Source: Methanosarcina sp.
Lineage (GTDB): Archaea; Halobacteriota; Methanosarcinia; Methanosarcinales; Methanosarcinaceae
Assembly: GCA_003164755.1 (NCBI GenBank)
Contig: PLUB01000023.1
Coordinates: 62,001-126,000, forward strand
Direction: 5' to 3'
Length of the DNA: 64,000 bases
The first letter of the stretch is position 1. Each line of letters begins with the position of its first letter. Of this stretch, positions 1 through 64,000 are shown piece after piece. A model generated the notes under the pieces. It searched no databases. It saw only the letters and a list, made by a program, of their open reading frames with translations, and had not been told where the DNA came from. The position numbers were made by a program, and so were the translations under genes.

Positions 1-1122
1 TTAAGGAAACTTGAGGCTTTGCTTTCGGAGCTTAAAGAAAGCAACTCCATGCTTGCAGAAGCAAAAGTCAAGGGAGACTTTGATGTCAGAGCTGTAAAAC
101 TAGCAAAGAGTAGTCGGGAAAATGTTACGAAGCAAATCGCAACGCTGATCTATAAAATCAATTTGGCAGACGACACAGATTTCAGATCTCTAAAAGAATT
201 TTATGAGACAGCTGTGAAGAACTTTGATATTTGTCTGGAGCATACAAATCGGAGTTTCAACTATACTAAAGGTGTTTTTCCTCAGGAGTCAAAAGAAGTT
301 AATGAAAGCCTTTTCAGCTTAGGAAAGGTCTTTAAAGATCTTAGAGAACTAATTTTTGAAAACGTAACGGAAACGGAAGCTATTGAAGTGGCTTATTTGG
401 ACATAAAAGAAATCCAGAAACTTTCGACTTTAATAGTAGCAGAAAAATTGGAATTAGAGTCTAAAAAGGGACGAATTCAAGCTTTGAAGCATGAAATCGG
501 CATAGCAAGCCAAGCTGTCGAAGAATTACGAAATGGAGATGCCTGGCATAGGTTATATAACCTTCAGAAAGAATCAACTACAATTAGGGAAAGACTTAAG
601 AAAGCAGAAGAAGATTTGAGTTTTTTTGTACTTTCACTTTCAAGCCATCTCTCAAAAATAAAAAAACTTCATGAAAGTGGTAGATACAACTTAAAGCCTG
701 AAGTGAAGCAGCAGCTTTACATCTGTCTTGAAGATCCCATAAATGTCGCCCCCTCTTTTTTCCCAGAACTTCTAAAGGTTTTTGAGGATCAATCCCTGGA
801 GATGCAGACCCAGAAAAAAAATAAAGCTCTGATACAGGTCAAAACTGCAATTTTGGATTTTTCAGAACGGAATAACGATTACCTTAAAGTTCTGCAGGAA
901 TTTGAAGCAAAGAAAACTGAAATAGCGGTATTGGATACCGGGAAACTCGTAGCGCTTGAACACAAAGAGGAAGAGCTTCAGAATAGAGCTCGCTTACTTG
1001 AAGAAGATATCGAAAATTCCGAAAAAAGACTAACCTATTTAATAGATGAGCTCGAGAACAAGAGGAAAAAACTTTTTGCTAGCATTAATTCAATCGATAG
1101 CTATGTGAAATTGCACTTTTAA
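1..1122 (+). CDS. Coiled-coil protein, 5' end outside window, probable 3' frameshift
   Basis: The reading frame is open from base 1, so the start lies upstream; the first in-window start candidate is a TTG at 19. The product is rich in Lys/Glu/Leu with heptad-like stretches around residues 130-220 and 270-360, as in a long cytoplasmic coiled-coil protein. I recognise no enzymatic motif. The frame ends at 1120-1122, but the next frame carries a coherent charged C-terminus from about 1107 to a stop at 1230-1232 (EIALLTSLTDNTEIHDKR, then a Lys-rich tail). Restoring one base near GTGAAATTG (about 1105-1110) would join the two. I infer a one-base deletion that removed about 40 residues. Function unknown; SMC-like or other filament-type scaffolds are possible but unproven. 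Confidence 0.7.
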   Translation, partial: LRKLEALLSELKESNSMLAEAKVKGDFDVRAVKLAKSSRENVTKQIATLIYKINLADDTDFRSLKEFYETAVKNFDICLEHTNRSFNYTKGVFPQESKEVNESLFSLGKVFKDLRELIFENVTETEAIEVAYLDIKEIQKLSTLIVAEKLELESKKGRIQALKHEIGIASQAVEELRNGDAWHRLYNLQKESTTIRERLKKAEEDLSFFVLSLSSHLSKIKKLHESGRYNLKPEVKQQLYICLEDPINVAPSFFPELLKVFEDQSLEMQTQKKNKALIQVKTAILDFSERNNDYLKVLQEFEAKKTEIAVLDTGKLVALEHKEEELQNRARLLEEDIENSEKRLTYLIDELENKRKKLFASINSIDSYVKLHF

Positions 1123-1232
1123 CCTCATTAACAGATAATACGGAGATCCACGACAAGCGGCTATTACAGGCCCATAAGAAGGAAAAAAGAAAAATAAATG
1201 ATATAAAAACGATTCTTGATAACTTAGTATAA

Positions 1233-2255
1233 AGCTTGTTTATTTTACGACTAACGAATCCCCTCCATTTGTAGTCGAACACTTTGCTAGTTCAATTGCT
1301 TTCTTATCCCTAAGTTCTTCGAGCTTAGTCCTAAAAGAGTAAAGAATATCAGTTAAATAGTTTCTTACTCTGAATTTTTAGGGATAAAATAACAAAATTA
1401 TATATTTTAACTGTTTGTAGCATCAATTTCTAAAATTCTAGAAAAACATGATTTTTTAAAAGTAGATTTTTATCCATGCATATGAGTTTGGTAAGTTCTG
1501 CCAGAAAAATCTTCAAAAAATGGTTTCTGATAAATACAATAGGTTGAATAAACTTTGTAAAAAGTCAGACAAAAAAACAGACTCAAGGATAGAAGATTAA
1601 ACAAGTGACAATATAAAATCAATGAACACCACAGCTATAAATACATTCTAAATAATTACGCTACAATGTATAGTAAATAATGTCATTAAAATCTGATTTT
1701 GTAAGATGGGTAATATCTAGCACAATAGTAACAATTCTTATATCACAATCAACACCATTAAAACCAATAGCAACTATAGCATTCACCTCACAATAATAGG
1801 TATAACTATAGTTGGAATTATACATCTCATCAATTAAATGGGCAGCTTGCATAATTTTCTGCAAAAATACGAAAAAGTCATAGATCCGTTGCAGTCAATG
1901 TCCAAAAACATTTGGGAATTAGTGGTCACTATGCGAAAATACAAACTTTCAATAAACAGTTTTTTTGTGGGAAAACCTATCTATTTTTCAAGTTTCAACC
2001 AAAATAAAGAATATTTTTAGTCAAATTTAGAGAATAACACATTGATTTTACAAAAAAATCGGCACATTGTTTAAAAAATTATATTTTTTGCAATAAGTAC
2101 AAAAATCACTAGATTTTAAAACAGAATTATTTAGTAGAATATAAATAATTTGCATATAATATAATAGAACTTACCAATGATTATATTTTCAAAGAAACAA
2201 ATTTGGATGATTAATTAGAATATAGTATTTAACCAGTGAATCTGGAGAGGAGAAG
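1233..2255. other. Gene-poor AT-rich spacer
   Basis: I see no supportable gene. A 67-codon minus-strand frame at 1661-1864 starts with TTG, lacks a clear ribosome binding site and has no recognisable similarity. A 60-codon plus frame overlaps it. Both are left uncalled. Confidence 0.5.
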
Positions 2256-2259
2256 TTGA

Positions 2260-2610
2260 TTGGAAGACGAACAGCATAAAAATTGGATTAAATTGGCTAA
2301 AGGTTTGGGGAGTAGACAAATTGGAAAACAGCCATTTGACAGACTAATAAAGATACTGACTATTTTACTGGCAATTTTTTTAGTGGTAGCATTAACAGTT
2401 GCATTAGCAAACTTATGGGGCGCGAAAAGCCCCAAATATGAACAAGGGTATGAAGCCGGCTACAGAGCCAGCTACAGAGCTGCTTTCAACGGTAATTCTT
2501 ATGATATCAAAGCTGGTTTAGGTCAAAATTCTAGCTATAACGATGGCTATAGAAATGGTTATGATGAAGGTTATCCTGTGGGCCAATTATACCTTAAAGG
2601 CAGCCATTAA
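2260..2610 (+). CDS. Small membrane-anchored Gly/Tyr-repeat protein
   Basis: The gene encodes 116 residues and starts at a TTG preceded by a GGAGAGGAG-type ribosome binding site at about 2243-2252. Residues 1-29 are polar and basic. Residues 30-52 form one hydrophobic transmembrane segment (ILTILLAIFLVVALTVALA). The remaining 60 residues are extracellular or luminal by inference and built from short G-Y units such as GYEAGYRASYRAAF and GYRNGYDEGYPVGQ. Such GxxxGY repeats resemble the tails of other small archaeal envelope proteins, but I know no function. It stands alone, with spacers on both sides. Related small secreted Gly/Tyr proteins occur at 12.0 and 13.2 kb. Confidence 0.6.
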   Translation: MEDEQHKNWIKLAKGLGSRQIGKQPFDRLIKILTILLAIFLVVALTVALANLWGAKSPKYEQGYEAGYRASYRAAFNGNSYDIKAGLGQNSSYNDGYRNGYDEGYPVGQLYLKGSH

Positions 2611-3050
2611 TGTGGCTATTAGGACAAGTGACATACTAAAAATCCAAAACTGGATTAGTAAAAAAGTATGAAAGAAAGAGCATCTTTCTTGATAGGACTT
2701 GTGCAGTGGAGGAATAAAATAACACACTATTATTTTTGTTACAAATATTATGATTTAAATGATTGAATTATCATGCAATTTGTTTTTCTTTTTCTGTTAC
2801 TCAAAACCAAGAATTCAATTCGACAGCAACATTTTCTATGATTTTGGAACTATTTTAGTAAAACCTACTCATTTTTCTCATTTTTAAGCCGGTATTTTAG
2901 GATATTTTTACGAAAATTTACAGAAAATACATATATTTTATTAAAAAAAATGTTTTGATGAAAGCAAAAACATTGCTATATTTATCTCGCGAAGGATAAA
3001 AAATAAATGAAAATTAGTACTATTTAATTCATAAATCGAATTTATTCAAT
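2611..3050. other. Non-coding spacer
   Basis: AT-rich and without a credible ORF. From about 2880 onward it is recognisably similar to 24415-24530, the flank of the related TPR gene, so the duplicated unit extends beyond the gene itself. Confidence 0.4.
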
Positions 3051-3510
3051 CTATTTAGATAAAGTTCCTTTATTATACCAAGCTATTGAATCATGTGGAT
3101 TAATTTCAATTGCTTTGTCAAATTCCTTTATTGCCTCATCTGATTTACCTAATTTCACTAGAGCTATGCCTTTATTGTTCCAAGCTTTTGAGTTATGCGG
3201 GTTGATTTTAATTGCGTTGTCATAAGTTTGTATTGCTTCATTATATTTATTTAAATGTCTTAGAGAATTCCCTTTATTATACCAAGCTTCTGAATTATTT
3301 GGGTTAATTTCAATTGCTTTGTCATAGTCTTTTAATTGCTTCATTATACTTTTCTGAGCTCATTAGCTCGCTTCCTTTATGGAACCAAACATTTGAAGAT
3401 TACGCTGCGTCTACTATACCCACCAGGATTAAAAGTGCCAGTGCAATGATTCCTAAAGCCGTTATGATTATATGCTTTCAACTTGCTTTCTCAGACGTTG
3501 CTGTTTTCAT
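3051..3510 (-). pseudogene. Broken membrane-anchored TPR protein
   Basis: The 3' part (3051-3344) is an open frame with three 34-residue TPR units of the AWYNKGNSLRHLNKYNEAI / YDNAIKINPHNSKAW type. On the same strand upstream, a start at 3510 gives MKTATSEKAS, then TGA, then the hydrophobic segment IITALGIIALALLILVGI, then TAA, then WFHKGSELMSSEKYNEAIK, followed by a one-base insertion in an A-run that shifts into the open TPR frame. So the original protein had an N-terminal membrane anchor and at least four TPRs. It now carries two nonsense codons and one frameshift. The same gene type recurs at 24597-24953 and 18137-18400. Confidence 0.85.
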
Positions 3511-4432
3511 TTTCAGTCACATGGTATTTTTTTATATATATATTAATGCTTAAACATAACTACAAAAACACAAATTAATAATACTTCACTCTACAAAGTA
3601 AACTGTTCTACTGGGTATATATATTTATTAATTAATTTAAATATCGATTACATTACTTTTAGTTGTTAAACTTTTAACAATTTTAATAACATCATCAAGA
3701 CAACAACATTTTTACTTACAAAACAGCTATTCCAAAAAAAATTAACCTAAATTCTGACACAATTTGGAAAAAGTTATAATTTGTGGGAGGACATAGCCGT
3801 CTAAAAACAATGATTCATAGAGTTTACTTTAAAATCTATGCATAAATAGAAAATAACAATCTTTTTTTATTTTTTGAATTTTAAATCGCTTGCAGCGGAT
3901 TGATAGTTGAATTAATGGTAAATTTTTGCAATCATAGAAGATACTAAAAAATCTCAAAAATAATGAAAGAATTTTTGTTAGCATAAATGTTTGCTTACAG
4001 CCTTTTTTAAGTGTGAATGAAAAGAATACAGAATCAATCAGATTTTTCAGAACTTTTGGTACACTATCAACCCCTTTCTTTTATGCCTGCCAAAAAGATC
4101 CTAAAAATTAAGTTTTTCATAAAATAATTGAACAAAAGAATCGATCCGGTAGAGAAGCATAAATTCTTGTTAGAAATTATGGGGAGTGTTAGATATTTTG
4201 TGTTTGTATTCTTTGGACGGAATAGCACAAACAAAAGTGCTTAGTTTTACTCAATTGGCGAAGTTAAGTAGTTGATAATACAGCTGAAGGCCAAAAACGA
4301 AGTTGAACTGTGGGTATAAATTGAACAGAAAATAGATTAAAAGAATTCTAAAATCAAGGCATACCTTCAACTAATTTTAAAAATGGCTCTGAAAAAACAG
4401 AGTCAAGATCAAAATGCCCATCAGACATAGTT
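3511..4432. other. Non-coding spacer with duplicated flank and dispersed repeat
   Basis: Bases 3540-3840 resemble 24960-25270 (for example the ACTACAAAAACACAAATTAA and CTACAAAGTAAAC stretches), continuing the TPR-unit duplication. Bases 3993-4066 hold one copy of dispersed repeat family 2. The rest has no credible ORF. Confidence 0.5.
3993..4066 (+). repeat. Dispersed repeat family 2, copy 1
   Basis: About 75 bp sharing the core AATCAATCAGATTTTTCAGA followed by ACTTTTGGTAC with copies at 17264-17342, 29310-29386 and 52828-52905. All four are on the same strand. It may be the end of a decayed insertion sequence. Confidence 0.6.
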
Positions 4433-4786
4433 TTACTTACTCACAGAATATGCATTTACCACATTGAATACAAAATCACCAACAATCTTGCTTATCAAAC
4501 GCTCATAAAGATCCACATTTTCATTTTTTATAAGCTCGCAAAATTCAAGCACAAAATCGTCTTTTACGAAATCATCATTACCTTCCATATATTCAGTAAT
4601 TGCTTCATATACATCATCAAGCACAGATATCCTAGAGCCACCACTCTGACCCCTCACCCTTAAAAACGTTTTCTCATCCTTACTCATAAGCCATTCATCA
4701 AATATATGACCAAGAGCGTCAAGAAATCGTTCATTACTTTCATTGAATTTTTTATATCTTCTATTACCTTCATTAAAATGTACCAT
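4433..4786 (-). CDS. Hypothetical protein, 117 aa
   Basis: The ATG at 4786 is preceded on the minus strand by a strong GGAGGAAG ribosome binding site about 6 bases upstream, which supports real translation. The product is acidic and mostly helical in composition, with no membrane segment or signal peptide. I recognise no family motif. It lies alone between long spacers on both sides. It could be an orphan or a mobile-element cargo gene; nothing in the neighbourhood narrows this down. Confidence 0.6.
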   Translation of the reverse strand: MVHFNEGNRRYKKFNESNERFLDALGHIFDEWLMSKDEKTFLRVRGQSGGSRISVLDDVYEAITEYMEGNDDFVKDDFVLEFCELIKNENVDLYERLISKIVGDFVFNVVNAYSVSK

Positions 4787-5454
4787 ATATCTTCCTCCGT
4801 AACACAGAAAGGATATGTAAACTCAAAAAATCTAATTATGAGCAAATTCAACAATTTGAGCACATTCAGACAGAATCAATACGGGCTCAAATACAGTCTG
4901 ATTCTGCTTAATGTTCTTTATGTGGAAAACTTTATAGAATGGGTATCATTTAAAAGAACACTAATTTAAGTGTAATTAATATTTTTGTCGTCTCCTTACA
5001 GAATTGATGAAATCTGAAAAACTGGTATATCTTTTGTTTTCGAGAAAATCTTGAGAGAGTCTTGAGTTTACGGAATATTTCGATAAATTCCAATTTTGAG
5101 CTGGTTTATTATATATGCCTATATATACAATTTGTTAAAATCGGAGATTTATCTAAATTTTCTAAGATTTTCAACAACCTATCGATATGACCAAAATTTT
5201 ATTATTTACCATGGTTTTATAGAGAAACTTTAAAAACCAGAATGCAATTAAAAGTGTCAAAAATTGAATTTTGGCTTACTAATCTTCACACCAAATCTCA
5301 GAGTATATTAACCCCCTCAGAATCCGCAGAACCAATAATAGTAAACCACAAATTGTATATCTCACTTGGTTATTTCACATGAAAGTACATTAGTGAATCT
5401 TCCCCACGTGCTCTCACCTTCATTTTTTCATAATTGCAATAATTCCATCAATTA
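4787..5454. other. Spacer containing a MITE copy
   Basis: No credible ORF. Bases 5070-5165 hold one member of the 95-bp inverted-repeat element family described separately. Confidence 0.5.
5070..5165 (-). repeat. MITE-like element, copy 1
   Basis: Left terminal repeat GGAATATTTCGATAAATTCC at 5072-5091 and right terminal repeat GGAGATTTATCTAAATTTTC at 5143-5162, about 96 bp overall. The core read on the minus strand (AACAAATTG..TATATA..AAACCAGCTC) matches the cores of copies at 10721, 39349 and 61996. Confidence 0.75.
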
Positions 5455-6590
5455 TTGTTATGCGCTCATCAACCGAAAATTTCTCAGCTCGAACAATTTT
5501 TCTCTTTCGAATTTCGCTTTTTTCTGACCCTTTTTTATCTCTATATATTTCATCATTTGTAATAAAATACTATATTATTTTTACAATTTTTCTTGCTAGA
5601 GCAATGATTGCCTTTGCATGTCCAATTGACTTCTTCTTCCGGTAAAAAAAACTATCTTACCTTGCTATTTCCCTTTCTTACTGCTTACTGAGCAATCTGC
5701 ATTATAATTCACTTTGCTACCATTGATCCTCTTTCTGTGATTCTTCCATTGGAGAATTAATCTACAGATTATTATATTTTTGGAACAACTCCAATCCATG
5801 AAACAAATTATACATTGGAGGAAAATATTTAAAGTTGTCGATTTCAGCAATTAAAGTTGCTGCATTAATTTATCCAATAATAATATCTGACATTAAATAT
5901 TTAATCTCACTTTATTGCTTCTCATGAGAATACTTGAAAATAATTCTCTATAAAATTTTGATTTTATCTTCAAGATACTTTGTAAGTTTTGGAGATTCCT
6001 GGAGCTTAAATGAACTATGTGAGTAATTTATATGGCCAGAAGCTCTCTTATTTGAATACTCACTATATGAACATTTAGCTGGAGATTATCTATATCTGAT
6101 AAACTATTTTCCTAAAGAAATCTATGATAGAATTTATCTACAATTCTTACCAAAAATGTATTCCATTACTTCATTTAGATTGAATATTTCAGGTGTAGGA
6201 ATAACTTGAGCTTCATTTTTTAAATCTGTTCTTTTTTGCACAAATTTATGATGAAGCCAAATATATATACAAAATTCTCTGTGATCTTTTGGAAAAACTT
6301 TGATAGCTGAATCATGTTATTCAATGCAATTTTTTCAATTAATTATGAATCGATTTTATCTGTATTTTTTTGTGCGTAAACGCCTTCAGATCTCGTGCAT
6401 TTTCAAATATAACAGGTAGATGCTCTATCAATGAATCAGAACTAGGAACTTAAAAGTCACTTGTTAATTCATATTCAACAACATCACATTTTTCTGATAT
6501 ATCTCGTGTTATTTTTTCGAAGAAAATGAATTGTTGATAAGTAAAATGATGATCTACTGCAACTATTGTAATTTCTGTACAGATCACGGG
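5455..6590 (-). pseudogene. Decayed IS110-family transposase
   Basis: No long open frame survives, but minus-strand translation in shifting frames gives pieces in the correct order for an IS110-type transposase. Near 6560-6400 is DHHFTYQQFIFFEKITRDIS and SLIEHLPVIFENARDLKAF, near 6300-6150 is RTDLKNEAQVIPTPEIFNL then EYIFGK, near 5830-5700 is FVSWIGVVPK and KRINGSKVNYNADC, and near 5640-5470 is GHAKAIIALARKIVKIVYYF with a Lys/Arg-rich end. The motifs match the family pattern of RNA-helix, SYAGLVP and C-terminal ARK segments. Many stops and frameshifts make it non-functional. I could not define its ends. Confidence 0.75.
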
Positions 6591-7212
6591 GGATGCATAT
6601 GTGAGGATGGAATAAAATTGAATACAAAAATAAACCCCTAAGATAATTTGGAATTAAGGGTTCAAGGTAAAAATTAAGTAGATCTACTGAAATTTAGATA
6701 TTTTAACACCCAATCTTAACTATTAGGCCGACCTAAAATTTGTTGATCATATCTGTTTTGATGTAATAGATAGTTCGAATTTATGACTGATTGAAAAATA
6801 AAAAACATAATTATTAGACGACAGTTATATGAAATCAGACCACCTATATTTGCTCATTAGCTCTCCAGAAAATAGCTAATGATGTTGTATTATCCAGGCT
6901 GAATAGTTATAATCAATTATATAAATAGCGGGACCATATATACATTAGTAAAAATATAATATATAACTTAATATTTGACTCAAAAAAATAGCTGCGTAAG
7001 ATATGAAATAATAACATTCTAACTAATCATGGATTGACCTCACTTTTGGCATCATATTAAATCCTACTCACGACGTAAAAACCAAATATTCTTTTACACG
7101 TTATTGATATCTGGATTGAAGAAACTATTTCAAAAACAGTGAAAAAATAGCGAGTTTTATAATTTTTTTAGGAAATAGTGTTTTAGAGACGTAAATAAGT
7201 TTATGAAAAGTT
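6591..7212. other. Spacer with dispersed repeat family 3
   Basis: No credible ORF. Bases 6830-6911 match repeat family 3 (see that entry). The rest is AT-rich and unassigned. Confidence 0.5.
6830..6911 (-). repeat. Dispersed repeat family 3, minus copy
   Basis: The reverse complement begins TATAACTATTCAGCCTGG and continues like the copies at 40411, 52581 and 63648 (minus). About 80 bp. Looks like one end of a mobile element whose body is gone. Confidence 0.6.
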
Positions 7213-8445
7213 CTATTCTCCAACATTTTCAGCTAAAAAACCATTTACCTTATTTTCTGTAGTTCTCTTTTCCTGTCTTACCTGCGTGATTAGCTTTTCG
7301 AGCTGCTCACGTGAGATGCTTTTGTGCTTATCTTCTGTGCACACCTTGACCTTTTCAATAAGAGCACAGAGTTCTTCCCGTTCAAGACAGAAGCCGATGC
7401 TATTGATAATACCTTTCAGGGCTTTTGTGCCGGTATGCTTTCCAACAATTAAATTGCGTTTTCCACCAACCATACTCGGAAGGAAGAGTTCATAAGTTCG
7501 TGGCTCTTCCAAGATTGCAGCGACATGGATCCCTGATTCGTGGGTGAAAGCATTTTGCCCGACAATAGCTTTGTTTGCTGAGGGTGTGATGCCTGAATAT
7601 TTGGATACCATTTTAGAAAGTGCAGTCAGCTTTGTTGTATCATAACGTTCAATCCCATACTGTACTCTGAGAGCCACAAGAACTTCTTCAAGCGAGGCAT
7701 TCCCTGCCCTTTCTCCGATTGCATTGACTGTTGTGTGGAGCTGCTTTGCCCCGGCTTCGGCTGCTACAAGGGTATTAGCTGTGGCCATTCCAAGATCGTC
7801 GTGGCAGTGAATGCAGATGGGAGTATTAACTGATTTGTAAATCTCGCTAACAAGGTAGTAAGTTGTTGTTGGATTAAGGATTCCTATTGTATCCGCAAGG
7901 CTTAGGTATTGCACTTTATATTCGGTTTCCACCTCTTTGAAAGCCCACTTTAGGCGGTCTATTGGAGTCCGGCTTGAATCCTCAGCTGCAAAACGTACTT
8001 TTAACCCATGGTCAGTTGCATATTCAATGACTTCCTTGGCACAGCTGAGCATTTCTTCAAGACTCCTATGATACTTGTATTTGAGATGCATTTCGGACAT
8101 TGCAATAAAAACACTCACGATGTCAACATCACAATCAAGGGCAGCATCCACGTCTCCTTTTACTGCTCTTGATAGGCAGCAGATCCTTGAATTTAAGCCC
8201 TGGTTTGCAATTTCCTTCACGATTTCCTTTTCTTTTGCAGAAACTACTGGGAATCCGGCTTCTATAATCTCAACACCAATTGAATCAAGCTCAATGGCAA
8301 CTGCCAGTTTCTGTTCTTTCGTGAATACAACACCTGGTGTCTGTTCTCCATCTCGGAGTGTTACGTCACATATTTCGATATCAAGGGGTTGAAGTTCGAT
8401 AAAATCCATTAATATATTTCTCGAATACTGCTCACTCTCAGACAT
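7213..8445 (-). CDS. aksA: Homocitrate synthase family protein (AksA type)
   Basis: This 410-residue enzyme belongs to the DRE-TIM metallolyase (2-isopropylmalate/homocitrate synthase) family, which condenses acetyl-CoA with a 2-oxoacid. Visible are the N-terminal DVTLRDGEQTPGV signature (about residue 27), the metal-binding HCHDDLGMATAN motif (about residue 218), GERAGNASLEEV (about 243) and the C-terminal GKHTGTKALK segment. Length matters: about 410 residues leaves no room for the C-terminal leucine-regulatory domain of LeuA or CimA, which fits AksA, the coenzyme B (7-mercaptoheptanoyl chain) enzyme, or NifV. In a methanogen, AksA is the better guess. The ATG at 8445 follows AGGAAG. It is monocistronic, flanked by spacers. 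Substrate choice among homocitrate-type products is inference. Confidence 0.8.
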   Translation of the reverse strand: MSESEQYSRNILMDFIELQPLDIEICDVTLRDGEQTPGVVFTKEQKLAVAIELDSIGVEIIEAGFPVVSAKEKEIVKEIANQGLNSRICCLSRAVKGDVDAALDCDVDIVSVFIAMSEMHLKYKYHRSLEEMLSCAKEVIEYATDHGLKVRFAAEDSSRTPIDRLKWAFKEVETEYKVQYLSLADTIGILNPTTTYYLVSEIYKSVNTPICIHCHDDLGMATANTLVAAEAGAKQLHTTVNAIGERAGNASLEEVLVALRVQYGIERYDTTKLTALSKMVSKYSGITPSANKAIVGQNAFTHESGIHVAAILEEPRTYELFLPSMVGGKRNLIVGKHTGTKALKGIINSIGFCLEREELCALIEKVKVCTEDKHKSISREQLEKLITQVRQEKRTTENKVNGFLAENVGE

Positions 8446-9273
8446 TGCTACTGCTTCCTGTGATTCCTTTTATTTGAGTTACTGTGATCATTTTTAATTA
8501 TACATTGATCTATAAGCTGCACAAAATAAATTAGAGAATATTTTAATAAATCCCCAAATTTTGTCATTTGTATATAATTAACATATAAATAACCCGTGAA
8601 AATTAGAGGTCTATTAAAATCCTCCAGAAGCTTAATGAAGATAAATCAGGATTTGGATGTTCTTCAAATTCAGAAAATGTTGCATTTTTCCAAAATTAAG
8701 CATAGCTTCACCTATATGTGTATAAATGTTTTCCTGCTAGGAAAAAGATTTCCGCTGACATTTGTTTTACAAATTCGAGCCGGATTAATTTATTTCGAGC
8801 ACCTTAGCTTCATTTGATAAATTTAGCTAGAACACAAATTCAATAGATTCTACTATTGGAACAGTATTTTTATCAATACAATATATTTTTAAAAAAGAAA
8901 GATTTCAAAAATTAAAGAAAATAATGTATAACTTTAAATGTTATAAATAAAAAAAGTTTGAAGAAATTTATATCATTATCTAAATTATAAATTTGAGTAA
9001 AAATGAGTGCTTTTGTTTGTTTAATTCTACTCAAGAAATATTAACACTGTTGTTCAGAGTTTTATATGGACAATTAAAAATTTAATGCCATTGATATTTC
9101 AGTCCAACTGCATAACTCCTATGTTTTTATGAATTCGGTCATCTTCATCCCTTAGTTAATCCGTAAAGATGTTCTGGAATTTGTTCATTCATCGACAGAC
9201 TTTGCAGATCATTACATTTTTCTTGCTTCTATCACATAGCCTCTTTAAAGAGCACCAATTGACTAATTCAGTT
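8446..9273. other. Spacer containing a MITE copy
   Basis: It carries the upstream region of the AksA-type gene and a MITE-like element at 8533-8625. The 73-codon plus frame at 8596-8817 overlaps the repeat, lacks an SD and is not called. Confidence 0.45.
8533..8625 (+). repeat. MITE-like element, copy 2
   Basis: Left terminal repeat AGAGAATATTTTAATAAATC (8533-8552), right terminal repeat AGAGGTCTATTAAAATCCTC (8605-8624), 93 bp in total. It lies about 90 bp upstream of the AksA-type start and could affect its promoter. Confidence 0.75.
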
Positions 9274-9927
9274 TCAATTTTTAATCTCACTTTTTTCCAG
9301 GCAAATTAGCTCTTTTGCATATAGTAGTGTCTCCTCTACCCAAGTGCAGAACTTCCTCCACTCATCAAGCTTGTGATTTCGGCGCTGGAAGTAAATATTT
9401 CGGAGTTCAGCGTAATTGGTTATTACAGTGCGTTTCTGCATGTAAGCACTTGGAAGATCCTGAATAAGCTCTATGAACACGATTTTTCGGAATTCATTAT
9501 CTTCCTCATTTTCCCCTTCACGGGATTTGTAGGCTTTTATGAGATCGTTAAGATGTCGGATCTGGGCATTCCTGAAATCTGTTAGCTTGTCAAAAGAAAA
9601 GTCATGAGCCCCCAAATCCTTGCTGGTCAACTTATGCATTGTGGAGCAGGAATTTTTTTCTGCGAACTTGTAAGTGTCGAACTCTTTCCACCAGTAGAGA
9701 GGAGCTGTGAGATCAAAACAAACTGTAATAAACCTTAAAAATTTGCCGTGCTCACTCCCTGCAAGAATCAGCCTCTGGGCCAGATTCAGATCTTTTTCGC
9801 CTATCTTGCAGTTCCCTGCCTGATCAAGTTCCCTGCTGTCCATAAGGTGCCAGGAATTCATAGGGTTCCGCATTCCAAGAATTGCATAATAAATATTGTA
9901 TGTACCATGTAATTTTATTTCAATCAT
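9274..9927 (-). CDS. ThyX-like (flavin-dependent thymidylate synthase superfamily) protein
   Basis: The ATG at 9927 has a good AGAGGTG ribosome binding site. The 217 residues include NPMNSWHLMDS (about residue 22), LAQRLILAGSEHGKFLRFI (about 50), WWKEFDTYKFAEKNSCSTMH (about 79) and YMQKRTVITNYAELRNIYFQ then RRNHKLDEW near the C-terminus. This arrangement recalls the phage-type proteins annotated as thymidylate-synthase-complementing (ThyX-like). The canonical RHR-type ThyX signature is not obvious, so flavin-dependent dUMP methylation is not proven. The WWKEFDTYK and STMHK motifs suggest conserved ligand contacts. It stands alone, and the origin may be viral. Alternative: an uncharacterised domain of the same fold with another substrate. 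Confidence 0.5.
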   Translation of the reverse strand: MIEIKLHGTYNIYYAILGMRNPMNSWHLMDSRELDQAGNCKIGEKDLNLAQRLILAGSEHGKFLRFITVCFDLTAPLYWWKEFDTYKFAEKNSCSTMHKLTSKDLGAHDFSFDKLTDFRNAQIRHLNDLIKAYKSREGENEEDNEFRKIVFIELIQDLPSAYMQKRTVITNYAELRNIYFQRRNHKLDEWRKFCTWVEETLLYAKELICLEKSEIKN

Positions 9928-10290
9928 AAGAACACCTCTTAATCCTTAAACGTGAAATAATTTGTAACTGCGAACAGAATGATTCATGAGCTTATATATG
10001 GCTACATAACTTATAAACCATTTTCAATATTTCTTGCATAGGGTGCTCGGTTTCTAAACTTGTATATTTTGGACAATTTATCCTAAACAATATTATTAAT
10101 AACCGGTAAATTAATTCCGAGTTTTGCGAAGTAAGTGTTGTTCCCAAGGGTAAATTATTTCAATCGAATACCCCCGAAGCAAGCTACAGGGACAATAAAT
10201 CCCCCGGAAACCGTTATTAACTAACGGAGTTAAATTTTAAGTTACCCTTGTGCTATAAAATTGAACTGCGGAATACAAATAATTATATGA
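9928..10290. other. Spacer
   Basis: Upstream region of the ThyX-like gene. I see no gene or clear repeat here. Confidence 0.4.
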
Positions 10291-10720
10291 AAGTGAAGTG
10301 GTTTACAGAGACAGAGGATACTTTAGAGCAAAATTAAAAGGTTATGATGCAACAATGAAAAAAACAGTAAAAAAACAAATTTTGGGAATTAGTGCTATAT
10401 TAAGAAACAAGAGGGTCAGTTCAAAAAAAGCTACAGTGGACTAGTTTACGTAATAATCAAAAAAAGGTATTTAAGGCAAGAACAGTTCTTATTACTATTA
10501 TTAAAAGAGTGAACCCAATGGTGTTCTGTACAACATTTTGTTATAATCTCTATCAATTGATGGCATTGAAAATAAGAGAAATATTTTTAGAATAGCGGAA
10601 GATATATTTGAAATCAAAGAATAATTAACCAAAAAACTGGGCTAAATACAGAAATCAGCGAGAAAGATTTTGGCCAGGATTGCCACGAAAAAAGAACTCA
10701 GAAGTAAATCAGAATCCTCT
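10291..10720 (+). pseudogene. 3' remnant of IS5-family transposase
   Basis: Bases 10291-10720 align by eye with 60205-60650, the 3' half of the decayed IS5 element. Recognisable fragments in shifting frames are a VKWFTETED-like degraded piece, RNNQKKVFKARTVLITIIKR and LYQLMALK. The remnant ends in a right terminal repeat (AAGTAAATCAGAATCCTCTA, 10702-10721), which runs directly into a MITE-like element. Stops and frameshifts are numerous. Confidence 0.7.
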
Positions 10721-10813
10721 ATAGAGAATTTCTATAAAACTTCGACTTCAACAAATTACTTATATAATTTCTATAAATAACCAGCTCATAGTTTTAGTTT
10801 GTTGAAATTATAT
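10721..10813 (+). repeat. MITE-like element, copy 3
   Basis: Left terminal repeat ATAGAGAATTTCTATAAAAC (10721-10740), core TTCAACAAATTACTTATATA, right repeat AGTTTGTTGAAATTATAT (10796-10813). It abuts the right end of the IS5 remnant, as if inserted next to it. Confidence 0.7.
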
Positions 10814-10947
10814 GTTAATCTATCTATATTATTAATGTGATAACATATATACTATAGTTCAAAATTTTACATTTTTATATTGAGAGCAACAGTATTTGTA
10901 AAAAGAGTTGAACATAAGATATTTTCTGAGCCTCACAAATAGGGTTT

Positions 10948-11757
10948 TTAAAGGGAAGCTCCTTCCCTTGAAAACCTACATTTGCAGTTTCGGACTTCTG
11001 GAATGTTTTCGATCACATTTGAGATAATTTCGAAGATTGCTTCCTGAGTTTTTTCCACCACCTCAGTTACTTCATCTGCTGTTAATTTATGTTTTGTCAT
11101 TCCACATGCCTGATTTGTGACTAAGGCAAGAGAAGCATAACAAAGATTGAGTTCTTTTGCGAGGGTTACCTCTGGCACACCAGTCATGCCTACAATATCT
11201 GCAAACTGGCTCAGCATATGAATTTCTGCCCTAGTTTCAAAGCGTGGGCCTTCTGTGCACGCATAAATGCCCTCAGTGTAGGGAAATATCTGTTTTTCAA
11301 GGGCCTTTATAAGGGCTATCCTGATTTCCGCGCAATATGGCTCAGATACGTCAATATGCACAGTAGTGTCATCATAAAAGGTTGAAGGCCTGTTCCGGGT
11401 AAAATCTATAAAATCATCGATTACCACAAAACTTCCCACTGGGTGCTCTTGCATTGATCCAACAGAATTTGTGGAGATTACACGTTTTGCCCCAAGGGCA
11501 TGTATGGCCCATATATTCGCTCTGTAATTGATTCTATGAGGAGGAATATGATTTTTTCCTGAGTGCCTAGGAATGATCGCAATCCTTTTTCCCCTAATAG
11601 TGTTGTGATAGGATGCGACTTCTCCATAAGGGGTCTGCACTGCCAGGACCTTAAAATTTCTGTATGAATTGAAACCTACGCCGCCTATAACTACAATTTC
11701 AACTTTTTCAAATGTGTTTTCCATTTTTAGGTCACTCTTAACTCTTTTTAACGCCAT
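10948..11757 (-). CDS. mtnP: S-methyl-5'-thioadenosine (or thioinosine) phosphorylase
   Basis: This is a type I purine nucleoside phosphorylase-fold enzyme that cleaves methylthio-nucleosides with phosphate to free base plus methylthioribose-1-phosphate. Motifs: GGVGF near residue 26, PRHSGKNHIPPHRINYRANI (phosphate and substrate loop, about 63-82), NSVGSM (about 97), TEGPRFETRAE (about 167), and MTGVPEVTLAKEL (about 190) with a downstream VTN. Length (269, or 258 from the internal Met) fits the family. Two starts are possible, 11757 and the Met at 11724. Sequence alone does not settle methylthioadenosine versus methylthioinosine, and methanogen homologues are known to use the latter. It stands alone in the salvage of polyamine or SAM by-products. 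Confidence 0.85.
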   Translation of the reverse strand: MALKRVKSDLKMENTFEKVEIVVIGGVGFNSYRNFKVLAVQTPYGEVASYHNTIRGKRIAIIPRHSGKNHIPPHRINYRANIWAIHALGAKRVISTNSVGSMQEHPVGSFVVIDDFIDFTRNRPSTFYDDTTVHIDVSEPYCAEIRIALIKALEKQIFPYTEGIYACTEGPRFETRAEIHMLSQFADIVGMTGVPEVTLAKELNLCYASLALVTNQACGMTKHKLTADEVTEVVEKTQEAIFEIISNVIENIPEVRNCKCRFSREGASL

Positions 11758-12044
11758 TTTTTTTTCATCACAAAAACAGGATCTATAGCCAATTAGTAGG
11801 CTTACAAAACTGGTATTTCAATGTGTGTGCTTTAAAAATAATTATTAATATTTAATTGTTATTTGACTGTGAAATGTTCAATGCGGCAATATTTTTCGTT
11901 TAGAAAATTTTTTTCGTATCATTAATTTGAAATAACTAGGATGATAAAAATAACCTTCTCTAGTTATGTACATCATCAGTACATCAAAATAGAATAGAAT
12001 TTACAATATCCTATATTTATAAAAATAAACTGGAAGTGCGTATT

Positions 12045-12383
12045 ATGGGAAAACAAATATTTAACAGAACAAAAAAGATACTGGGTATTTTATTGGTAAT
12101 TTTTTTTGTAGCATCAGTGATAGCTGCGACAGTAAGCGCTGCACCCTATCATCACCATCATCACTACCATCACCATCACCACGGGCACTGGGGGGGTGGT
12201 TATTATGGTGGTTATTATGGAGAACCAGTTGTATTAGGGGCACCTGTTGTAGAAACACCCGTTGTAGTAGGCGGATATGGTGACGGATACGATGGAGATG
12301 GATACTGGGACAGCTATCATCACTGGCACCACCACCATCACCACCATGGCAACCACCATGGCAATCATCATCAGCATCACTGA
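12045..12383 (+). CDS. Secreted His/Gly-rich protein
   Basis: I place the start at the ATG at 12045 because GGAAGTG (12032-12038) sits 6 bases upstream; the GTG at 12036 is inside that SD. The protein has a Sec signal peptide (basic start, then ILGILLVIFFVASVIAATVS, cleavage near SAA-P). The mature part of about 80 residues has a YHHHHHYHHHHHGHW block, a Gly/Tyr spacer, a Val-rich centre (VVLGAPVVETPVVVGG) and a second His block (HHWHHHHHHHGNHHGNHHQH). Such clusters bind Ni, Zn, Cu or Co in other proteins, so extracytoplasmic metal sequestration is a reasonable inference. It is monocistronic. The antisense frame of similar length is a shadow. Confidence 0.75.
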   Translation: MGKQIFNRTKKILGILLVIFFVASVIAATVSAAPYHHHHHYHHHHHGHWGGGYYGGYYGEPVVLGAPVVETPVVVGGYGDGYDGDGYWDSYHHWHHHHHHHGNHHGNHHQHH

Positions 12384-13163
12384 TAGATCTAATAAAAACG
12401 GTCACTGAGTCTAAATGCTACTGAGAATGAAATGAAACAGCATCATGGCAATTTTTCAAGGCATAATGGCTTAATTCCTGATAAACTGCTTGAATTGATG
12501 GCTATATTTTTATTTCCTTATAAGATTGGGTCAATATGAATAAAAATAGAATTTACTTATAGTTCAAGACCTGACAACAAAGAAACATAATTAGTACATC
12601 TTTTTCTCCGATCCTTTAAGTATGCTTTTTTGCCACATGTATTTTAGTTTAGATCTTGTCCAGCTACAGGTTAGAAATTTACCATTTCATTCTGTTGTAC
12701 CATTTTATTGGATTATATTTGAATTGTTGTTGATGTCGTTTACAACCAAAATCAATACTTTATCAAATGAAGGAAATGCATTGGACTTCAGCATAATTTC
12801 TTTCTGTTCTGTGAATTTTACTATTATTTATACTGAATAATTCTATGCAGAGTTTTTTTGTAACAACACATGTGTATTTTTCTCCTTAAAGCAGAAATTT
12901 GAGAGCATTTTTTTACAATTATTAATGAAAAAAGCATAGCTTTTAATATAATCAATGCTGAATGTTGATGATATTAAATATAAATAACATGTTTTAAGGA
13001 TAGCAGAAGCATATTTGAAATCAAAGGATATTGAACGGAAAGAGAAAATAAGGTCAAAATTTGCGTGAAAGATTTTAAACAGGATACTACGAAGAAAAAA
13101 ATAAGAGGTAAAATGGAATCCTCCACAATATATTTAATTTATTTTATAATATCCGTTATATGG
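12384..13163. other. Spacer with IS5 right-end remnant
   Basis: No credible gene. Bases 12990-13127 match the last part of the IS5 element (compare 60505-60650), ending in the degraded terminal repeat GAGGTAAAATGGAATCCTCC. The 72-codon frame at 12622-12840 has no supporting signal. Confidence 0.5.
12990..13127 (+). repeat. IS5-family right-end remnant
   Basis: Shares AAGGATAGCAGAAGC, AAAATAAGGTCAAAAT and GAAAGATTT blocks with 60512-60600, and ends with the terminal repeat at 13106-13125. The transposase body is absent. Confidence 0.65.
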
Positions 13164-13367
13164 TTAACACATATATGGGAATGCACAAGGGTAGTAAAGA
13201 TAGCCATAAGGATAACCCCAGCCTGGATAGCCCCAGCCGCCGTAGCCGCCGCCCCAGCCGGCACTACCACGGTGTGCACTCGCTGCTACTGCTGTTAAAG
13301 ATACTACGAACAGGACTGCCAGCAAAATTGCCAGTATCTTTTTCATTCTAAATGATTGTTTCAACAT
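13164..13367 (-). CDS. Small secreted Gly/Tyr-rich protein
   Basis: The ATG at 13367 has an ATAGGAGTG ribosome binding site about 8 bases upstream. The 67 residues begin with a signal peptide (MLKQSFRMKKILAILLAVLF, ending near ASA) followed by a mature peptide of about 35 residues made of GWGGGYGGWGYPGWGYPYGY-type repeats and two Cys near the end. A clear paralogue in ruins lies at 27089-27320 on the other strand. Likely an envelope or extracellular peptide; the function is unknown. The IS5 remnant lies just downstream, reading toward it. Confidence 0.7.
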   Translation of the reverse strand: MLKQSFRMKKILAILLAVLFVVSLTAVAASAHRGSAGWGGGYGGWGYPGWGYPYGYLYYPCAFPYMC

Positions 13368-13487
13368 TTATTCACACTCCTATTTTATTCAATTTGCTAC
13401 AATTTAAATCAATTTAGGACTTACGTAATTGAACAGCACAACATTTTGTATGTTAAATATATAAGTTCTAAACCTATCACTAAATCA

Positions 13488-13581
13488 TCGAGAATTTTAA
13501 TAAACCACCAAACGTCGTTATATTCAGATAAACGGTATACCTATAACTTGTGAAAATCGGGGGTCCATCGCAATCATCTAT
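13488..13581 (+). repeat. MITE-like element, copy 4
   Basis: Left terminal repeat CGAGAATTTTAATAAACC (13489-13506), right terminal repeat GGGGGTCCATCGCAATCATC (13559-13578), about 94 bp. It contains the AACTTGTGAAAATCGG segment shared with copies 2 and 32091. Confidence 0.65.
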
Positions 13582-14458
13582 GTTTTCATAGAATATGCCG
13601 ACTTAGCCCTAAAATTCAACAGTGAACGTAAAATTACAAATCACTCGATTTTGCGATTTGTTGCAACCCTTGTAATTATACTTCTCGATTGAAGTTTCTA
13701 AATATCAAACGTTAATTTTGATAGGAGGTTTTATTTTTCTTCCTAATTCAGATTTTCAATCAAAAAATATAAAAATCATCAAATTTTGGAACATAGTCGC
13801 ATATGTCATGAAAGGTGATCAAGTTGTATCATTCAAATATTATTATTCAATGAATATAAAATAAACAGAATTATAAATAAGAAATTTATATTTAACAAAG
13901 TTTGATGCCATAAAGTCCATTTTTCAAAAAAAAATCGTTGCCGTTCTATATAAAAAGGAATTATTCAAAATTAAATCATTTCATTTGCATATATTCTTCT
14001 TTTTCTTCCTTGTTTCCCTAGTATTCAACATAAATTTTGACACCAACGGTCTCATGATATTGAAAAGTAGTAAACTGAGATTTGTTTCAGATGATTTTTG
14101 CATTTAATGGGCATTTAATCGATTGAAATTTGTATATTCCTATAAGCTATGGAATTATCGGGTTCTCAAAAAATAGGCAATAATCGAGAAATACTACTAA
14201 GTTTCAAACAGTAAGGTCGTGCTCTATTAGCTGGCTACTACGCTTGAAAGCTCTAAGTATTCAATGAATAACTAGAGCTAGTTTCTAGGAAATTACTGAA
14301 AAAAATAAGAATAATAAATATGATGGAAAAGGACTCCCAAGGAACTAAAAAGAAGAAGCAGGGTTATTGGATTGTTCACTAATCAGGAATTAGTATTAAG
14401 ACTAGCAATCTCAATAATCATTGATATAAAAGAAGACTGGCTAACAGGAAATAAGTAT

Positions 14459-14553
14459 ATAGAGGATTTAGATAAATCACTGATTTTCACGAATCAGTTA
14501 TATACCAATTATAAGCATCAGACGAAATTTAGGGGTTTATCTAAATCTTCTAT
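14459..14553 (+). repeat. MITE-like element, copy 5
   Basis: One of the best-preserved copies: left terminal repeat ATAGAGGATTTAGATAAATC (14459-14478), right terminal repeat GGGTTTATCTAAATCTTCTA (14533-14552), 95 bp. The core has TGATTTTCACGAATCAGTTA and TATACC. Confidence 0.8.
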
Positions 14554-14663
14554 AATCTAATTTTTTACTCATCTCAAGTTTTTTTAAATCCGGTCATCAA
14601 AAATGAAGTAATAAATTAATGACAAATATTGCCATTAGCAAGGGAAATATATTATATGCCTTA

Positions 14664-15601
14664 TTATTCAACAATTGCACATGCAAAATGCCCATGTTCT
14701 TGCATATGATATTCATTTATATGTCCTAGCAGGTAACATTCTTTGATGTCTTGTGGACTCAAATTCTCATGAAGCCGAAATCCTAAACTTGCGAACTCTT
14801 CAGCTAATGCTGATGGATTGAAGCCTGTATTATCGGTTCGTCTATCTTTAGCAAAAATTCCTTTAATTCTCGTATATATGGCGACATTTTTTCAGGCACA
14901 AATGCATCTGTATCTAAGTAATCAAAAACAATCATGCTGCCCATAGGAACAATTTCAGTGATGGAGCACAGTGTCGCAAATGCCTCTTCTCGGCTCAAGA
15001 AGTTGATGACACCAAGCCAATTAAAGAAGCTTTTAACTTTTGGTTCATAAGATGATAAATTATTTAGTGCTGTTACTAGACTTTCCTTCGTGAAATCTAT
15101 AGAAATAAAATGTAATTTTGCTGGATGTTCCCATTCCAACTCAGCAAGTCGATGAAGCTTAAATTCTTGTGTGGCGGGATGATCAACCTCAAATACTTCC
15201 AACTTTTCCATCATTTCAGGTTGCCTGAATGCAAATGTATCCATTCATGCCCCGAGAATCACATATTGTTTTACCCCTTGCTTAACAGCTTTTTCTAGTG
15301 CGTCTTCAGCATATCGAGCACGGCTGCTGAAAATGCCAGCGTATAGATGGGTTTCTTGCATTAATAACTCTGAGTTAATTGTTCGATTGGATTGAGATGT
15401 AGCATACTTATAATAATTAAACTGTCGAACGCAGGTCACATTTTGTTCAATTAAATGTTGTTCAATTAGTGCTCGTTTTTCCTCAGGTATCAAATCATAG
15501 GCTAAAAAATCATCAAAGATTTTAGGAGTATCATGCATGGAATGATAGGCACGCATGTAAGCTACTGACATTGCAGTAAAGCTTGCTTGATTTTCTTTCA
15601 T
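14664..15601 (-). pseudogene. SAM methyltransferase, dead duplicate (PF04072/TIGR00027 type)
   Basis: This is the tandem copy of the intact gene at 16102-17040, near-identical over its first half. Two lesions are visible against that copy. First, TGA at 15245-15247 replaces the GGA of the GAGMDTFAF motif-I region, ending the first frame at residue 118. Second, a frameshift near 14820-14830 turns EPIITGFNPS into EPIIQASIHQ plus a stop. The remaining C-terminus is readable in the next frame (LAEEFASLGFRLHENLSPQD to HFACAIVE) to 14664. Upstream it keeps the same spacer and IS5 5' fragment as the intact copy, so the duplicated unit is about 1.4 kb. Confidence 0.9.
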
Positions 15602-16101
15602 ATTGTAATCCCCTTTCTTTACTCTAGTCCCTTAGAAGTTAAAAGCTTCGCATTTAAATTATGGCAGCTTCAAGTCTGCCTCATGACACTGTTTTGTTAA
15701 AATATATGGACTCAAAAATGGTACGAAAAGGTTTCCAATCAATTAAGGAATCAATTTCAGTAAGTTTATCTCCAACTAACTGAAGACGTTTGTATCCTTC
15801 TTAAGAGCAAAATCAGTAAGAGTTTTCATGAGTACTAATTATTGTTGAGAGATTTAAAATCTTCAATGCACAAATGCATAGTGGTTTCTCGAAATCCTTC
15901 AGAATCTCTATCAATTGATGACATTGAAAATAAAAGGAGTATTTTAAGGAGAGCAGTATCTGTCTTAAAAATCAAACGATAATGATCTCGAAAAAAAGAA
16001 AGTCAAACGCAGAAACTACTGAGAAAGATTTGGATAGGACTCACACGAATAAAAAAAATCAAAGGTAAATCAGAATCTTCATAGGGATAGGTTATCACTA
16101 A
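15602..16101. repeat. Rearranged IS5 fragments between the duplicated methyltransferases
   Basis: Bases 15688-15830 on the minus strand match the 5' part of the IS5 transposase (KLTEIDSLIDWKPF-like, compare 59590-59720). Bases 15900-16085 on the plus strand match its 3' tail (NLYQLMTLKIKGVF then a terminal repeat at about 16060). The two halves have opposite orientation, so the locus was rearranged as well as duplicated. Confidence 0.7.
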
Positions 16102-17040
16102 TTATTCGACAACTGCACATGCAAAGTGGGCATACTCATATGCGTGATACCCATCCGTGCGTCCTTTGAAATAACGTTCTTCTATGTCCGCTGGGCTCAA
16201 ATTCTCTTGGAGACTAAATCCTAAACTTGCGAGCTCTTCGGCCAAAGTTGACGGATTGAAGCCAGTTATCATAGGTTCACCTATCTTTCTCAAATACTCC
16301 AATGATTTTTGCATTTGTGGAGACGATTTTTCAGGGATAAATGCATCGATATCGAGATAATCTAAAACAACAATGCTTCCCGCAGGAGCAATCTCTGTGA
16401 TGGAACGCAGTGTTGTGAATACTTCATCTCTGGTCAAGAAGTAAGTGACACCAAGCCAATTAAAGAAGGTTTTAACTTTTGGGTCATATGATGACGAACT
16501 AGTTAGTGCGGTTACCAGACTTTCCTTCGTGAAATCTATAGAAATAAAATGTAATTTTGCTGGATGTTCCCATTCCAACTCAGCAAGTCGATGAAGCTTA
16601 AATTCTTGTGTGGCGGGATGATCAACCTCAAATACTTCCAACTTTTCCATCATTTCAGGTTCCCTGAATGCAAATGTATCCATTCCTGCCCCGAGGATCA
16701 CATATTGTTTTACCCCTTGCTTAACAGCTTTTTCTAGTGCGTCTTCAGCATATCGAGCACGGCTGCTGAAAATGCCAGCGTATCGATGGGTTTCTTGCAT
16801 TAATGACTCTGAGTTAATTGTTTGATCTGAGTGCGATACAGAATAATCAGAATCATTCAATTGTTGACCGCAGGTTATATTTTGTTCAATTAAATGTTGT
16901 TCAATTAGTGCTCTTTTTTCCACGGGTATCAAATCATAGGCTAAAAAGTCATCAAAAATTTTAGGAGTATCATGCATGGAATGATAGGCACGCATGTACG
17001 CTACCGACATTGCAGTAAAGCTTGCTTGATTCTCTTTCAT
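16102..17040 (-). CDS. SAM-dependent methyltransferase (PF04072/TIGR00027 family)
   Basis: The protein is 312 residues, typical for this family (leucine carboxyl methyltransferase-like class I methyltransferases often linked to polyketide or small-molecule O-methylation). An N-terminal helix bundle with SVAYMRAYHS and DDFLAYDLIP precedes the Rossmann part: YVILGAGMDTFAFREPEM (motif I, about residue 110-130), FEVDHPATQEFK (about 137, acidic loop), ISIDFTKES (about 165), FFNWLGVTYFL (about 192), and a hydrophobic C-terminus ending HFACAVVE. The ATG at 17040 has a GGGGAT-type signal upstream. Substrate unknown. It lies downstream of an IS5 5' fragment that may supply its promoter. Family members are commoner in bacteria, so transfer is possible. 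Confidence 0.85.
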   Translation of the reverse strand: MKENQASFTAMSVAYMRAYHSMHDTPKIFDDFLAYDLIPVEKRALIEQHLIEQNITCGQQLNDSDYSVSHSDQTINSESLMQETHRYAGIFSSRARYAEDALEKAVKQGVKQYVILGAGMDTFAFREPEMMEKLEVFEVDHPATQEFKLHRLAELEWEHPAKLHFISIDFTKESLVTALTSSSSYDPKVKTFFNWLGVTYFLTRDEVFTTLRSITEIAPAGSIVVLDYLDIDAFIPEKSSPQMQKSLEYLRKIGEPMITGFNPSTLAEELASLGFSLQENLSPADIEERYFKGRTDGYHAYEYAHFACAVVE

Positions 17041-17892
17041 ATAATAATCCCCTTTCTTTACTTTAGTCCCTTAGAAGTTGAAAGCTTAGTATTAAAATTA
17101 CAGCAGCTTCAGATCTGCTTCCTAAAACTGTTTTGTTTAAATATATTGACTCAAAAATGATCATAAAAGGTTTTCAATCAATTATTGAATCAATTTTAAC
17201 AAGTTTGTCTCCAACTGGCTACCATACATATATAACCTTCTTTAAGAGCAAAATCAGTAAAATTATTGGCTCTACATCCTACTTTTTGCAGTGTAGAAAA
17301 GGATATAGAGCCGATCAGATTTTACAGAACTTTAGCATTAATATAAAGATAAAACAATCCTATATGTTAGAAATATTAAATATGTTAGGAACTTAGTATA
17401 ACTTGCGTTCTCATCTGCTACTAAATAACAAAGATCTATTCCACAAAACCTAACTTCAGTATATACTTCGCAAAAATCCACATCATATAATGAAGAAATA
17501 AAATCCAAAGACGTAACTATAGGTCTAATGTCAAATTCCTTCTATGTGATATTGTGCCTTTCGGAACTTCAATGACTTTTCAGGTGAGAACGTAATTTAT
17601 TCTTTAAAATATAAATTATGATTCTTTTTTGCTCCTTATAGACTAAAATTTTTGTTATTATATTGCTTTTTTTGGGATTTAAAGCTTAAATAGTCTTTTT
17701 TTGATGTTTGAAACAGTGCCAATTTACGATTTATTTTCATCATTAATTTTCAATTAATTGCCAAGTGTAGGCATAAATTAACAAAGACTCCATAATTAAT
17801 TTATTTAGTAAAAATGCCAAATAATAACAAATTAAATCTATTGATTCGCATAAAAAAGCCGAGTTTAACGAAAAATATTCAAATAAATCGCT
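17041..17892. other. Spacer with IS5 5' fragment and dispersed repeat family 2
   Basis: Bases 17060-17260 duplicate 15620-15830 (methyltransferase upstream region plus IS5 5' fragment, minus strand). Bases 17264-17342 are repeat family 2. The remainder to 17892 is AT-rich with no gene. Confidence 0.55.
17264..17342 (+). repeat. Dispersed repeat family 2, copy 2
   Basis: Shares CTACATCCTACTTTTTGCAG and GATCAGATTTTACAGAACTT with copies at 3993, 29310 and 52828. Confidence 0.65.
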
Positions 17893-18087
17893 ATGGCCAA
17901 CATATCCGCAAAAACAGTCATGGTCTATGTAATAATCTCTATCACAATCTCAACCACGGTCACAAAAACCATCCACCAAATAACGGTCCAAAATTCCTTA
18001 GCTCACAAAGCCCACATAACTTACTTCAGCGACTCTAAAATCTATTTCGTGGAGACCTACCATGTGGATTTGAGAACCTTACTTTGA
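17893..18087 (+). CDS. Possible small membrane protein, 64 aa
   Basis: The frame MANISAKTVMVYVIISITIS continues with a Thr/Val-rich segment that could be one transmembrane helix, then a polar tail ending YHVDLRTLL. Base composition here is less AT-rich than in the adjacent spacers, which is the main reason to keep it. There is no clear ribosome binding site, and a second overlapping frame of similar length exists. I would not rely on it without homologues. Confidence 0.25.
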   Translation: MANISAKTVMVYVIISITISTTVTKTIHQITVQNSLAHKAHITYFSDSKIYFVETYHVDLRTLL

Positions 18088-18136
18088 GCCTGTCCATGGC
18101 CTGTCCTACGTTTATATTTTCAACTATAAAATTAGA

Positions 18137-18400
18137 TTTATTTAATCTGTTTGGATAATATATTTTTCTTGTTCAAGACTTGTGAATCCTATGGGTCAAT
18201 TTCAATTACTTTATCGTAGGCTTTCATTGCTTCATCAAATTTATTTTATGTATTTAGATAGAGTCATCTTATTGTACCAAGTAGCTAAGAACTGTGGATT
18301 AATTTCAATTGCTTTGTCATATGCTTTTATTGCTTCATCGTATTTGTTTAATTACTGTAGAGCAACTCTGCTCCAATGTCAAATCAAAAAAGATCCAAAA
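18137..18400 (-). pseudogene. TPR gene remnant
   Basis: Minus-strand translation in broken frames gives KYDEAIKAYDKAIEINP (frame-corrected), TWYNKMTLSK, then FDEAMKAYDKVIEIDP, then DSQVLNKKNILSKQIK. These are two TPR units of the type found at 3051-3510 and 24597-24953. At least two stops and one frameshift are present. No N-terminal anchor is preserved. Confidence 0.75.
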
Positions 18401-18708
18401 GACGTTGAGGAATAATATTTGCTTAGAAATATTAAAAATATTTTTATAGACCTTCTAGGTCTTCAAAGTCTTTGATATCTGAACACAAAAAACATATAAC
18501 TTATTTCAGAGGTCAGGATATCCCTTTTAAAATCATTATCAAAATCATTTCCCATCCTGGTCCTGAAGCCAATTCCTGATAAATCAAGTAGTTGCATGAC
18601 TTTAAGGACAGTAATACTTTTACATAGTAATCACATATTTGTAAGTGATAAATACTGAGCTTTGCCCAAAATTATGAGGCAGGCGAACATGAACTAGGGA
18701 GTACTATT

Positions 18709-20349
18709 ATGCCTAAGACAGTTATTCAATATCTTCTGAATCGATTAAAACAGCTGGGCATCAGGGATATTTTCGGCGTGCCAGGAGACTATGCTTTTCC
18801 TATCAACAATGCCATATGTGATGATAAGGAGCTACGCTGGATCGGTTGCTGCAATGAGCTGAATGCCGCTTATGCTGCCGACGGCTATGCTCGTATCAAT
18901 GGCATGTCAGCATTGTCTACTACCTTTGGAGTGGGTGAACTGTCAGCATTATGTGGTATAGCAGGTTCTTATGGGGAGCATACTGTGGTATTTCACATTG
19001 TCGGAATGCCAAATATGCAAGTTCAGGAGAAACATGCCATAGTACATCATGCTCTTGGCAACGGAGAGTTCGATTTATTCATGAAAATGGCTACTCCTAT
19101 CGTATGTGCGAAAACAGTACTTACCCCAGAAAACTGCATTAACGAAGTCGAGCGCGTCATCGCGGCCGCCATGGAATATCGTCGTCCAGTCTACATTGCC
19201 ATACCCAAAGACTATGTCAATGAGAATGTCTCATTTTGCCCTGCATTAGCAAAAGTGCCTGTAAAAAGTGATCCTGAAGTGCTGGAAGAAGTGGTCTCAA
19301 TCATTATAAATAAATTATCAAATTCAAGGAAAGCCTGTATTATGCCCGGTATTTTTGTTGATCGTTTCGGACTCAAGGACTTGACCACAGCCGTGGTTAA
19401 TGCTTCAGGCTTACCTTATGTGACCATGGCAATGGATAAGTCAGTGCTCGACGAGACTAATTCTTTTTACCTGGGTTTATACAGCGGACATCTTGTGAAT
19501 CCTGAAATTAGGGATTTCGTGGAATCCTGCGACTGTATCCTTGCCATAGGCACTATCTTGTCTGATATAAATTTGGGGGGAGTAGGTAAATTCACGGCAA
19601 GACTGGACAAATCCCGCGTAATCAATATCATGCCTTCTGATGTACATATAGGCCATGCTGATTACCCTAATCTAAAAATGTCAGATGTACTGGATGAGCT
19701 CAGCAAAAGGCTTCATAAACGTACTGATATCAGGGGTCCTGTAGCTAAGCGTCCAACAATGTCTAAGGTGGAAGTTGACAACCTAATAACGGCTGATTAT
19801 TTATATGCGAGCTACGCAAATTTTTTTAAGCCAGATGATATCATCATAGTGGATTTAGGCACATCCTTTTACGGGTTATTGCCAATATTTTTACCTAAAG
19901 GATCTAAGTTCCATAGCCAGACGCTCTGGGGGGCGATAGGTTGGGCTACTCCAGCTTCCTTTGGTGCCTCACTGGCTGCACCGGATCGGCGGGTAATTCT
20001 CATAACAGGCGAAGGAGCGCACCAGATGACTGCCCAAGAAATTTGTCAGTTCTACCGCTTTGGTCTAAAACCCATCATTTTCGTTCTGAATAATAACGGC
20101 TACCTGATAGAAAAAATGCTATCTGAGAAGTTAGATTACTGTTACAACTACCTTGCTCAATGGCAATATCATAAATTGCCAGAGATACTTGGTTGCGAGG
20201 GCTGGCTGATGAGAAAGGCCACCACCTGTGGTGACCTGGATAAAATCATGGCAGAGCTGGATAACAATAAAACAGGTGCATATATAGAGATTGTTACGCC
20301 AGAAATGTCAGCACCTCCGCTTATGGAGGTAATTCATAGAAACTTGTAG
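18709..20349 (+). CDS. Thiamine-diphosphate decarboxylase (pyruvate/indolepyruvate decarboxylase family)
   Basis: The 546-residue length matches PDC/IPDC enzymes, which convert 2-oxoacids non-oxidatively to aldehydes and CO2. Visible: the N-terminal PYR domain with FGVPGDYAFPI and the ThDP-activating Glu in NELNAAYAADGYAR (about residue 50); the paired histidines of VHHALGNGEF (about 113), diagnostic for the decarboxylase subgroup; the central domain; and the PP domain with TGEGAHQMTAQEI and LNNNGYLIEKM, the GDG-N ThDP/Mg motif in GEG form. GGGAGT precedes the ATG. The enzyme is rare in methanogens, and the gene plus its downstream bacterioferritin relic have higher GC than their surroundings, so acquisition from bacteria is likely. 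Which oxoacid is used is unknown. Confidence 0.85.
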   Translation: MPKTVIQYLLNRLKQLGIRDIFGVPGDYAFPINNAICDDKELRWIGCCNELNAAYAADGYARINGMSALSTTFGVGELSALCGIAGSYGEHTVVFHIVGMPNMQVQEKHAIVHHALGNGEFDLFMKMATPIVCAKTVLTPENCINEVERVIAAAMEYRRPVYIAIPKDYVNENVSFCPALAKVPVKSDPEVLEEVVSIIINKLSNSRKACIMPGIFVDRFGLKDLTTAVVNASGLPYVTMAMDKSVLDETNSFYLGLYSGHLVNPEIRDFVESCDCILAIGTILSDINLGGVGKFTARLDKSRVINIMPSDVHIGHADYPNLKMSDVLDELSKRLHKRTDIRGPVAKRPTMSKVEVDNLITADYLYASYANFFKPDDIIIVDLGTSFYGLLPIFLPKGSKFHSQTLWGAIGWATPASFGASLAAPDRRVILITGEGAHQMTAQEICQFYRFGLKPIIFVLNNNGYLIEKMLSEKLDYCYNYLAQWQYHKLPEILGCEGWLMRKATTCGDLDKIMAELDNNKTGAYIEIVTPEMSAPPLMEVIHRNL

Positions 20350-20422
20350 AATCTACAAGTGAAACCATTAAGAGAATTGTCCTAGCTGAAGCACCTTTTT
20401 CGATTCAATAGGAATTTTATTT

Positions 20423-20890
20423 CTGAAAGGGAACGAGACGATTATTGAACATTTAAACACTCGTTCGGCCGATGAACTAATTGCTATCAATCAGCATATT
20501 GTCCTTGCTGAGATGTGTGAAAACTGGAATTACAAGCAACTGGAAGAAATGATCCAGACGCGAGCCATCGCCTAGATGAAGCACGCTGAGAAACTGATCG
20601 ACCGCATCCTTTTTCATGAAGGGAAGCCAATCGTCAGCAAGCTGAACCAAATAATCATCGGCGCTCAAGTACCAAATATGCATGAGTATGACCATGGAGC
20701 CGAAGAGACGGCTACCCGAGGTTACAACGAAAGCATCCATCTTACAGCTGAGGTTGGGGATAATAACACCAAAGTGCTTTTCGAGTCGATCCTGAAGGAA
20801 GAAGAGGACCACATCGACTGGATCGAAGCCTAACTCTATCAGATCAAACAAATGGGTGTTGAGAACTATCTGGCGGAGCAGATTTACTGA
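20423..20890 (+). pseudogene. bfr: Bacterioferritin, broken by nonsense codons
   Basis: One continuous frame reads KGNETIIEHLNTRSADELIA, INQHIVLAEMCENWNYKQLE, then TAG at 20573, MKHAEKLIDRILFHEG, a ferritin-like middle, EEEDHIDWIEA, TAA at 20831, LYQIKQMGVENYLAEQIY and TGA. This matches bacterioferritin end to end (ferroxidase four-helix protein storing iron). The TAG replaces the conserved Glu before MKHA, a metal ligand (one base from GAG), and the TAA replaces a Gln-type position (one base from CAA). The expected ATG also reads CTG at 20423. Methanosarcina could decode TAG as pyrrolysine, but the TAA and lost start argue for a dead gene. It has the same high-GC look as the decarboxylase just upstream. 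Confidence 0.9.
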
Positions 20891-21548
20891 GGAAGTGCAT
20901 GATATATCTAACGCATTTTTAAGGATGTGTCATTGGGGATTAATCTATGGAAATTCCCTGATAAAGAACATAAAATTTATTTATCGTCAAGTACATGTAT
21001 TTTTCTACTAAACTTAACTATAAAGTAAAACTAAGAAAAGCATCGAAAACAAGAAAATAAGGGGCTGAGAGTATTTTTTCTATTCTCTACGTTTTTTCCA
21101 TGGTTATAGAATTTCGAGTAACTTAAGCGTCAATAATTAGATTTGCAACTATAATTGATTTTTAAAAATATCATTAATTCATGAATTGACTCTAAATAAG
21201 TCTAGCCACATATTAAACTTTCAATAGAAAGCCTAAGAACTACTCTGGGACTTACGAGTTAAACTTGAAAATCAATAGCTTTAAACCTTTAATCTTATAA
21301 AAGAAAGTTTAAATCACAGTTTTTATGTTGGGTAATTGTGCAAAAAAGGTAGTGGGAAGCTGAAATTGAGAATATAAATATATTTTACTTGAAAACCTAT
21401 GCATCAATGAAACAAGAAAACAGAAACCTCTTCAGCATAACATAAGCTTTTCATCAGATTTCGGAATTGAAATATTTAAGTAGTGCTATATAGTGCAAGT
21501 TGAAGATACGTAAATAAGTCGGAGTCCTGGTTTATCAGAAACTGGTCT
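20891..21548. other. Spacer
   Basis: AT-rich, no gene. AAACCTATGCATCAATGAAA at 21393 recurs at 52774, the only notable shared string. Confidence 0.4.
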
Positions 21549-21560
21549 ATGGAGATACAC

Positions 21561-24341
21561 ATGCCAATTGGTCCTACAATTTACTTTGAAAAAGAAAGAG
21601 TATTTGTTGATAGGGAACTCTGTATCCAGGCTTTCAGAGAGAACATCCATAATTCAGGAACTCTAAAATACAATATTTTATTTTACTATGGTATCGCTGG
21701 CATCGGGAAAAGCAAATTACAAAAAGAGTTGCAAAAGATACTGGATGACGAATACCCCTATATATTTTGGGTTCCCATCGATTTCGACATAAGTACTTAT
21801 TGGGACATAAGTACATTTCTCATAACTTTACGAAACAAAATCCAGGAAAAATGTGATGCAGAATTTCACATTTTTAATGCTGTTCATGCGATATACTGGA
21901 AAAAAGCTCATCCAGAAACCCAACTCCCAAAACAAAATTATCCCTTGATTGAGAAAGGGGAATTTTTAGAAAAGATTATAGACGTTCTTGACAACTCTGG
22001 ACAAATTATATTAGCGTGGGAAATCCTAAACAGAGCTTCAGAAAGCTTCAGAAGTTGGCTCCATCTACACTACATTGATATTTTCACAGTTGAATTATTT
22101 GAGTCGAATAGGATCAAAGAATTGCTACCAGCTATTTTTGCCGCTGATTTTTCTGAATACTTATATCAAAACTCAAACGTATACATTTTTATTGACACTT
22201 ACGAAGCTCTCTGGGAAGGTATAAGGGATAAAGATACTTTACATCAAAATGATAAATGGGTAAGGGATGACCTTTTCTCAAACATGCCGGGAATTTCATG
22301 GATAATCTCTGGGAGAGAAGAATTACGATGGGCTTCTATATGTGATCCAGACTGGGAAATGTTTCTGGAACAATACCAAGTAGCAAAGCTTTCAGAAAAC
22401 GATTGTATACAATTTTTGGAAGAGTGTTGTATTGAAAATAAAGATATTCGAGATATAATAATTGAAGCTAGTGAAGGAGTTCCTTACTACCTAAACCTGT
22501 CTGTAGATACTTTTGAAAAGATAAAGATCTACAAAAAAAGACAGCCAATTTCAGAAGACTTCGGAAAGACACAACCCGAGATCTTTAAAAAATTTGTGAA
22601 ATACCTGGATAAAAGTGAAACACACGCTCTCAAAGTACTCTCAGCAACTAATTTCTGGGATCGAGATCTGTTCGAGATATTAATGACAAGGTTTGATACA
22701 GGACTTCAAGTTTGTCCCTTTTCAGATCTGATCAAGTCTTCATTTATCCGAGAAAACACTAATGGGGAGTATTCTATTCATCGGTTGATGAGAAAAAGCC
22801 TTAGGGAATATCAAGATCCTGTTGACAGAAAAAATGTCCATAAATTCATGTTTGAGCACTATAAGAACATACTGAAAAAAATGGATATTAAATCAATCAC
22901 TCCAGAACACGAAAAAGCCCTTATAGAAGCCTTTTATCACGCAAAAATAACACTTGAAACCAAAGATTTGCTCAATTGGATTATTATTGCTTCAGGTCCG
23001 TTCAACAGTGCAGCATTTTGGCGACTAATTGCCCCTATATATGAAGAAACACTGCAAATTCTTGAAGCAAAACTCGGAGCTGAACATCAAGATGTTGCAA
23101 CAACCCTAAACAATCTCGCTGAACTCTATGAAAGTATGGAAGATTACGAAAAAGCACTCCCACTTTTTCAAAGAGCACTCGACATTCGTGAAAATGTCCT
23201 GGGTCCCCAACACCCATCTGTTGCAACTACCCTAAACAATCTCGCCGAACTCTATCGTCAGATGGGAGATTATGAAAAAGCACTCCCCCTTTTTCAAAGA
23301 GCACTTGAAATCTATGAAAAAGTTCTGGGTTCCCAACACCCATCTGTTGCAACAATCCTAAACAATCTCGCCGAACTCTATTGTATGATGGAGGATTACG
23401 AGAAAGCACTCCCACTTTTTCAAAGAGCATTTGAAATCAGTGAAAATGTTCTGGGCCCCCAACACCCATCTGTTGCAACTACCCTAAACAATCTCGCTGG
23501 ACTCTATCGTCAGATGGGAGATTACGAAAACGCGCTCCCACTTTATCAAAGGGCACTTGAAATCAGTGAAAAGGTTCTGGATTCCCAACACCCATCTGTT
23601 GCAACAACCCTAAACAATCTCGCCGAACTCTATTGTCTGACGGAGGATTACGAGAAAGCGCTCTCACTTTTTCAAAAGGCACTTAGCATTCGTGAAAATG
23701 TTCTGGGTTCCCAACATCCATCTGTTGCAACAACTCTAAACAATCTCGCCGAACTCTATTGTCTGATGGAGGATTACGAGAAAGCACTCCCACTTTTTCA
23801 AAAGGCACTTGGCATTCGTGAAAATGTCCTGAGTCCCCAACATCCATCTGTTGCAACTACCCTAAACAATCTCGCCGAACTCTATCGTCAGATGGGAGAT
23901 TATGAAAAAGCACTCCCACTTTTTCAAAGAGCATTTGAAATCAGTGAAAATGTTCTGGGCCCCCAACACCCCTCTGTTGCAACAACTCAAAACAATCTCG
24001 CATTAATCTATCATAAGAGGGGAGATTATGAAAAAGCACTCCTGCTTTATCAGAGGGCACTTGAAATCTATGAAAAGGTTCTGGGTCCTCAACACCCATC
24101 TGTCGCAACAACCCTAAACAATCTCGCTGGACTCTATCGTCAGATGGGAGATTATGAAAAAGCACTCAAACTTTATCAAAGGGCTCTTGAGATTCGTGAA
24201 AAAGTTCTTGGTCCCCAACACCCCTCTGTTGCAACAACTCTAAACAAGCTCGTTGGCCTCTATCATCAGATGGGAGATCACGAAAAAGCACTTAAACTTT
24301 CTCAAAGTACAGGAAAAAGTTCCAATTATCCGAAGCAATAG
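21561..24341 (+). CDS. STAND-type NTPase with C-terminal TPR array
   Basis: I choose the ATG at 21561 because GGAG at 21551-21554 lies upstream; the ATG at 21549 would add four residues. About 926 residues: an NTPase domain (about 1-330) with Walker A GIAGIGKSKL (about residue 45), a Walker B-like NVYIFIDTYEAL (about 213) and sensor-type WIISGREELRWA (about 248); a winged-helix-like linker with SIHRLMRKSLREYQ (about 410); then ten kinesin-light-chain-type 42-residue TPRs of the form HPSVATTLNNLAELYRQMGD / YEKALPLFQRALEI. The family includes signalling switches and, in bacteria and archaea, antiphage sensors. No toxic effector domain is evident at either end. It stands alone after a 650-bp spacer. 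Confidence 0.8.
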   Translation: MPIGPTIYFEKERVFVDRELCIQAFRENIHNSGTLKYNILFYYGIAGIGKSKLQKELQKILDDEYPYIFWVPIDFDISTYWDISTFLITLRNKIQEKCDAEFHIFNAVHAIYWKKAHPETQLPKQNYPLIEKGEFLEKIIDVLDNSGQIILAWEILNRASESFRSWLHLHYIDIFTVELFESNRIKELLPAIFAADFSEYLYQNSNVYIFIDTYEALWEGIRDKDTLHQNDKWVRDDLFSNMPGISWIISGREELRWASICDPDWEMFLEQYQVAKLSENDCIQFLEECCIENKDIRDIIIEASEGVPYYLNLSVDTFEKIKIYKKRQPISEDFGKTQPEIFKKFVKYLDKSETHALKVLSATNFWDRDLFEILMTRFDTGLQVCPFSDLIKSSFIRENTNGEYSIHRLMRKSLREYQDPVDRKNVHKFMFEHYKNILKKMDIKSITPEHEKALIEAFYHAKITLETKDLLNWIIIASGPFNSAAFWRLIAPIYEETLQILEAKLGAEHQDVATTLNNLAELYESMEDYEKALPLFQRALDIRENVLGPQHPSVATTLNNLAELYRQMGDYEKALPLFQRALEIYEKVLGSQHPSVATILNNLAELYCMMEDYEKALPLFQRAFEISENVLGPQHPSVATTLNNLAGLYRQMGDYENALPLYQRALEISEKVLDSQHPSVATTLNNLAELYCLTEDYEKALSLFQKALSIRENVLGSQHPSVATTLNNLAELYCLMEDYEKALPLFQKALGIRENVLSPQHPSVATTLNNLAELYRQMGDYEKALPLFQRAFEISENVLGPQHPSVATTQNNLALIYHKRGDYEKALLLYQRALEIYEKVLGPQHPSVATTLNNLAGLYRQMGDYEKALKLYQRALEIREKVLGPQHPSVATTLNKLVGLYHQMGDHEKALKLSQSTGKSSNYPKQ
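23076..24320 (+). repeat. Ten tandem 126-bp coding repeats
   Basis: Each unit encodes one 42-residue TPR. CAACACCCATCTGTTGCAAC and CTAAACAATCTCGC recur almost unchanged in most units. DNA-level similarity between non-adjacent units (RQMGD units 2, 4, 7, 9 against CLMED-type units 3, 5, 6) points to recent amplification or gene conversion. Confidence 0.85.
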
Positions 24342-24596
24342 AAATTTTTTTCTGTTTCGTTGTTGCATAGATTTGTTTGTATTAAAAATTATGTATTTTT
24401 GCCATTTTAATCAAAATTTAAGACATTAAAAACGAAGTTTGAGGACATTTTCACCAAAATTTAAGGAACAACACACATGTTTTACTAAAATAGATGTAAA
24501 AAATAAGAAACCAAAAAGTCACTATATTTATTTCGCGAAGGATAAAAAATAAATGAAAATTAGTAACATTTAACCTACAAATCAAAATTATTCAAT

Positions 24597-24953
24597 CTAT
24601 CTAGATAAAGTTTCTTTATCGCACCAAACTACTGAATTATGCGGGTTAATTTCAATTGCTTTGTCATACGCTTTTATCGCGTCATCGTACCTACCTAATT
24701 TGCTTAGATCAAGTCCTTCATTGTTCCAAGCTTTTGAATCTTTAGGGTTAATTTTAATTGTTTTTTCATATGATTTTATTGCTTCATCAGACTTATTTAA
24801 ATTATAGGTACTGTTGCTGCAGGAGTTCGGTATATCTGCAAATGGCCCAGCACCTGTGAGACTCACTAGGATTAAAAGAGCAAGCATAATGATTCCGAAA
24901 GCCGTTATGAGGACATGGCCTCTACTTTCTTTATTATATATCGCTGTTTTAAT
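24597..24953 (-). pseudogene. Membrane-anchored TPR protein with lost start codon
   Basis: Continuous minus-strand frame: a basic start, then VLITAFGIIMLALLILVSLT (membrane segment), a Ser/Asn spacer, then two to three TPRs (SDEAIKSYEKTIKINP, KAWNNEGLDLSKLGRYDDAI, KAYDKAIEINPHNSVVW). In the relative at 3051-3510 the initiator is ATG AAA ACA GCA; here the same codon is ATT at 24951-24953. The only in-frame ATG (24885-24887) lies inside the membrane segment. So either ATT is used or the gene is silenced. There is no other lesion. The flanks are duplicated with the 3-kb copy. Confidence 0.65.
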
Positions 24954-25315
24954 TTTCTGCCTCTTGAAGTGTGTTTGGACATTAATACTGAAAAATAACT
25001 ACAAAAATACAAATGAATAATACTTCAATCTACAAAGTAAACTTTTCTACTAGGAAAATATATTTTTCAATTTATTAAAATGTGTTTTTTGTAAATATTA
25101 GTTGTCGAATTCATCCAAATTTTCAAAAAAAATCATGAGAACAACATTTTAACTTGCAAGATACCTATTAGAAGGGGAAAATTTATCTGGATTCCTATAC
25201 AAGTCAAAAAATATTACATTATAATGTAGAACATAACTATCTAAAACGAATGATGCATAGATTTTAGCGCAAAAACATATTCATTAATAATCAGACGGTC
25301 ACGAAACATGTTAAC

Positions 25316-25655
25316 TCAGAGTGGGAAGTCTGATAATATCCGCTCATTCGGTAAGTTCTTCAAAAAGGGCAGCTACTTCTCTTTTAGTGGTATTATATGT
25401 TTTTCGTCCAATTTAGTATCATAAAGCATTTTCACTTTAAAAAGTTCGTCAAGTGATAATCAGTAAGCTTCTCCAAGCAAAGCTGCTTCAAGGTTAGCCT
25501 TCATCAGATTAGCTTTCTCAAAATTAACCTCCATGAGGTCAGCGTCTTTAAGGTTAGCTTTTCTCTGGTTTGCCTCCTCAAGGTTAGCCTCATTTATGTT
25601 ATTTTTTATAATTTTCTGATGCTTTAATTCTTTTCCTTTTCCATAAAATATTGTT
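25316..25655 (-). pseudogene. Pentapeptide-repeat protein remnant
   Basis: Minus-strand frame: YGKGKELKHQKIIKNN, then pentapeptides NEANLEEANQRKANLKDADL and MEVNFEKANLMKANLEAALL, then GEAY, TGA, LSLDELFKVKMLYDTKLDEK, HIIPLKEK and TAG. The A(N/D)LXX pattern and the closing MLYDTKLD segment are typical of the family's right-handed beta-helix and C-terminal cap. The N-terminus is missing and there are two internal stops before the final TGA at 25316-25318. Normal role unknown. Confidence 0.8.
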
Positions 25656-26650
25656 TTTCTTGTAGTAATTATTAATTAAGAAAATTATTATCAAAATCTT
25701 AAATGCATATTATAAAATATATATTATTTGTTTGTATAAAATATCCTATGAACAAAAACTAATCGGTACATATAGATGTGTATATTTGAAAAAGATAAAT
25801 TAGAGAAGATGTCTACAGCAATAAAGAGAGAATAATAAAATTCAGAGAACATTTTAAAAAAATACTCACAGGACTTTCAGAATCCCAACAAAATTCTAAC
25901 AAGCCTCAAAGGACTGAAACCTGGATTGAGGAAGAAAAGGAAAATACATAGTTCTTGGCACAGAAACTGTTTATTGTTGGCTTTCGTTATTTTGATTGCT
26001 GTGTTCAAGATTGAATTTCTGGTGTAACTAATGCTTGTGTTTTCATACACTGAAGCAGATCGGCAGTATACAAGTTTTTCAGTAAAATTCAAAATTTAAA
26101 GAAGTGTGTGGCTAGAAAATTATATGTCAGATGAGCCAATTAAACACTATAGATAAAATTTTGACTTTGAATTTAAGCAAATTCGAGATACTACCTAATG
26201 ATTTATTTAATCAATTTTAATATCAGAAATAGCCAAAAACACATAGGCAGTTTGAACATCCTGTAATTTTCATATAAATACTACGTCATGAAATTCCGAA
26301 AAGATTTTTGCTTTAATCTAATAAAATCACTTGACAATAATCCTAAATTGTTTTAATAAAATTATTCAAGCTTTCTTTGGGAAATAAAGGCTCAAATGGA
26401 GTTATTTTTTAAAGTTTATTTTCATGTATATTTTTTCTATTTTTATAAGTGACTATTTATTAACGACAACCAATTTAAGAACTGGAAATAGCCAGAAACA
26501 CCTTAAAATATTATGAAAATCCTATAAAATATAAATACAATAAATAAAATCCTATGTATTATTTAATGCAGACCGATTTGATGTATTATTTAATCTTACA
26601 TAGGGTTTTGTAGAAAAATGTTATGTAGAAAAATTCTTTAAAATGAATTA
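25656..26650. other. Spacer
   Basis: No supportable gene. A weak plus-strand frame near 25840-26020 ends in a hydrophobic stretch but has no start signal; the minus 71-codon frame there is not supported either. Confidence 0.4.
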
Positions 26651-26668
26651 AAAGGAGCTAAAAAGCAG

Positions 26669-26998
26669 ATGAAAAAGACACTTAGTATTTTGCTAGCAGT
26701 TTGTTTTTTAATGTCCGTGACCGCTGCAGCGGTAAGTGCGGAACCTGTTGTGTTTAAAGAGAAGAAAGTCGTAGCTGTAAATAGTAAAACAGGGCAAAAT
26801 ATAATCACAAACGGAGTGGCCGTGAAAGGTGAAAGTGGACAAAAGATAGTAGGTGCGAAAGGCATAGCTGTTAATAGTAAAACTGGAAAGAAAATAGCCT
26901 CCAAAGGTGTGGCCATGGATAGTGGAACTGGACCGAAAATAGTACCCACGAAAAAAGTGGCAATGAAAAACGACAAAGATAAAGCTATTAATAGCTGA
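26669..26998 (+). CDS. Small secreted protein of 15-residue repeats
   Basis: AAAAGGAGC precedes the ATG by about 11 bases. A signal peptide (MKKTLSILLAVCFLMSVTAA, cleavage near VSA-E) is followed by five imperfect repeats of about 15 residues: KVVAVNSKTGQNIIT, GVAVKGESGQKIVGA, GIAVNSKTGKKIASK, GVAMDSGTGPKIVPT and KVAMKNDKD. The alternating hydrophobic/Gly/Lys pattern suggests beta-strand repeats in an extracellular or envelope protein. I know no named family. It sits just upstream of a dead Gly-rich secreted peptide gene, so the two may belong to one envelope module. Confidence 0.7.
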   Translation: MKKTLSILLAVCFLMSVTAAAVSAEPVVFKEKKVVAVNSKTGQNIITNGVAVKGESGQKIVGAKGIAVNSKTGKKIASKGVAMDSGTGPKIVPTKKVAMKNDKDKAINS

Positions 26999-27088
26999 AT
27001 CGGCAAAGACCTGACAGATTTGTTTATTGAAATTCTCTATACTTTAACATGTTATTAATTTAAACAATATAAACGGAGTGAAATCAAA

Positions 27089-27321
27089 TGTTGAAACAAT
27101 TATTTAGAATGAAAAAGGTACTTGCAATTCTGGTGGCAGTCCTGTTCGTAGTGTATTTGACTGCAGTGGTCAGCTAGTGCCACCATATGGGCGGTCATGG
27201 TCATGGTGGCTGGGGGCTATGGCGGCTGGGGCTATGGCGCTGGATGCTATTATATAGGCGGTGTACTAGTTTGCCATCATATGGCTACGGTGGCTACTTT
27301 ATATGATGTGAATAGTAAAAG
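27089..27321 (+). pseudogene. Dead paralogue of the Gly/Tyr-rich secreted peptide
   Basis: CGGAGTG precedes an ATG giving MLKQLFRMKKVLAILVAVLF and VVYLTAVVS, nearly the signal peptide of the gene at 13164-13367. A TAG then follows directly where the relative reads on through AASA, as if two bases were lost. Beyond it, Gly/Trp/Tyr-rich pieces (HHMGGHGHGGWG, GGYGGWGYGAGCYYIGG) appear in alternating frames, so at least two further indels exist. Confidence 0.85.
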
Positions 27322-28399
27322 ATAAAAACTTTAACTAAAGTATATTGAGTAATTCTACTAGAATATGAATTGATAGCAATCCCGATGTGCATTTTGGAAT
27401 AATTTCTTATATGCATTTAAATTCAAGATTGCTCATTATATAATTATACAAGTTGATTTAATTTTAAGACAAGCTCTTACTTGAAAGATTGCTATCATTC
27501 TTTATCCTTGAGATTCTGCGCATTCTGACCCACAAGGATATCCTAAATATATGAGATCTCAATCCTTAACCATGATAACAGCAATGAATAATTGGGATCT
27601 TATGAGCATCAATGAAGTATATACAAAATAAATCTTATAAGTTGTGGGTAAGAGACACTATTATATCATAACGAAGAGCTATTTAATAATTTTTTTACTT
27701 TTAGACACATAACTACACTCAAACATTTTATTTTGGGATGTATGCAATAGTACATTCATAATATACTTAATCCAGATTCCAAAGACAATGACAACAATCT
27801 TTTGGAATGAAAGATTGCTATTCCACTAATATCCAAATATAAAAACACAACCAAATCGTAAAACATATCAAAAAATTATTTTTTGTTGAAAGTAAAAAGA
27901 TGGAGAAATTTGTTAGAAATTTATTAATTGAGACTATGGTGTAAAAATTGAGTTTCTGATTCAATTTATTCATATTTTTAGTTTTGTTGAGAATACTACC
28001 TACTTATTTTTTTTCTTATGTTTTAATTATGATTGTGGTTTAGGTTAATTATTTCCAAGTGTTCCATGAGCTCCACATGTTCTATGAGTCCCCTCAGCTC
28101 CATGAGTAATAGAACAGCAATTTTTCTTATTCTGGAGGGTATTTAGAAAATTCAGAGATTTTGGCACAAAAATCTATGCATTAATATTGTGCCGCATAAA
28201 TCACAATGATTTGGAAATATTGGGAAAAAATAGAAGTGTACTGATTATCAATCAGTACTTTCGGTAAAGGGATATATATTGTCTTTGGTATCTTTTTTAC
28301 CATTGAGACATTATAAATCTACAAAAACATATACTATCAACTAAACATACAAGGAGTAACTGTTTATATATTCTCAGTGCTTTGTGGACAGGATGAGAT
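27322..28399. other. Long spacer
   Basis: No gene, tRNA or clear repeat seen. AT-rich throughout. Confidence 0.4.
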
Positions 28400-28984
28400 G
28401 TGGATGACAAGCTTTACAAAAAGGCTCTTAATCTTGAGTATTTCACTGTAGGATATAACGTTCTTGAGGGTTTTTTCTCTATATTCTTCGGAGCCCATGC
28501 AGGGAGTATAGCCCTAATAGGTTTTGGTTTGGATAGTATAGTTGAATCTCTTTCAGGTCTTATCCTTATCTGGCGACTTAGTAAGCATGAAGTATGCTCA
28601 GAAGATGAGGAGAGAACAAGCGAAAATAAAGCCATAAAATTTGTGGCAGCCACTTTCTTCTTGCTTGGAGCTTATATTTTTTACGAATCTGCAAAGAAGT
28701 TAATATTCATAGAGATTCCTGAGCCTTCGCTATCAGGAATCATCATAGCCAGTCTTTCAGTGATTATCATGCCTATACTTTAGTTTAGAAAGCGCGATCT
28801 GGGCATGAAGATCAATAGCAAAGCTCTAGTAGCTGATTCTAAGGAAACATTGACCTGCGCCTTCCTATCGGTGCCTTTACTGTTGGGACTTACAACTAAT
28901 TACTTTTTTGGGTTGTGGCAGGCAGATCCGCTAGTCGGGTTAATAGTAGTGGTGTTCTTGATCAGAGAGGGACGAGAGTGGTGA
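28400..28984 (+). pseudogene. Cation efflux (CDF-like) protein with internal amber codon
   Basis: A GTG start gives MDDKLYKKALNLEYFTVGYN. Transmembrane helices follow, including GSIALIGFGLDSIVESLSGL (the CDF helix-2 metal site, about residue 36) and a loop rich in Glu. TAG occurs at codon 128 (28781-28783), after which the same frame continues intact: FRKRDLGMKINSKALVADSK, an ETLTCAFLSV helix, FGLWQADPLVGLIVVV, REGREW and TGA. The ADSKET and WQADPLVG segments are family hallmarks. The single TAG is the only lesion before the natural end. In Methanosarcina it might be read as pyrrolysine; otherwise the protein lacks its last two helices. No separate C-terminal cytoplasmic domain is present, as in short family members. 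Confidence 0.75.
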
Positions 28985-29590
28985 GAAGAGGCAAAGAATG
29001 GTGAGGAGTAGTAGACAAAAAGAGTAAGAAAGATACTCTTCCTATACATAGTAACTCTGTGAGATCTATGTTTTCCTGGATACTAAATACATTAGATCAT
29101 AACACTTTTTCTATAGGCTCTTGTAGATCGTGCACCTCAAATCTGGAATCCCTTCCAGATATTACCAAATTTCAACTATGGCTATCATTATCCGCATCAT
29201 CTGGAAGTAGCTTAAATTTAATCTACTATTCTGGTTGATAAATATTTGAATGTGGATAGCTTGTTTATGAATATGTTTTATAGCAAACCTCTGCCCCAAA
29301 ACCACAGATCAATTCTGTTTTTTCGTGGCAAAGAAAAGAATAACGAGCCAATTAGAATTTACAGAACTTTTAGTATACTACCGGTCGATTTTTTTATCGT
29401 TGTTCTTCTGTGGATACTTTTTGTTATTTTCTGACTTTTTTTGATTTATTACAGTCAATTGCTAGTGGAATTACTGTTAAGTTATTAAAATCAAAAAATA
29501 TGTTAAAAGTTTCTGAATTGAGGAGCTTTAGAGAGCAAAAACGGCAGTTTAAAATGTAATATGAGTATAATTGTACATACTCATATAAAG
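28985..29590. other. Spacer with dispersed repeat family 2
   Basis: Holds repeat family 2 at 29310-29386 and otherwise no gene. The 62-codon frame at 29246-29434 crosses the repeat. Confidence 0.45.
29310..29386 (+). repeat. Dispersed repeat family 2, copy 3
   Basis: Shares GAGCCAATTAGAATTTACAG and AACTTTTAGTATACTA with the other three copies. Confidence 0.65.
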
Positions 29591-29597
29591 GGTGATG

Positions 29598-29941
29598 ATG
29601 TCTATAGATATTGTTTCTATTTTTAAGGCATTAGCCGATGAAAACAGAATAAGAATACTGAATATTTTAAGAAACGGTGAATTATGTGGCTGCGATATTG
29701 AGGCGGTCCTGGGTATAAAACAATCCAAGTTTCAAGGCACTTGAATAGGTTGAAAATAGCAGGAATCATTCATTCTGATAAAAAATCACAGTGGGTCTAT
29801 TATCAACTCAATGATAACATTTTCCAAAGATTCCCCTTCCTTTCGATCATTATCAACGACGAAATAGATAAAATCAGTGTCTGTAAAGAAGATTTAGAAC
29901 TACTAAAGAAAATCTTAGCAAGTGGTAGATACTGCGATTGA
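29598..29941 (+). pseudogene. arsR: ArsR-family repressor with one frameshift
   Basis: GGGTGAT precedes the ATG. The first part, MSIDIVSIFKALADENRIRI and NILRNGELCGCDIEAVLGIK, is a classic ArsR winged helix with a CGC metal-site motif (ELCGCD). One base is missing around 29725-29735 (KQS|NVSRHLNRLK region), after which KIAGIIHSDKKSQWVYYQLN runs to 29941 in another frame. Metal-responsive repressor in origin. It is followed after 36 bases by the arsenite pump gene, so the original operon was arsR-acr3. A single-base deletion should abolish function. Confidence 0.85.
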
Positions 29942-29977
29942 CTGAAAATAGAATTAGGTTTATCAAAAAGAATAGCG

Positions 29978-31046
29978 GTGTTTGTTTTGGAAAAATCTAT
30001 TGTATCAACATTATCTTTTCTAAATCGTTATTTAACTCTGTGGATTTTTCTATCCATGTTTATCGGTGTGGGTTTAGGCTTCGTTTATCCGAGATTTGCA
30101 GGCTTTTTAAAAAATCTATCCATAGGCACCACATCTATTCCCATTGCTATTGGTTTGATAGTAATGATGTATCCCCCCCTTGCACGAGTCAAATACGAGT
30201 AATTAAGCAAGGTATTCAGGAATCATAAGGTCTTGGAGTATCCTTACTGGAAAATTGGGTCCTTGGTCCAATTTTAATGTTCATCCTGGGGATTATATTT
30301 CTTAGAGCATATCCGGAATACATGGTAGGTGTCATTCTAATTGGCCTAGTTAGGTGTATCGCCATGGTGATGTTTAGAATACCTTAGCTGAGGGGGACAA
30401 TGAGTATACTACAGCTTTAGTTGCCTTCAATTCTATCTTCCAGCTAGTCTTTTACTCCGTTTTTACCTATATCTTTATAACCTTGCTACCTAAATAATTA
30501 TGACTTGGTGGTATAGATATAAATATTTCTATGGGAGAGGTAGCCCAAAGTGTTGCAATATACCTGAGGGTCCTCTTTACTGCTGGCTTTTTAACCCGTT
30601 ACTTTCTGCGTCTTTCAAAAGGAGTCAAATGGTGTGATGACAAATTCATTCCTAAGGTAGGTTCTATTTCACTTTATGCTCTACTATTTACGATTATTAT
30701 AATGTTTTCTTTAAAAGGTGAATATATAGTTACGTTGCCTTTAGATGTCGTGAGAATTGCGATTCCACTCTGAATATATTTTGTAGTTATGTTTAGTATC
30801 TCGTTTTTTGTTTCTAAAAAAATGGGTATTAGCTACGCACAGACAACATCTCTTGCTTTTACCGCGGCAAGTAATAACTTTGAACTGGCAATTGCAGTAG
30901 CATTGGGAGTCTTTGGTATTAATCCAGGGCAGGCATTTGCAGCTGTAATAGGTCCTTTGATTGAAGTACCAGTTATGATTGGACTTGTGAATGTGGCACT
31001 CTACTGGAGAATGAAATATTTTATGAAAGGTTACAATAAAGTTTGA
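29978..31046 (+). pseudogene. acr3: ACR3-type arsenite efflux pump, multiply broken
   Basis: Fragments in the right order span the whole pump: [20 protein letters not shown] and [20 protein letters not shown] (29999-30190), stop at 30200 where KYEEL is expected, [20 protein letters not shown] and [18 protein letters not shown] in another frame, [34 protein letters not shown] (30530), [35 protein letters not shown], stop at 30771, then [20 protein letters not shown] and [19 protein letters not shown] to 31046. At least three frameshifts and two nonsense codons. It would have exported arsenite, together with the broken arsR upstream. Confidence 0.9.
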
Positions 31047-31299
31047 AGAACAGTAACAAAAAAGTATGTGAACAGGCTTTTTCGCAACTACAATTGATTA
31101 TACAATTGAAATAAATTTTCTACTATGAGGTTAATTTGTACCCAAATTTCGGAATAATCTAATATCTGAATTTAATTCCAAAATCGCTCATTATCCACTT
31201 ATATAGAACATGAATTTAGATATGAAGCCCGAACACATATAAATAACAATAGTTGAATCAGATAGGCCTAGGTCCAATTGACTACCTATTTTCTTACTA

Positions 31300-32001
31300 T
31301 CAGTACCCCCGTCTGAGAATATCTATCAATTCATCTGCAGGGGGCATTCTATCTTTGATTTTTGTGCAAACTGCATCGATATCATAATCAAGCCGAAGAA
31401 ATTCGGCTTTTTCGCATTCTGTATCAAACAATACACAGTTTGCCCTGTGATCTCCGTCTCTTGGCTGTCCTACTGAACCCGGATTTATAATTGTAAGATT
31501 TCCGAGTTTTCTATCTATTGGAATGTGGAAATGTCCGATTATCAGGAAATCTGCATCTATAGGTTCCATTGCTTCATCTATCATATTCCTAATTAAGTAA
31601 TCCGGAGTTTCGGGTTTAATATATTCAAACACAGACCGAGGACTTCCATGAGTCAGATAGAATCTTTTACCATCGATTATCTTTTTAATCAGTAGAGGGA
31701 GTTTCTGCAGATATTCTATTCTATATTTATCAAGAGCTTTCCATGTATATTCTCTGGTCGCAATTGATAGATGCTTATACTTGTATCCACATTGGCAGTC
31801 TACCTTAAACGCGACTGAATTATCATGGTTTCCTCTTGTTGTTGGGATTACTTTCTTTTGCAAGAAATCAATACATTTTTCAGGCTCTGGCCCATAATCC
31901 ACTATGTCTCCAAGACATATGGCCCTATCGTGAGGGACTTCAAGAACAGCCTGGAAGGCTTCATAGTTTGCGTGGATGTCAGCAATCAGTAAAAGTTTCA
32001 T
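31300..32001 (-). CDS. Calcineurin-like metallophosphoesterase
   Basis: Start at 32001 with AAAGGAG upstream. The 233 residues carry the dinuclear metal signature of the YfcE/PF12850 branch: DIHAN (D8, H10), CLGDIVDYGP (D32), TTRGNHDN (N and H), LTHGSPRSV (His), and GHFHIPID (HxH) followed by INPGSVGQPRDGD. Substrates in the family range from cyclic nucleotides and dinucleotides to phosphoproteins, and nothing here decides. Cytoplasmic by composition. It is monocistronic and shares no operon with the helicase, which reads the other way. Confidence 0.85.
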   Translation of the reverse strand: MKLLLIADIHANYEAFQAVLEVPHDRAICLGDIVDYGPEPEKCIDFLQKKVIPTTRGNHDNSVAFKVDCQCGYKYKHLSIATREYTWKALDKYRIEYLQKLPLLIKKIIDGKRFYLTHGSPRSVFEYIKPETPDYLIRNMIDEAMEPIDADFLIIGHFHIPIDRKLGNLTIINPGSVGQPRDGDHRANCVLFDTECEKAEFLRLDYDIDAVCTKIKDRMPPADELIDILRRGY

Positions 32002-32540
32002 TTTATTTTCTCCTTTCTAAGGCCTATTTGTTTTTCTATTAATTTATTACAGACTGCGAAATGGCATTCAGATTATTGCCGGAAATAGAATCAACTAATA
32101 ATATGGGACGACTAAATTTTCTCAGCTGCATATAAATGGAGTATAGATAACTCGTGAAAATCCGAGATTTATCAAAATTCTCTATTTTTCTATGAATAAG
32201 GTGTTCAGAGGAGGAAAAGTATATTAAAAGTACATAGTGTAGGATGATTATCTAAGTGCAAATAAAATCATATAGATATATTTGTTATCTATTTAGAGTA
32301 ATCATCCACTTATATTACGGATCCTATTGATAAGGTGCTCAAGAAAAAAAGTGAATAAATGACAGGTACACGAAAAAGTGTAAAATAAAAAAGTGTGCAT
32401 GTGAATTAATACTTGAAGTGGACGTCATAAATATCACCTCTAACAATAGAATAAGTTTCCTTGAAAAATTAATACAGCAGCAAAATATTTATTTTTAAAT
32501 CCAAAAGGAAGTCTACTTATACCATTCAGATATCAGGATA
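32002..32540. other. Divergent intergenic region with a MITE-like element
   Basis: Separates the phosphoesterase and helicase, so it holds both promoters. A degraded MITE-like element spans about 32091-32186. Confidence 0.4.
32091..32186 (+). repeat. MITE-like element, degraded copy 6
   Basis: The right terminal repeat is clear (CCGAGATTTATCAAAATTCT, 32162-32181), preceded by ACTCGTGAAAAT as in other copies. The left end near 32091 is poorly matched, so its boundary is a guess from the family length. Confidence 0.5.
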
Positions 32541-32592
32541 AACAATGACTCTCTGGGTCCTAGTCTACGCTGAAAAATCGAAAATAATAATT

Positions 32593-35025
32593 ATGGCCAT
32601 AAAGGACCGGATGAAGCAACCACTTTATGTGGCCGAACTCTATATAAATAATAGTCACAAAGGACCAAGACCTCACAAAATCAGGCTTCTAATCGACAAG
32701 ACAAAAGAAGAATTCATCCCCCCGCATAAGTTTGTAGAGATTTTACGCGGTGCAAACAGGATCATGCTTGCAGAAGGAGGAAATTCTGCAGATGAAGCTA
32801 ATTTTCTAGAAATGCTTAAGGGTTTTCAACTCACTGCAGACCGAGTTAAAATCTGCAAACACTGCTGGATCAATAAACGTTTCAATTTTACAAATAGCAA
32901 GTCTATCAAGTTCCATAATGAACTCATATGTTGGGGATGTGCGAAAGAAGAACTTGTGCGAGTAGTCAGCTCAGCAGATTTGCATTACGGAGAAAAATCC
33001 GTAAGTTTTCTGGAGAAAGTTCTCTTTAAAACAAAGGATCTAGATAGAACCATAAGAATGCTGAGCCCTGAAAAGCTAGATCCCGAGTTTACCAGGTACG
33101 ATACTATCATAACAATTCCTTCCACTATTATATTAAGGGTCGAGGATCTCCCTCTCGAAAAAAATTTCAAGAATATTCTGAAACAGAAATCAGAGACTCT
33201 ATTTCCCGTTCAGGCACTGTCTGTAGAAGCCGGGCTTTTGAAAGGGAAAAATCAATTTGTAGTCTCGGCAACTGCAACCGGGAAAACACTTATAGGGGAG
33301 ATGGCAGGAATCCAAAATCTTTTGGACAAAAAAGGAAAAATGATCTATTTGGTTCCACTAGTAGCTCTTGCAAATCAGAAATATGAGCAATTCAGAGAAC
33401 GGTATTTAAAGCTTGGGCTAACTACTTCCATAAAAATTGGTGCAATTCTTATAAAGACATCTACGCGCTTGAAAATGCAGACCAGTCCGAATGCAGACAT
33501 AATAGTAGGAACTTATGAAGGCGTAGATCACATGCTTCGATCAGGAAACGCCGATTTTTTGGGCAAAATCGGAACTGTAGTTGTGGATGAAGTACATATG
33601 CTCGAAGACCAGGAAAGAGGGCACAGACTGGACGGGCTAATTGGAAGATTACTTTATGCGGCACCGACAGCTCAATTTATCTACCTTTCCGCAACCGTTG
33701 CAAATCCTGAGGCCTATTCAAAAAAACTTGGAGCTCAGCTTGTCCTTTATGAACATAGACCAGTTCCTATCGACAGGCACCTACTTTTTTGCCAGGAGAA
33801 TGAAAAAGCAAAGCTGATTTCCCAGCTTGCAAAAGAAGAATATTCGATGTTCTCTTCTAAAAATCACCGGGGACAGACGATTGTCTTTACAAATTCTCGT
33901 AGAAACTGTCATAGGCTTGCAGGAGCTCTTTCAATCCAAGCGGCTCCCTATCACGCAGGACTTACCCAATATGAGAGGAACAAGGTTGAAACTCTCTTTT
34001 CAAAAGGACAACTACCTGTAGTTGTGACAACGTCTGCACTTGCTGCAGGCGTGGATTTTCCGGCTTCCCAGGTTATATTTGATACACTTGCAATGGGAAT
34101 AGAATGGATTTCTGTCCAGGAATTCTTGCAGATGAGCGGGAGGGCAGGAAGGCCGGACTTCCATGATAGGGGAATTGTTGTGCTTATACCAGTGCCAGGA
34201 AAATCTTATTCAAGCTCCCAACCAGGTACAGAAGAAGAAGTCGCAATTAAGCTACTGCAAGGAGAAATGCTGTCCATAGGGGTTGAATATGGAGAAGGTG
34301 AACAACTTGAAGAAGTTCTTGCATCCGTTGCGGTCACCTCTTCTATCCAGGATCTCAAAAAGATCCACAGCCTTATGTTCGGAAGCTTCGATCTGGATAA
34401 ACTGATCTTGCGTCTGCAAAGCTACCGCTTTTTAGAAAGGAAGGGAAACAGGATAACGCTTACGCAATTAGGGAAAGTTATTGCAGCCCATTTTCTACCT
34501 ATATCCAAAGCTTTCCTTATTAGGGATGCAGTGCTTGAAGATAATGATCCTTTAAAGATTGCAACAAACCTGGAATTTTTCGATGCTGCGTATTTTAAGT
34601 ATGCAAAAAATATAGGCAGTTCTTTACATGTGAATATGCCTTCAAGGATTTTTCAGGGAGCTACCCTTGACATAATTTTTGATGGAGATTCCCTCGACCA
34701 GCTTGACACAAAAATCCGGGAGCTCATGTTGAACTTTGCTTCAGACTTTTTAACATGTGCATGCAAGGACTCGCCTTACTGCGGTTGCGCAGAACAGAAA
34801 TTTTCGGAAAAAATAATCCGGCTGCGTACTGAAGAACTGGATCCGTCACAAATCATAAAAAGACTTGAAGATAATTACGGGATTTCCGCATACCAGGGTG
34901 ATGTTTTCGGATACCTTGACAGTGCAGTGCGTAATCTTGATGCTGTGGAACTAATAGCAAAAGTGTACTCACAAAAGAGAGTTGCAGAAGAAGCAAAGAA
35001 GCTTAAAAAGAAAATCCAAGGTTGA
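32593..35025 (+). CDS. SF2 DEAD/DEAH-box helicase with zinc-ribbon-like segments
   Basis: The open frame begins at 32545; the Met at 32593 (MAIKDRMKQPLYVAELYIN) is an alternative start, and neither has a strong SD. Residue numbers are from 32545. An N-terminal domain contains CKHCW and CWGC (about residues 108-139, probable Zn site). The helicase core has SATATGKTLIGEMAG (motif I, about 241), VVDEVHMLED (motif II), YLSATVANP (motif III), TIVFTNSRRNCHRL (motif IV), TTSALAAGVDFP (motif V) and QMSGRAGRPDF (motif VI). The C-terminal part has a four-Cys CACKDSPYCGC segment (about 737). Motifs resemble Ski2/Hel308-like archaeal helicases, but the Cys-containing additions differ from Hel308. DNA or RNA substrate unknown. 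Confidence 0.85.
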   Translation: MAIKDRMKQPLYVAELYINNSHKGPRPHKIRLLIDKTKEEFIPPHKFVEILRGANRIMLAEGGNSADEANFLEMLKGFQLTADRVKICKHCWINKRFNFTNSKSIKFHNELICWGCAKEELVRVVSSADLHYGEKSVSFLEKVLFKTKDLDRTIRMLSPEKLDPEFTRYDTIITIPSTIILRVEDLPLEKNFKNILKQKSETLFPVQALSVEAGLLKGKNQFVVSATATGKTLIGEMAGIQNLLDKKGKMIYLVPLVALANQKYEQFRERYLKLGLTTSIKIGAILIKTSTRLKMQTSPNADIIVGTYEGVDHMLRSGNADFLGKIGTVVVDEVHMLEDQERGHRLDGLIGRLLYAAPTAQFIYLSATVANPEAYSKKLGAQLVLYEHRPVPIDRHLLFCQENEKAKLISQLAKEEYSMFSSKNHRGQTIVFTNSRRNCHRLAGALSIQAAPYHAGLTQYERNKVETLFSKGQLPVVVTTSALAAGVDFPASQVIFDTLAMGIEWISVQEFLQMSGRAGRPDFHDRGIVVLIPVPGKSYSSSQPGTEEEVAIKLLQGEMLSIGVEYGEGEQLEEVLASVAVTSSIQDLKKIHSLMFGSFDLDKLILRLQSYRFLERKGNRITLTQLGKVIAAHFLPISKAFLIRDAVLEDNDPLKIATNLEFFDAAYFKYAKNIGSSLHVNMPSRIFQGATLDIIFDGDSLDQLDTKIRELMLNFASDFLTCACKDSPYCGCAEQKFSEKIIRLRTEELDPSQIIKRLEDNYGISAYQGDVFGYLDSAVRNLDAVELIAKVYSQKRVAEEAKKLKKKIQG

Positions 35026-35798
35026 AAAACAATAAACTTCTTTGTAGACAATTATTTGAAGTACCAAACCTTATCTGTAACTATTCAGTTAAGATAAAAA
35101 ACACCAACAAAAATTTTTCAAGATTCAATGGACACATTTTTTGAGTTAATTTTTTTAAATTTTGGATAATTTAGAGAACCTCTATCCATCTGAGAATTAG
35201 GGTTTTTAAATTTCTTTGCATTAACTTATACTCATAAAAATGTTTGATGATTTTACTATTAAAGAAGAACACACAAGTCCCCAGTAATTTGGAGACAAAC
35301 CTATTGAAATTGGTTCCTTAATTGATTTTAATTATCTTTTAGTAACTAGTAACCTGACAAAACAAATTGCAATAGTGGTCTTTAGTAAGATTTGCTGAGC
35401 AAAATATCTGATGGTTCATTTTATATAAATGTTAGCTATTGATCACGCTTATCATTTTCAGATCAGTCACAAAACAGAAGTATTCTCACGCTTTCCACAG
35501 ACGTACCAAAAACAGTATGTATTTTTTCAAGATAACGAAAGCTTAAAAATTGACATAACTTTCAATAAATTACTGTTGGCGAATAGGTAAACAAATTCTA
35601 CACCTGTGTGCACCTGTAGAATGTTGGAATGATCGCAGGGAAATATATATCCTTAAACTGATTTTTACTAGGCTGAATAATTAAGTCCTTTTTACGTTAA
35701 ATAAGATTGGTTAAAATAAGAGAAGAACTGTTGGGATCTAAACAGGCAGGTTTCAGCCTTTACTCTTATACAAGTATTTAAAATCTTCTGGCAGTTAT
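35026..35798. repeat. Spacer built from nested IS remnants
   Basis: GTAACTATTCAGTTAAG at 35078 and GGCTGAATAATTA at 35671 are inverted, matching repeat family 3 ends. Between them, 35237-35350 matches the IS5 5' region (GDKPIEIGSLID-like translation), and 35355-35480 resembles 40430-40540. No intact gene. Confidence 0.5.
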
Positions 35799-37277
35799 TC
35801 ATATTCTACATATTTCGCTCTTTTTGAGCCAGTCAATATCGGACTGGTAAAGAAGCCTCAGGTCTTTAAGCCCGAGTTTAAGCATGGCGAGTCTGCTAAC
35901 CCCTAGTCCCCAGGCAAGAACTGGTTCTTTGATTCTGAAGGGTTCCGTAACCTCTTTTCTGAAAACCCCCGCGCCTCCAAGTTCAACCCAACCGAGGCCA
36001 TCTACATAAACCTCTGGTTCCACACTTGGCTCTGTATATGGAAAATATCCAGGACGGAAGCGAACATCCTCGAATCCCATCCTTTGGTAGAACTCTGTCA
36101 GCAGCCCGAGCAAGTTTGCAAAGGACATTTCTTTATCCATAACTACTCCTTCAAGCTGCTCAAATTCAGGAGTATGAGTAGGGTCAATGGTTTCCCTGCG
36201 GTAAGCTCTGTCAATGCAGAAGGCCTTTACTGGCGGTTCTGGATTGTCAGCAAGATACTTAATAGTGACTGCAGTTGTATGGGTCCTCAGCACATTGCGC
36301 CTGGCAAGATCCCTGTCCCAGACCCCATCCCACCCATATGAATCAATATCTCCTCCGTACTCATGCATTGCAGCTACTTTTTCTGAATACTCAGCTGGAA
36401 GCTGACAGGTGCTACCCAGATGGAAAGTGTCCTGCATGTCTCTTGCTGGGTGGTCCTGGGGCTGGAAAAGGGCATCGAAGTTCCAGAAAGAGCTTTGGAT
36501 AATTTCGCCCTTGATCTCTGTGAAGCCCATTTCCAGGAAGATCTGGCGCATCTTTTCTATAAGGCGCCTGTAAGGGTGTATTTTAGCACCATAGAGAGGG
36601 GTAGGAGTCATATCAAGTCGATAGGACTTGAATTTTTTCCCTTTCCAAGATCCACTCTTAAGTAATTCGGACGTGATCTGAGCAATTTCCTCTTCAAGGA
36701 CAATACCCTGAGCTGCTAGAGCACTGCCTATATTCGTTATGGAAACAGTCCTGATTTTTTCCTCGTGCTTTGTGACAAGTTTGCGCTTGAGGAGGTCTTT
36801 TACAGCTCCTTTCCTGTCCACAAATTTTCCAATAATTTTTACTTTGTCTTTAAAAGCTGCAAAAGCTTCTTCATCTTTTCCAACCTCCGCTTTTCCAGAT
36901 GGCACCATTAGTCCGTTTTCAACTTTTGCCCAGCCTTTTTTTACGACCCATCCGACTGCAATACCTACCATCTGCGGAGAAAAATAGCTTTTTAGTTCTT
37001 CAAGAGAAGTAGGGGCTTTTAGTGCGTCAATAATCTGGCGCTCTGGGAGCCCATTTTTTGTGTATTCTTCTCCTTCTTTTGTAAGAAAGTAACTTTCAAG
37101 CACCTTTTCGGAAACTGACACCAATCCCTTTTCTGCAAGCATGAAAGCTGCCTGCATTGCCGCATCTATCTGAAGTCCTGATCTCTGCTCCAATCTTTCG
37201 GGTGCTGTAGACCTTAGTTCCTCAAGAGCAAGCAAGACTTTTTTCTCGTTAGTTGTGAGGTTTTCCTGAAAACTCAT
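35799..37277 (-). CDS. pheS: Phenylalanyl-tRNA synthetase alpha subunit
   Basis: This class II synthetase subunit charges tRNA-Phe in an alpha2beta2 enzyme. The 492-residue archaeal form has an N-terminal winged-helix tRNA-binding region (about residues 1-200) before the catalytic core. Motif 1 region: [20 protein letters not shown]; motif 2: [35 protein letters not shown] binds the substrate; motif 3: [14 protein letters not shown] near the C-terminus. It lies 71 bp downstream of trpS on the same strand (from the trpS stop to its ATG), so the two may be cotranscribed. pheT is not in the window. Confidence 0.95.
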
Positions 37278-37348
37278 TCGTGATCACATTCTTATAGTCT
37301 AAAAATATTAAATCTTTGAGATTACAAGCATTATATTTAATTCAAGAT

Positions 37349-38827
37349 TTAGTTTTTGTATATGATATTATATTCGTCGAGGTGTTCACGCGCAAGTTCT
37401 CGTTTTTCCCCATGGTCTTTTAATAGCTCATATATTTTTTCCGCTGCAAGCTGTTTACATGAGCCGCACATCCTCGTTCCTGAGATGCATTCCTGTTTTA
37501 TCTCCAGCAATTCTTTATCGTCTTCAAGTAGATGAAAGAGCATGAGTTCGAAAACTGAGCATTCTTCAGGATCTCCCCCCTTTTTTTTCTGTTCTTCGAG
37601 AGTTACACAGCCTCCAGTCTTTGCTTTCTTCACTTTTTTTGCCCCTTCTTTGGGATCATCAGTGAGCGCTATGTAGCTGTCTGGGGCACTGCTAGACATT
37701 TTACCTCCCTGGAGACCGCTCATGAAAAGGTGGTAGGTAGATGCAGGAGGAATAAAAGCATAGCCCCTAAATTCGGTAGCCACCTCGCTTACAATTTCGT
37801 TTAACAGCTTTCTGAAAAGCTTCGATATTTGTTTTTGAACTAAATGTTTTTCGTAGTAAATGAATGTATAAGGGCTAATTTCATTAATAAAGACAGATAC
37901 TTCTTCAATTTTATTTAAATAATACTTTTGCCTATCTCGTTGACTAATTTCTAAACCAAATTTCTCTAGCAATGAGAAATCAGGGAGCTCTAGTAAGTCC
38001 AGATGCTTTTCATATAGCTTTGTTTTACACGGAATACGATTATTTAGCTCCTTTATAGCCTCTTTAGATGCACTCTTTCCACGGATACTCAAATATTTTC
38101 TACCTGTCTTTGCATCTTCTCGTTCTTCCACTTTAAACATATTCATCTTGCCTGCAAGTCCTCGAGTTAGCCTAATGTGAGGGTCCTGGTCAGGTCCGAC
38201 AGGAATTACAACTGGTTTTGTCCCTCCGAACTCTTCGAGCTGCGGCTGAAGAATATCTGCAGCTTGGGTTGTTACACTTAACATGTGAGAGAGGTTCGTT
38301 TCTCCTGAAAAACCATAAATGGCTCCCAGTTCCGAAAAATTAACCTTGACCCCGAGTTCAAATGCCATATCCTTAACGCTGTTGCAACCTGACTGGAAGT
38401 AAATCAAGCCGTCTGGCTTGAAACCGAGAGCAATAAGACTTAATATGTATTCTTCTACACCTATTTTACTACATTTCTGCCAGGAAAAACCACGCACTGA
38501 AAATGCTTCCCTGTCCGCAATTCCAACAAAAGCACTAGCTCCTCTTTCCTGATGCCAGATTATCTGGTCCATAACCATTTTGTGTCCCAAGTGAACTTTT
38601 CCTGAGGGCATAAATCCGTCCATGACTGAAAATGGAGCACCTATCCGCATTGCTTCTACAATTTGTTCGTAATCACGGTGACCGAAGATAACTTTCCTAC
38701 TCATATACTTGTGCGGGCAAGGGATTTCTGGAAGCAGGTTTTCAAAAGGAGAAATCCCAAATTCTTCGAATAACTTGGAATAGTCAGTGATGTCGCTTGA
38801 ATTCCACGGGTCAAGTTTAGTATTCAT
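37349..38827 (-). CDS. trpS: Tryptophanyl-tRNA synthetase
   Basis: I place the start at the internal ATG 38827 because GAGGT lies just upstream and inside the longer frame that begins at 38839. This class I enzyme shows the HIGH-type [11 protein letters not shown] (about residue 80), a [13 protein letters not shown] segment and the KMSKS-type [11 protein letters not shown] (about 375), then a C-terminal helical part with CxxC ([10 protein letters not shown]). It is long for an archaeal TrpRS: between DPHIRLTR and GGKMSSS there are about 150 residues, including an AT-rich Lys/Tyr/Ile stretch (about residues 290-350). It probably leads pheS in a two-gene unit. Confidence 0.93.
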
Positions 38828-39173
38828 GAAATACCTCATTGCTGCCTTTTAGGTGAAATGCCTTAGTAAAGCAGCTTTCTCTTGTTGAACATAGTTGAGG
38901 ATATAAAAGTCATTCCAGCAAAATTGCTCTTTAAAAATACCTGCTCATATGTAAATATTTATCCTCGGGACCCATAGTCACGATATCGACACTTAATTAA
39001 CTCTCTAATAATCGAATTTAAACTTCGGTCATTTGTTTCAGTATGTTATATTGAATGCAAGACTGAAGAATACAGATCTCATAGTAAAAATTAACCTTTC
39101 AAAAAATTAGAAAAATGGATTTGTCATCAAGGACCCATATCTCTCTACTATAGTAAATTCAGCAATTAATTAC

Positions 39174-39265
39174 AGAAGATTTTGACAAACCCTTTAATTT
39201 ATTCATATGCTGATAAATGGTACATAATATATTTATAATAATCAGAGGTTTATCGAAATCCTATA
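39174..39265 (+). repeat. MITE-like element, copy 7
   Basis: Left terminal repeat AGAAGATTTTGACAAACCC (39174-39192), right terminal repeat AGAGGTTTATCGAAATCCTA (39244-39263), 92 bp. Confidence 0.75.
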
Positions 39266-39348
39266 TAAATAATGCTTATTATGTGATGTGTTTTCTTTAA
39301 TTCCTCTTCAGAGTTTTTTGAAAATCTCCTTTGGATCGTAAGATATTC

Positions 39349-39443
39349 TATGGAGAATTTCGATAAGCCTACAATTTCAACAAATTGTTTATATAGGTAT
39401 TATGAACAACAAGCCGAAAATTGATGTCCAACGAAATCCTTTT
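39349..39443 (+). repeat. MITE-like element, copy 8
   Basis: Left terminal repeat ATGGAGAATTTCGATAAGCC (39350-39369), core TTCAACAAATTGTTTATATA and ATGAACAACAAGCC, right end GTCCAACGAAATCCTTTT. The core is nearly that of the copy at 61996. Confidence 0.75.
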
Positions 39444-39674
39444 AAGTTTTGATATTATTGCTGGGACAACCAGAATAATCATAATAATTAAGAAAATTAT
39501 ACCGCTGAAGGGAGTAGGTGGTATCGCATACTTGCTGCAAATTCTAAGTTGAATCTCTAGATATTATATGTTTTTTTTGTTTATTCCAAAGTATATCTAA
39601 CTTTCTCATAATTTATTTGGCTGTATGATTTATCAGAAAAATTAGCACACTTCCTACAGTTCTAATAGTGCACT

Positions 39675-39711
39675 AATCCAGACAGCACGGTCTCTGGAAA
39701 CCATCTGGATT
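39675..39711. ncRNA. Candidate structured RNA or terminator hairpin
   Basis: AATCCAGA (39675-39682) and TCTGGATT (39704-39711) form a perfect 8-bp stem around a 21-base GC-richer loop, followed by T-rich sequence on the plus strand. It lies about 225 bp downstream of tRNA-Glu on that gene's strand. It could be a small RNA end or a terminator; expression is unknown. Confidence 0.3.
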
Positions 39712-39935
39712 TTTACCCAGGTTCAGGGTTTTAAAGCTGTCTGCTGTGAAGCAAAATCGATGCTATAATTTCCTAATTACAGCTTGATGGAGAACAGAAT
39801 TTTAAAAAAGTAGAGGGAATACTAAAATTAAATTCCAATATCCTGGAAAGGGGCTGAGTATTAATAAATTGGAAAAGTTTGTAAATCGGTTAAAACTTTC
39901 AGAAATTTATTACTGATTTAAAAATAAATTCGTTT

Positions 39936-40013
39936 TGGTGCTCCGGCCGGGATTCGAACCCGAGTCTTCGGCTCGAAAGGCCGGAATGATTGGCCGGACT
40001 ACACTACCGGAGC
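39936..40013 (-). tRNA. tRNA-Glu (UUC)
   Basis: Full cloverleaf on the minus strand: acceptor GCTCCGG/CCGGAGC, D arm GTGTAGTCCGGCCAATCAT, anticodon loop CTTTCGA with anticodon TTC, T arm GGGTTCGAATCCC, discriminator A and encoded CCA (39936-39938). The first anticodon-stem pair would be C-A (CCGGC against GCCGA), a possible mismatch. A degraded copy of the gene lies at 40211-40268. Confidence 0.93.
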
Positions 40014-40210
40014 ACGTTGCATCTTGCAGCGAGACCTCATTATATGTTTGTAATATATAAATCTATCCATCCTAAAGTTATTCTCGTTGACTTTACTACT
40101 TAGATATAATTTTATAAAAATAGTTACCAGGTTTAATTATACTTTTTTATAGCTTTATCTGATTTGTCAGCGAAATCTATTTCAAGACAATGAATTATAC
40201 AAATTGAATC

Positions 40211-40268
40211 TATGCTTCTGCCAGGATTAAAATCCGAGTTTTCATTCTAAAGACTAGAATATTTGGGT
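40211..40268 (-). pseudogene. Degraded tRNA-Glu relic
   Basis: TATGCTTCTGCCAGGATTAA and ATCCGAGTTTTC..CTAAAGACTAG..ATTTGG align with the T arm, variable and anticodon region of tRNA-Glu 250 bp away, with many transitions. The T-loop CGAA is lost and the acceptor half is missing. The anticodon TTC region still reads CTAAAG on the plus strand. It may be an integration or duplication scar. Confidence 0.6.
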
Positions 40269-40410
40269 TTGAATCCATTCCATTCTTTTTGTGTATTTGC
40301 ATTTTGTAGTCTTATTAAGGTTATTCTTTAATAAGGAATATATTTATAAACAGTTATGAACTTTCGATCTTCTAACTACATATTATTTTTTATGCAATTT
40401 TAACTATTTG

Positions 40411-40596
40411 TAGCTATTCAGCCTGGGAAAAACAATACCAATATTCATCTTTACCAAGATTCACTGAGCAAATTTAGGAGGGTACATTTTATTTAACTAT
40501 TGGCTATTGAAGTTGTTTTGTGGTTATCATTCAGAAGTATTAATTTATATTAAAATAAATATCATTTAACTGATTTTATGTAAGCTGAATAGTTAT
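40411..40596 (+). repeat. Dispersed repeat family 3 element with inverted ends
   Basis: Left end TAGCTATTCAGCCTGG (40411) and right end AAGCTGAATAGTTATC (40582) are inverted; 186 bp between outer ends. The first 80 bp resemble the copies at 6830 (minus), 35078, 52581 and 63648 (minus). Confidence 0.65.
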
Positions 40597-40606
40597 CTCA
40601 ACCTTT

Positions 40607-41011
40607 TCAGATATTTTCTCCAGCTTCTCCAACGCTTTCAAAAATTTCTTCGATTTCATCGACTTCTTCAGATTTTCTAGCTTCTTCTTCCATTAGTTTT
40701 CCGATCCATTCGCTTAGCCTCCCGCAGTATTCGGGCTCACAGTCACAGCTACAGCCAGTACAAACTGAAAACATTTCCCCTGCAAGTAGGAGGTCGTATT
40801 TCTCCTTAATCTCTTCTTTTGCTCTCAGGAGGTATGTCCTTGCCCCATTTGAGACACCCACTTCACGGATAATAAGGTCTTTATCCAGAAGCTTTTTTAT
40901 GATCCTGGAACATTTTCTGCTGTCTATTTGCAGTTCTTTCCAGATGATATTCTGGAAAACTCCTTCCGTGTGTTTTTTTATGATATCGTATGCTTCTTCT
41001 TCAAGATCCAT
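40607..41011 (-). CDS. Winged-helix protein with C-terminal cysteine cluster
   Basis: I use the ATG at 41011 (MDLEEEAYDIIKKH); the longer frame starts at TTG 41023. The N-terminal 75 residues form a winged helix (KELQIDSRKCSRIIKKLLDK, then a wing with GVSNGARTYLLR). A cluster CTGCSCDCEPEYC, spaced C-x2-C-x-C-x-C-x4-C, follows, then an acidic tail. Winged helix plus Cys cluster recalls the TFE-beta/RPC39 transcription factors, whose cluster binds 4Fe-4S, but this protein is short and the match is only architectural. It follows the Lsm gene by 19 bp on the same strand, so both are probably cotranscribed in an RNA-related operon. Confidence 0.75.
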   Translation of the reverse strand: MDLEEEAYDIIKKHTEGVFQNIIWKELQIDSRKCSRIIKKLLDKDLIIREVGVSNGARTYLLRAKEEIKEKYDLLLAGEMFSVCTGCSCDCEPEYCGRLSEWIGKLMEEEARKSEEVDEIEEIFESVGEAGENI

Positions 41012-41042
41012 AATCCCACACAATGAGATTCCTTGTGAAGTT

Positions 41043-41267
41043 TTATTCTTCGACAGGAGTAATCAGTATGATGTTATTGCCCCGAAGCACTACAGAACCA
41101 AGGGAACGAACTTTTTCTCCTTTTACAATTTCCATGGTATCCACGAGATGCAGGTTCATATAATCATCCACACTCTTAAGAGTACCTTCAAGCAGATTAA
41201 AATCGCCTTTCATTTCTACCTGGATCCTGGATCCAACTATTTTCTGAACTTTTTTATTTGGGAACAA
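41043..41267 (-). CDS. Archaeal Lsm (Sm-like) RNA-binding protein
   Basis: Start is a TTG at 41267 with GAGGGT upstream. The 74 residues show the Sm fold: Sm1 with GTLKSVDDYMNLHLVD (about residues 28-43) and Sm2 with GSVVLRGNNIILITP (about 57-71), the RGNN loop being the RNA-binding signature. Such proteins form hexameric or heptameric rings acting in RNA metabolism. It is the first gene of a two-gene unit with the winged-helix protein. The frame upstream at 41254-41436 overlaps its start and is not supported as a gene. Confidence 0.9.
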   Translation of the reverse strand: MFPNKKVQKIVGSRIQVEMKGDFNLLEGTLKSVDDYMNLHLVDTMEIVKGEKVRSLGSVVLRGNNIILITPVEE

Positions 41268-41597
41268 ATTTAAACCCTCGCTTAATTATTTCTGGTTCCC
41301 GTACTATCGGGTTCCTGCTTTTTATGTTCCAAAGCCAGTACAAGAAAACCTCATCAGAGTAATAATACACTATTTTCAGCATGTTACCCCTATCAAAGGC
41401 TCCTGAAAACAACCGGAAATTATTCTGAATCTTCACTTCACCGACTTTGAGGAAAACTAAAAATTACATACCCTTTACAGAGATATATAACCATCGATAT
41501 CCATAGTTCCTTAAATACTTGTAGTTCAAGTGGCTCTATTCAAAAATAAGATCTCAAGCATCTAAGGCGTATAAGCAACTATTGTATCCTTTATCTT

Positions 41598-41996
41598 TCA
41601 GATGTAACCCTTAATTTCCGTACATTCATCATCATGCTTTGTATATTCTTTATTCGATCTTGGAATCGCTCTTGCGATGGGTCCAAAGACGGACTCGTAT
41701 TCATTTATATGCTGAGTAAGCCAACGGTTAAGTTCAAGAGCAGCAACTGGAGAGAGAATTACTTCAGTTTCAACACGCCTTTCAACAATCCTTGAATCGG
41801 GAACATCCCCGAACATCTTTGGAGTATCGTTGTAAAAACCAATCCTGAAATCATATGGACTATGCCCGCCCGCGGCTCCAATGGCATATATCTGCTTGAA
41901 ACATTCAGCTTTCACAAATTCAATTATAATACCTTTGTTATCATTTTTGAAATCTGCGTTTTCGATATTTTCTCTGGACTCTGGATCCTTGGTCAT
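41598..41996 (-). CDS. DUF3467-like protein
   Basis: GAGGTAA precedes the ATG. The 132-residue protein has SPYDFRIGFYNDTP (about residue 46) and a EVILSPVAALELNRWLTQHI segment followed by YESVFGPI, the order expected in the DUF3467 family (a small domain of unknown function, often with a VVVSP-helix-YE..FG end). Cytoplasmic, no membrane segments. It stands alone, upstream of the Lsm unit on the same strand but separated by 330 bp. No function can be proposed from sequence. Confidence 0.65.
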   Translation of the reverse strand: MTKDPESRENIENADFKNDNKGIIIEFVKAECFKQIYAIGAAGGHSPYDFRIGFYNDTPKMFGDVPDSRIVERRVETEVILSPVAALELNRWLTQHINEYESVFGPIARAIPRSNKEYTKHDDECTEIKGYI

Positions 41997-42500
41997 AAAA
42001 TTACCTCTATTATTCTGCTCTCAAAACGATTTCTTAGATTAAGCTCTAATCTTATATAATTTCTAAGATATCTGGTTTGCAGACTTGCCTGTCTGAGCCA
42101 AACTGTAGTTGTGATATAATTTATATTCTATGATTTATATAGTTACACTTTGCTGCTATTTTTATACTGGTAAATTTGGTTATAAAAGGCTTTCCATATT
42201 TCAAAATTGCAATTTATCTCCGAATTTCACTTGTTTTATTTGTTGTTTTATACAAAGATCAAATTAAAACATTGATAGATTATCTGGTAACATTTTATTA
42301 TTGTCTCTTGTACTATCTTAATTGTGAGTACACTTTTATAATTAATTAAACACAAACAGAGATTACAGCTATAAGCGAAGATAGATTGTCCTTGCATACC
42401 TTGAAGAAAAATAGGAGAAAAAAAGAATATTCCCTATTTCATACTCGGTTCAGTCACCATAATCAGAATTGAAGCTATTGAACATACATCCCATTGATGA

Positions 42501-42522
42501 ACACATGTATACATACATGTGT
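42501..42522. promoter_or_regulatory. Perfect 9-bp inverted repeat
   Basis: ACACATGTA-taca-TACATGTGT, a perfect palindrome with a 4-base centre in a spacer. It could be an operator for a dimeric regulator; the target gene is unknown. Confidence 0.3.
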
Positions 42523-42757
42523 AATTCTAGTTATCTATTTGACTACGTTATCATTGGTCATCGGCTCGGGATTTTTCTTTCCTTATAATCTCGATTTCAA
42601 AGCAAAAATTAGTTACAAGTTTTGATCACTTAAATTGAAATCTGTATGATATTTAAACTTTACATTATGAATAATTTAAAAAGTTTGACAATCGATGTAA
42701 TTTAGCACGATTCCTTACTTAACCGATGAACGTGAAATTCAATTACACATTAACTTT

Positions 42758-42779
42758 ATAGGATGGTACTTCATCCTAT
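42758..42779. promoter_or_regulatory. Perfect 8-bp inverted repeat upstream of membrane protein
   Basis: ATAGGATG-gtactt-CATCCTAT. It lies about 50 bp upstream of a TATA-like box for the gene at 42861, a reasonable place for an operator. Confidence 0.35.
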
Positions 42780-42827
42780 CTGTAGAATCAAATTCAATTT
42801 GAAGACATTCTCTAACGAATAGACAAT

Positions 42828-42838
42828 ATTTATATATA
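42828..42838 (+). promoter_or_regulatory. TATA-like box, probable leaderless transcript
   Basis: The run ATTTATATATA is centred about 28 bases before the ATG at 42861, and no SD is visible, so the mRNA may begin at or near the start codon. Confidence 0.45.
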
Positions 42839-42860
42839 GATTAAGTACATTTAAATCACA

Positions 42861-43292
42861 ATGCTTCTTTTTGGACATATTGGCGTTACATTGGGAATAT
42901 TTTTTGGATTTTTATTTTTCATACCACAATTGCAGACTATTATAGATCCAACATATATAGTCATTGGATCGCTTCTTCCAGACTTAATTGATAAACCTAT
43001 TGGAATAATCATCTATTCTTCTACCATTGCAAACGGACGGACGATAGCTCATACATTGCTATTTTCTTTTACCCTTTTTCTTACAGGGTTATACTTTTAC
43101 GATAAAAGAGGAGATATCAAAGTCCTTACCCTTGCTTCATGTTCTATTTTTCACCTTATGGAGGATCAGATGTGGGCATCTCCTCGAACTTTATTTTGGC
43201 CTTTCCTAGGATTGCGGTTCCGCAAAAATCCGAATCATACTGGACTAAAATACTTATTAATGCTTTTTAAAAGATCTTTTAAAGAATTATAA
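42861..43292 (+). CDS. DUF457-like membrane metal-dependent hydrolase
   Basis: The 143-residue protein has 3-4 hydrophobic helices and the sparse polar motifs of the YdjM/DUF457 family: FGHIGVTLG near the start (His), GSLLPDLIDKPIG (about residue 37), NGRTIAHTLLFSF (about 58) and FHLMEDQMWASP (about 94). The conserved His/Asp/Glu residues are thought to bind metal in the membrane, but the reaction is not established. It is somewhat short, ending soon after the fourth motif. A TATA box at the right spacing and lack of an SD suggest a leaderless transcript. Orphan. Confidence 0.7.
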   Translation: MLLFGHIGVTLGIFFGFLFFIPQLQTIIDPTYIVIGSLLPDLIDKPIGIIIYSSTIANGRTIAHTLLFSFTLFLTGLYFYDKRGDIKVLTLASCSIFHLMEDQMWASPRTLFWPFLGLRFRKNPNHTGLKYLLMLFKRSFKEL

Positions 43293-43539
43293 AACGACTA
43301 TCTTTATCATTTGCTATTGGACAATAATATTTCATGCACATATTTGAATATTATATCTAGTTATTTTATAACATCTTATACATATATACTAGTACTAACA
43401 ACGCTATTTAACGTTTTGTAAATTAAACGCATCGTAGTGCACCGAAAGTTCTGCAAATTATGAATTACTCTGTATTTTTTTTCACCACAAAAAATAGCAT
43501 CTATCTTTTTACTGATGTATAGGTTTTGATAAAACCAGT

Positions 43540-44076
43540 TCAGAATGCGCCTGGGTTAATAGTCGCGACTTTCACACCATAGGGCTCAAGCTCTTCTTTC
43601 ATTGCCCAAGCAATGGCTTCGATAGCATGCTTAGTAGCGCAATAAGTTCCTACAAACGGTACCTTAAAAATTCCAGCCACCGATGAAATCCAGATAACCT
43701 TACCATGGCCTTGTTTTATCATTTTATGCACAAAGCCCTGCGTCAGCTCTAGATGACTGAACACATTTGTCTCAAATGATTCACGTACTCTTTCCATAGG
43801 TATATCGATCATTGCACCACTTTCCATAATTCCGGCATTATTAACCAGAATATCAATATCATAAGTCAGTGCATGCTGCTGATCGATATAATCTCGAATA
43901 TCGAGCTTAACTACTTCAATATCGATAGCTTGTTCTTTGGCTTCACATCTTAAATCCCACACCTGAAACCAGATTTGTGCAGCAGCAATAACTTTATGAC
44001 CTGCTTTGGCCAAACCAAATGCTATCCCTTTTCCCAAACCGTGCCCAGCATCAGTAATGAGTATTGTCTTGCTCAT
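43540..44076 (-). pseudogene. Short-chain dehydrogenase, C-terminally truncated
   Basis: From the ATG at 44076 (AAGGA upstream) the frame reads TILITDAGHGLGKGIAFGLA (cofactor-binding Gly motif in TDAGHGLG form), DILVNNAGIMESG (NAG motif), ISSVAGIFKV and the catalytic GTYCATKHAIEA (YxxxK), then VATINPGAF and a TGA at 43540-43542 where the family has Arg (PGAFRTGF). TGFIKTY follows the stop in frame, then similarity ends. The family usually has 250-280 residues, so about 70-90 are missing. The active-site residues survive, but the substrate-loop end does not. Probably inactive. Confidence 0.75.
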
Positions 44077-44142
44077 AATCTTGTCCTTATTGCAAACTAT
44101 TCTATTGACCACGCCTTCTGTTCCATTCCAGAGGATTCCGAT

Positions 44143-44496
44143 TTATCTCTTCAAATGAGGCTTATATCCATAATGAGTATACACACGATCTAGTTCCTCG
44201 TGAGTTAACGATGATTTATCTTTGTCAAAACCCTCTGCTTTTTCCAGAACTGTTTTATCGACATTAAGAGTGCAATCGTGTCCATCTTGGCTAAATTTGA
44301 AAGCTTCCATAGGTATAGCAAATAGTTTATCACCTATACCCATCAGATATCCGCCAAAAGAAAGCACCACGTAAGCTACTCGGGTACTTTCCATATCAAT
44401 CATTAGGTCTTCAATCTTTCCGAGATGTTCTCCAGAACTATTGACGACCTTTGCTCCTCGCATTGTGTGTGCTGGTAGATACGTTGAATCAGCCAT
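44143..44496 (-). CDS. PRC-barrel domain protein
   Basis: AGAGGTTA precedes the ATG. The 117 residues begin with HTMRGAKVVNSSGEHLGKIE and DLMIDMESTRVAYVVLSFGG, the PRC-barrel beta pattern, then KLFAIPMEAFKFS and a VLEKAEGFDKDKSSLTHEEL tail shared with the next gene. The domain acts in RNA processing proteins and photosynthetic reaction centres; single-domain archaeal versions have unknown roles. It is clustered with a two-domain relative and a DUF1269 gene on the same strand, so a shared stress or envelope module is plausible. Confidence 0.8.
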   Translation of the reverse strand: MADSTYLPAHTMRGAKVVNSSGEHLGKIEDLMIDMESTRVAYVVLSFGGYLMGIGDKLFAIPMEAFKFSQDGHDCTLNVDKTVLEKAEGFDKDKSSLTHEELDRVYTHYGYKPHLKR

Positions 44497-44746
44497 ATTC
44501 TTAACCTCTTAGTTATTCTCCTGTACCAAATGCCATTTAGAGTTTAAGCTCATCTTCGTTTGAAAGAGCGATGCGTATTATTTTTGCATTTAAACGTGTT
44601 CAGTCTTTCAAGAGCTTTGTCTCATTCCACTTTGAAATTAATAGACTAGCACATGATAAAATGTAGGGATTTATCAAAATCCTCTTAATGTTAGATATCC
44701 AGGTAAACGATCTGGATACTTAACAAATTCCAAGTTTGTTTTTTGT

Positions 44747-45505
44747 CTAACTTATATATTTTTTTGATTTCCAATATGGTTGAATTTTAAAGTGTGCATA
44801 TACCTTAGCTAATTTATGGCGGGTTAAAGACCATTCTTCTTTATCAAAACCTTCAGCTTTTTCTAGGACAGATTTGTCAATCTTAAGAATATAATCCCAC
44901 CCATCCGATTCGAGAGCTTCCCAAGGGATAGCAAATAATTTATTACCTATACCAAGAAAACCACCAAAAGAAAGTACTTCATATGCGATTCTTCCCATAC
45001 CCACATCAATCATCAACTCTTCAATCTTTCCAAGGTGTTCTTTTTTGACATTGATAACCTGAGATCCCTTTATTGTAGTTGTTGACAAAAAAATTTCATT
45101 ATCCATATCCTGCGTTTCTTCAACTATTCCCATTTTAGTTTCCCAATAAGGTTGAATTTCAAAGTGTGCATATACCTTGGCTAATTCATCGCGGGTTAAA
45201 GACCATTCTTCTTTATCAAAACCTTCCATTTTTTCTAGAACAGATTTCTCAATTCTCAGGATATAATCGCCCCTACTTGACTCAAGAACTTCCCAAGGGA
45301 TGGCAAATAATTTATTACCTATACCAAGAAAACCACCAAAAGAAAGTACTGCATATGCTATTTTTCCGTTATCTGGATCAATCATCATTTCTTCAAGCAT
45401 TCCAAGGTGTTCTTCACTGACATTGGTAACTTTAGACCCCTTGATTGTAGTTGTTGGCAAAAAAGTTTCATTTTCCATAACCTGCGTTTCTTCCACTATT
45501 CCCAT
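44747..45505 (-). CDS. Tandem PRC-barrel protein
   Basis: AAGGAG precedes the ATG. Two near-identical PRC-barrel halves (about residues 1-125 and 126-252), each starting MGIVEETQ and holding TTTIKGS, EHLG, LSFGGFLGIGNKLFAIPWE, SVLEK, EGFDKEEWSLTR and KVYAHFxIQPYW. It looks like an in-frame fusion of two copies of a gene like the one at 44143, with the inner MGIVEETQDMDNE marking the old start of copy two. High similarity implies a recent duplication. The role of the domain here is unknown. Confidence 0.85.
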   Translation of the reverse strand: MGIVEETQVMENETFLPTTTIKGSKVTNVSEEHLGMLEEMMIDPDNGKIAYAVLSFGGFLGIGNKLFAIPWEVLESSRGDYILRIEKSVLEKMEGFDKEEWSLTRDELAKVYAHFEIQPYWETKMGIVEETQDMDNEIFLSTTTIKGSQVINVKKEHLGKIEELMIDVGMGRIAYEVLSFGGFLGIGNKLFAIPWEALESDGWDYILKIDKSVLEKAEGFDKEEWSLTRHKLAKVYAHFKIQPYWKSKKYIS

Positions 45506-45671
45506 ATTCTACAACTCCTTAATTATTCACCAGTACAAAATGCTGCTTTAGGTTCTTCTTAATCTTTTCTGGTAAAAGATGTTCTTTGCTCTTATAATCG
45601 ATTTTTTAAAAAAAGGTGTTTTACCAAAGAGTTTTCTCCAGGGTAAAACTTAATTTTGTTCTTAGCTAACT

Positions 45672-46160
45672 TCATTCTTCAGCAAAGGCTGTACGCATCT
45701 TTTCTTCTTCTTCCTTGGATAGGTTGGTAGCAATGATTTCAAACTTTGATTGCTTCATAGCCTCTACTACCCTATCTTCAACGGCATCGCTAGTCATAAG
45801 AAAGAGAGCTGAAGTTCCTTCAGTCACTTTGCTACGGATAGATTTTATGAAATCTTCATCGATCCCCATATGCTTCATTGAACCCACTACCGCACCTAAC
45901 GCAGCCCCAGCGACTAGACCAACCAAAGGAATAAAAAAGAGAATACCGAATAATAACCCCCAAAAAGCGCCACTAAGTGCACCTATGCGAGTTAAATAGA
46001 TCAAATGCTTTGTTTTTGGTTTAGTTTTTCCCCGAGGCCAGGTGACTATAGCCGCATCATGTAGCTTAATCATTTGTTGCTTACTTAAGTTCTCAATCAC
46101 TTCAAGTTCATTTTCTGCACCATCAGAGGTGTCAAACTTAAGAACTGTTAAAGTTGCCAT
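45672..46160 (-). CDS. DUF1269 membrane protein
   Basis: I place the start at 46160 because AAAGGAG lies upstream of that ATG (the frame opens at 46178). The roughly 162 residues: a soluble part MATLTVLKFDTSDGAENELE, a Gly/Ala-rich hydrophobic hairpin (GALSGAFWGLLFGILFFIPL and GLVAGAALGAVVGSM), then IDEDFIKSIRSKV and SALFLMTSDAVEDRVVEAMK, a conserved C-terminal pattern. This matches DUF1269 proteins, small membrane-associated proteins often next to stress or PRC-barrel genes. Function unknown. It likely shares regulation with the downstream PRC-barrel genes on the same strand. Confidence 0.8.
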   Translation of the reverse strand: MATLTVLKFDTSDGAENELEVIENLSKQQMIKLHDAAIVTWPRGKTKPKTKHLIYLTRIGALSGAFWGLLFGILFFIPLVGLVAGAALGAVVGSMKHMGIDEDFIKSIRSKVTEGTSALFLMTSDAVEDRVVEAMKQSKFEIIATNLSKEEEEKMRTAFAEE

Positions 46161-46426
46161 TACTGAAACTCCTTTCATGCATTCATATTTATTTCTCGGT
46201 TTGGTTTATCGTACCAGCTCGCCGACATTATACTCTTGCAAGTATATTTAATTCGAAATACCTCACAAAAGATTTTCACAATCAAAAAATTAAATATTAA
46301 CACTTTATTTTAATATCCCAGAGTCTTCAGAATATAACATCATGTTTCAAGTGCACTCTGAGACCTTTAGCTTCTGTTCAGATAAGCTGACGGTCTCGAT
46401 AGGGTGCTGCAAGGCGCATCTAATGC

Positions 46427-48757
46427 TTAGTCCAAGTTGAAAGCTGCCGCAGCAAGCTTCTCGAGGTCTAAGTACTGTGCTTTTTCGACAGTGACTCCGA
46501 CGCCTTGGATCTTTCCGCCCTTGAACTTTCCAGGTGGTTTATATTCTTGGCTGACAGCATCACCGCTATCATATCCAACGCAGAGACCATCACCACAAAG
46601 CGTAAACATGCCCACCTGTGCACGCATTGGACCCTCTGCAACGACCTTGTCATTGACAAAAAGCTTAGTCGTGCCAAGAGACTCTTTGTTTGGGCCTACT
46701 TTCTTTCTAGTAAACTCCATACCGAGTGTGTATTTACCAGGATTTAGCGTGGGTGAGACGAACTGCTGTTCAGGCTTGATGCCAAGGAAGTTGTAAACGT
46801 AGTACAGCTTCTTGTCCTTAATGAAAAGCGCATGACCGCCGAAGCGCGAACCGTGGGCAAAGATCACGCCCGAGCAGTTTGGATCGGTGATTTCGACGTT
46901 TGCGAGGATCTTGTACGAACGACCACGTGTGTTAACGGCAACACTTTCCGGGATCGCTGCCGTTTCAGGATAGTAGATATACCTCTCTCGCAGCGGTTCA
47001 TCGGTAGGTCGTTCAATTAGGACTATTTACAAAGCGCTGCGGTCGTCGAGCGGCAGTACAAGATTCTTTTCCGCCTCCTCGAACCAGACTTTAATTAGAG
47101 CCTGAAGCTTCTCAGGATACTCTTTTGCTAAGTCCTCCGACTCTGAGCGATCTGCTTGCACATTGTAGAGTTCCCACTGGTCTTTGTCGAAGTTACCTTT
47201 TCCAGTCAGTGGAGTATGAAGTGCAGCAGCCCTCCACCCCTCCTCCCAGATTCCACGGGTACCGAGCATAGCATAATACTGACGCTTCTTTTGTGTCGGA
47301 GCATCGGGCTTCGCATCGAAAGTGTAGCGCATCGAGACATCGGCTAGCGGGTACTGCTCCACTCCTTTATAGACCTTGGGCATCTCCAGCCCGCATATAT
47401 CCAGAATTGTCGGGACGATATCGGTGGAATGGTGATACTGATGCCGGACCTCCCCCCGCGCCTTGATACATTTTGGCCACGAAATTACCAGCGGATCGCA
47501 GGTGCCACCCGAATATTCTGAATAGCGCTTGAACATCTTGAACGGCGTCGAGAAGGCGACGGCCCAGCCGGTAGGATAATGGTTATATGTTTCCGGGCTG
47601 CCTAGCACGTCCAGATACTTCATGTTCTCTGACAAGGAATCAGGGTAGCCGTTGAAGAATTTGTTCTCGTTGACCGATCCGTTGGGGCTGCCTTCTCCGG
47701 AGGCGCCATTGTCTGCTGCGTAGAGGACGACAGTGTTGTCGAGTTGGCCGCTCTCCTCCAGGTAGTCGATTATGCGACCCACCTGAGCGTCCGTATATTC
47801 TGAGAATCCCGCATGGACCTCGGCCATGCGCGAGAATAGTTTCTTCTCGTCAATATTGAGCGAATCCCAGGGACGCACGAAATCTGTAGGGTTCGCTAAC
47901 TCATCCGGCAGCGGGTTAATTGGGGTGAGCGTAGTTTCCTTTGGCAGGATTCCCTTCTCAATCATGCGCTTAAGGACCCACTCCCGATAAGCTTCGTAGC
48001 CGTCATCGAACTTACCCTTATATTTGTCAATGTATTCCTGCGGAGCATGGTGAGGGGCGTGGTTGGCGCCTGGACAGAACCACATGAACCACGGCTTTGA
48101 GGGGTGACTGGCTTTTTGATCTCGTATCATTTTTATGGCCTGGTCAGCTAGGTCCTTTGAGAGGTGGTAGCCATCCTCAGGGAAGTAAGGCTGGTCGATG
48201 AACCGGTTGTCTTCGACGAGGTTTGGATACCATTGGTTTGTCTCGCCACCAATGAAACCATAGAAGCGATCGAACCCCTTCTGGAGAGGCCATTGCTTTC
48301 GACTTGCGCCCGGGGCTACGTCTTGCTCTGCGACGTTGTGATTCTTACCCACCCAGAAGGTGCTCCAGCCGCCATCTTGGAGGATCTGTCCAATCGTAGC
48401 GCACTCATCGGGGATGCGACCGTGCGCACCGGGAAATCCATTTGCCCCCTCGGTGACGCAGGCCATGCCGTTGACGTGATGGTTTCGCCCGGTCAGCATA
48501 GTGGAGCGGGTTGGTGAGCAAAGCGCAGTCGTATGCCATTGTGAATATGCCAAACCTCGGTCTGCCAACATCTGCAGTGTCGGCATGTTGATCCTCCCGC
48601 AGAATGGTGACCAGGCAGCAAGACCGGTATCATCGTACAGAATGAACAGAATGTTAGGCGCTCCCTCAGGAGCTTTGGTTGGTGTATACGGTTCCCAGTC
48701 CGCTACAGAATCGCGAACATCAAGTTTGATGACGCCCTTAAAAGGTTTCTTAGTCAT
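46427..48757 (-). pseudogene. Arylsulfatase interrupted by one in-frame TAA
   Basis: A single frame of 777 codons spans both parts, and the only interruption is TAA at 47027-47029. The N-terminal 576 residues contain the formylglycine-type site LCSPTRSTMLTGRN (about residue 80), NILFILYDDTG, YAADNGASGEGSPNGS and WAVAFSTPFKMFKRYS; the 199 after the stop continue without a gap (IVLIERPTDEPLRERYIYYP to the C-terminus). Family members have Glu at the stop position (GAA to TAA, one base). It would hydrolyse sulfate esters. GC is clearly higher than the rest of the window, and GAGGG precedes the ATG, suggesting acquisition from bacteria. No maturase gene is nearby. The first 576 residues might still fold, but without the C-terminal domain. 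Confidence 0.88.
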
Positions 48758-48781
48758 TCTTTGCCCTCGTTTGTTAGTACA

Positions 48782-48809
48782 ACGGGCTATCTCATGGAAG
48801 ATAGCCCGT
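48782..48809. terminator. Strong GC-rich hairpin upstream of the arylsulfatase
   Basis: ACGGGCTATCT-catgga-AGATAGCCCGT is a perfect 11-bp inverted repeat followed by a T-rich run on the plus strand. It resembles a bacterial intrinsic terminator and lies 25 bp upstream of the sulfatase start, so it may have come in with that gene or act in its leader. Confidence 0.5.
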
Positions 48810-49606
48810 ACGGTTGTTTTTCGCTTATATTGAGAATTTATATACTATGTCCAAAGGTTTTAAATGAAACTTACTAGATTCCACAAGTGCGGAAAGTAGT
48901 GTAGGCAAAAAAGATAAAAATACACGGGGCTGGAGTAACCCCCAATTTTAATTATTAAGCTCATTACAAGCTCTATACAATATCATTTTTAGTATTTTCT
49001 TCGTTTTCTGATACATACTGGCGGGGATTATATACATCAAATCAACAATGAGCCATTCTCAGGCGTTTTGAGACGCTTTTATGGGTGGGGCGATGGAAAT
49101 TCATAGGACATTAGATAAAAGTCTCCCTAGTAACCTCAGAATAAGTCATTGTTTAGATAAAATTAAACCCCCCTGATTTTACTGCAATATAGCGATAGGT
49201 AGTCATGAGATATTTTTCATATATTTTTATCACTTTAACAGGATATACATCAAGTTCGGAGAGAACGGAAGAATGGAAGATTTACTTAGATTTTTAGTAA
49301 AATCTATATATATTCCTAGCTATTTAGTTCAAGTTTGTATTATTTAGGGTATATACGATATATTTATATAATTAATTAAATCTAGTTATAATTATAGGGT
49401 TCTCTTCAAACCTTCAATCAAATCTACTCATGGGCTGCAGGCAACGACTTTCACCAGTTAACAAGATCAACTTTTTTTGGCATTTCAGGTTAGCCTGTTT
49501 ACCCCAACTCATTAAATAAATTGGAAGAAAATAGATTGTGGGAGCTCTGATCTGATGTTTTATCTATGATATATACATATCCACATTAATTTTATTGTTG
49601 GGATCG
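48810..49606. other. Spacer
   Basis: No gene. AT-rich. It marks the boundary between the GC-rich arylsulfatase and the mobile-element remnant. Confidence 0.4.
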
Positions 49607-49960
49607 TTATTTGGCTATTAAGGCGTGTGTTTTTAAAGTGGGATACCCTTCATAGCAATTGTTGCATAACACAGTCACAGTGGGACTCTTACCTCTTTGT
49701 CTTACAGTTTTTATCATCCCACATTTTTCTAACTCATCCAAAGCTTTCGGAAAAGCCCAATCAGGGATAGGTAGAAATGAGTTTATACCCTTCAGGGTGA
49801 CTACTAAATCTTTAGATTTTTTCACCCCTTTTAAGTGCCAAATGTACATAGCAACTCTATATGTATGCCCCACTGAATTGGAAGGTAACTTTACAATCCA
49901 TTCTGAAGGCATTTGTGATATGAAGGATCCTTTTATTTTCTCTTTAGGATTCACCAGCAT
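49607..49960 (-). CDS. Hypothetical winged-helix-like protein of mobile remnant
   Basis: I use the ATG at 49960, which has GGGAGT upstream; the frame opens at 49990. The protein is about 117 residues. The region FPKALDELEKCGMIKTVRQR with GKSPTVTVL resembles the recognition helix and wing of a winged-helix fold, and CNNCYEG follows. Such proteins are common in plasmid and virus-derived segments. It lies 210 bp beyond the end of the disrupted polymerase, on the same strand, so it probably came with that element. Confidence 0.6.
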   Translation of the reverse strand: MLVNPKEKIKGSFISQMPSEWIVKLPSNSVGHTYRVAMYIWHLKGVKKSKDLVVTLKGINSFLPIPDWAFPKALDELEKCGMIKTVRQRGKSPTVTVLCNNCYEGYPTLKTHALIAK

Positions 49961-50170
49961 TATCTTACTCCCATTTAATATTATTATCAAATATTAAGAA
50001 GAAATAAAGAAGATATATTAAAGAAATATAAGTAGCAAAACCGAGATCATGAGACTTTAGAATTTTGCTGTACAGCTAATTAATATGGCTCTACAGCGAA
50101 ATTGGGATTAGGTTCTACAGCTAAATTGAAAAGTCTGTCCAGGATCTTTCAGCCTCATTTATGGTGGGTT

Positions 50171-51939
50171 TTACTCTTGTTTTATCTCCATGAGTATCCG
50201 CGTAATAAGCTCCCAAGTTTCGGCACCTTTCTCATCTATATATCTGTCAGGATAGCGGACAATATCGACATCTATTTTCAATCTACTACCTGCACCCAAA
50301 ACGATCTCGGATGCATCACACATCAACTTTCTCGCTATCTTTATCTCTTTGTCTGACGCCTTCTAGTCGCACTCAATCATCAACGATCGTGAACTGGAGC
50401 AACAATTTTAATTTTGTTCTCCGCGAGAAGGATACATGCGACTCTAAGAATTTCAGCTCCAGTGGCTTGAATTGGGAAATTTCGGACGGTCAACATTTCC
50501 TTATTGCTGGAGCCTGAAACAATCATTCTCATTTATAGCAGGTTTCAATCCTTTTCATCAAACAGGCTTGAGTCCAGGTCATATCTACCCAACGCCAATA
50601 ATTTTTGAAGACTCTTTTATGATGACTAAGCAATTCTTTTGCATAAGGTGTCGGTTTACCAATTTTAAACCCAAGTGATTCTGCACCCAGGCCATATTGA
50701 ACACCAAGTACACAGGATTTAAAGAGCTGTCTCATATTACCATGCGTTTCTTTTGTAGCGTCTACTGGAACTGCACCTGCTAATTTTGCAAAAGCCAGAT
50801 ATGGATCCCCGCTTTTATATGCCTCAATCATATTTGGGTCATTGGAGAGAACTGCTGCAATAAAGAATTCTTGTTGTGCATAATAAATATACGCAAGTAC
50901 TTTCCCCTCGGTCGGTTTTATCAAACTTCTCAGAGAAGCAGGAAGCTCAAACATAAACCTAACTCTTAATTCTCCTCTATTCTTTTTCTCTTCGTCATCC
51001 TTAGGGGCATTTCTACCGCTCTTAGTCCAGAAAGGAGAGATTAAGGTTCGACTTCTGTCATCTGAACCAGCTATAATAGACTTGAAATTTAACCCGCCGA
51101 TGAGAGCTTTTAATTCTTTCAAAGGCCCGATTTCAGGATGGATTTCTGCCATTTCCTTGAAAGTTTCCTTATCGATTTTTGGCAGACCTGCGTCAGTCCT
51201 CAGCCACGCCCAATTGTTGACTTGAATAAATTTCTCAAAATTATTTATCTTAAAACTGGTACCTTCGTAAATTCCAAACTTTTCAATATTTTTGATTAAT
51301 TTTATTTTTGTTTTCTCCCAGTTTTCTTGTAATTCACGAAGTAGGTTGGTATCAATTGGTATACCATTATATTCGATTTCTGCCACAGATTTCATATACT
51401 CCCCCTCGATAGAGAGAAGTGGGTATGTCGAAATCAGGGACCATAATCATCCGTTTGAATAACTCTGTTGTTTCCAGCACGTCAGATTCACAATAACGCA
51501 TAATATATTCTTTATCTTCCTCAAAGTAAGGAGCACCAGCCAAAATACGATCTCTTGCAGCATCTTTTTCCACTTTGCTAATAGTTTCTATTCCAAAAGC
51601 TTTACATGCATCCAGTAGGTTTGCACCTCTTCTGTCATAAGAATGATTAGAAAAGCATCTGTATTCTACGAACTTATCGATTACATTGGACGGTAAGGGC
51701 CAGTTTAAGCCTAGGTGGCATCCCCACTCTGCTGAACTCATATGAGCGACAAATAAGTCATTTTCACCTATTGAGTAGGGTGGCTGACTATTTTTTTCTT
51801 CAAAAAGCCACAGTCTTTTAGTTTCTCCAGAGTTTATCTCATGACAAACAACACAAACAGGTATTGGATGTTCACTAGGTTTTGCTATAAATTCGAAGTC
51901 GATTACATAAATATGGTCAAAAAATGAAAAGGGAAGCAT
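50171..51939 (-). pseudogene. Family A DNA polymerase of a plasmid/virus, frameshifted
   Basis: Piece 1 (51939-51367) is a 3'-5' exonuclease-like domain with YVIDFEFIA (DxE) and YCESDVLETTEL. Piece 2 (51395-50529) begins MKSVAEIEYNGIPIDTNLLR and has the polymerase fingers AYIYYAQQEFFIAAVLSNDP and GNMRQLFKSCVLGVQYGLGA. Piece 3 (about 50510-50171), in other frames, has NFPIQATGAEILRVAC, KIVAPVHD and VRYPDRYIDEKGAETWEL, the polymerase C-terminus. One extra G in GGGGG at about 51397-51402 separates pieces 1 and 2, and at least two further lesions separate piece 3. Order and motifs match a single-protein A-family polymerase of integrated elements, now dead. Confidence 0.85.
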
Positions 51940-52073
51940 CAAAGCTCACCCCTCAGTCTCTTTAATACAGGGTGGTTAATATCGTCTATGAACCTGTCCT
52001 TGAAAGCGACCTCAATAGCTTTTATTATATTCTCCGGTTCCTCAGGCCATTCTGGGGCCGGGAGTTCACTCAT
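51939..52073 (-). CDS. Small 44-aa ORF, possibly read through from upstream gene
   Basis: ATG at 52073 gives MSELPAPEWPEEPENIIKAI, then EVAFKDRFIDDINHPVLKRL RGEL, with TGA overlapping the polymerase ATG as TGATG. It lacks its own SD. It is in the same frame as the ORF at 52089-52475, separated only by TAG (52086-52088) and four sense codons. It may be a separate gene coupled to the polymerase, or the C-terminus of a longer protein made by TAG readthrough. Confidence 0.45.
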   Translation of the reverse strand: MSELPAPEWPEEPENIIKAIEVAFKDRFIDDINHPVLKRLRGEL

Positions 52074-52088
52074 TGCTAAAACAGTATC

Positions 52089-52475
52089 CTAAGCTCCAAT
52101 AGAATCATTTGTTTGGAGCTTTACCCATTTTGTTTCAGCTATTGTGTAAGCAATCCTTCGTGTGCGATTATATTCATTATCCTTACCTTCTGTGTCAGGT
52201 ATGGCTATTTCTGAGAGAAAGATTTCACCTGACCTGTATGTAATTCCAAAGTAAATTCTGACAAGCTTGAGCTTTTTTGTCTCTATCACCTTAGAATACG
52301 GATCTGGATTTAGGAGATATTTTCCTTCCCCTTCACTGTTGCCACCTAAATGCAAGAGATAAGTGTCGAATTTCCATTCTGGCTCTGGCCTGATCCTGAA
52401 AAATTTCACACCAGGTCTGGGTTTTTTAAGAGGAATGGAAAAAGTACATGAGTGATGAGCCTTATCACAAGACAT
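52089..52475 (-). CDS. Hypothetical 128-aa protein of mobile remnant, ends at in-frame TAG
   Basis: An AAGGT/AGGAT-type site precedes the ATG. The product is mostly beta-type in composition (VKFFRIRPEPEWKFDTYLLH, KLVRIYFGITYRSGEIFLSE), starting MSCDKAHHSC with a Cys/His cluster. I recognise no family. The frame ends in TAG and continues without another stop for 49 codons to the TGA that overlaps the polymerase start. In an organism that can decode TAG as pyrrolysine the combined product would be about 178 residues. The clean continuation is notable, but chance (one in three frames) is not excluded. Confidence 0.55.
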   Translation of the reverse strand: MSCDKAHHSCTFSIPLKKPRPGVKFFRIRPEPEWKFDTYLLHLGGNSEGEGKYLLNPDPYSKVIETKKLKLVRIYFGITYRSGEIFLSEIAIPDTEGKDNEYNRTRRIAYTIAETKWVKLQTNDSIGA

Positions 52476-52580
52476 ATCCTAATTTACCTTAAATGTTTGC
52501 AAATGATACTCTCTGCTTGCAGTTGCAGGAATACTGTTAATCTTCGTCTGGAATGGACTCTTCTATTCGAATATGTTTTG

Positions 52581-52660
52581 TAACTATTCAACCTGGACAA
52601 AACTACATCAATAGCCCTTTTTATTAAGATTCAAATGACAAATTTCAGTGAGCTGATTTT
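52581..52660 (+). repeat. Dispersed repeat family 3, plus copy
   Basis: TAACTATTCAACCTGGACAA at the left end, then AAGATTCAAATGACAAATTT, matching 40411-40490 and the reverse complement of 63648-63727. Confidence 0.65.
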
Positions 52661-52827
52661 CTTTAATTTGTACTCTATTAAGGAATCTACATGCTCATAA
52701 TATATTTATTTAGATTAGGTAATAAAAAGGGTTAAATTTCTAAAATTTAATACCTATTCAAATATCTATAAGTACTGATAAAAACCTATGCATCAATGAA
52801 ACAACAAATAATAACCATTATCACATA

Positions 52828-52905
52828 CTCATTGACTCTGCATCCTGCTTTTTATAGCGAAAGAAACAGTATATAGAGTCAATCAGATATTGCATAACTT
52901 TCGAG
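52828..52905 (+). repeat. Dispersed repeat family 2, copy 4
   Basis: CATTGACTCTGCATCCTGCT then TAGAGTCAATCAGATATTGC; the closest relative is 17264-17342. Confidence 0.65.
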
Positions 52906-53087
52906 CAATGCCATGCAATCAATCGAAAACCCAGAAAATAATAAAAAGTCTCATATCTTGAGAAAACTGTACTATAGTTCATCGGGTAATTTTATTCTGG
53001 GAAACCTGAAAGCATCCAGTGATCAATTATCAAAATATTTATCTGTAATCAAATGGTAGCTGAATTTTTAATCGTGAGGAAATTAGC

Positions 53088-53672
53088 TTGGATTGGAATG
53101 AAGCATATAAGGGTACACCCCCATGGGATGTCGGTCACCCCCAGCCAGTTTTCGAAGCTCTTATAAAGGACGGAGAAATTAAGCCTGGAAGAGCCCTGGA
53201 TATTGGATGCGGCCGGGGTGATAATGCAATAATGTTAGCTATGAATGGGTGTGAAGTCACAGGTATCGACCTTGTTGAAGCTGCCATCTCTGACGCAACG
53301 GCAAAGGTCATAGAACGCCATGTTAAGGTAAATTTCGTCGTCGGGAATGTGTTAAGTATGGACAAGCTTTTCATGGAGGCTGAATTCGATATCGTTATAG
53401 ATTCCGGTTTGTTTCATACGATGACGGATGAAGAAAGGCAAGTTTTTGCACGGCAGATACATAGAGTACTAAAAGCAGGCGGTAAATATTTCCTGCTGTG
53501 TTTCTCCGATAAAGAGCCCGAAGGCTATGGGCCCAGGAGGATTTCAAAAGCTGAAATTGAGCGTACTTTCACGCCACTTTTCAATATTATATATATAAAT
53601 GATTCGGCTTTCTATTCGAGGATAGGGCCACATAGCAGTAAAGCTTATCTTATATCAGTCGACAGGAGTTAA
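53088..53672 (+). CDS. SAM-dependent methyltransferase, class I
   Basis: The start is a TTG at 53088 after GTGAGGAAA. The 194 residues begin WNEAYKGTPPWDVGHPQPVF, typical of small thiol- or tellurite/thiopurine-type methyltransferases, followed by RALDIGCGRGDNAIMLA (motif I, about residue 36), GCEVTGIDLVEAAI (acidic loop), FDIVIDSGLFHTM (motif post II), and VLKAGGKYFLLCFSD (motif III). The product is soluble. Substrate unknown; TehB/TPMT-like small-molecule targets are the usual guess. It stands alone between spacers and has no visible lesion. Confidence 0.85.
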   Translation: MDWNEAYKGTPPWDVGHPQPVFEALIKDGEIKPGRALDIGCGRGDNAIMLAMNGCEVTGIDLVEAAISDATAKVIERHVKVNFVVGNVLSMDKLFMEAEFDIVIDSGLFHTMTDEERQVFARQIHRVLKAGGKYFLLCFSDKEPEGYGPRRISKAEIERTFTPLFNIIYINDSAFYSRIGPHSSKAYLISVDRS

Positions 53673-54044
53673 TTAGATTAAGGTAGATGTTGTGTGCTCT
53701 AGCTTTTAATTATATCAGAACAATAACTAATGGAATGTTGTAAAATTACAAATAGGTATTTAATATCCGAGTATCCGTTCAGGTTGTGCATATTGTCAAT
53801 TGTTAAAGTTACAGAGGTCAAGCACTTTTCGGATAAACTCTTAAAAAGGGTTTTTAAAAAGCCAAAATATAAACTCCAAAATTATGTTCCCCAAAATAAA
53901 TCCTAAATCCATTTTTTGTAGATGTACACAAAAATGCCATCTACTTTTCTTATCCAGAATTGCAGCAAATCGGAAATACTACCTTTAGAATAACATATAT
54001 ATATTACAATTCCTTTATGGTATAGGTCGAGCCATCTGCTTTAT
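53673..54044. other. Spacer upstream of tRNA-Ser
   Basis: No gene. ATATATATATTA (about 53995-54005), about 42 bases before the tRNA, could be its TATA element. Confidence 0.4.
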
Positions 54045-54127
54045 GCCGAGGTAGTCTAGTGGTAGGGCGCAAGCCTGGAAAGCTTGTGGGGCTTAGCCCC
54101 TCGGGAGTTCGAATCTCCCTCTCGGCG
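54045..54127 (+). tRNA. tRNA-Ser (GGA)
   Basis: Acceptor GCCGAGG/TCTCGGC, D arm TAGTCTAGTGGTAGGGCG, anticodon stem CAAGC/GCTTG with loop CTGGAAA (anticodon GGA), long variable arm TGGGGCTTAGCCCC, T arm GGGAGTTCGAATCTCCC, discriminator G. CCA is not encoded. It lies 296 bp upstream of the rpsM start. Confidence 0.95.
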
Positions 54128-54423
54128 TTGTATTTTCTACGAAATTGTTAATGCAAGTTTCTCAATATTTTCATCTATATTTCAGCACTTTACTCAAATA
54201 CTCGATCTTCGATTATTTTTCCATTTAATCTTGCTGGAATTCGTATTGAATAGAAAGCTAGTGAAGATAAAATTATATACTGGTAGTTTCATGTAACTGA
54301 ACTCATCAGTATATGCTGTAAAGAAGCTCCTTTAGAGAGCTGCTCCTGAGTTTTTCGCATATTTATTTTGGGTGTTCTATCAGGGGCTACAGGATGCTGT
54401 ATGCACTCCATTGGAGGAAGTAT

Positions 54424-54882
54424 ATGGTAGAAGAAAAAAATAACGAAGAATTAAGGCATCTTGTTCGGATTATGAATACCGATCTGATGGGGGCAAAGCC
54501 GGTACAGTATGCCCTCACAGGCCTTCAAGGAATAGGGAGGCGCACTGCAATACTCATTGCAAGAGGAGCAGGAGTGAGTCCAACTGCTATACTTGGATAC
54601 CTGCCAGACGAAGAAGTGGCTAAATTAGACAACTCTATCGAAAAATTTGAGGATATTGTTCCTAATTGGATGTTAAACAGGCAAAGGGACGTAACAACAG
54701 GACAGGATAAACATCTGCTTGGAACGGATATCTTGCTGACCTTCAGAGAAGATATTAATAACCTGAAAAAGGTCCGTGCTTACAGGGGGCTCAGGCACGA
54801 AAGGGGCCTTAAGGTGAGGGGGCAGAGAACTAAATCTACAGGCCGCCGTGGATCAACTGTTGGAGTCAGCAGGAAGAAGTAA
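54424..54882 (+). CDS. rpsM: Ribosomal protein S13p
   Basis: The start is the ATG at 54424, with a perfect GGAGGAAG at 54413-54420; the frame opens earlier at 54394. The product is about 153 residues. It shows [31 protein letters not shown] and the basic C-terminal [20 protein letters not shown] that lies at the subunit interface. First gene of the archaeal rpsM-rpsD-rpsK-rpoD unit, each gene within 60 bp of the next. Confidence 0.96.
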
Positions 54883-54904
54883 TTTTTCGATTAGGTGATT
54901 TTAT

Positions 54905-55941
<1,037 letters not shown>

Positions 55942-55999
55942 GTGAATTTTCAAAATTCTATTTTTTGAATGGATAAAAATATAAGGGAAATTAGGGTAT

Positions 56000-56797
56000 A
56001 TGACGATGGAAGTAGACATTCTGGAGTTATCGGAAAGATCTGCAAAATTCGTACTTTCCAATGTAAGTACATCTTTTGCCAACAGCGTTCGGCGTGCCAT
56101 GATCGCAGATGTACCAACTCTTGCGATTGAGTATGTAAACCTTTATGACAATACCTCGGTACTCTATGATGAGCAGCTAGTCCTCCGTCTGTCCTTAATA
56201 CCGCTCATAACGGATATAGAGACTTATGTACCACAGGCAGAATGTAATTGCGGAGGAGGAGGCTGTCCTGCCTGCGAGGTTTCATTAACCCTTAGCGCAG
56301 AAGGTCCAGCAACTGTTTATTCGCGGGATCTTATTTCTTCTGATCCCAAAATCAAGCCAGCTGATCCTAATATACCTATTGTTGAGCTAAAAAAGGGGCA
56401 AAAACTCGTGCTTGAAGCTATTGCCCATATGGGATACGGTAGAGATAGTGTTAAATGGCAAGCTGGTGTAGCATGCGGTTACAAGAACGTACCTATTATA
56501 ACTGTTGAAAACTGTGATGCATGTGGTCACTGTGCTGCAGAATGCCCAAAGGGCATCATAAGAATCGAAGGAACCGGAGCTAGAGTTGCTGAGGATGATA
56601 TCCTTAAATGTTTTCTCTGCAGGCTCTGTGAGCAGGTATGTGACATCCATGCAATTAAAATAAACTTCAATGAAAAAGCTTTTGTGTTTACCATGGAATC
56701 AGATGGTTCTTACACAGCTAAAGCCCTTGCTCTAAATGCAGCGAACGTAATTAAAGGTAAAGCTGAAGAAATATTACACATATTAAACCAGCTCTAA
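56000..56797 (+). CDS. rpoD: DNA-directed RNA polymerase subunit D
   Basis: Subunit D is the archaeal counterpart of bacterial alpha and eukaryotic Rpb3, and with subunit L starts polymerase assembly. Visible: the alpha-like N-terminal FANSVRRAMIADVPTLAIEY (about residue 30), a four-Cys CNCGGGGCPAC loop (about 80), and an inserted ferredoxin-like domain with two complete 4Fe-4S motifs, CDACGHCAAECPKG and CFLCRLCEQVCDIH (about 173-212). Full cluster retention is typical of methanosarcinal RpoD, where the clusters affect assembly and could sense oxygen. Start at 56000; a second Met two codons later is possible. Last gene of the cluster here; rpl18e does not follow. Confidence 0.95.
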   Translation: MTMEVDILELSERSAKFVLSNVSTSFANSVRRAMIADVPTLAIEYVNLYDNTSVLYDEQLVLRLSLIPLITDIETYVPQAECNCGGGGCPACEVSLTLSAEGPATVYSRDLISSDPKIKPADPNIPIVELKKGQKLVLEAIAHMGYGRDSVKWQAGVACGYKNVPIITVENCDACGHCAAECPKGIIRIEGTGARVAEDDILKCFLCRLCEQVCDIHAIKINFNEKAFVFTMESDGSYTAKALALNAANVIKGKAEEILHILNQL

Positions 56798-57177
56798 CGA
56801 CTGCTTAGATGCAGTCCATAATTTGCTTTTGTCATAATTCAAGTCTTATGATTCTGAAATTTTCAATGGGAGATAATTCTCCGACATTTTGTATAATTGA
56901 ATATTTTTTGTATTGTTTGCTTTATTAGGGTCTTTAAAAAGTATTGCAATGATCTTTTAAGTCTCGAAATGTTTATATATTATCCATGATATTGTGAGGA
57001 ATTGCCGGGTGCAAAGCACGCATATATCTCAAAATAAAACGAGACTTAAGGGTTGCCTAGTTCAGCAGAGTAAGTAGTCTAAGGACAGTTTTTATATTTT
57101 TGAGTAAAACTTCGTTTGCTGACAAAAAATAATATATTGATAAATGCTTGATATTAAGACAGATGAACATTCTATGT
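56798..57177. other. Spacer between rpoD and tRNA-Leu
   Basis: No gene. The position where L18e, L13 and S9 genes follow rpoD in many archaea is empty. Confidence 0.5.
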
Positions 57178-57262
57178 GCGAGGGTTGCCCAGCCAGGTCA
57201 AAGGCGATAGGTTGAGGGCCTATTCTCGTAGGAGTTCGTGGGTTCGAATCCCATCCCTCGCA
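57178..57262 (+). tRNA. tRNA-Leu (GAG)
   Basis: Acceptor GCGAGGG/CCCTCGC, D arm GCCCAGCCAGGTCAAAGGC, anticodon stem ATAGG/CCTAT with loop TTGAGGG (anticodon GAG), long variable arm, T arm GTGGGTTCGAATCCCAT, discriminator A. CCA is not encoded. Confidence 0.95.
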
Positions 57263-57284
57263 CTAAATTTTATAATTATCTAGT

Positions 57285-57665
57285 TTCGAGCTTTATTCAT
57301 TTCGACAGCTTTTTCTTGTGAATTATACTCAACTGAAGGCTAAGTACTTATTGGGGTTCATACTTTCGCTTCTGAGAACAAGTCACCAAGCGCGTTCCAC
57401 GAATTATACGGGTTCAGATTCCAATTGGATCATGGTCTATGAGAGAGAATTTTTTGATGTTAATTGCAGAATTAAAGCCTCTATTATTTTTTTGTCTTGC
57501 AATCAAAACATTTACATTCTCTATCTTTTAGTGTTAGCTTAGAGATATGGTATCCACAAACATGACAGATCTTAGATGATGGTTCAAACTTATCTATAGT
57601 ATAATGGTTTTTCCTGACCATTCTGATTTATATTCTGATTTTGTTACAAAACTATTCCATGCTGA
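57285..57665 (-). pseudogene. tnpB: IS605-family TnpB remnant
   Basis: Minus-strand fragments: DKFEPSSKICHVCGYHISKL, TLKDRECKCFDCKT (the four-Cys zinc ribbon of TnpB), NSAINIKKFSLIDHDP frame-corrected, then TRIIRGTRLGDLFSEAKV and SVEYNSQEKAVEMNK. Only the last third of the protein remains and it has several stops, so the RuvC catalytic part is mostly gone. No guide-RNA end was looked for. Confidence 0.75.
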
Positions 57666-57686
57666 ATCACCTATAACCTGTGCTAA

Positions 57687-58410
57687 ATGGTTATTGCTTA
57701 CATACTTCCTGTGTTTTTTACCTTAGTTTATGGATATATAGCCACCTATAATTGGAATGCAGAGCGTGTATTCTCACCATTACTTGATATACTGCAAAGA
57801 GCCAATTCTCTCATTTCTGCTAGTCGTCTTATTGAACTTCAGTTTTTTCTGCCGCAGAGATTTGTAATAGAACTAGCATCTATTATTTTGATTTTCATAA
57901 CCCAAGTATGGAATATGATATTTGCCTGGTATCAATCACTTAAGGATATACCAATGTAGCTACATGTAGCTACGTGCAGCAAGCACTATTTTCCGCTTCA
58001 ACGGCTGGATGTGATTTAAGACGCTGGAACTACCCTTTGCCGCCATAATCTTAATCTGGAATAGTATGATGAATTGAACTGGAGGATGATTTTTCTTGAT
58101 GGCTGTAGAGATATTCACCACAGTCAGCGTGATTTCATACTTCTTAGATTAGGCAGCTACCTTAAGGAGACAGTAAATAAGGGAGATTTAACAACTATGA
58201 TTTTGTGAGTTGTAACCCTTGTTTTTGTTATTGTGGTTCTTGACCAGTTAGTAGGTAGCCATTATTAACATGGGCAGATAGATTAAGCTGGAGACAGTTG
58301 AAAGCAGGTTCTCATGCACTTCTTGGTTTTATGATGCGTGTCACCGTTCACCCATTATTCGCTGGTTTGCTCAAAACTTATTCTCAACAGCAATCGAGAA
58401 GATGGGATAA
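57687..58410 (+). pseudogene. ABC transporter permease (nitrate/taurine type), broken
   Basis: The first frame (57687-57959) is ILPVFFTLVYGYIATYNWNA, ERVFSPLLDILQ and ASIILIFITQVWNMIFAWYQ, SLKDIPM, a stop where the family continues. Then NGWM*FKTLELPFAAIILIW, NSMMN and FFLMAVEIFTTV, SYL-type pieces, ETVESRFSCTSWFYDACHR and WFAQNLFSTAIEKMG to 58410. Order and motifs match a NitT/TauT-type permease C-terminal two thirds. At least six stops. No companion ATPase or binding protein is present here. Confidence 0.75.
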
Positions 58411-58511
58411 AAATCCGTCATCGTTTTCCTATGACCGAACAAAAAAGATTTTAAGCCTTTCTTTCTGAAAAATAATTTATGCTAGTAATTCTTTTTTGTT
58501 TAGGTTTAAAA

Positions 58512-59492
58512 ATGAGAGAATTTGTTAAGCCGAGAGTTGTGGTTAGTAAATGCCTTGAGTTTGATCACTGCCGATATAACGGAGGTATGATAAGCAGCTT
58601 AATCGTGGCAAAGCTTAAGGAGTATGTTGATTTCCTGCCTGTTTGCGCGGAAGTGGAGATAGGGCTTGGTATTCCAAGAAGTCCAGTGAGAATAATTATT
58701 GAAAAAGGAGAACACAGGCTGATCCAACCTACAAGCGGTAAGGATGTAACTGAAGATATGAAGGTTTTTTGTACTGATTTTCTTGATTTACTAGTAAATG
58801 TTGACGGTTTTATTCTTAAATTCAGATCTCCTTCCTGTGGGCTGAAAGATGTAAAAGTTTATTCTTCTGTTAATAAGTCAGGAGCAATTGGGAAAACGTC
58901 AGGATATTTTGGGGAAGCAGTCCTGAAAAGATATCCTTTCCTTCCAATTGAGGATGAAGGAAGGCTCATAAACGCCCGTATAAAAGAACATTTCCTGACA
59001 AAGCTATTTGTATTTGCAGCTTTCCGGAAAGTAAAATCCGAAGGGAACATAAGGGATCTGATCAGGTTTCATACTGTAAATAAGTATCTTCTCATGGCTT
59101 ATAGCCAGGCAGAACTCCGGAAAATGGGGGCAATTGTTGCAAATAAAGAAAAAAAATCCTTTTATGAAATGATTTCAGATTATGAAAGACACTTCTACAA
59201 TGCTTTAACCAAACCTCCTCGATATACTTCGAGTATTAACGTACTCATGCATGCCTTCGGGCATTTTTCAGAGAATCTTTCAAACGGTGAAAAAACCCTT
59301 TTTTTTGAGTGGATTCAAAAATACAGGGAAAGAAAAACCTCTCTTTGCCCAGCAATAAACACAATCAGGTCATGGATAGTACGTTTTGAGGATCAATATC
59401 TTCTGCATCAGACTTTTTTTGAACCTTATCCAGAGGGCCTGCTGGAAGTGGATCTTATAGCCCCCAACTTAATAAAAGATCTCTGGAAATAA
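58512..59492 (+). CDS. DUF523 and DUF1722 protein
   Basis: I use the ATG at 58512; the frame opens at 58479. The N-terminal DUF523 part has VVSKCLEFDHCRYNGGMISS (about residue 10) and FLPVCAEVEIGLGIPRSPVR with DGFILKFRSPSCGLKDVKVY (Cys residues that may bind metal). The C-terminal YbgA/DUF1722 part starts near residue 190 with LIRFHTVNKYLLMAYSQAEL. Fusions of these two domains are common in bacteria and archaea. A link to DNA repair or photolyase neighbourhoods is known but mechanism is not. It is intact, surrounded by pseudogenes, and ends 4 bp before the IS5 left end. Confidence 0.8.
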   Translation: MREFVKPRVVVSKCLEFDHCRYNGGMISSLIVAKLKEYVDFLPVCAEVEIGLGIPRSPVRIIIEKGEHRLIQPTSGKDVTEDMKVFCTDFLDLLVNVDGFILKFRSPSCGLKDVKVYSSVNKSGAIGKTSGYFGEAVLKRYPFLPIEDEGRLINARIKEHFLTKLFVFAAFRKVKSEGNIRDLIRFHTVNKYLLMAYSQAELRKMGAIVANKEKKSFYEMISDYERHFYNALTKPPRYTSSINVLMHAFGHFSENLSNGEKTLFFEWIQKYRERKTSLCPAINTIRSWIVRFEDQYLLHQTFFEPYPEGLLEVDLIAPNLIKDLWK

Positions 59493-60650
59493 GTTATAGA
59501 GGATTTCGATAAACTCCGATGCATTATGACCATTGGAGAGTTTAGATATCTTTAAATAATTTTTACTCGTGAAAAATCTTGCTGATTTTGCTCTTAAAGA
59601 GAAATAGACCCGTATTCAGCTAGTTGTTGATTACTTTCTGAAATTGATTCCTTAATTGATTGGAAATCTTTTTGTATAATTTTTGAGTCCATATATTTTA
59701 TCAAAACAGTTTTCAGTGGCAGACCTGAAGCTGACGTCATCATTATGTTCAGAATGCTTGTTTTACAGCAATTGCACGATCTATCAGACTTTGAACTTGA
59801 GAAAAATGAATTGCTCAAAATTTCTTCAGAAAATGTTTTGGTTTTCCTGAGTATATATCCGACAATACCCAGATTTGGTTATTCAGAAAAAGAATTATTG
59901 ATAACTACAAAGAAGAATCAATATGGGTGCAGTTGCAAAGACAACTTAATGGACTTGTTTTTGAAAATAAACACAGGAATGGTTTAGGATGCTATTTTTA
60001 TCCATTCAGATCCTGGATACGCAAAAATGGATAACCTCGAGAAAATGAAGCCAAAAAAAGAGAAGCAGAAATGTAGCTTGAACAAAAATGGGTTGAGAGT
60101 CATACTTTGGGTATAAACTGCATAACATAATAGACAGGGATTATGAGCTAGTCAAAAGAGACAAAACAACCACAGAATCACTTTATTATTTCAGGTAGAT
60201 TTACCAGAAAAAGTGAAGTCGTTTACAGAGGAAGAAGATATTTTGGAGCAAAATCAAAATTTATGATGCAACAATGAAACGAGCAGTAAAAGAACATCCT
60301 CTGGGAATTAGTGATATATTTAAAAACAAGAGGATCAGTTCAAAAAGAGCTCCAAGATAACTAGTTTATGTAATAATTAAAAAAAGATATTCCCAGCAGA
60401 AAAAGTTCTTCCCACTACTGTTCAAAGAGTAAATCTGAAGATTTTGTGTTAGTTTTTTGTTATAATTTTTATCAATTGAGAAGATTGAAAATAAAAGAGT
60501 ATTTTGAGGATAGCGGAAGCTATCTTTAAAAACAAAGAATACTGGACAAGACAAAAATAAAATAAGGTCAAAATGCAAGTATTAGCGGGAAAGATTTGGA
60601 CAGAATTCCCGCGAAGAAACAAATTAGAGGTAAATCGAGATTCTCTATAT
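59493..60650 (+). mobile_element. Decayed IS5-family insertion sequence
   Basis: Left terminal repeat TATAGAGGATTTCGATAAAC (59495-59514) and right terminal repeat GAGGTAAATCGAGATTCTCT (60627-60646) are inverted, giving about 1.16 kb. Between them, on the plus strand in broken frames: DWKSF then GRPEADVIIMFRMLVLQQLH and DLSDFELEK (59590-59810), HSDPGYAK near 60000, then GVVYR-like, KRAVKEHP-like, and a LYQL end near 60475. The DSDP-type and YFGAK segments are IS5 transposase landmarks. Dead through many stops. Remnants of the same element lie at 10291, 12990, 15690-16085, 17118 and 35237. Confidence 0.8.
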
Positions 60651-60744
60651 AATATTTTATCTATCAAAAGGATGACATTAGACATAATAATCTTAATTCA
60701 TTTTAAAAAAACTATATTAAACAATAATTGCTAATCCATAAAGG

Positions 60745-61991
60745 ATGCTGGGGAAGACAAAACGCTATCTTGAGGTTACAAGAGTTCTTATAAAGTATAA
60801 CCTTATTTCAGAATTACAAAGGAGCTATTGAAGGTAAATTGGTAGCTGTAAAGATTCTTAGCCCAAATCTCATTGATACTATAAATATAGATCTTTCTAT
60901 CCTAAAAGATTTCAAGCTGATTATAAAAAAAATGCTCGTGATAGAACAGAAATTCGATATTGATTCTTTTTTACTAGAGATCCGGGAAATGCTTACCCGG
61001 GAACTTGATCTCAGAATTGAAGCTGTTAATATGCGGCGTTTTGAGGACAATTTTAAGAATGTGAAATGTTGCAGTGCCTAAAATTTATCCAGATTACTGT
61101 TCTGCCAATGTACTTACAATGGAATTTATCCAGGGAATTCAGATCAAAGATCTAATCGACATGTCAAAGCCGCAAAGCAAGAAATCGGAATACGCACGCA
61201 CTATTACCAAGAGTTACCTTAAACAGGTCTATATAGATGGCTTTTATCATGCCGATCCTCACGGAGGCAATATGATAGTTCAAGAAGACGATATTATTGC
61301 CTTCATAGATTTTGGGGCTGTTGGGAGTATAGATGACGAGCTTAAAATAAATACTCTGGAGTTTTATTACGCTGTCAATAACAGGGATGTGGAAGGCGCA
61401 ACTCAGAGTTTTCTGAAAATAGGAGCTGCAGATGCCGGTGATGTGGATATTCGCAGGCTCAGGAAAGATATGGATAACCTGATCGCAAACCAGAACTACG
61501 GGCTTGAAAGCAGGCAGAGTGACAATTTTGCAAAACTTGGGATGAAGTATGATATCTGGCTCCCCGGAGAATTTTCAACTCTTCAGAGGGCAATCCTTCT
61601 CATCGAGGGAGTCTGCTTGGAACTCGACCCTAAATACAACATAAAACCTATTGCGATCTCTATTCTCATGGAAGCTTCTAAAAAGCTTAATATCTCAAAA
61701 GGCGCTGCTCTTAATATTGAATTTAGCACTGAACCAGCAGATGAAAAGGCAGAATTAAGAGCTGTAATCAGAGAACTTGCCGAGAAAATGGAAATGATGG
61801 GAGATAAGTTCATTTTCATGAAACAAAATGAGAGCATAATAAATATTTTTTCAAAGGAATTCTACTTTGCTGTCCTGCTTATAGTTTCGACTTATGTGCT
61901 GTTCAATGGAGGTGCTTTTTCCTGGGTAGGGTTAGTTGGGTTTGTGGGATCGGTTTTGATGGTTACTCTTGCTATAATTTGGGGTAACTGA
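60745..61991 (+). pseudogene. ABC1/UbiB-type kinase with internal deletion and frameshift
   Basis: The N-terminus MLGKTKRYLEVTRVLIKYNL is family-like, but the reading jumps at about 60815 to YKGAIEGKLVAVKILSPNLI, so roughly 80-100 residues including the KxGQ motif are missing. A second shift near 61070 (CCSA stop) leads into PKIYPDYCSANVLTMEFIQG. From there the catalytic half is intact: YHADPHGGNMIV (HxD, metal-binding Asn), AFIDFGAVGSID (DFG), then a long helical region and a C-terminal membrane hairpin (FYFAVLLIVSTYVLFNGGAF, SVLMVTLAIIW). Such atypical kinases act in isoprenoid-lipid or quinone metabolism. The first 100 residues cannot be made, so the gene is dead. Confidence 0.85.
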
Positions 61992-61995
61992 GGCG

Positions 61996-62088
61996 ATAGA
62001 GGATTTCATAAATCCCACACTTCAACAAATTCTGATATAAGCTTTATAAACAACAAGCCATAAAATAGGGTTTGTCGAAATGCTCTAC
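61996..62088 (+). repeat. MITE-like element, copy 9
   Basis: Left terminal repeat ATAGAGGATTTCATAAATCC (61996-62015), core CAACAAATTCTGATATAAGC and TTTATAAACAACAAGCC, right terminal repeat GGGTTTGTCGAAATGCTCTA (62068-62087). It starts 5 bp after the kinase stop. Confidence 0.8.
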
Positions 62089-62122
62089 AATAATTCCAAA
62101 GAACCCGGAGAAAAGCAGAAGG

Positions 62123-62470
62123 ATGAAGGTAAAATTATAAAAAGTAATAACATTAAATGTAAGTCCAAATAATAAATAGAGTACTGCAGCCCTGTTGAAA
62201 GAAAAGCTTGACTTTGCAGCCTCAGAGGGTACAGAGAGAGAAATAATCCATCCTTATGATTTCAGTTTAAAATAGCGCATAAGTTTTTGCTTGTTAAACT
62301 AAAGTGTGGGGAAGTTATGGAAAATGCGCGATGAATGACGAACTAACACCTGTTCTAGAGAAGCTGAAAGATGCTGACGCATTTATACTTGGATCACCCT
62401 TTATCTTAGGAATTCTACTGGCGAGATGAGATCGTTCACGGACCACCAGATATTTCTATTTTTAGTTTAG
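62123..62470 (+). pseudogene. NADPH-dependent FMN reductase/flavodoxin-like remnant
   Basis: MKVKII start, then NTAALLKEKLDFAASEGTER, EIIHPYDFSLK, a stop, NDELTPVLEKLKDADAFILG SPF, a frame slip, and TGEMRSF. The order matches an iron-sulfur flavoprotein or NADPH:FMN reductase (phosphate loop, EIIHLYDF, middle, ILGSPFYLGNLTGEM). The Cys-rich segment between is degraded (FCLLN in place of the CxxC region). About half the gene remains. Confidence 0.7.
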
Positions 62471-62982
62471 TCTATACCCCCTAAATCACTTTATCCGAAA
62501 AATATCCGGATTGATTACATCTACACATTTGGTGTCAAGTAAGAAAAATACGTTTGTGCTTTTAAATATCAGCATTTAACGAATGCATAAGCTTTAGCCC
62601 TATAAGGAAAAATACCATCTTAAAAAATTTATTTTTCCCAAGTCTATAATAAGAAACTATATATCTTTTTTATGGTCATAATTTTTTACAAAATGGACTT
62701 TTCGATTCGATTATCTTTGCTTTATATTTTACATAGTATACACTCAATCATAAAGATAACTTATAAGTCCAGCTCGAATAAATTAAAGTGATCCAATATT
62801 AAATTGTTTTTAAATGTTCGATAAATGTTATTTCAAGCAGAACATTTGCTTCTAATCTTTGTAGGCAAAGCCATCTAAAATCGAATCAATAAATTGCCAT
62901 CAAAGCTCAAATGTAATTCTGATCACTGATGTTGAGATTGGCTCTTTAGGCAATTACACGGTCCATAATAGATTGAGTGATT

Positions 62983-63075
62983 TAAGAGAATTTCATAAAC
63001 CTATGATTTTCACTAGTAATTACATATAATTAATAAGCATATGACGACAATGTGGGAGGTATATAAAAAACTCTA
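62983..63075 (+). repeat. MITE-like element, copy 10
   Basis: Left terminal repeat AAGAGAATTTCATAAACC (62984-63001), right end GAGGTATATAAAAAACTCTA (63056-63075), core with TGATTTTCACTAGTAATTAC as in the copy at 14459. Confidence 0.65.
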
Positions 63076-63647
63076 CCTTCATTACTAAAGCAAAAATATT
63101 ATGAACATATTTAACTTTATATTTCACTTGTTAGAAAAAAATGTTTGTGTGGTTTCCCAGAAAAATGATATATATTCATGGAACTTCCTATAGCTATACC
63201 TTGCTGTATTAAATAAAGTAACTATAATCAACGATACTATGTGAGCCATGAGATACAGATAACAAAAAGGCTGTGTCTATACCAGAAGTGGGGTCATTTT
63301 TCTTATTCATAATAAACGACTTTGTAATCTTAAATAATTTTTTAGATCTTCTTTTGGTTTGTATAAATGATTTTGGTACCGACGAAATTCGAATTATTAT
63401 AGCTATAAAAATTTTAATATATTCTCTTAAAAGCTGCAACAAACTGGAATTTTACTTCCGAGTCTAAAGAAGCATCAATGAGCCTTACAATTGCCACATA
63501 TACTGTGAATATAACTGATGACAAAGAAAACATTGTGAGTAACAATTCAGCCTACTATAAAGCAGTTAGATCTCTGTTTTGATTCAATAGATACTTACGA
63601 TTATTGATGGAAGAAAAATAAAAAAATATCAATAACAAACAGTGAAA

Positions 63648-63727
63648 TAAAATCAGCCCACCAAAATTTGCTTATTGAATCATTGTAAAGATGGCTATTT
63701 ACATCATTTTGCCCAGCTAAATAGTTA
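63648..63727 (-). repeat. Dispersed repeat family 3, minus copy
   Basis: The reverse complement starts GTAACTATTTAGCTGGGCAA and continues like 40411-40490 and 52581-52660. Confidence 0.65.
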
Positions 63728-63933
63728 CCATTGTAGAATATTTCAGGAAATAAGCTACAGGAAAAATATTCACAGGATTGCCCCTTTTTTGAATTTAGAA
63801 AAGTATATTCCAAAAGAGGATCTTGCTGGAAAAATATCCAAAAAGTTATTCTGCAGAAATTTTTTATAATATTATCTTGCAAATAAAAATAGTCAGTATT
63901 TTTAATAGAAAGGACATTCAAATAAGTCATCAA

Positions 63934-64000
63934 TGCGACTGCCGGGATTCGAACCCGGGTTCTAAGCTTGGGAAGCTCAGGTCATAGCCACTAAACCACA
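63934..64000 (-). tRNA. tRNA-Gly (CCC), cut by window end
   Basis: Minus strand: anticodon stem TGAGC/GCTTA with loop TTCCCAA (anticodon CCC), T arm CCGGGTTCGAATCCCGG, acceptor end CAGTCGC with discriminator A at 63934. The 5' acceptor strand lies beyond base 64000. D arm TGGTTTAGTGGCTATGACC is visible. Confidence 0.9.

Follow-up and report, generated by a model that had tools for sequence, protein, structure and literature searches.

The 64,000-nucleotide stretch of Methanosarcina sp. DNA analysed here (the window, part of the 197-kb contig C58) carries an arylsulfatase gene of bacterial origin that is interrupted by a single in-frame stop codon. Native DNA borders it at either end, and the sulfatase copies native to the host genome have decayed. 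We favour, with a probability of about 0.55, the reading that this sulfatase was imported from bacteria and has met its first disabling lesion, and is thus a failed-transfer pseudogene. A single bacterial AtsA-type formylglycine arylsulfatase gene with short flanks (at most 2.5 kb) would have entered a Methanosarcina-like archaeal genome at a site next to the remaining end of a disrupted native gene, as the homology of both flanks shows. The imported frame would have stayed open and conserved for some time, until a very recent nonsense change at codon 577 removed the last quarter of the gene, with the C-terminal beta-sandwich domain. The stop would then be present in living cells and would abolish or impair function.

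A bacterial gene between native flanks

The arylsulfatase frame runs on the minus strand from 48757 to 46427 and comprises 777 codons with one internal stop in addition to the terminal one, as the sequence-only reading, silent on the strand, had described. A tblastn search returned bacterial relatives across many phyla, with identities of up to 85% over the part before the stop (best 80 of more) and up to 82% over the full length. Sulfatases native to the host genus, of which a full uninterrupted frame is found in 10 of 30 genomes, do not exceed 49% identity with the catalytic part of the window protein, and the best archaeal matches reach 53% among 237 genomes of the class and 58% (catalytic part) in a sample of 392 genomes from the archaeal phylum to which the host belongs.

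In a tree of 65 rows, which took in 43 of the 79 complete bacterial sequences, the window gene lies within the bacterial clade, the branch between bacteria and archaea having a support of 100; its nearest bacterial neighbour is not pinned down by this tree. Three rows are long (L141, L148 and L149, with a program warning on two of them), which, judging from identity, does not affect the placing of the window row among bacteria 72–82% identical to it. The gene has a GC content of 0.522 and a GC3 of 0.588, compared with a mean GC3 of 0.370 (sd 0.050) in 19 neighbouring ORFs. The sequence-only reading had pointed to GC far above the surroundings and had proposed phylogeny and composition as checks; both were run, and both agree with its suspicion of a foreign gene. 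Import from bacteria is thus strongly supported by the tree, identity, composition and native flanks taken together. The adjective "recent" in its phrase "recent import" stands for the break, since the part past the stop shows no visible decay, and for the import itself only insofar as a search of 29 further genomes of the genus gave no close copy. As for a vehicle, a scan of viral contigs gave 0 relatives; relatives do occur on plasmids, none above 76% identity among the matches listed.

The import spans at most about 2.5 kb, with native DNA found again within about 115 bp downstream and 60 bp upstream of the gene. The downstream flank (45613–46312) is 80% identical to the native genome G016, which is the nearest genome by DNA matches. 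On the upstream side, 48817–49247 is 74% identical to the host's own contig C77, 49004–50102 is 79% identical to its contig C90, and 49546–51245 is 81% identical to G016. The C77 match begins inside the last codons of a C77 gene, so what adjoins the import on this side is the decayed end of a gene. A short piece of donor DNA may trail the sulfatase gene, to judge from a weak match (E 0.006) between 46345–46396 and sequence flanking the bacterial relative L007. An inverted repeat at 46360–46400, just past the sulfatase and on the same strand, is perhaps the donor's terminator; its fold z is only –1.45. No flanking repeat pair was recognised at the junctions in a repeat search, and no empty insertion site was found, the two flanks sitting on separate contigs in G016. 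Farther upstream, a family A DNA polymerase (PF00476) with a broken frame occupies 50529–51942; the region has relatives in C90, C115 and G016 and is possibly an old mobile element.

Upstream of the gene, the 11-bp hairpin that had been described as terminator-like is real, lying 24 bp from the ATG and being unusually stable for its composition (fold z = –4.1). It is no terminator for transcription entering the sulfatase, because its T-rich tail lies on the strand opposite to the gene.

Table 1. Coordinates of the sulfatase gene, the imported segment and adjoining features (window positions).
Feature	Position	Strand	Remarks
Native DUF1269 gene directly downstream	45672..46178	-	DUF1269 also beside native sulfatases of the genus
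Imported segment, largest extent	46313..48816	.	Flanked by native homology up to 46312 and from 48817 on
Terminal stop of the original sulfatase reading frame	46427..46429	-	
199 codons past the stop, still open; laminin-G/CBM40-like beta-sandwich domain	46430..47026	-	
In-frame TAA, codon 577	47027..47029	-	Inter-domain linker position
Open part, 576 codons, with the whole catalytic unit of a type I (formylglycine) sulfatase; CSPTR at residues 80-84	47030..48757	-	Pfam Sulfatase and P. aeruginosa alignment
11-bp inverted repeat, stem and loop	48782..48809	+ (T-rich tail on + strand)	Single copy; no further copy elsewhere in the genome
Degraded 3' tail of a native gene, internal stop	48817..48904	+	Truncated at the import border; contig C77 of the host has a relative with an open frame

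The stop codon and the domain it removes

Alignment of 80 bacterial relatives gives Glu in 75, Asp in 3, Ile in 1 and Val in 1 at the stop column, in agreement with the Glu expected there by the sequence-only reading; in 21 archaeal relatives the residue is Arg (15), Met (3), Leu (2) or Glu (1). All 79 complete bacterial relatives continue past the codon-577 site (the remaining one, L037, is cut by a contig end and was omitted from lengths, tree and ratios), and the window frame is thus disabled relative to its intact homologues. The catalytic CSPTR motif is intact, as had been claimed, and its C, S, P and R columns are invariant in the alignment (A1). There is no homopolymer or frame shift at the TAA site. 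Pyrrolysine in methanogens is decoded at TAG, so pyrrolysine or other recoding is rejected for a stop that is TAA. A split gene with a separately expressed C-terminal domain is unlikely, because the next in-frame start, a GTG at codon 631 (46867), would drop the first 53 residues of the post-stop part.

The protein matches Pfam Sulfatase (PF00884) with 192 bits over residues 34–456, and residues 4–519 of the 536-residue P. aeruginosa arylsulfatase align with its residues 33–560. The intact relative L007, modelled with a mean pLDDT of 85, superimposes on the P. aeruginosa structure with a TM-score of 0.86 by target length (PDB 1hdh), and the stop position corresponds to a low-confidence linker in the L007 model (residues ~571–590, pLDDT 57–66). 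The 199 post-stop residues, modelled alone, are predicted as a beta-sandwich (pLDDT 89), with CBM40 and laminin-G-like domains as the best fold matches (best Z 14.3, rmsd 3.4 over 159 residues), a likeness that, at the level of the model, reflects a common fold and says nothing on function. Alignments of 37 and 49 rows were used for the structure models. In these models the linker that the stop interrupts joins a complete Pseudomonas-type catalytic unit to the sandwich domain; the product would keep the whole catalytic unit and lack only the accessory domain. Since the stop spares this unit, the product might still work, a point that the sequence-only reading overlooked. Along the gene there are 317 single-step routes to a stop codon, of which 9 lie in the linker and 80 at or beyond codon 561, so placement by chance is possible.

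No stronger decay past the stop was seen in tip lengths or conserved columns. On the fixed tree the window tip measures 0.116 for the pre-stop and 0.223 for the post-stop part, a C/N ratio of 1.93 (rank 62 of 81 tips; summed over all tips, 12.88/9.18 = 1.40). Among columns on which at least 97% of the relatives agree, the window protein differs at 5 of 242 in the pre-stop part and at 0 of 67 in the post-stop part; for strictly invariant columns the corresponding figures are 3 of 182 and 0 of 38, the former placing it at rank 79 of 80, and at the 90% level they are 8 of 300 and 4 of 92. A rough count (67 columns, 2.25 nonsynonymous sites per codon) puts neutral drift after the break below ~0.02 per site. 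With no loss of constraint seen after the stop, the pattern is what one would expect of a lesion that is very young, of a strain variant or of an error in the assembly. The pre-stop departures from invariant columns are a hint that constraint has loosened in the new host. GC3 drops from 0.61 to 0.52 across the stop, a fall equalled by 1 of 79 relatives, which we record as a weak hint and an unexplained sign.

The host genome and its sulfatase pathway

The host genome assembly (3.47 Mb, 124 contigs, 92.5% complete) contains one sulfatase with a whole catalytic domain, the imported gene. A native sulfatase on contig C92 is broken into three pieces in two frames with stops; C82 holds a sulfatase remnant and C110 a short Pfam match. 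A formylglycine-generating enzyme (FGE, PF03781) was not found in the host genome, and maturation capacity is present through an anaerobic maturase (anSME) on C77, which scores 497 bits against the TIGR03942 cut-off of 349 and has no stop; its C-terminal end is lost, the alignment covering 7–394 of 446. Across the genus, 19 of 30 genomes have a maturase over the cut-off, among them every one of the 10 that carry a full-length native sulfatase.

The sulfatase of G016 is a remnant, and the anaerobic maturase of that genome (L163, G016:C114:3757–4872) carries one in-frame TAA. Native sulfatase remnants with internal deletions and both ends left are found in G027, G012 and G016 (L096, L098 and L132, respectively). 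A cluster in G001 (L136, 8087–13845) combines a DUF1269-type gene, a sulfatase, a membrane protein and an anSME maturase, and DUF1269 neighbours recur next to sulfatases in other genomes.

Coverage by ORFs of at least 100 aa is 0.495 in the window and averages 0.53 (range 0.44–0.65) in five other stretches of the host genome, compared with 0.71 (range 0.51–0.87) in 15 stretches of five congeners. Judged by this coverage, decay of the host genome looks general. Many genes in the window are broken and open-frame coverage is low for an archaeon (1–64000, L166–L170). Seven housekeeping proteins in the window (MTAP, PheS, TrpS, S13, S4, S11 and RpoD; 2,027 codons) are complete and score above a family cut-off. 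Two copies of one reading frame with similar protein starts lie at 14804–15601 and 16102–17040, one split in two frames and the other whole. Loss of the imported gene would fit a pathway going out of use, the host genome apparently decaying in general and its own sulfatases being already broken.

Competing explanations and comparison with known systems

A single stop in a conserved frame could also come from a consensus error or a minority strain allele, and this counts against the favoured reading, as does the lack of visible decay beyond the stop. We consider it unlikely that the imported sulfatase is intact and its stop an artefact of the 124-contig draft, introduced by sequencing, by the consensus or by a mixture of strains. 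A lone substitution-type lesion with no relaxed constraint behind it is what such an error would leave, and an intact gene would make biological sense as the sole host sulfatase with a whole catalytic domain, a maturase being retained elsewhere in the genome. However, the site offers neither a homopolymer nor a frame shift, other genomes carry lesions in the same pathway, and the complete housekeeping proteins disfavour frequent indel errors, though not rare substitutions. A mis-assembled piece of contaminant bacterial DNA, 2.5 kb long and GC-rich, would account for the sharp composition edges in a draft assembly, but we judge it very improbable: native DNA lies on both sides within a 197-kb contig, no relative exceeds 85% identity in the pre-stop part among the best 80 of the genome scan, and assemblers seldom place one foreign gene inside a contig. 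Least credible is an ancestral methanogen sulfatase that merely looks bacterial. The genus does have its own AtsA-type sulfatases, with a full frame in a third of the genomes searched and beside the same DUF1269 family, but these stand across a fully supported branch at no more than 49% identity, and the tree refutes this origin among the genomes searched.

The complete catalytic unit and the retained maturase, as far as sequence can tell, leave room for function, which also weighs against the favoured reading. The 576-residue product could be a working sulfatase, trimmed of its accessory domain into a Pseudomonas-type single-unit enzyme and possibly the last client of the anaerobic maturase. 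The P. aeruginosa enzyme ends about at the stop, the model of the intact relative matches its structure, the cut lies in a low-confidence linker that just 9 of the 317 stop routes would reach, and an anSME free of stops and over its cut-off is found in a host where no FGE was. Against this, the C-terminal domain is present in all complete bacterial relatives (0 of 79 lack it), the changes at invariant pre-stop columns hint at relaxed constraint and not at refinement, the host anSME lacks its C-terminal end and that of G016 contains a stop. We hold a working product to be about as unlikely as an error; still more doubtful is the version in which the stop is real and harmless or even useful, a two-domain bacterial sulfatase having been pared to a single-domain enzyme that became the sole anSME substrate after the native sulfatases died.

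On the favoured reading, that of a failed-transfer pseudogene, the window holds a clear transfer of a single gene from bacteria to an archaeon, caught beside its first disabling change while the host's own like pathway is decaying. It also carries a practical lesson: a stop at a domain boundary does not necessarily mean a dead enzyme.

Prokaryotic pseudogenes are reported to be enriched in failed transfers (PMC522871), and the event would be a failed gene transfer of this known, ordinary kind. It resembles the pseudogenes described there in foreign composition, foreign phylogeny and a disabled frame, and differs in having a single lesion that sits at a domain boundary, which leaves the loss of function uncertain. 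Transfer of this sulfatase class from bacteria to methanogens and haloarchaea has already been proposed (PMC5066984); relative to that proposal, the present gene is a separate, later and additional transfer. Among the papers listed for Methanosarcina or methanogen sulfatases, none is, judged by title, about this gene. With P. aeruginosa AtsA (PDB 1hdh; family S1_4 in PMC5066984) the protein shares the catalytic fold and the CxPxR signature, and the truncated product ends about where AtsA does, whereas the imported family normally continues for 199 residues into the laminin-G/CBM40-like sandwich; identity between AtsA and L007 is 28% over the fold alignment. Native Methanosarcina-type arylsulfatases (for example L089 in G001, ~784 aa) have the same domain order, but they form a clade separate from the window protein, to which they are at most 49% identical in the catalytic part, and in this host they are broken.
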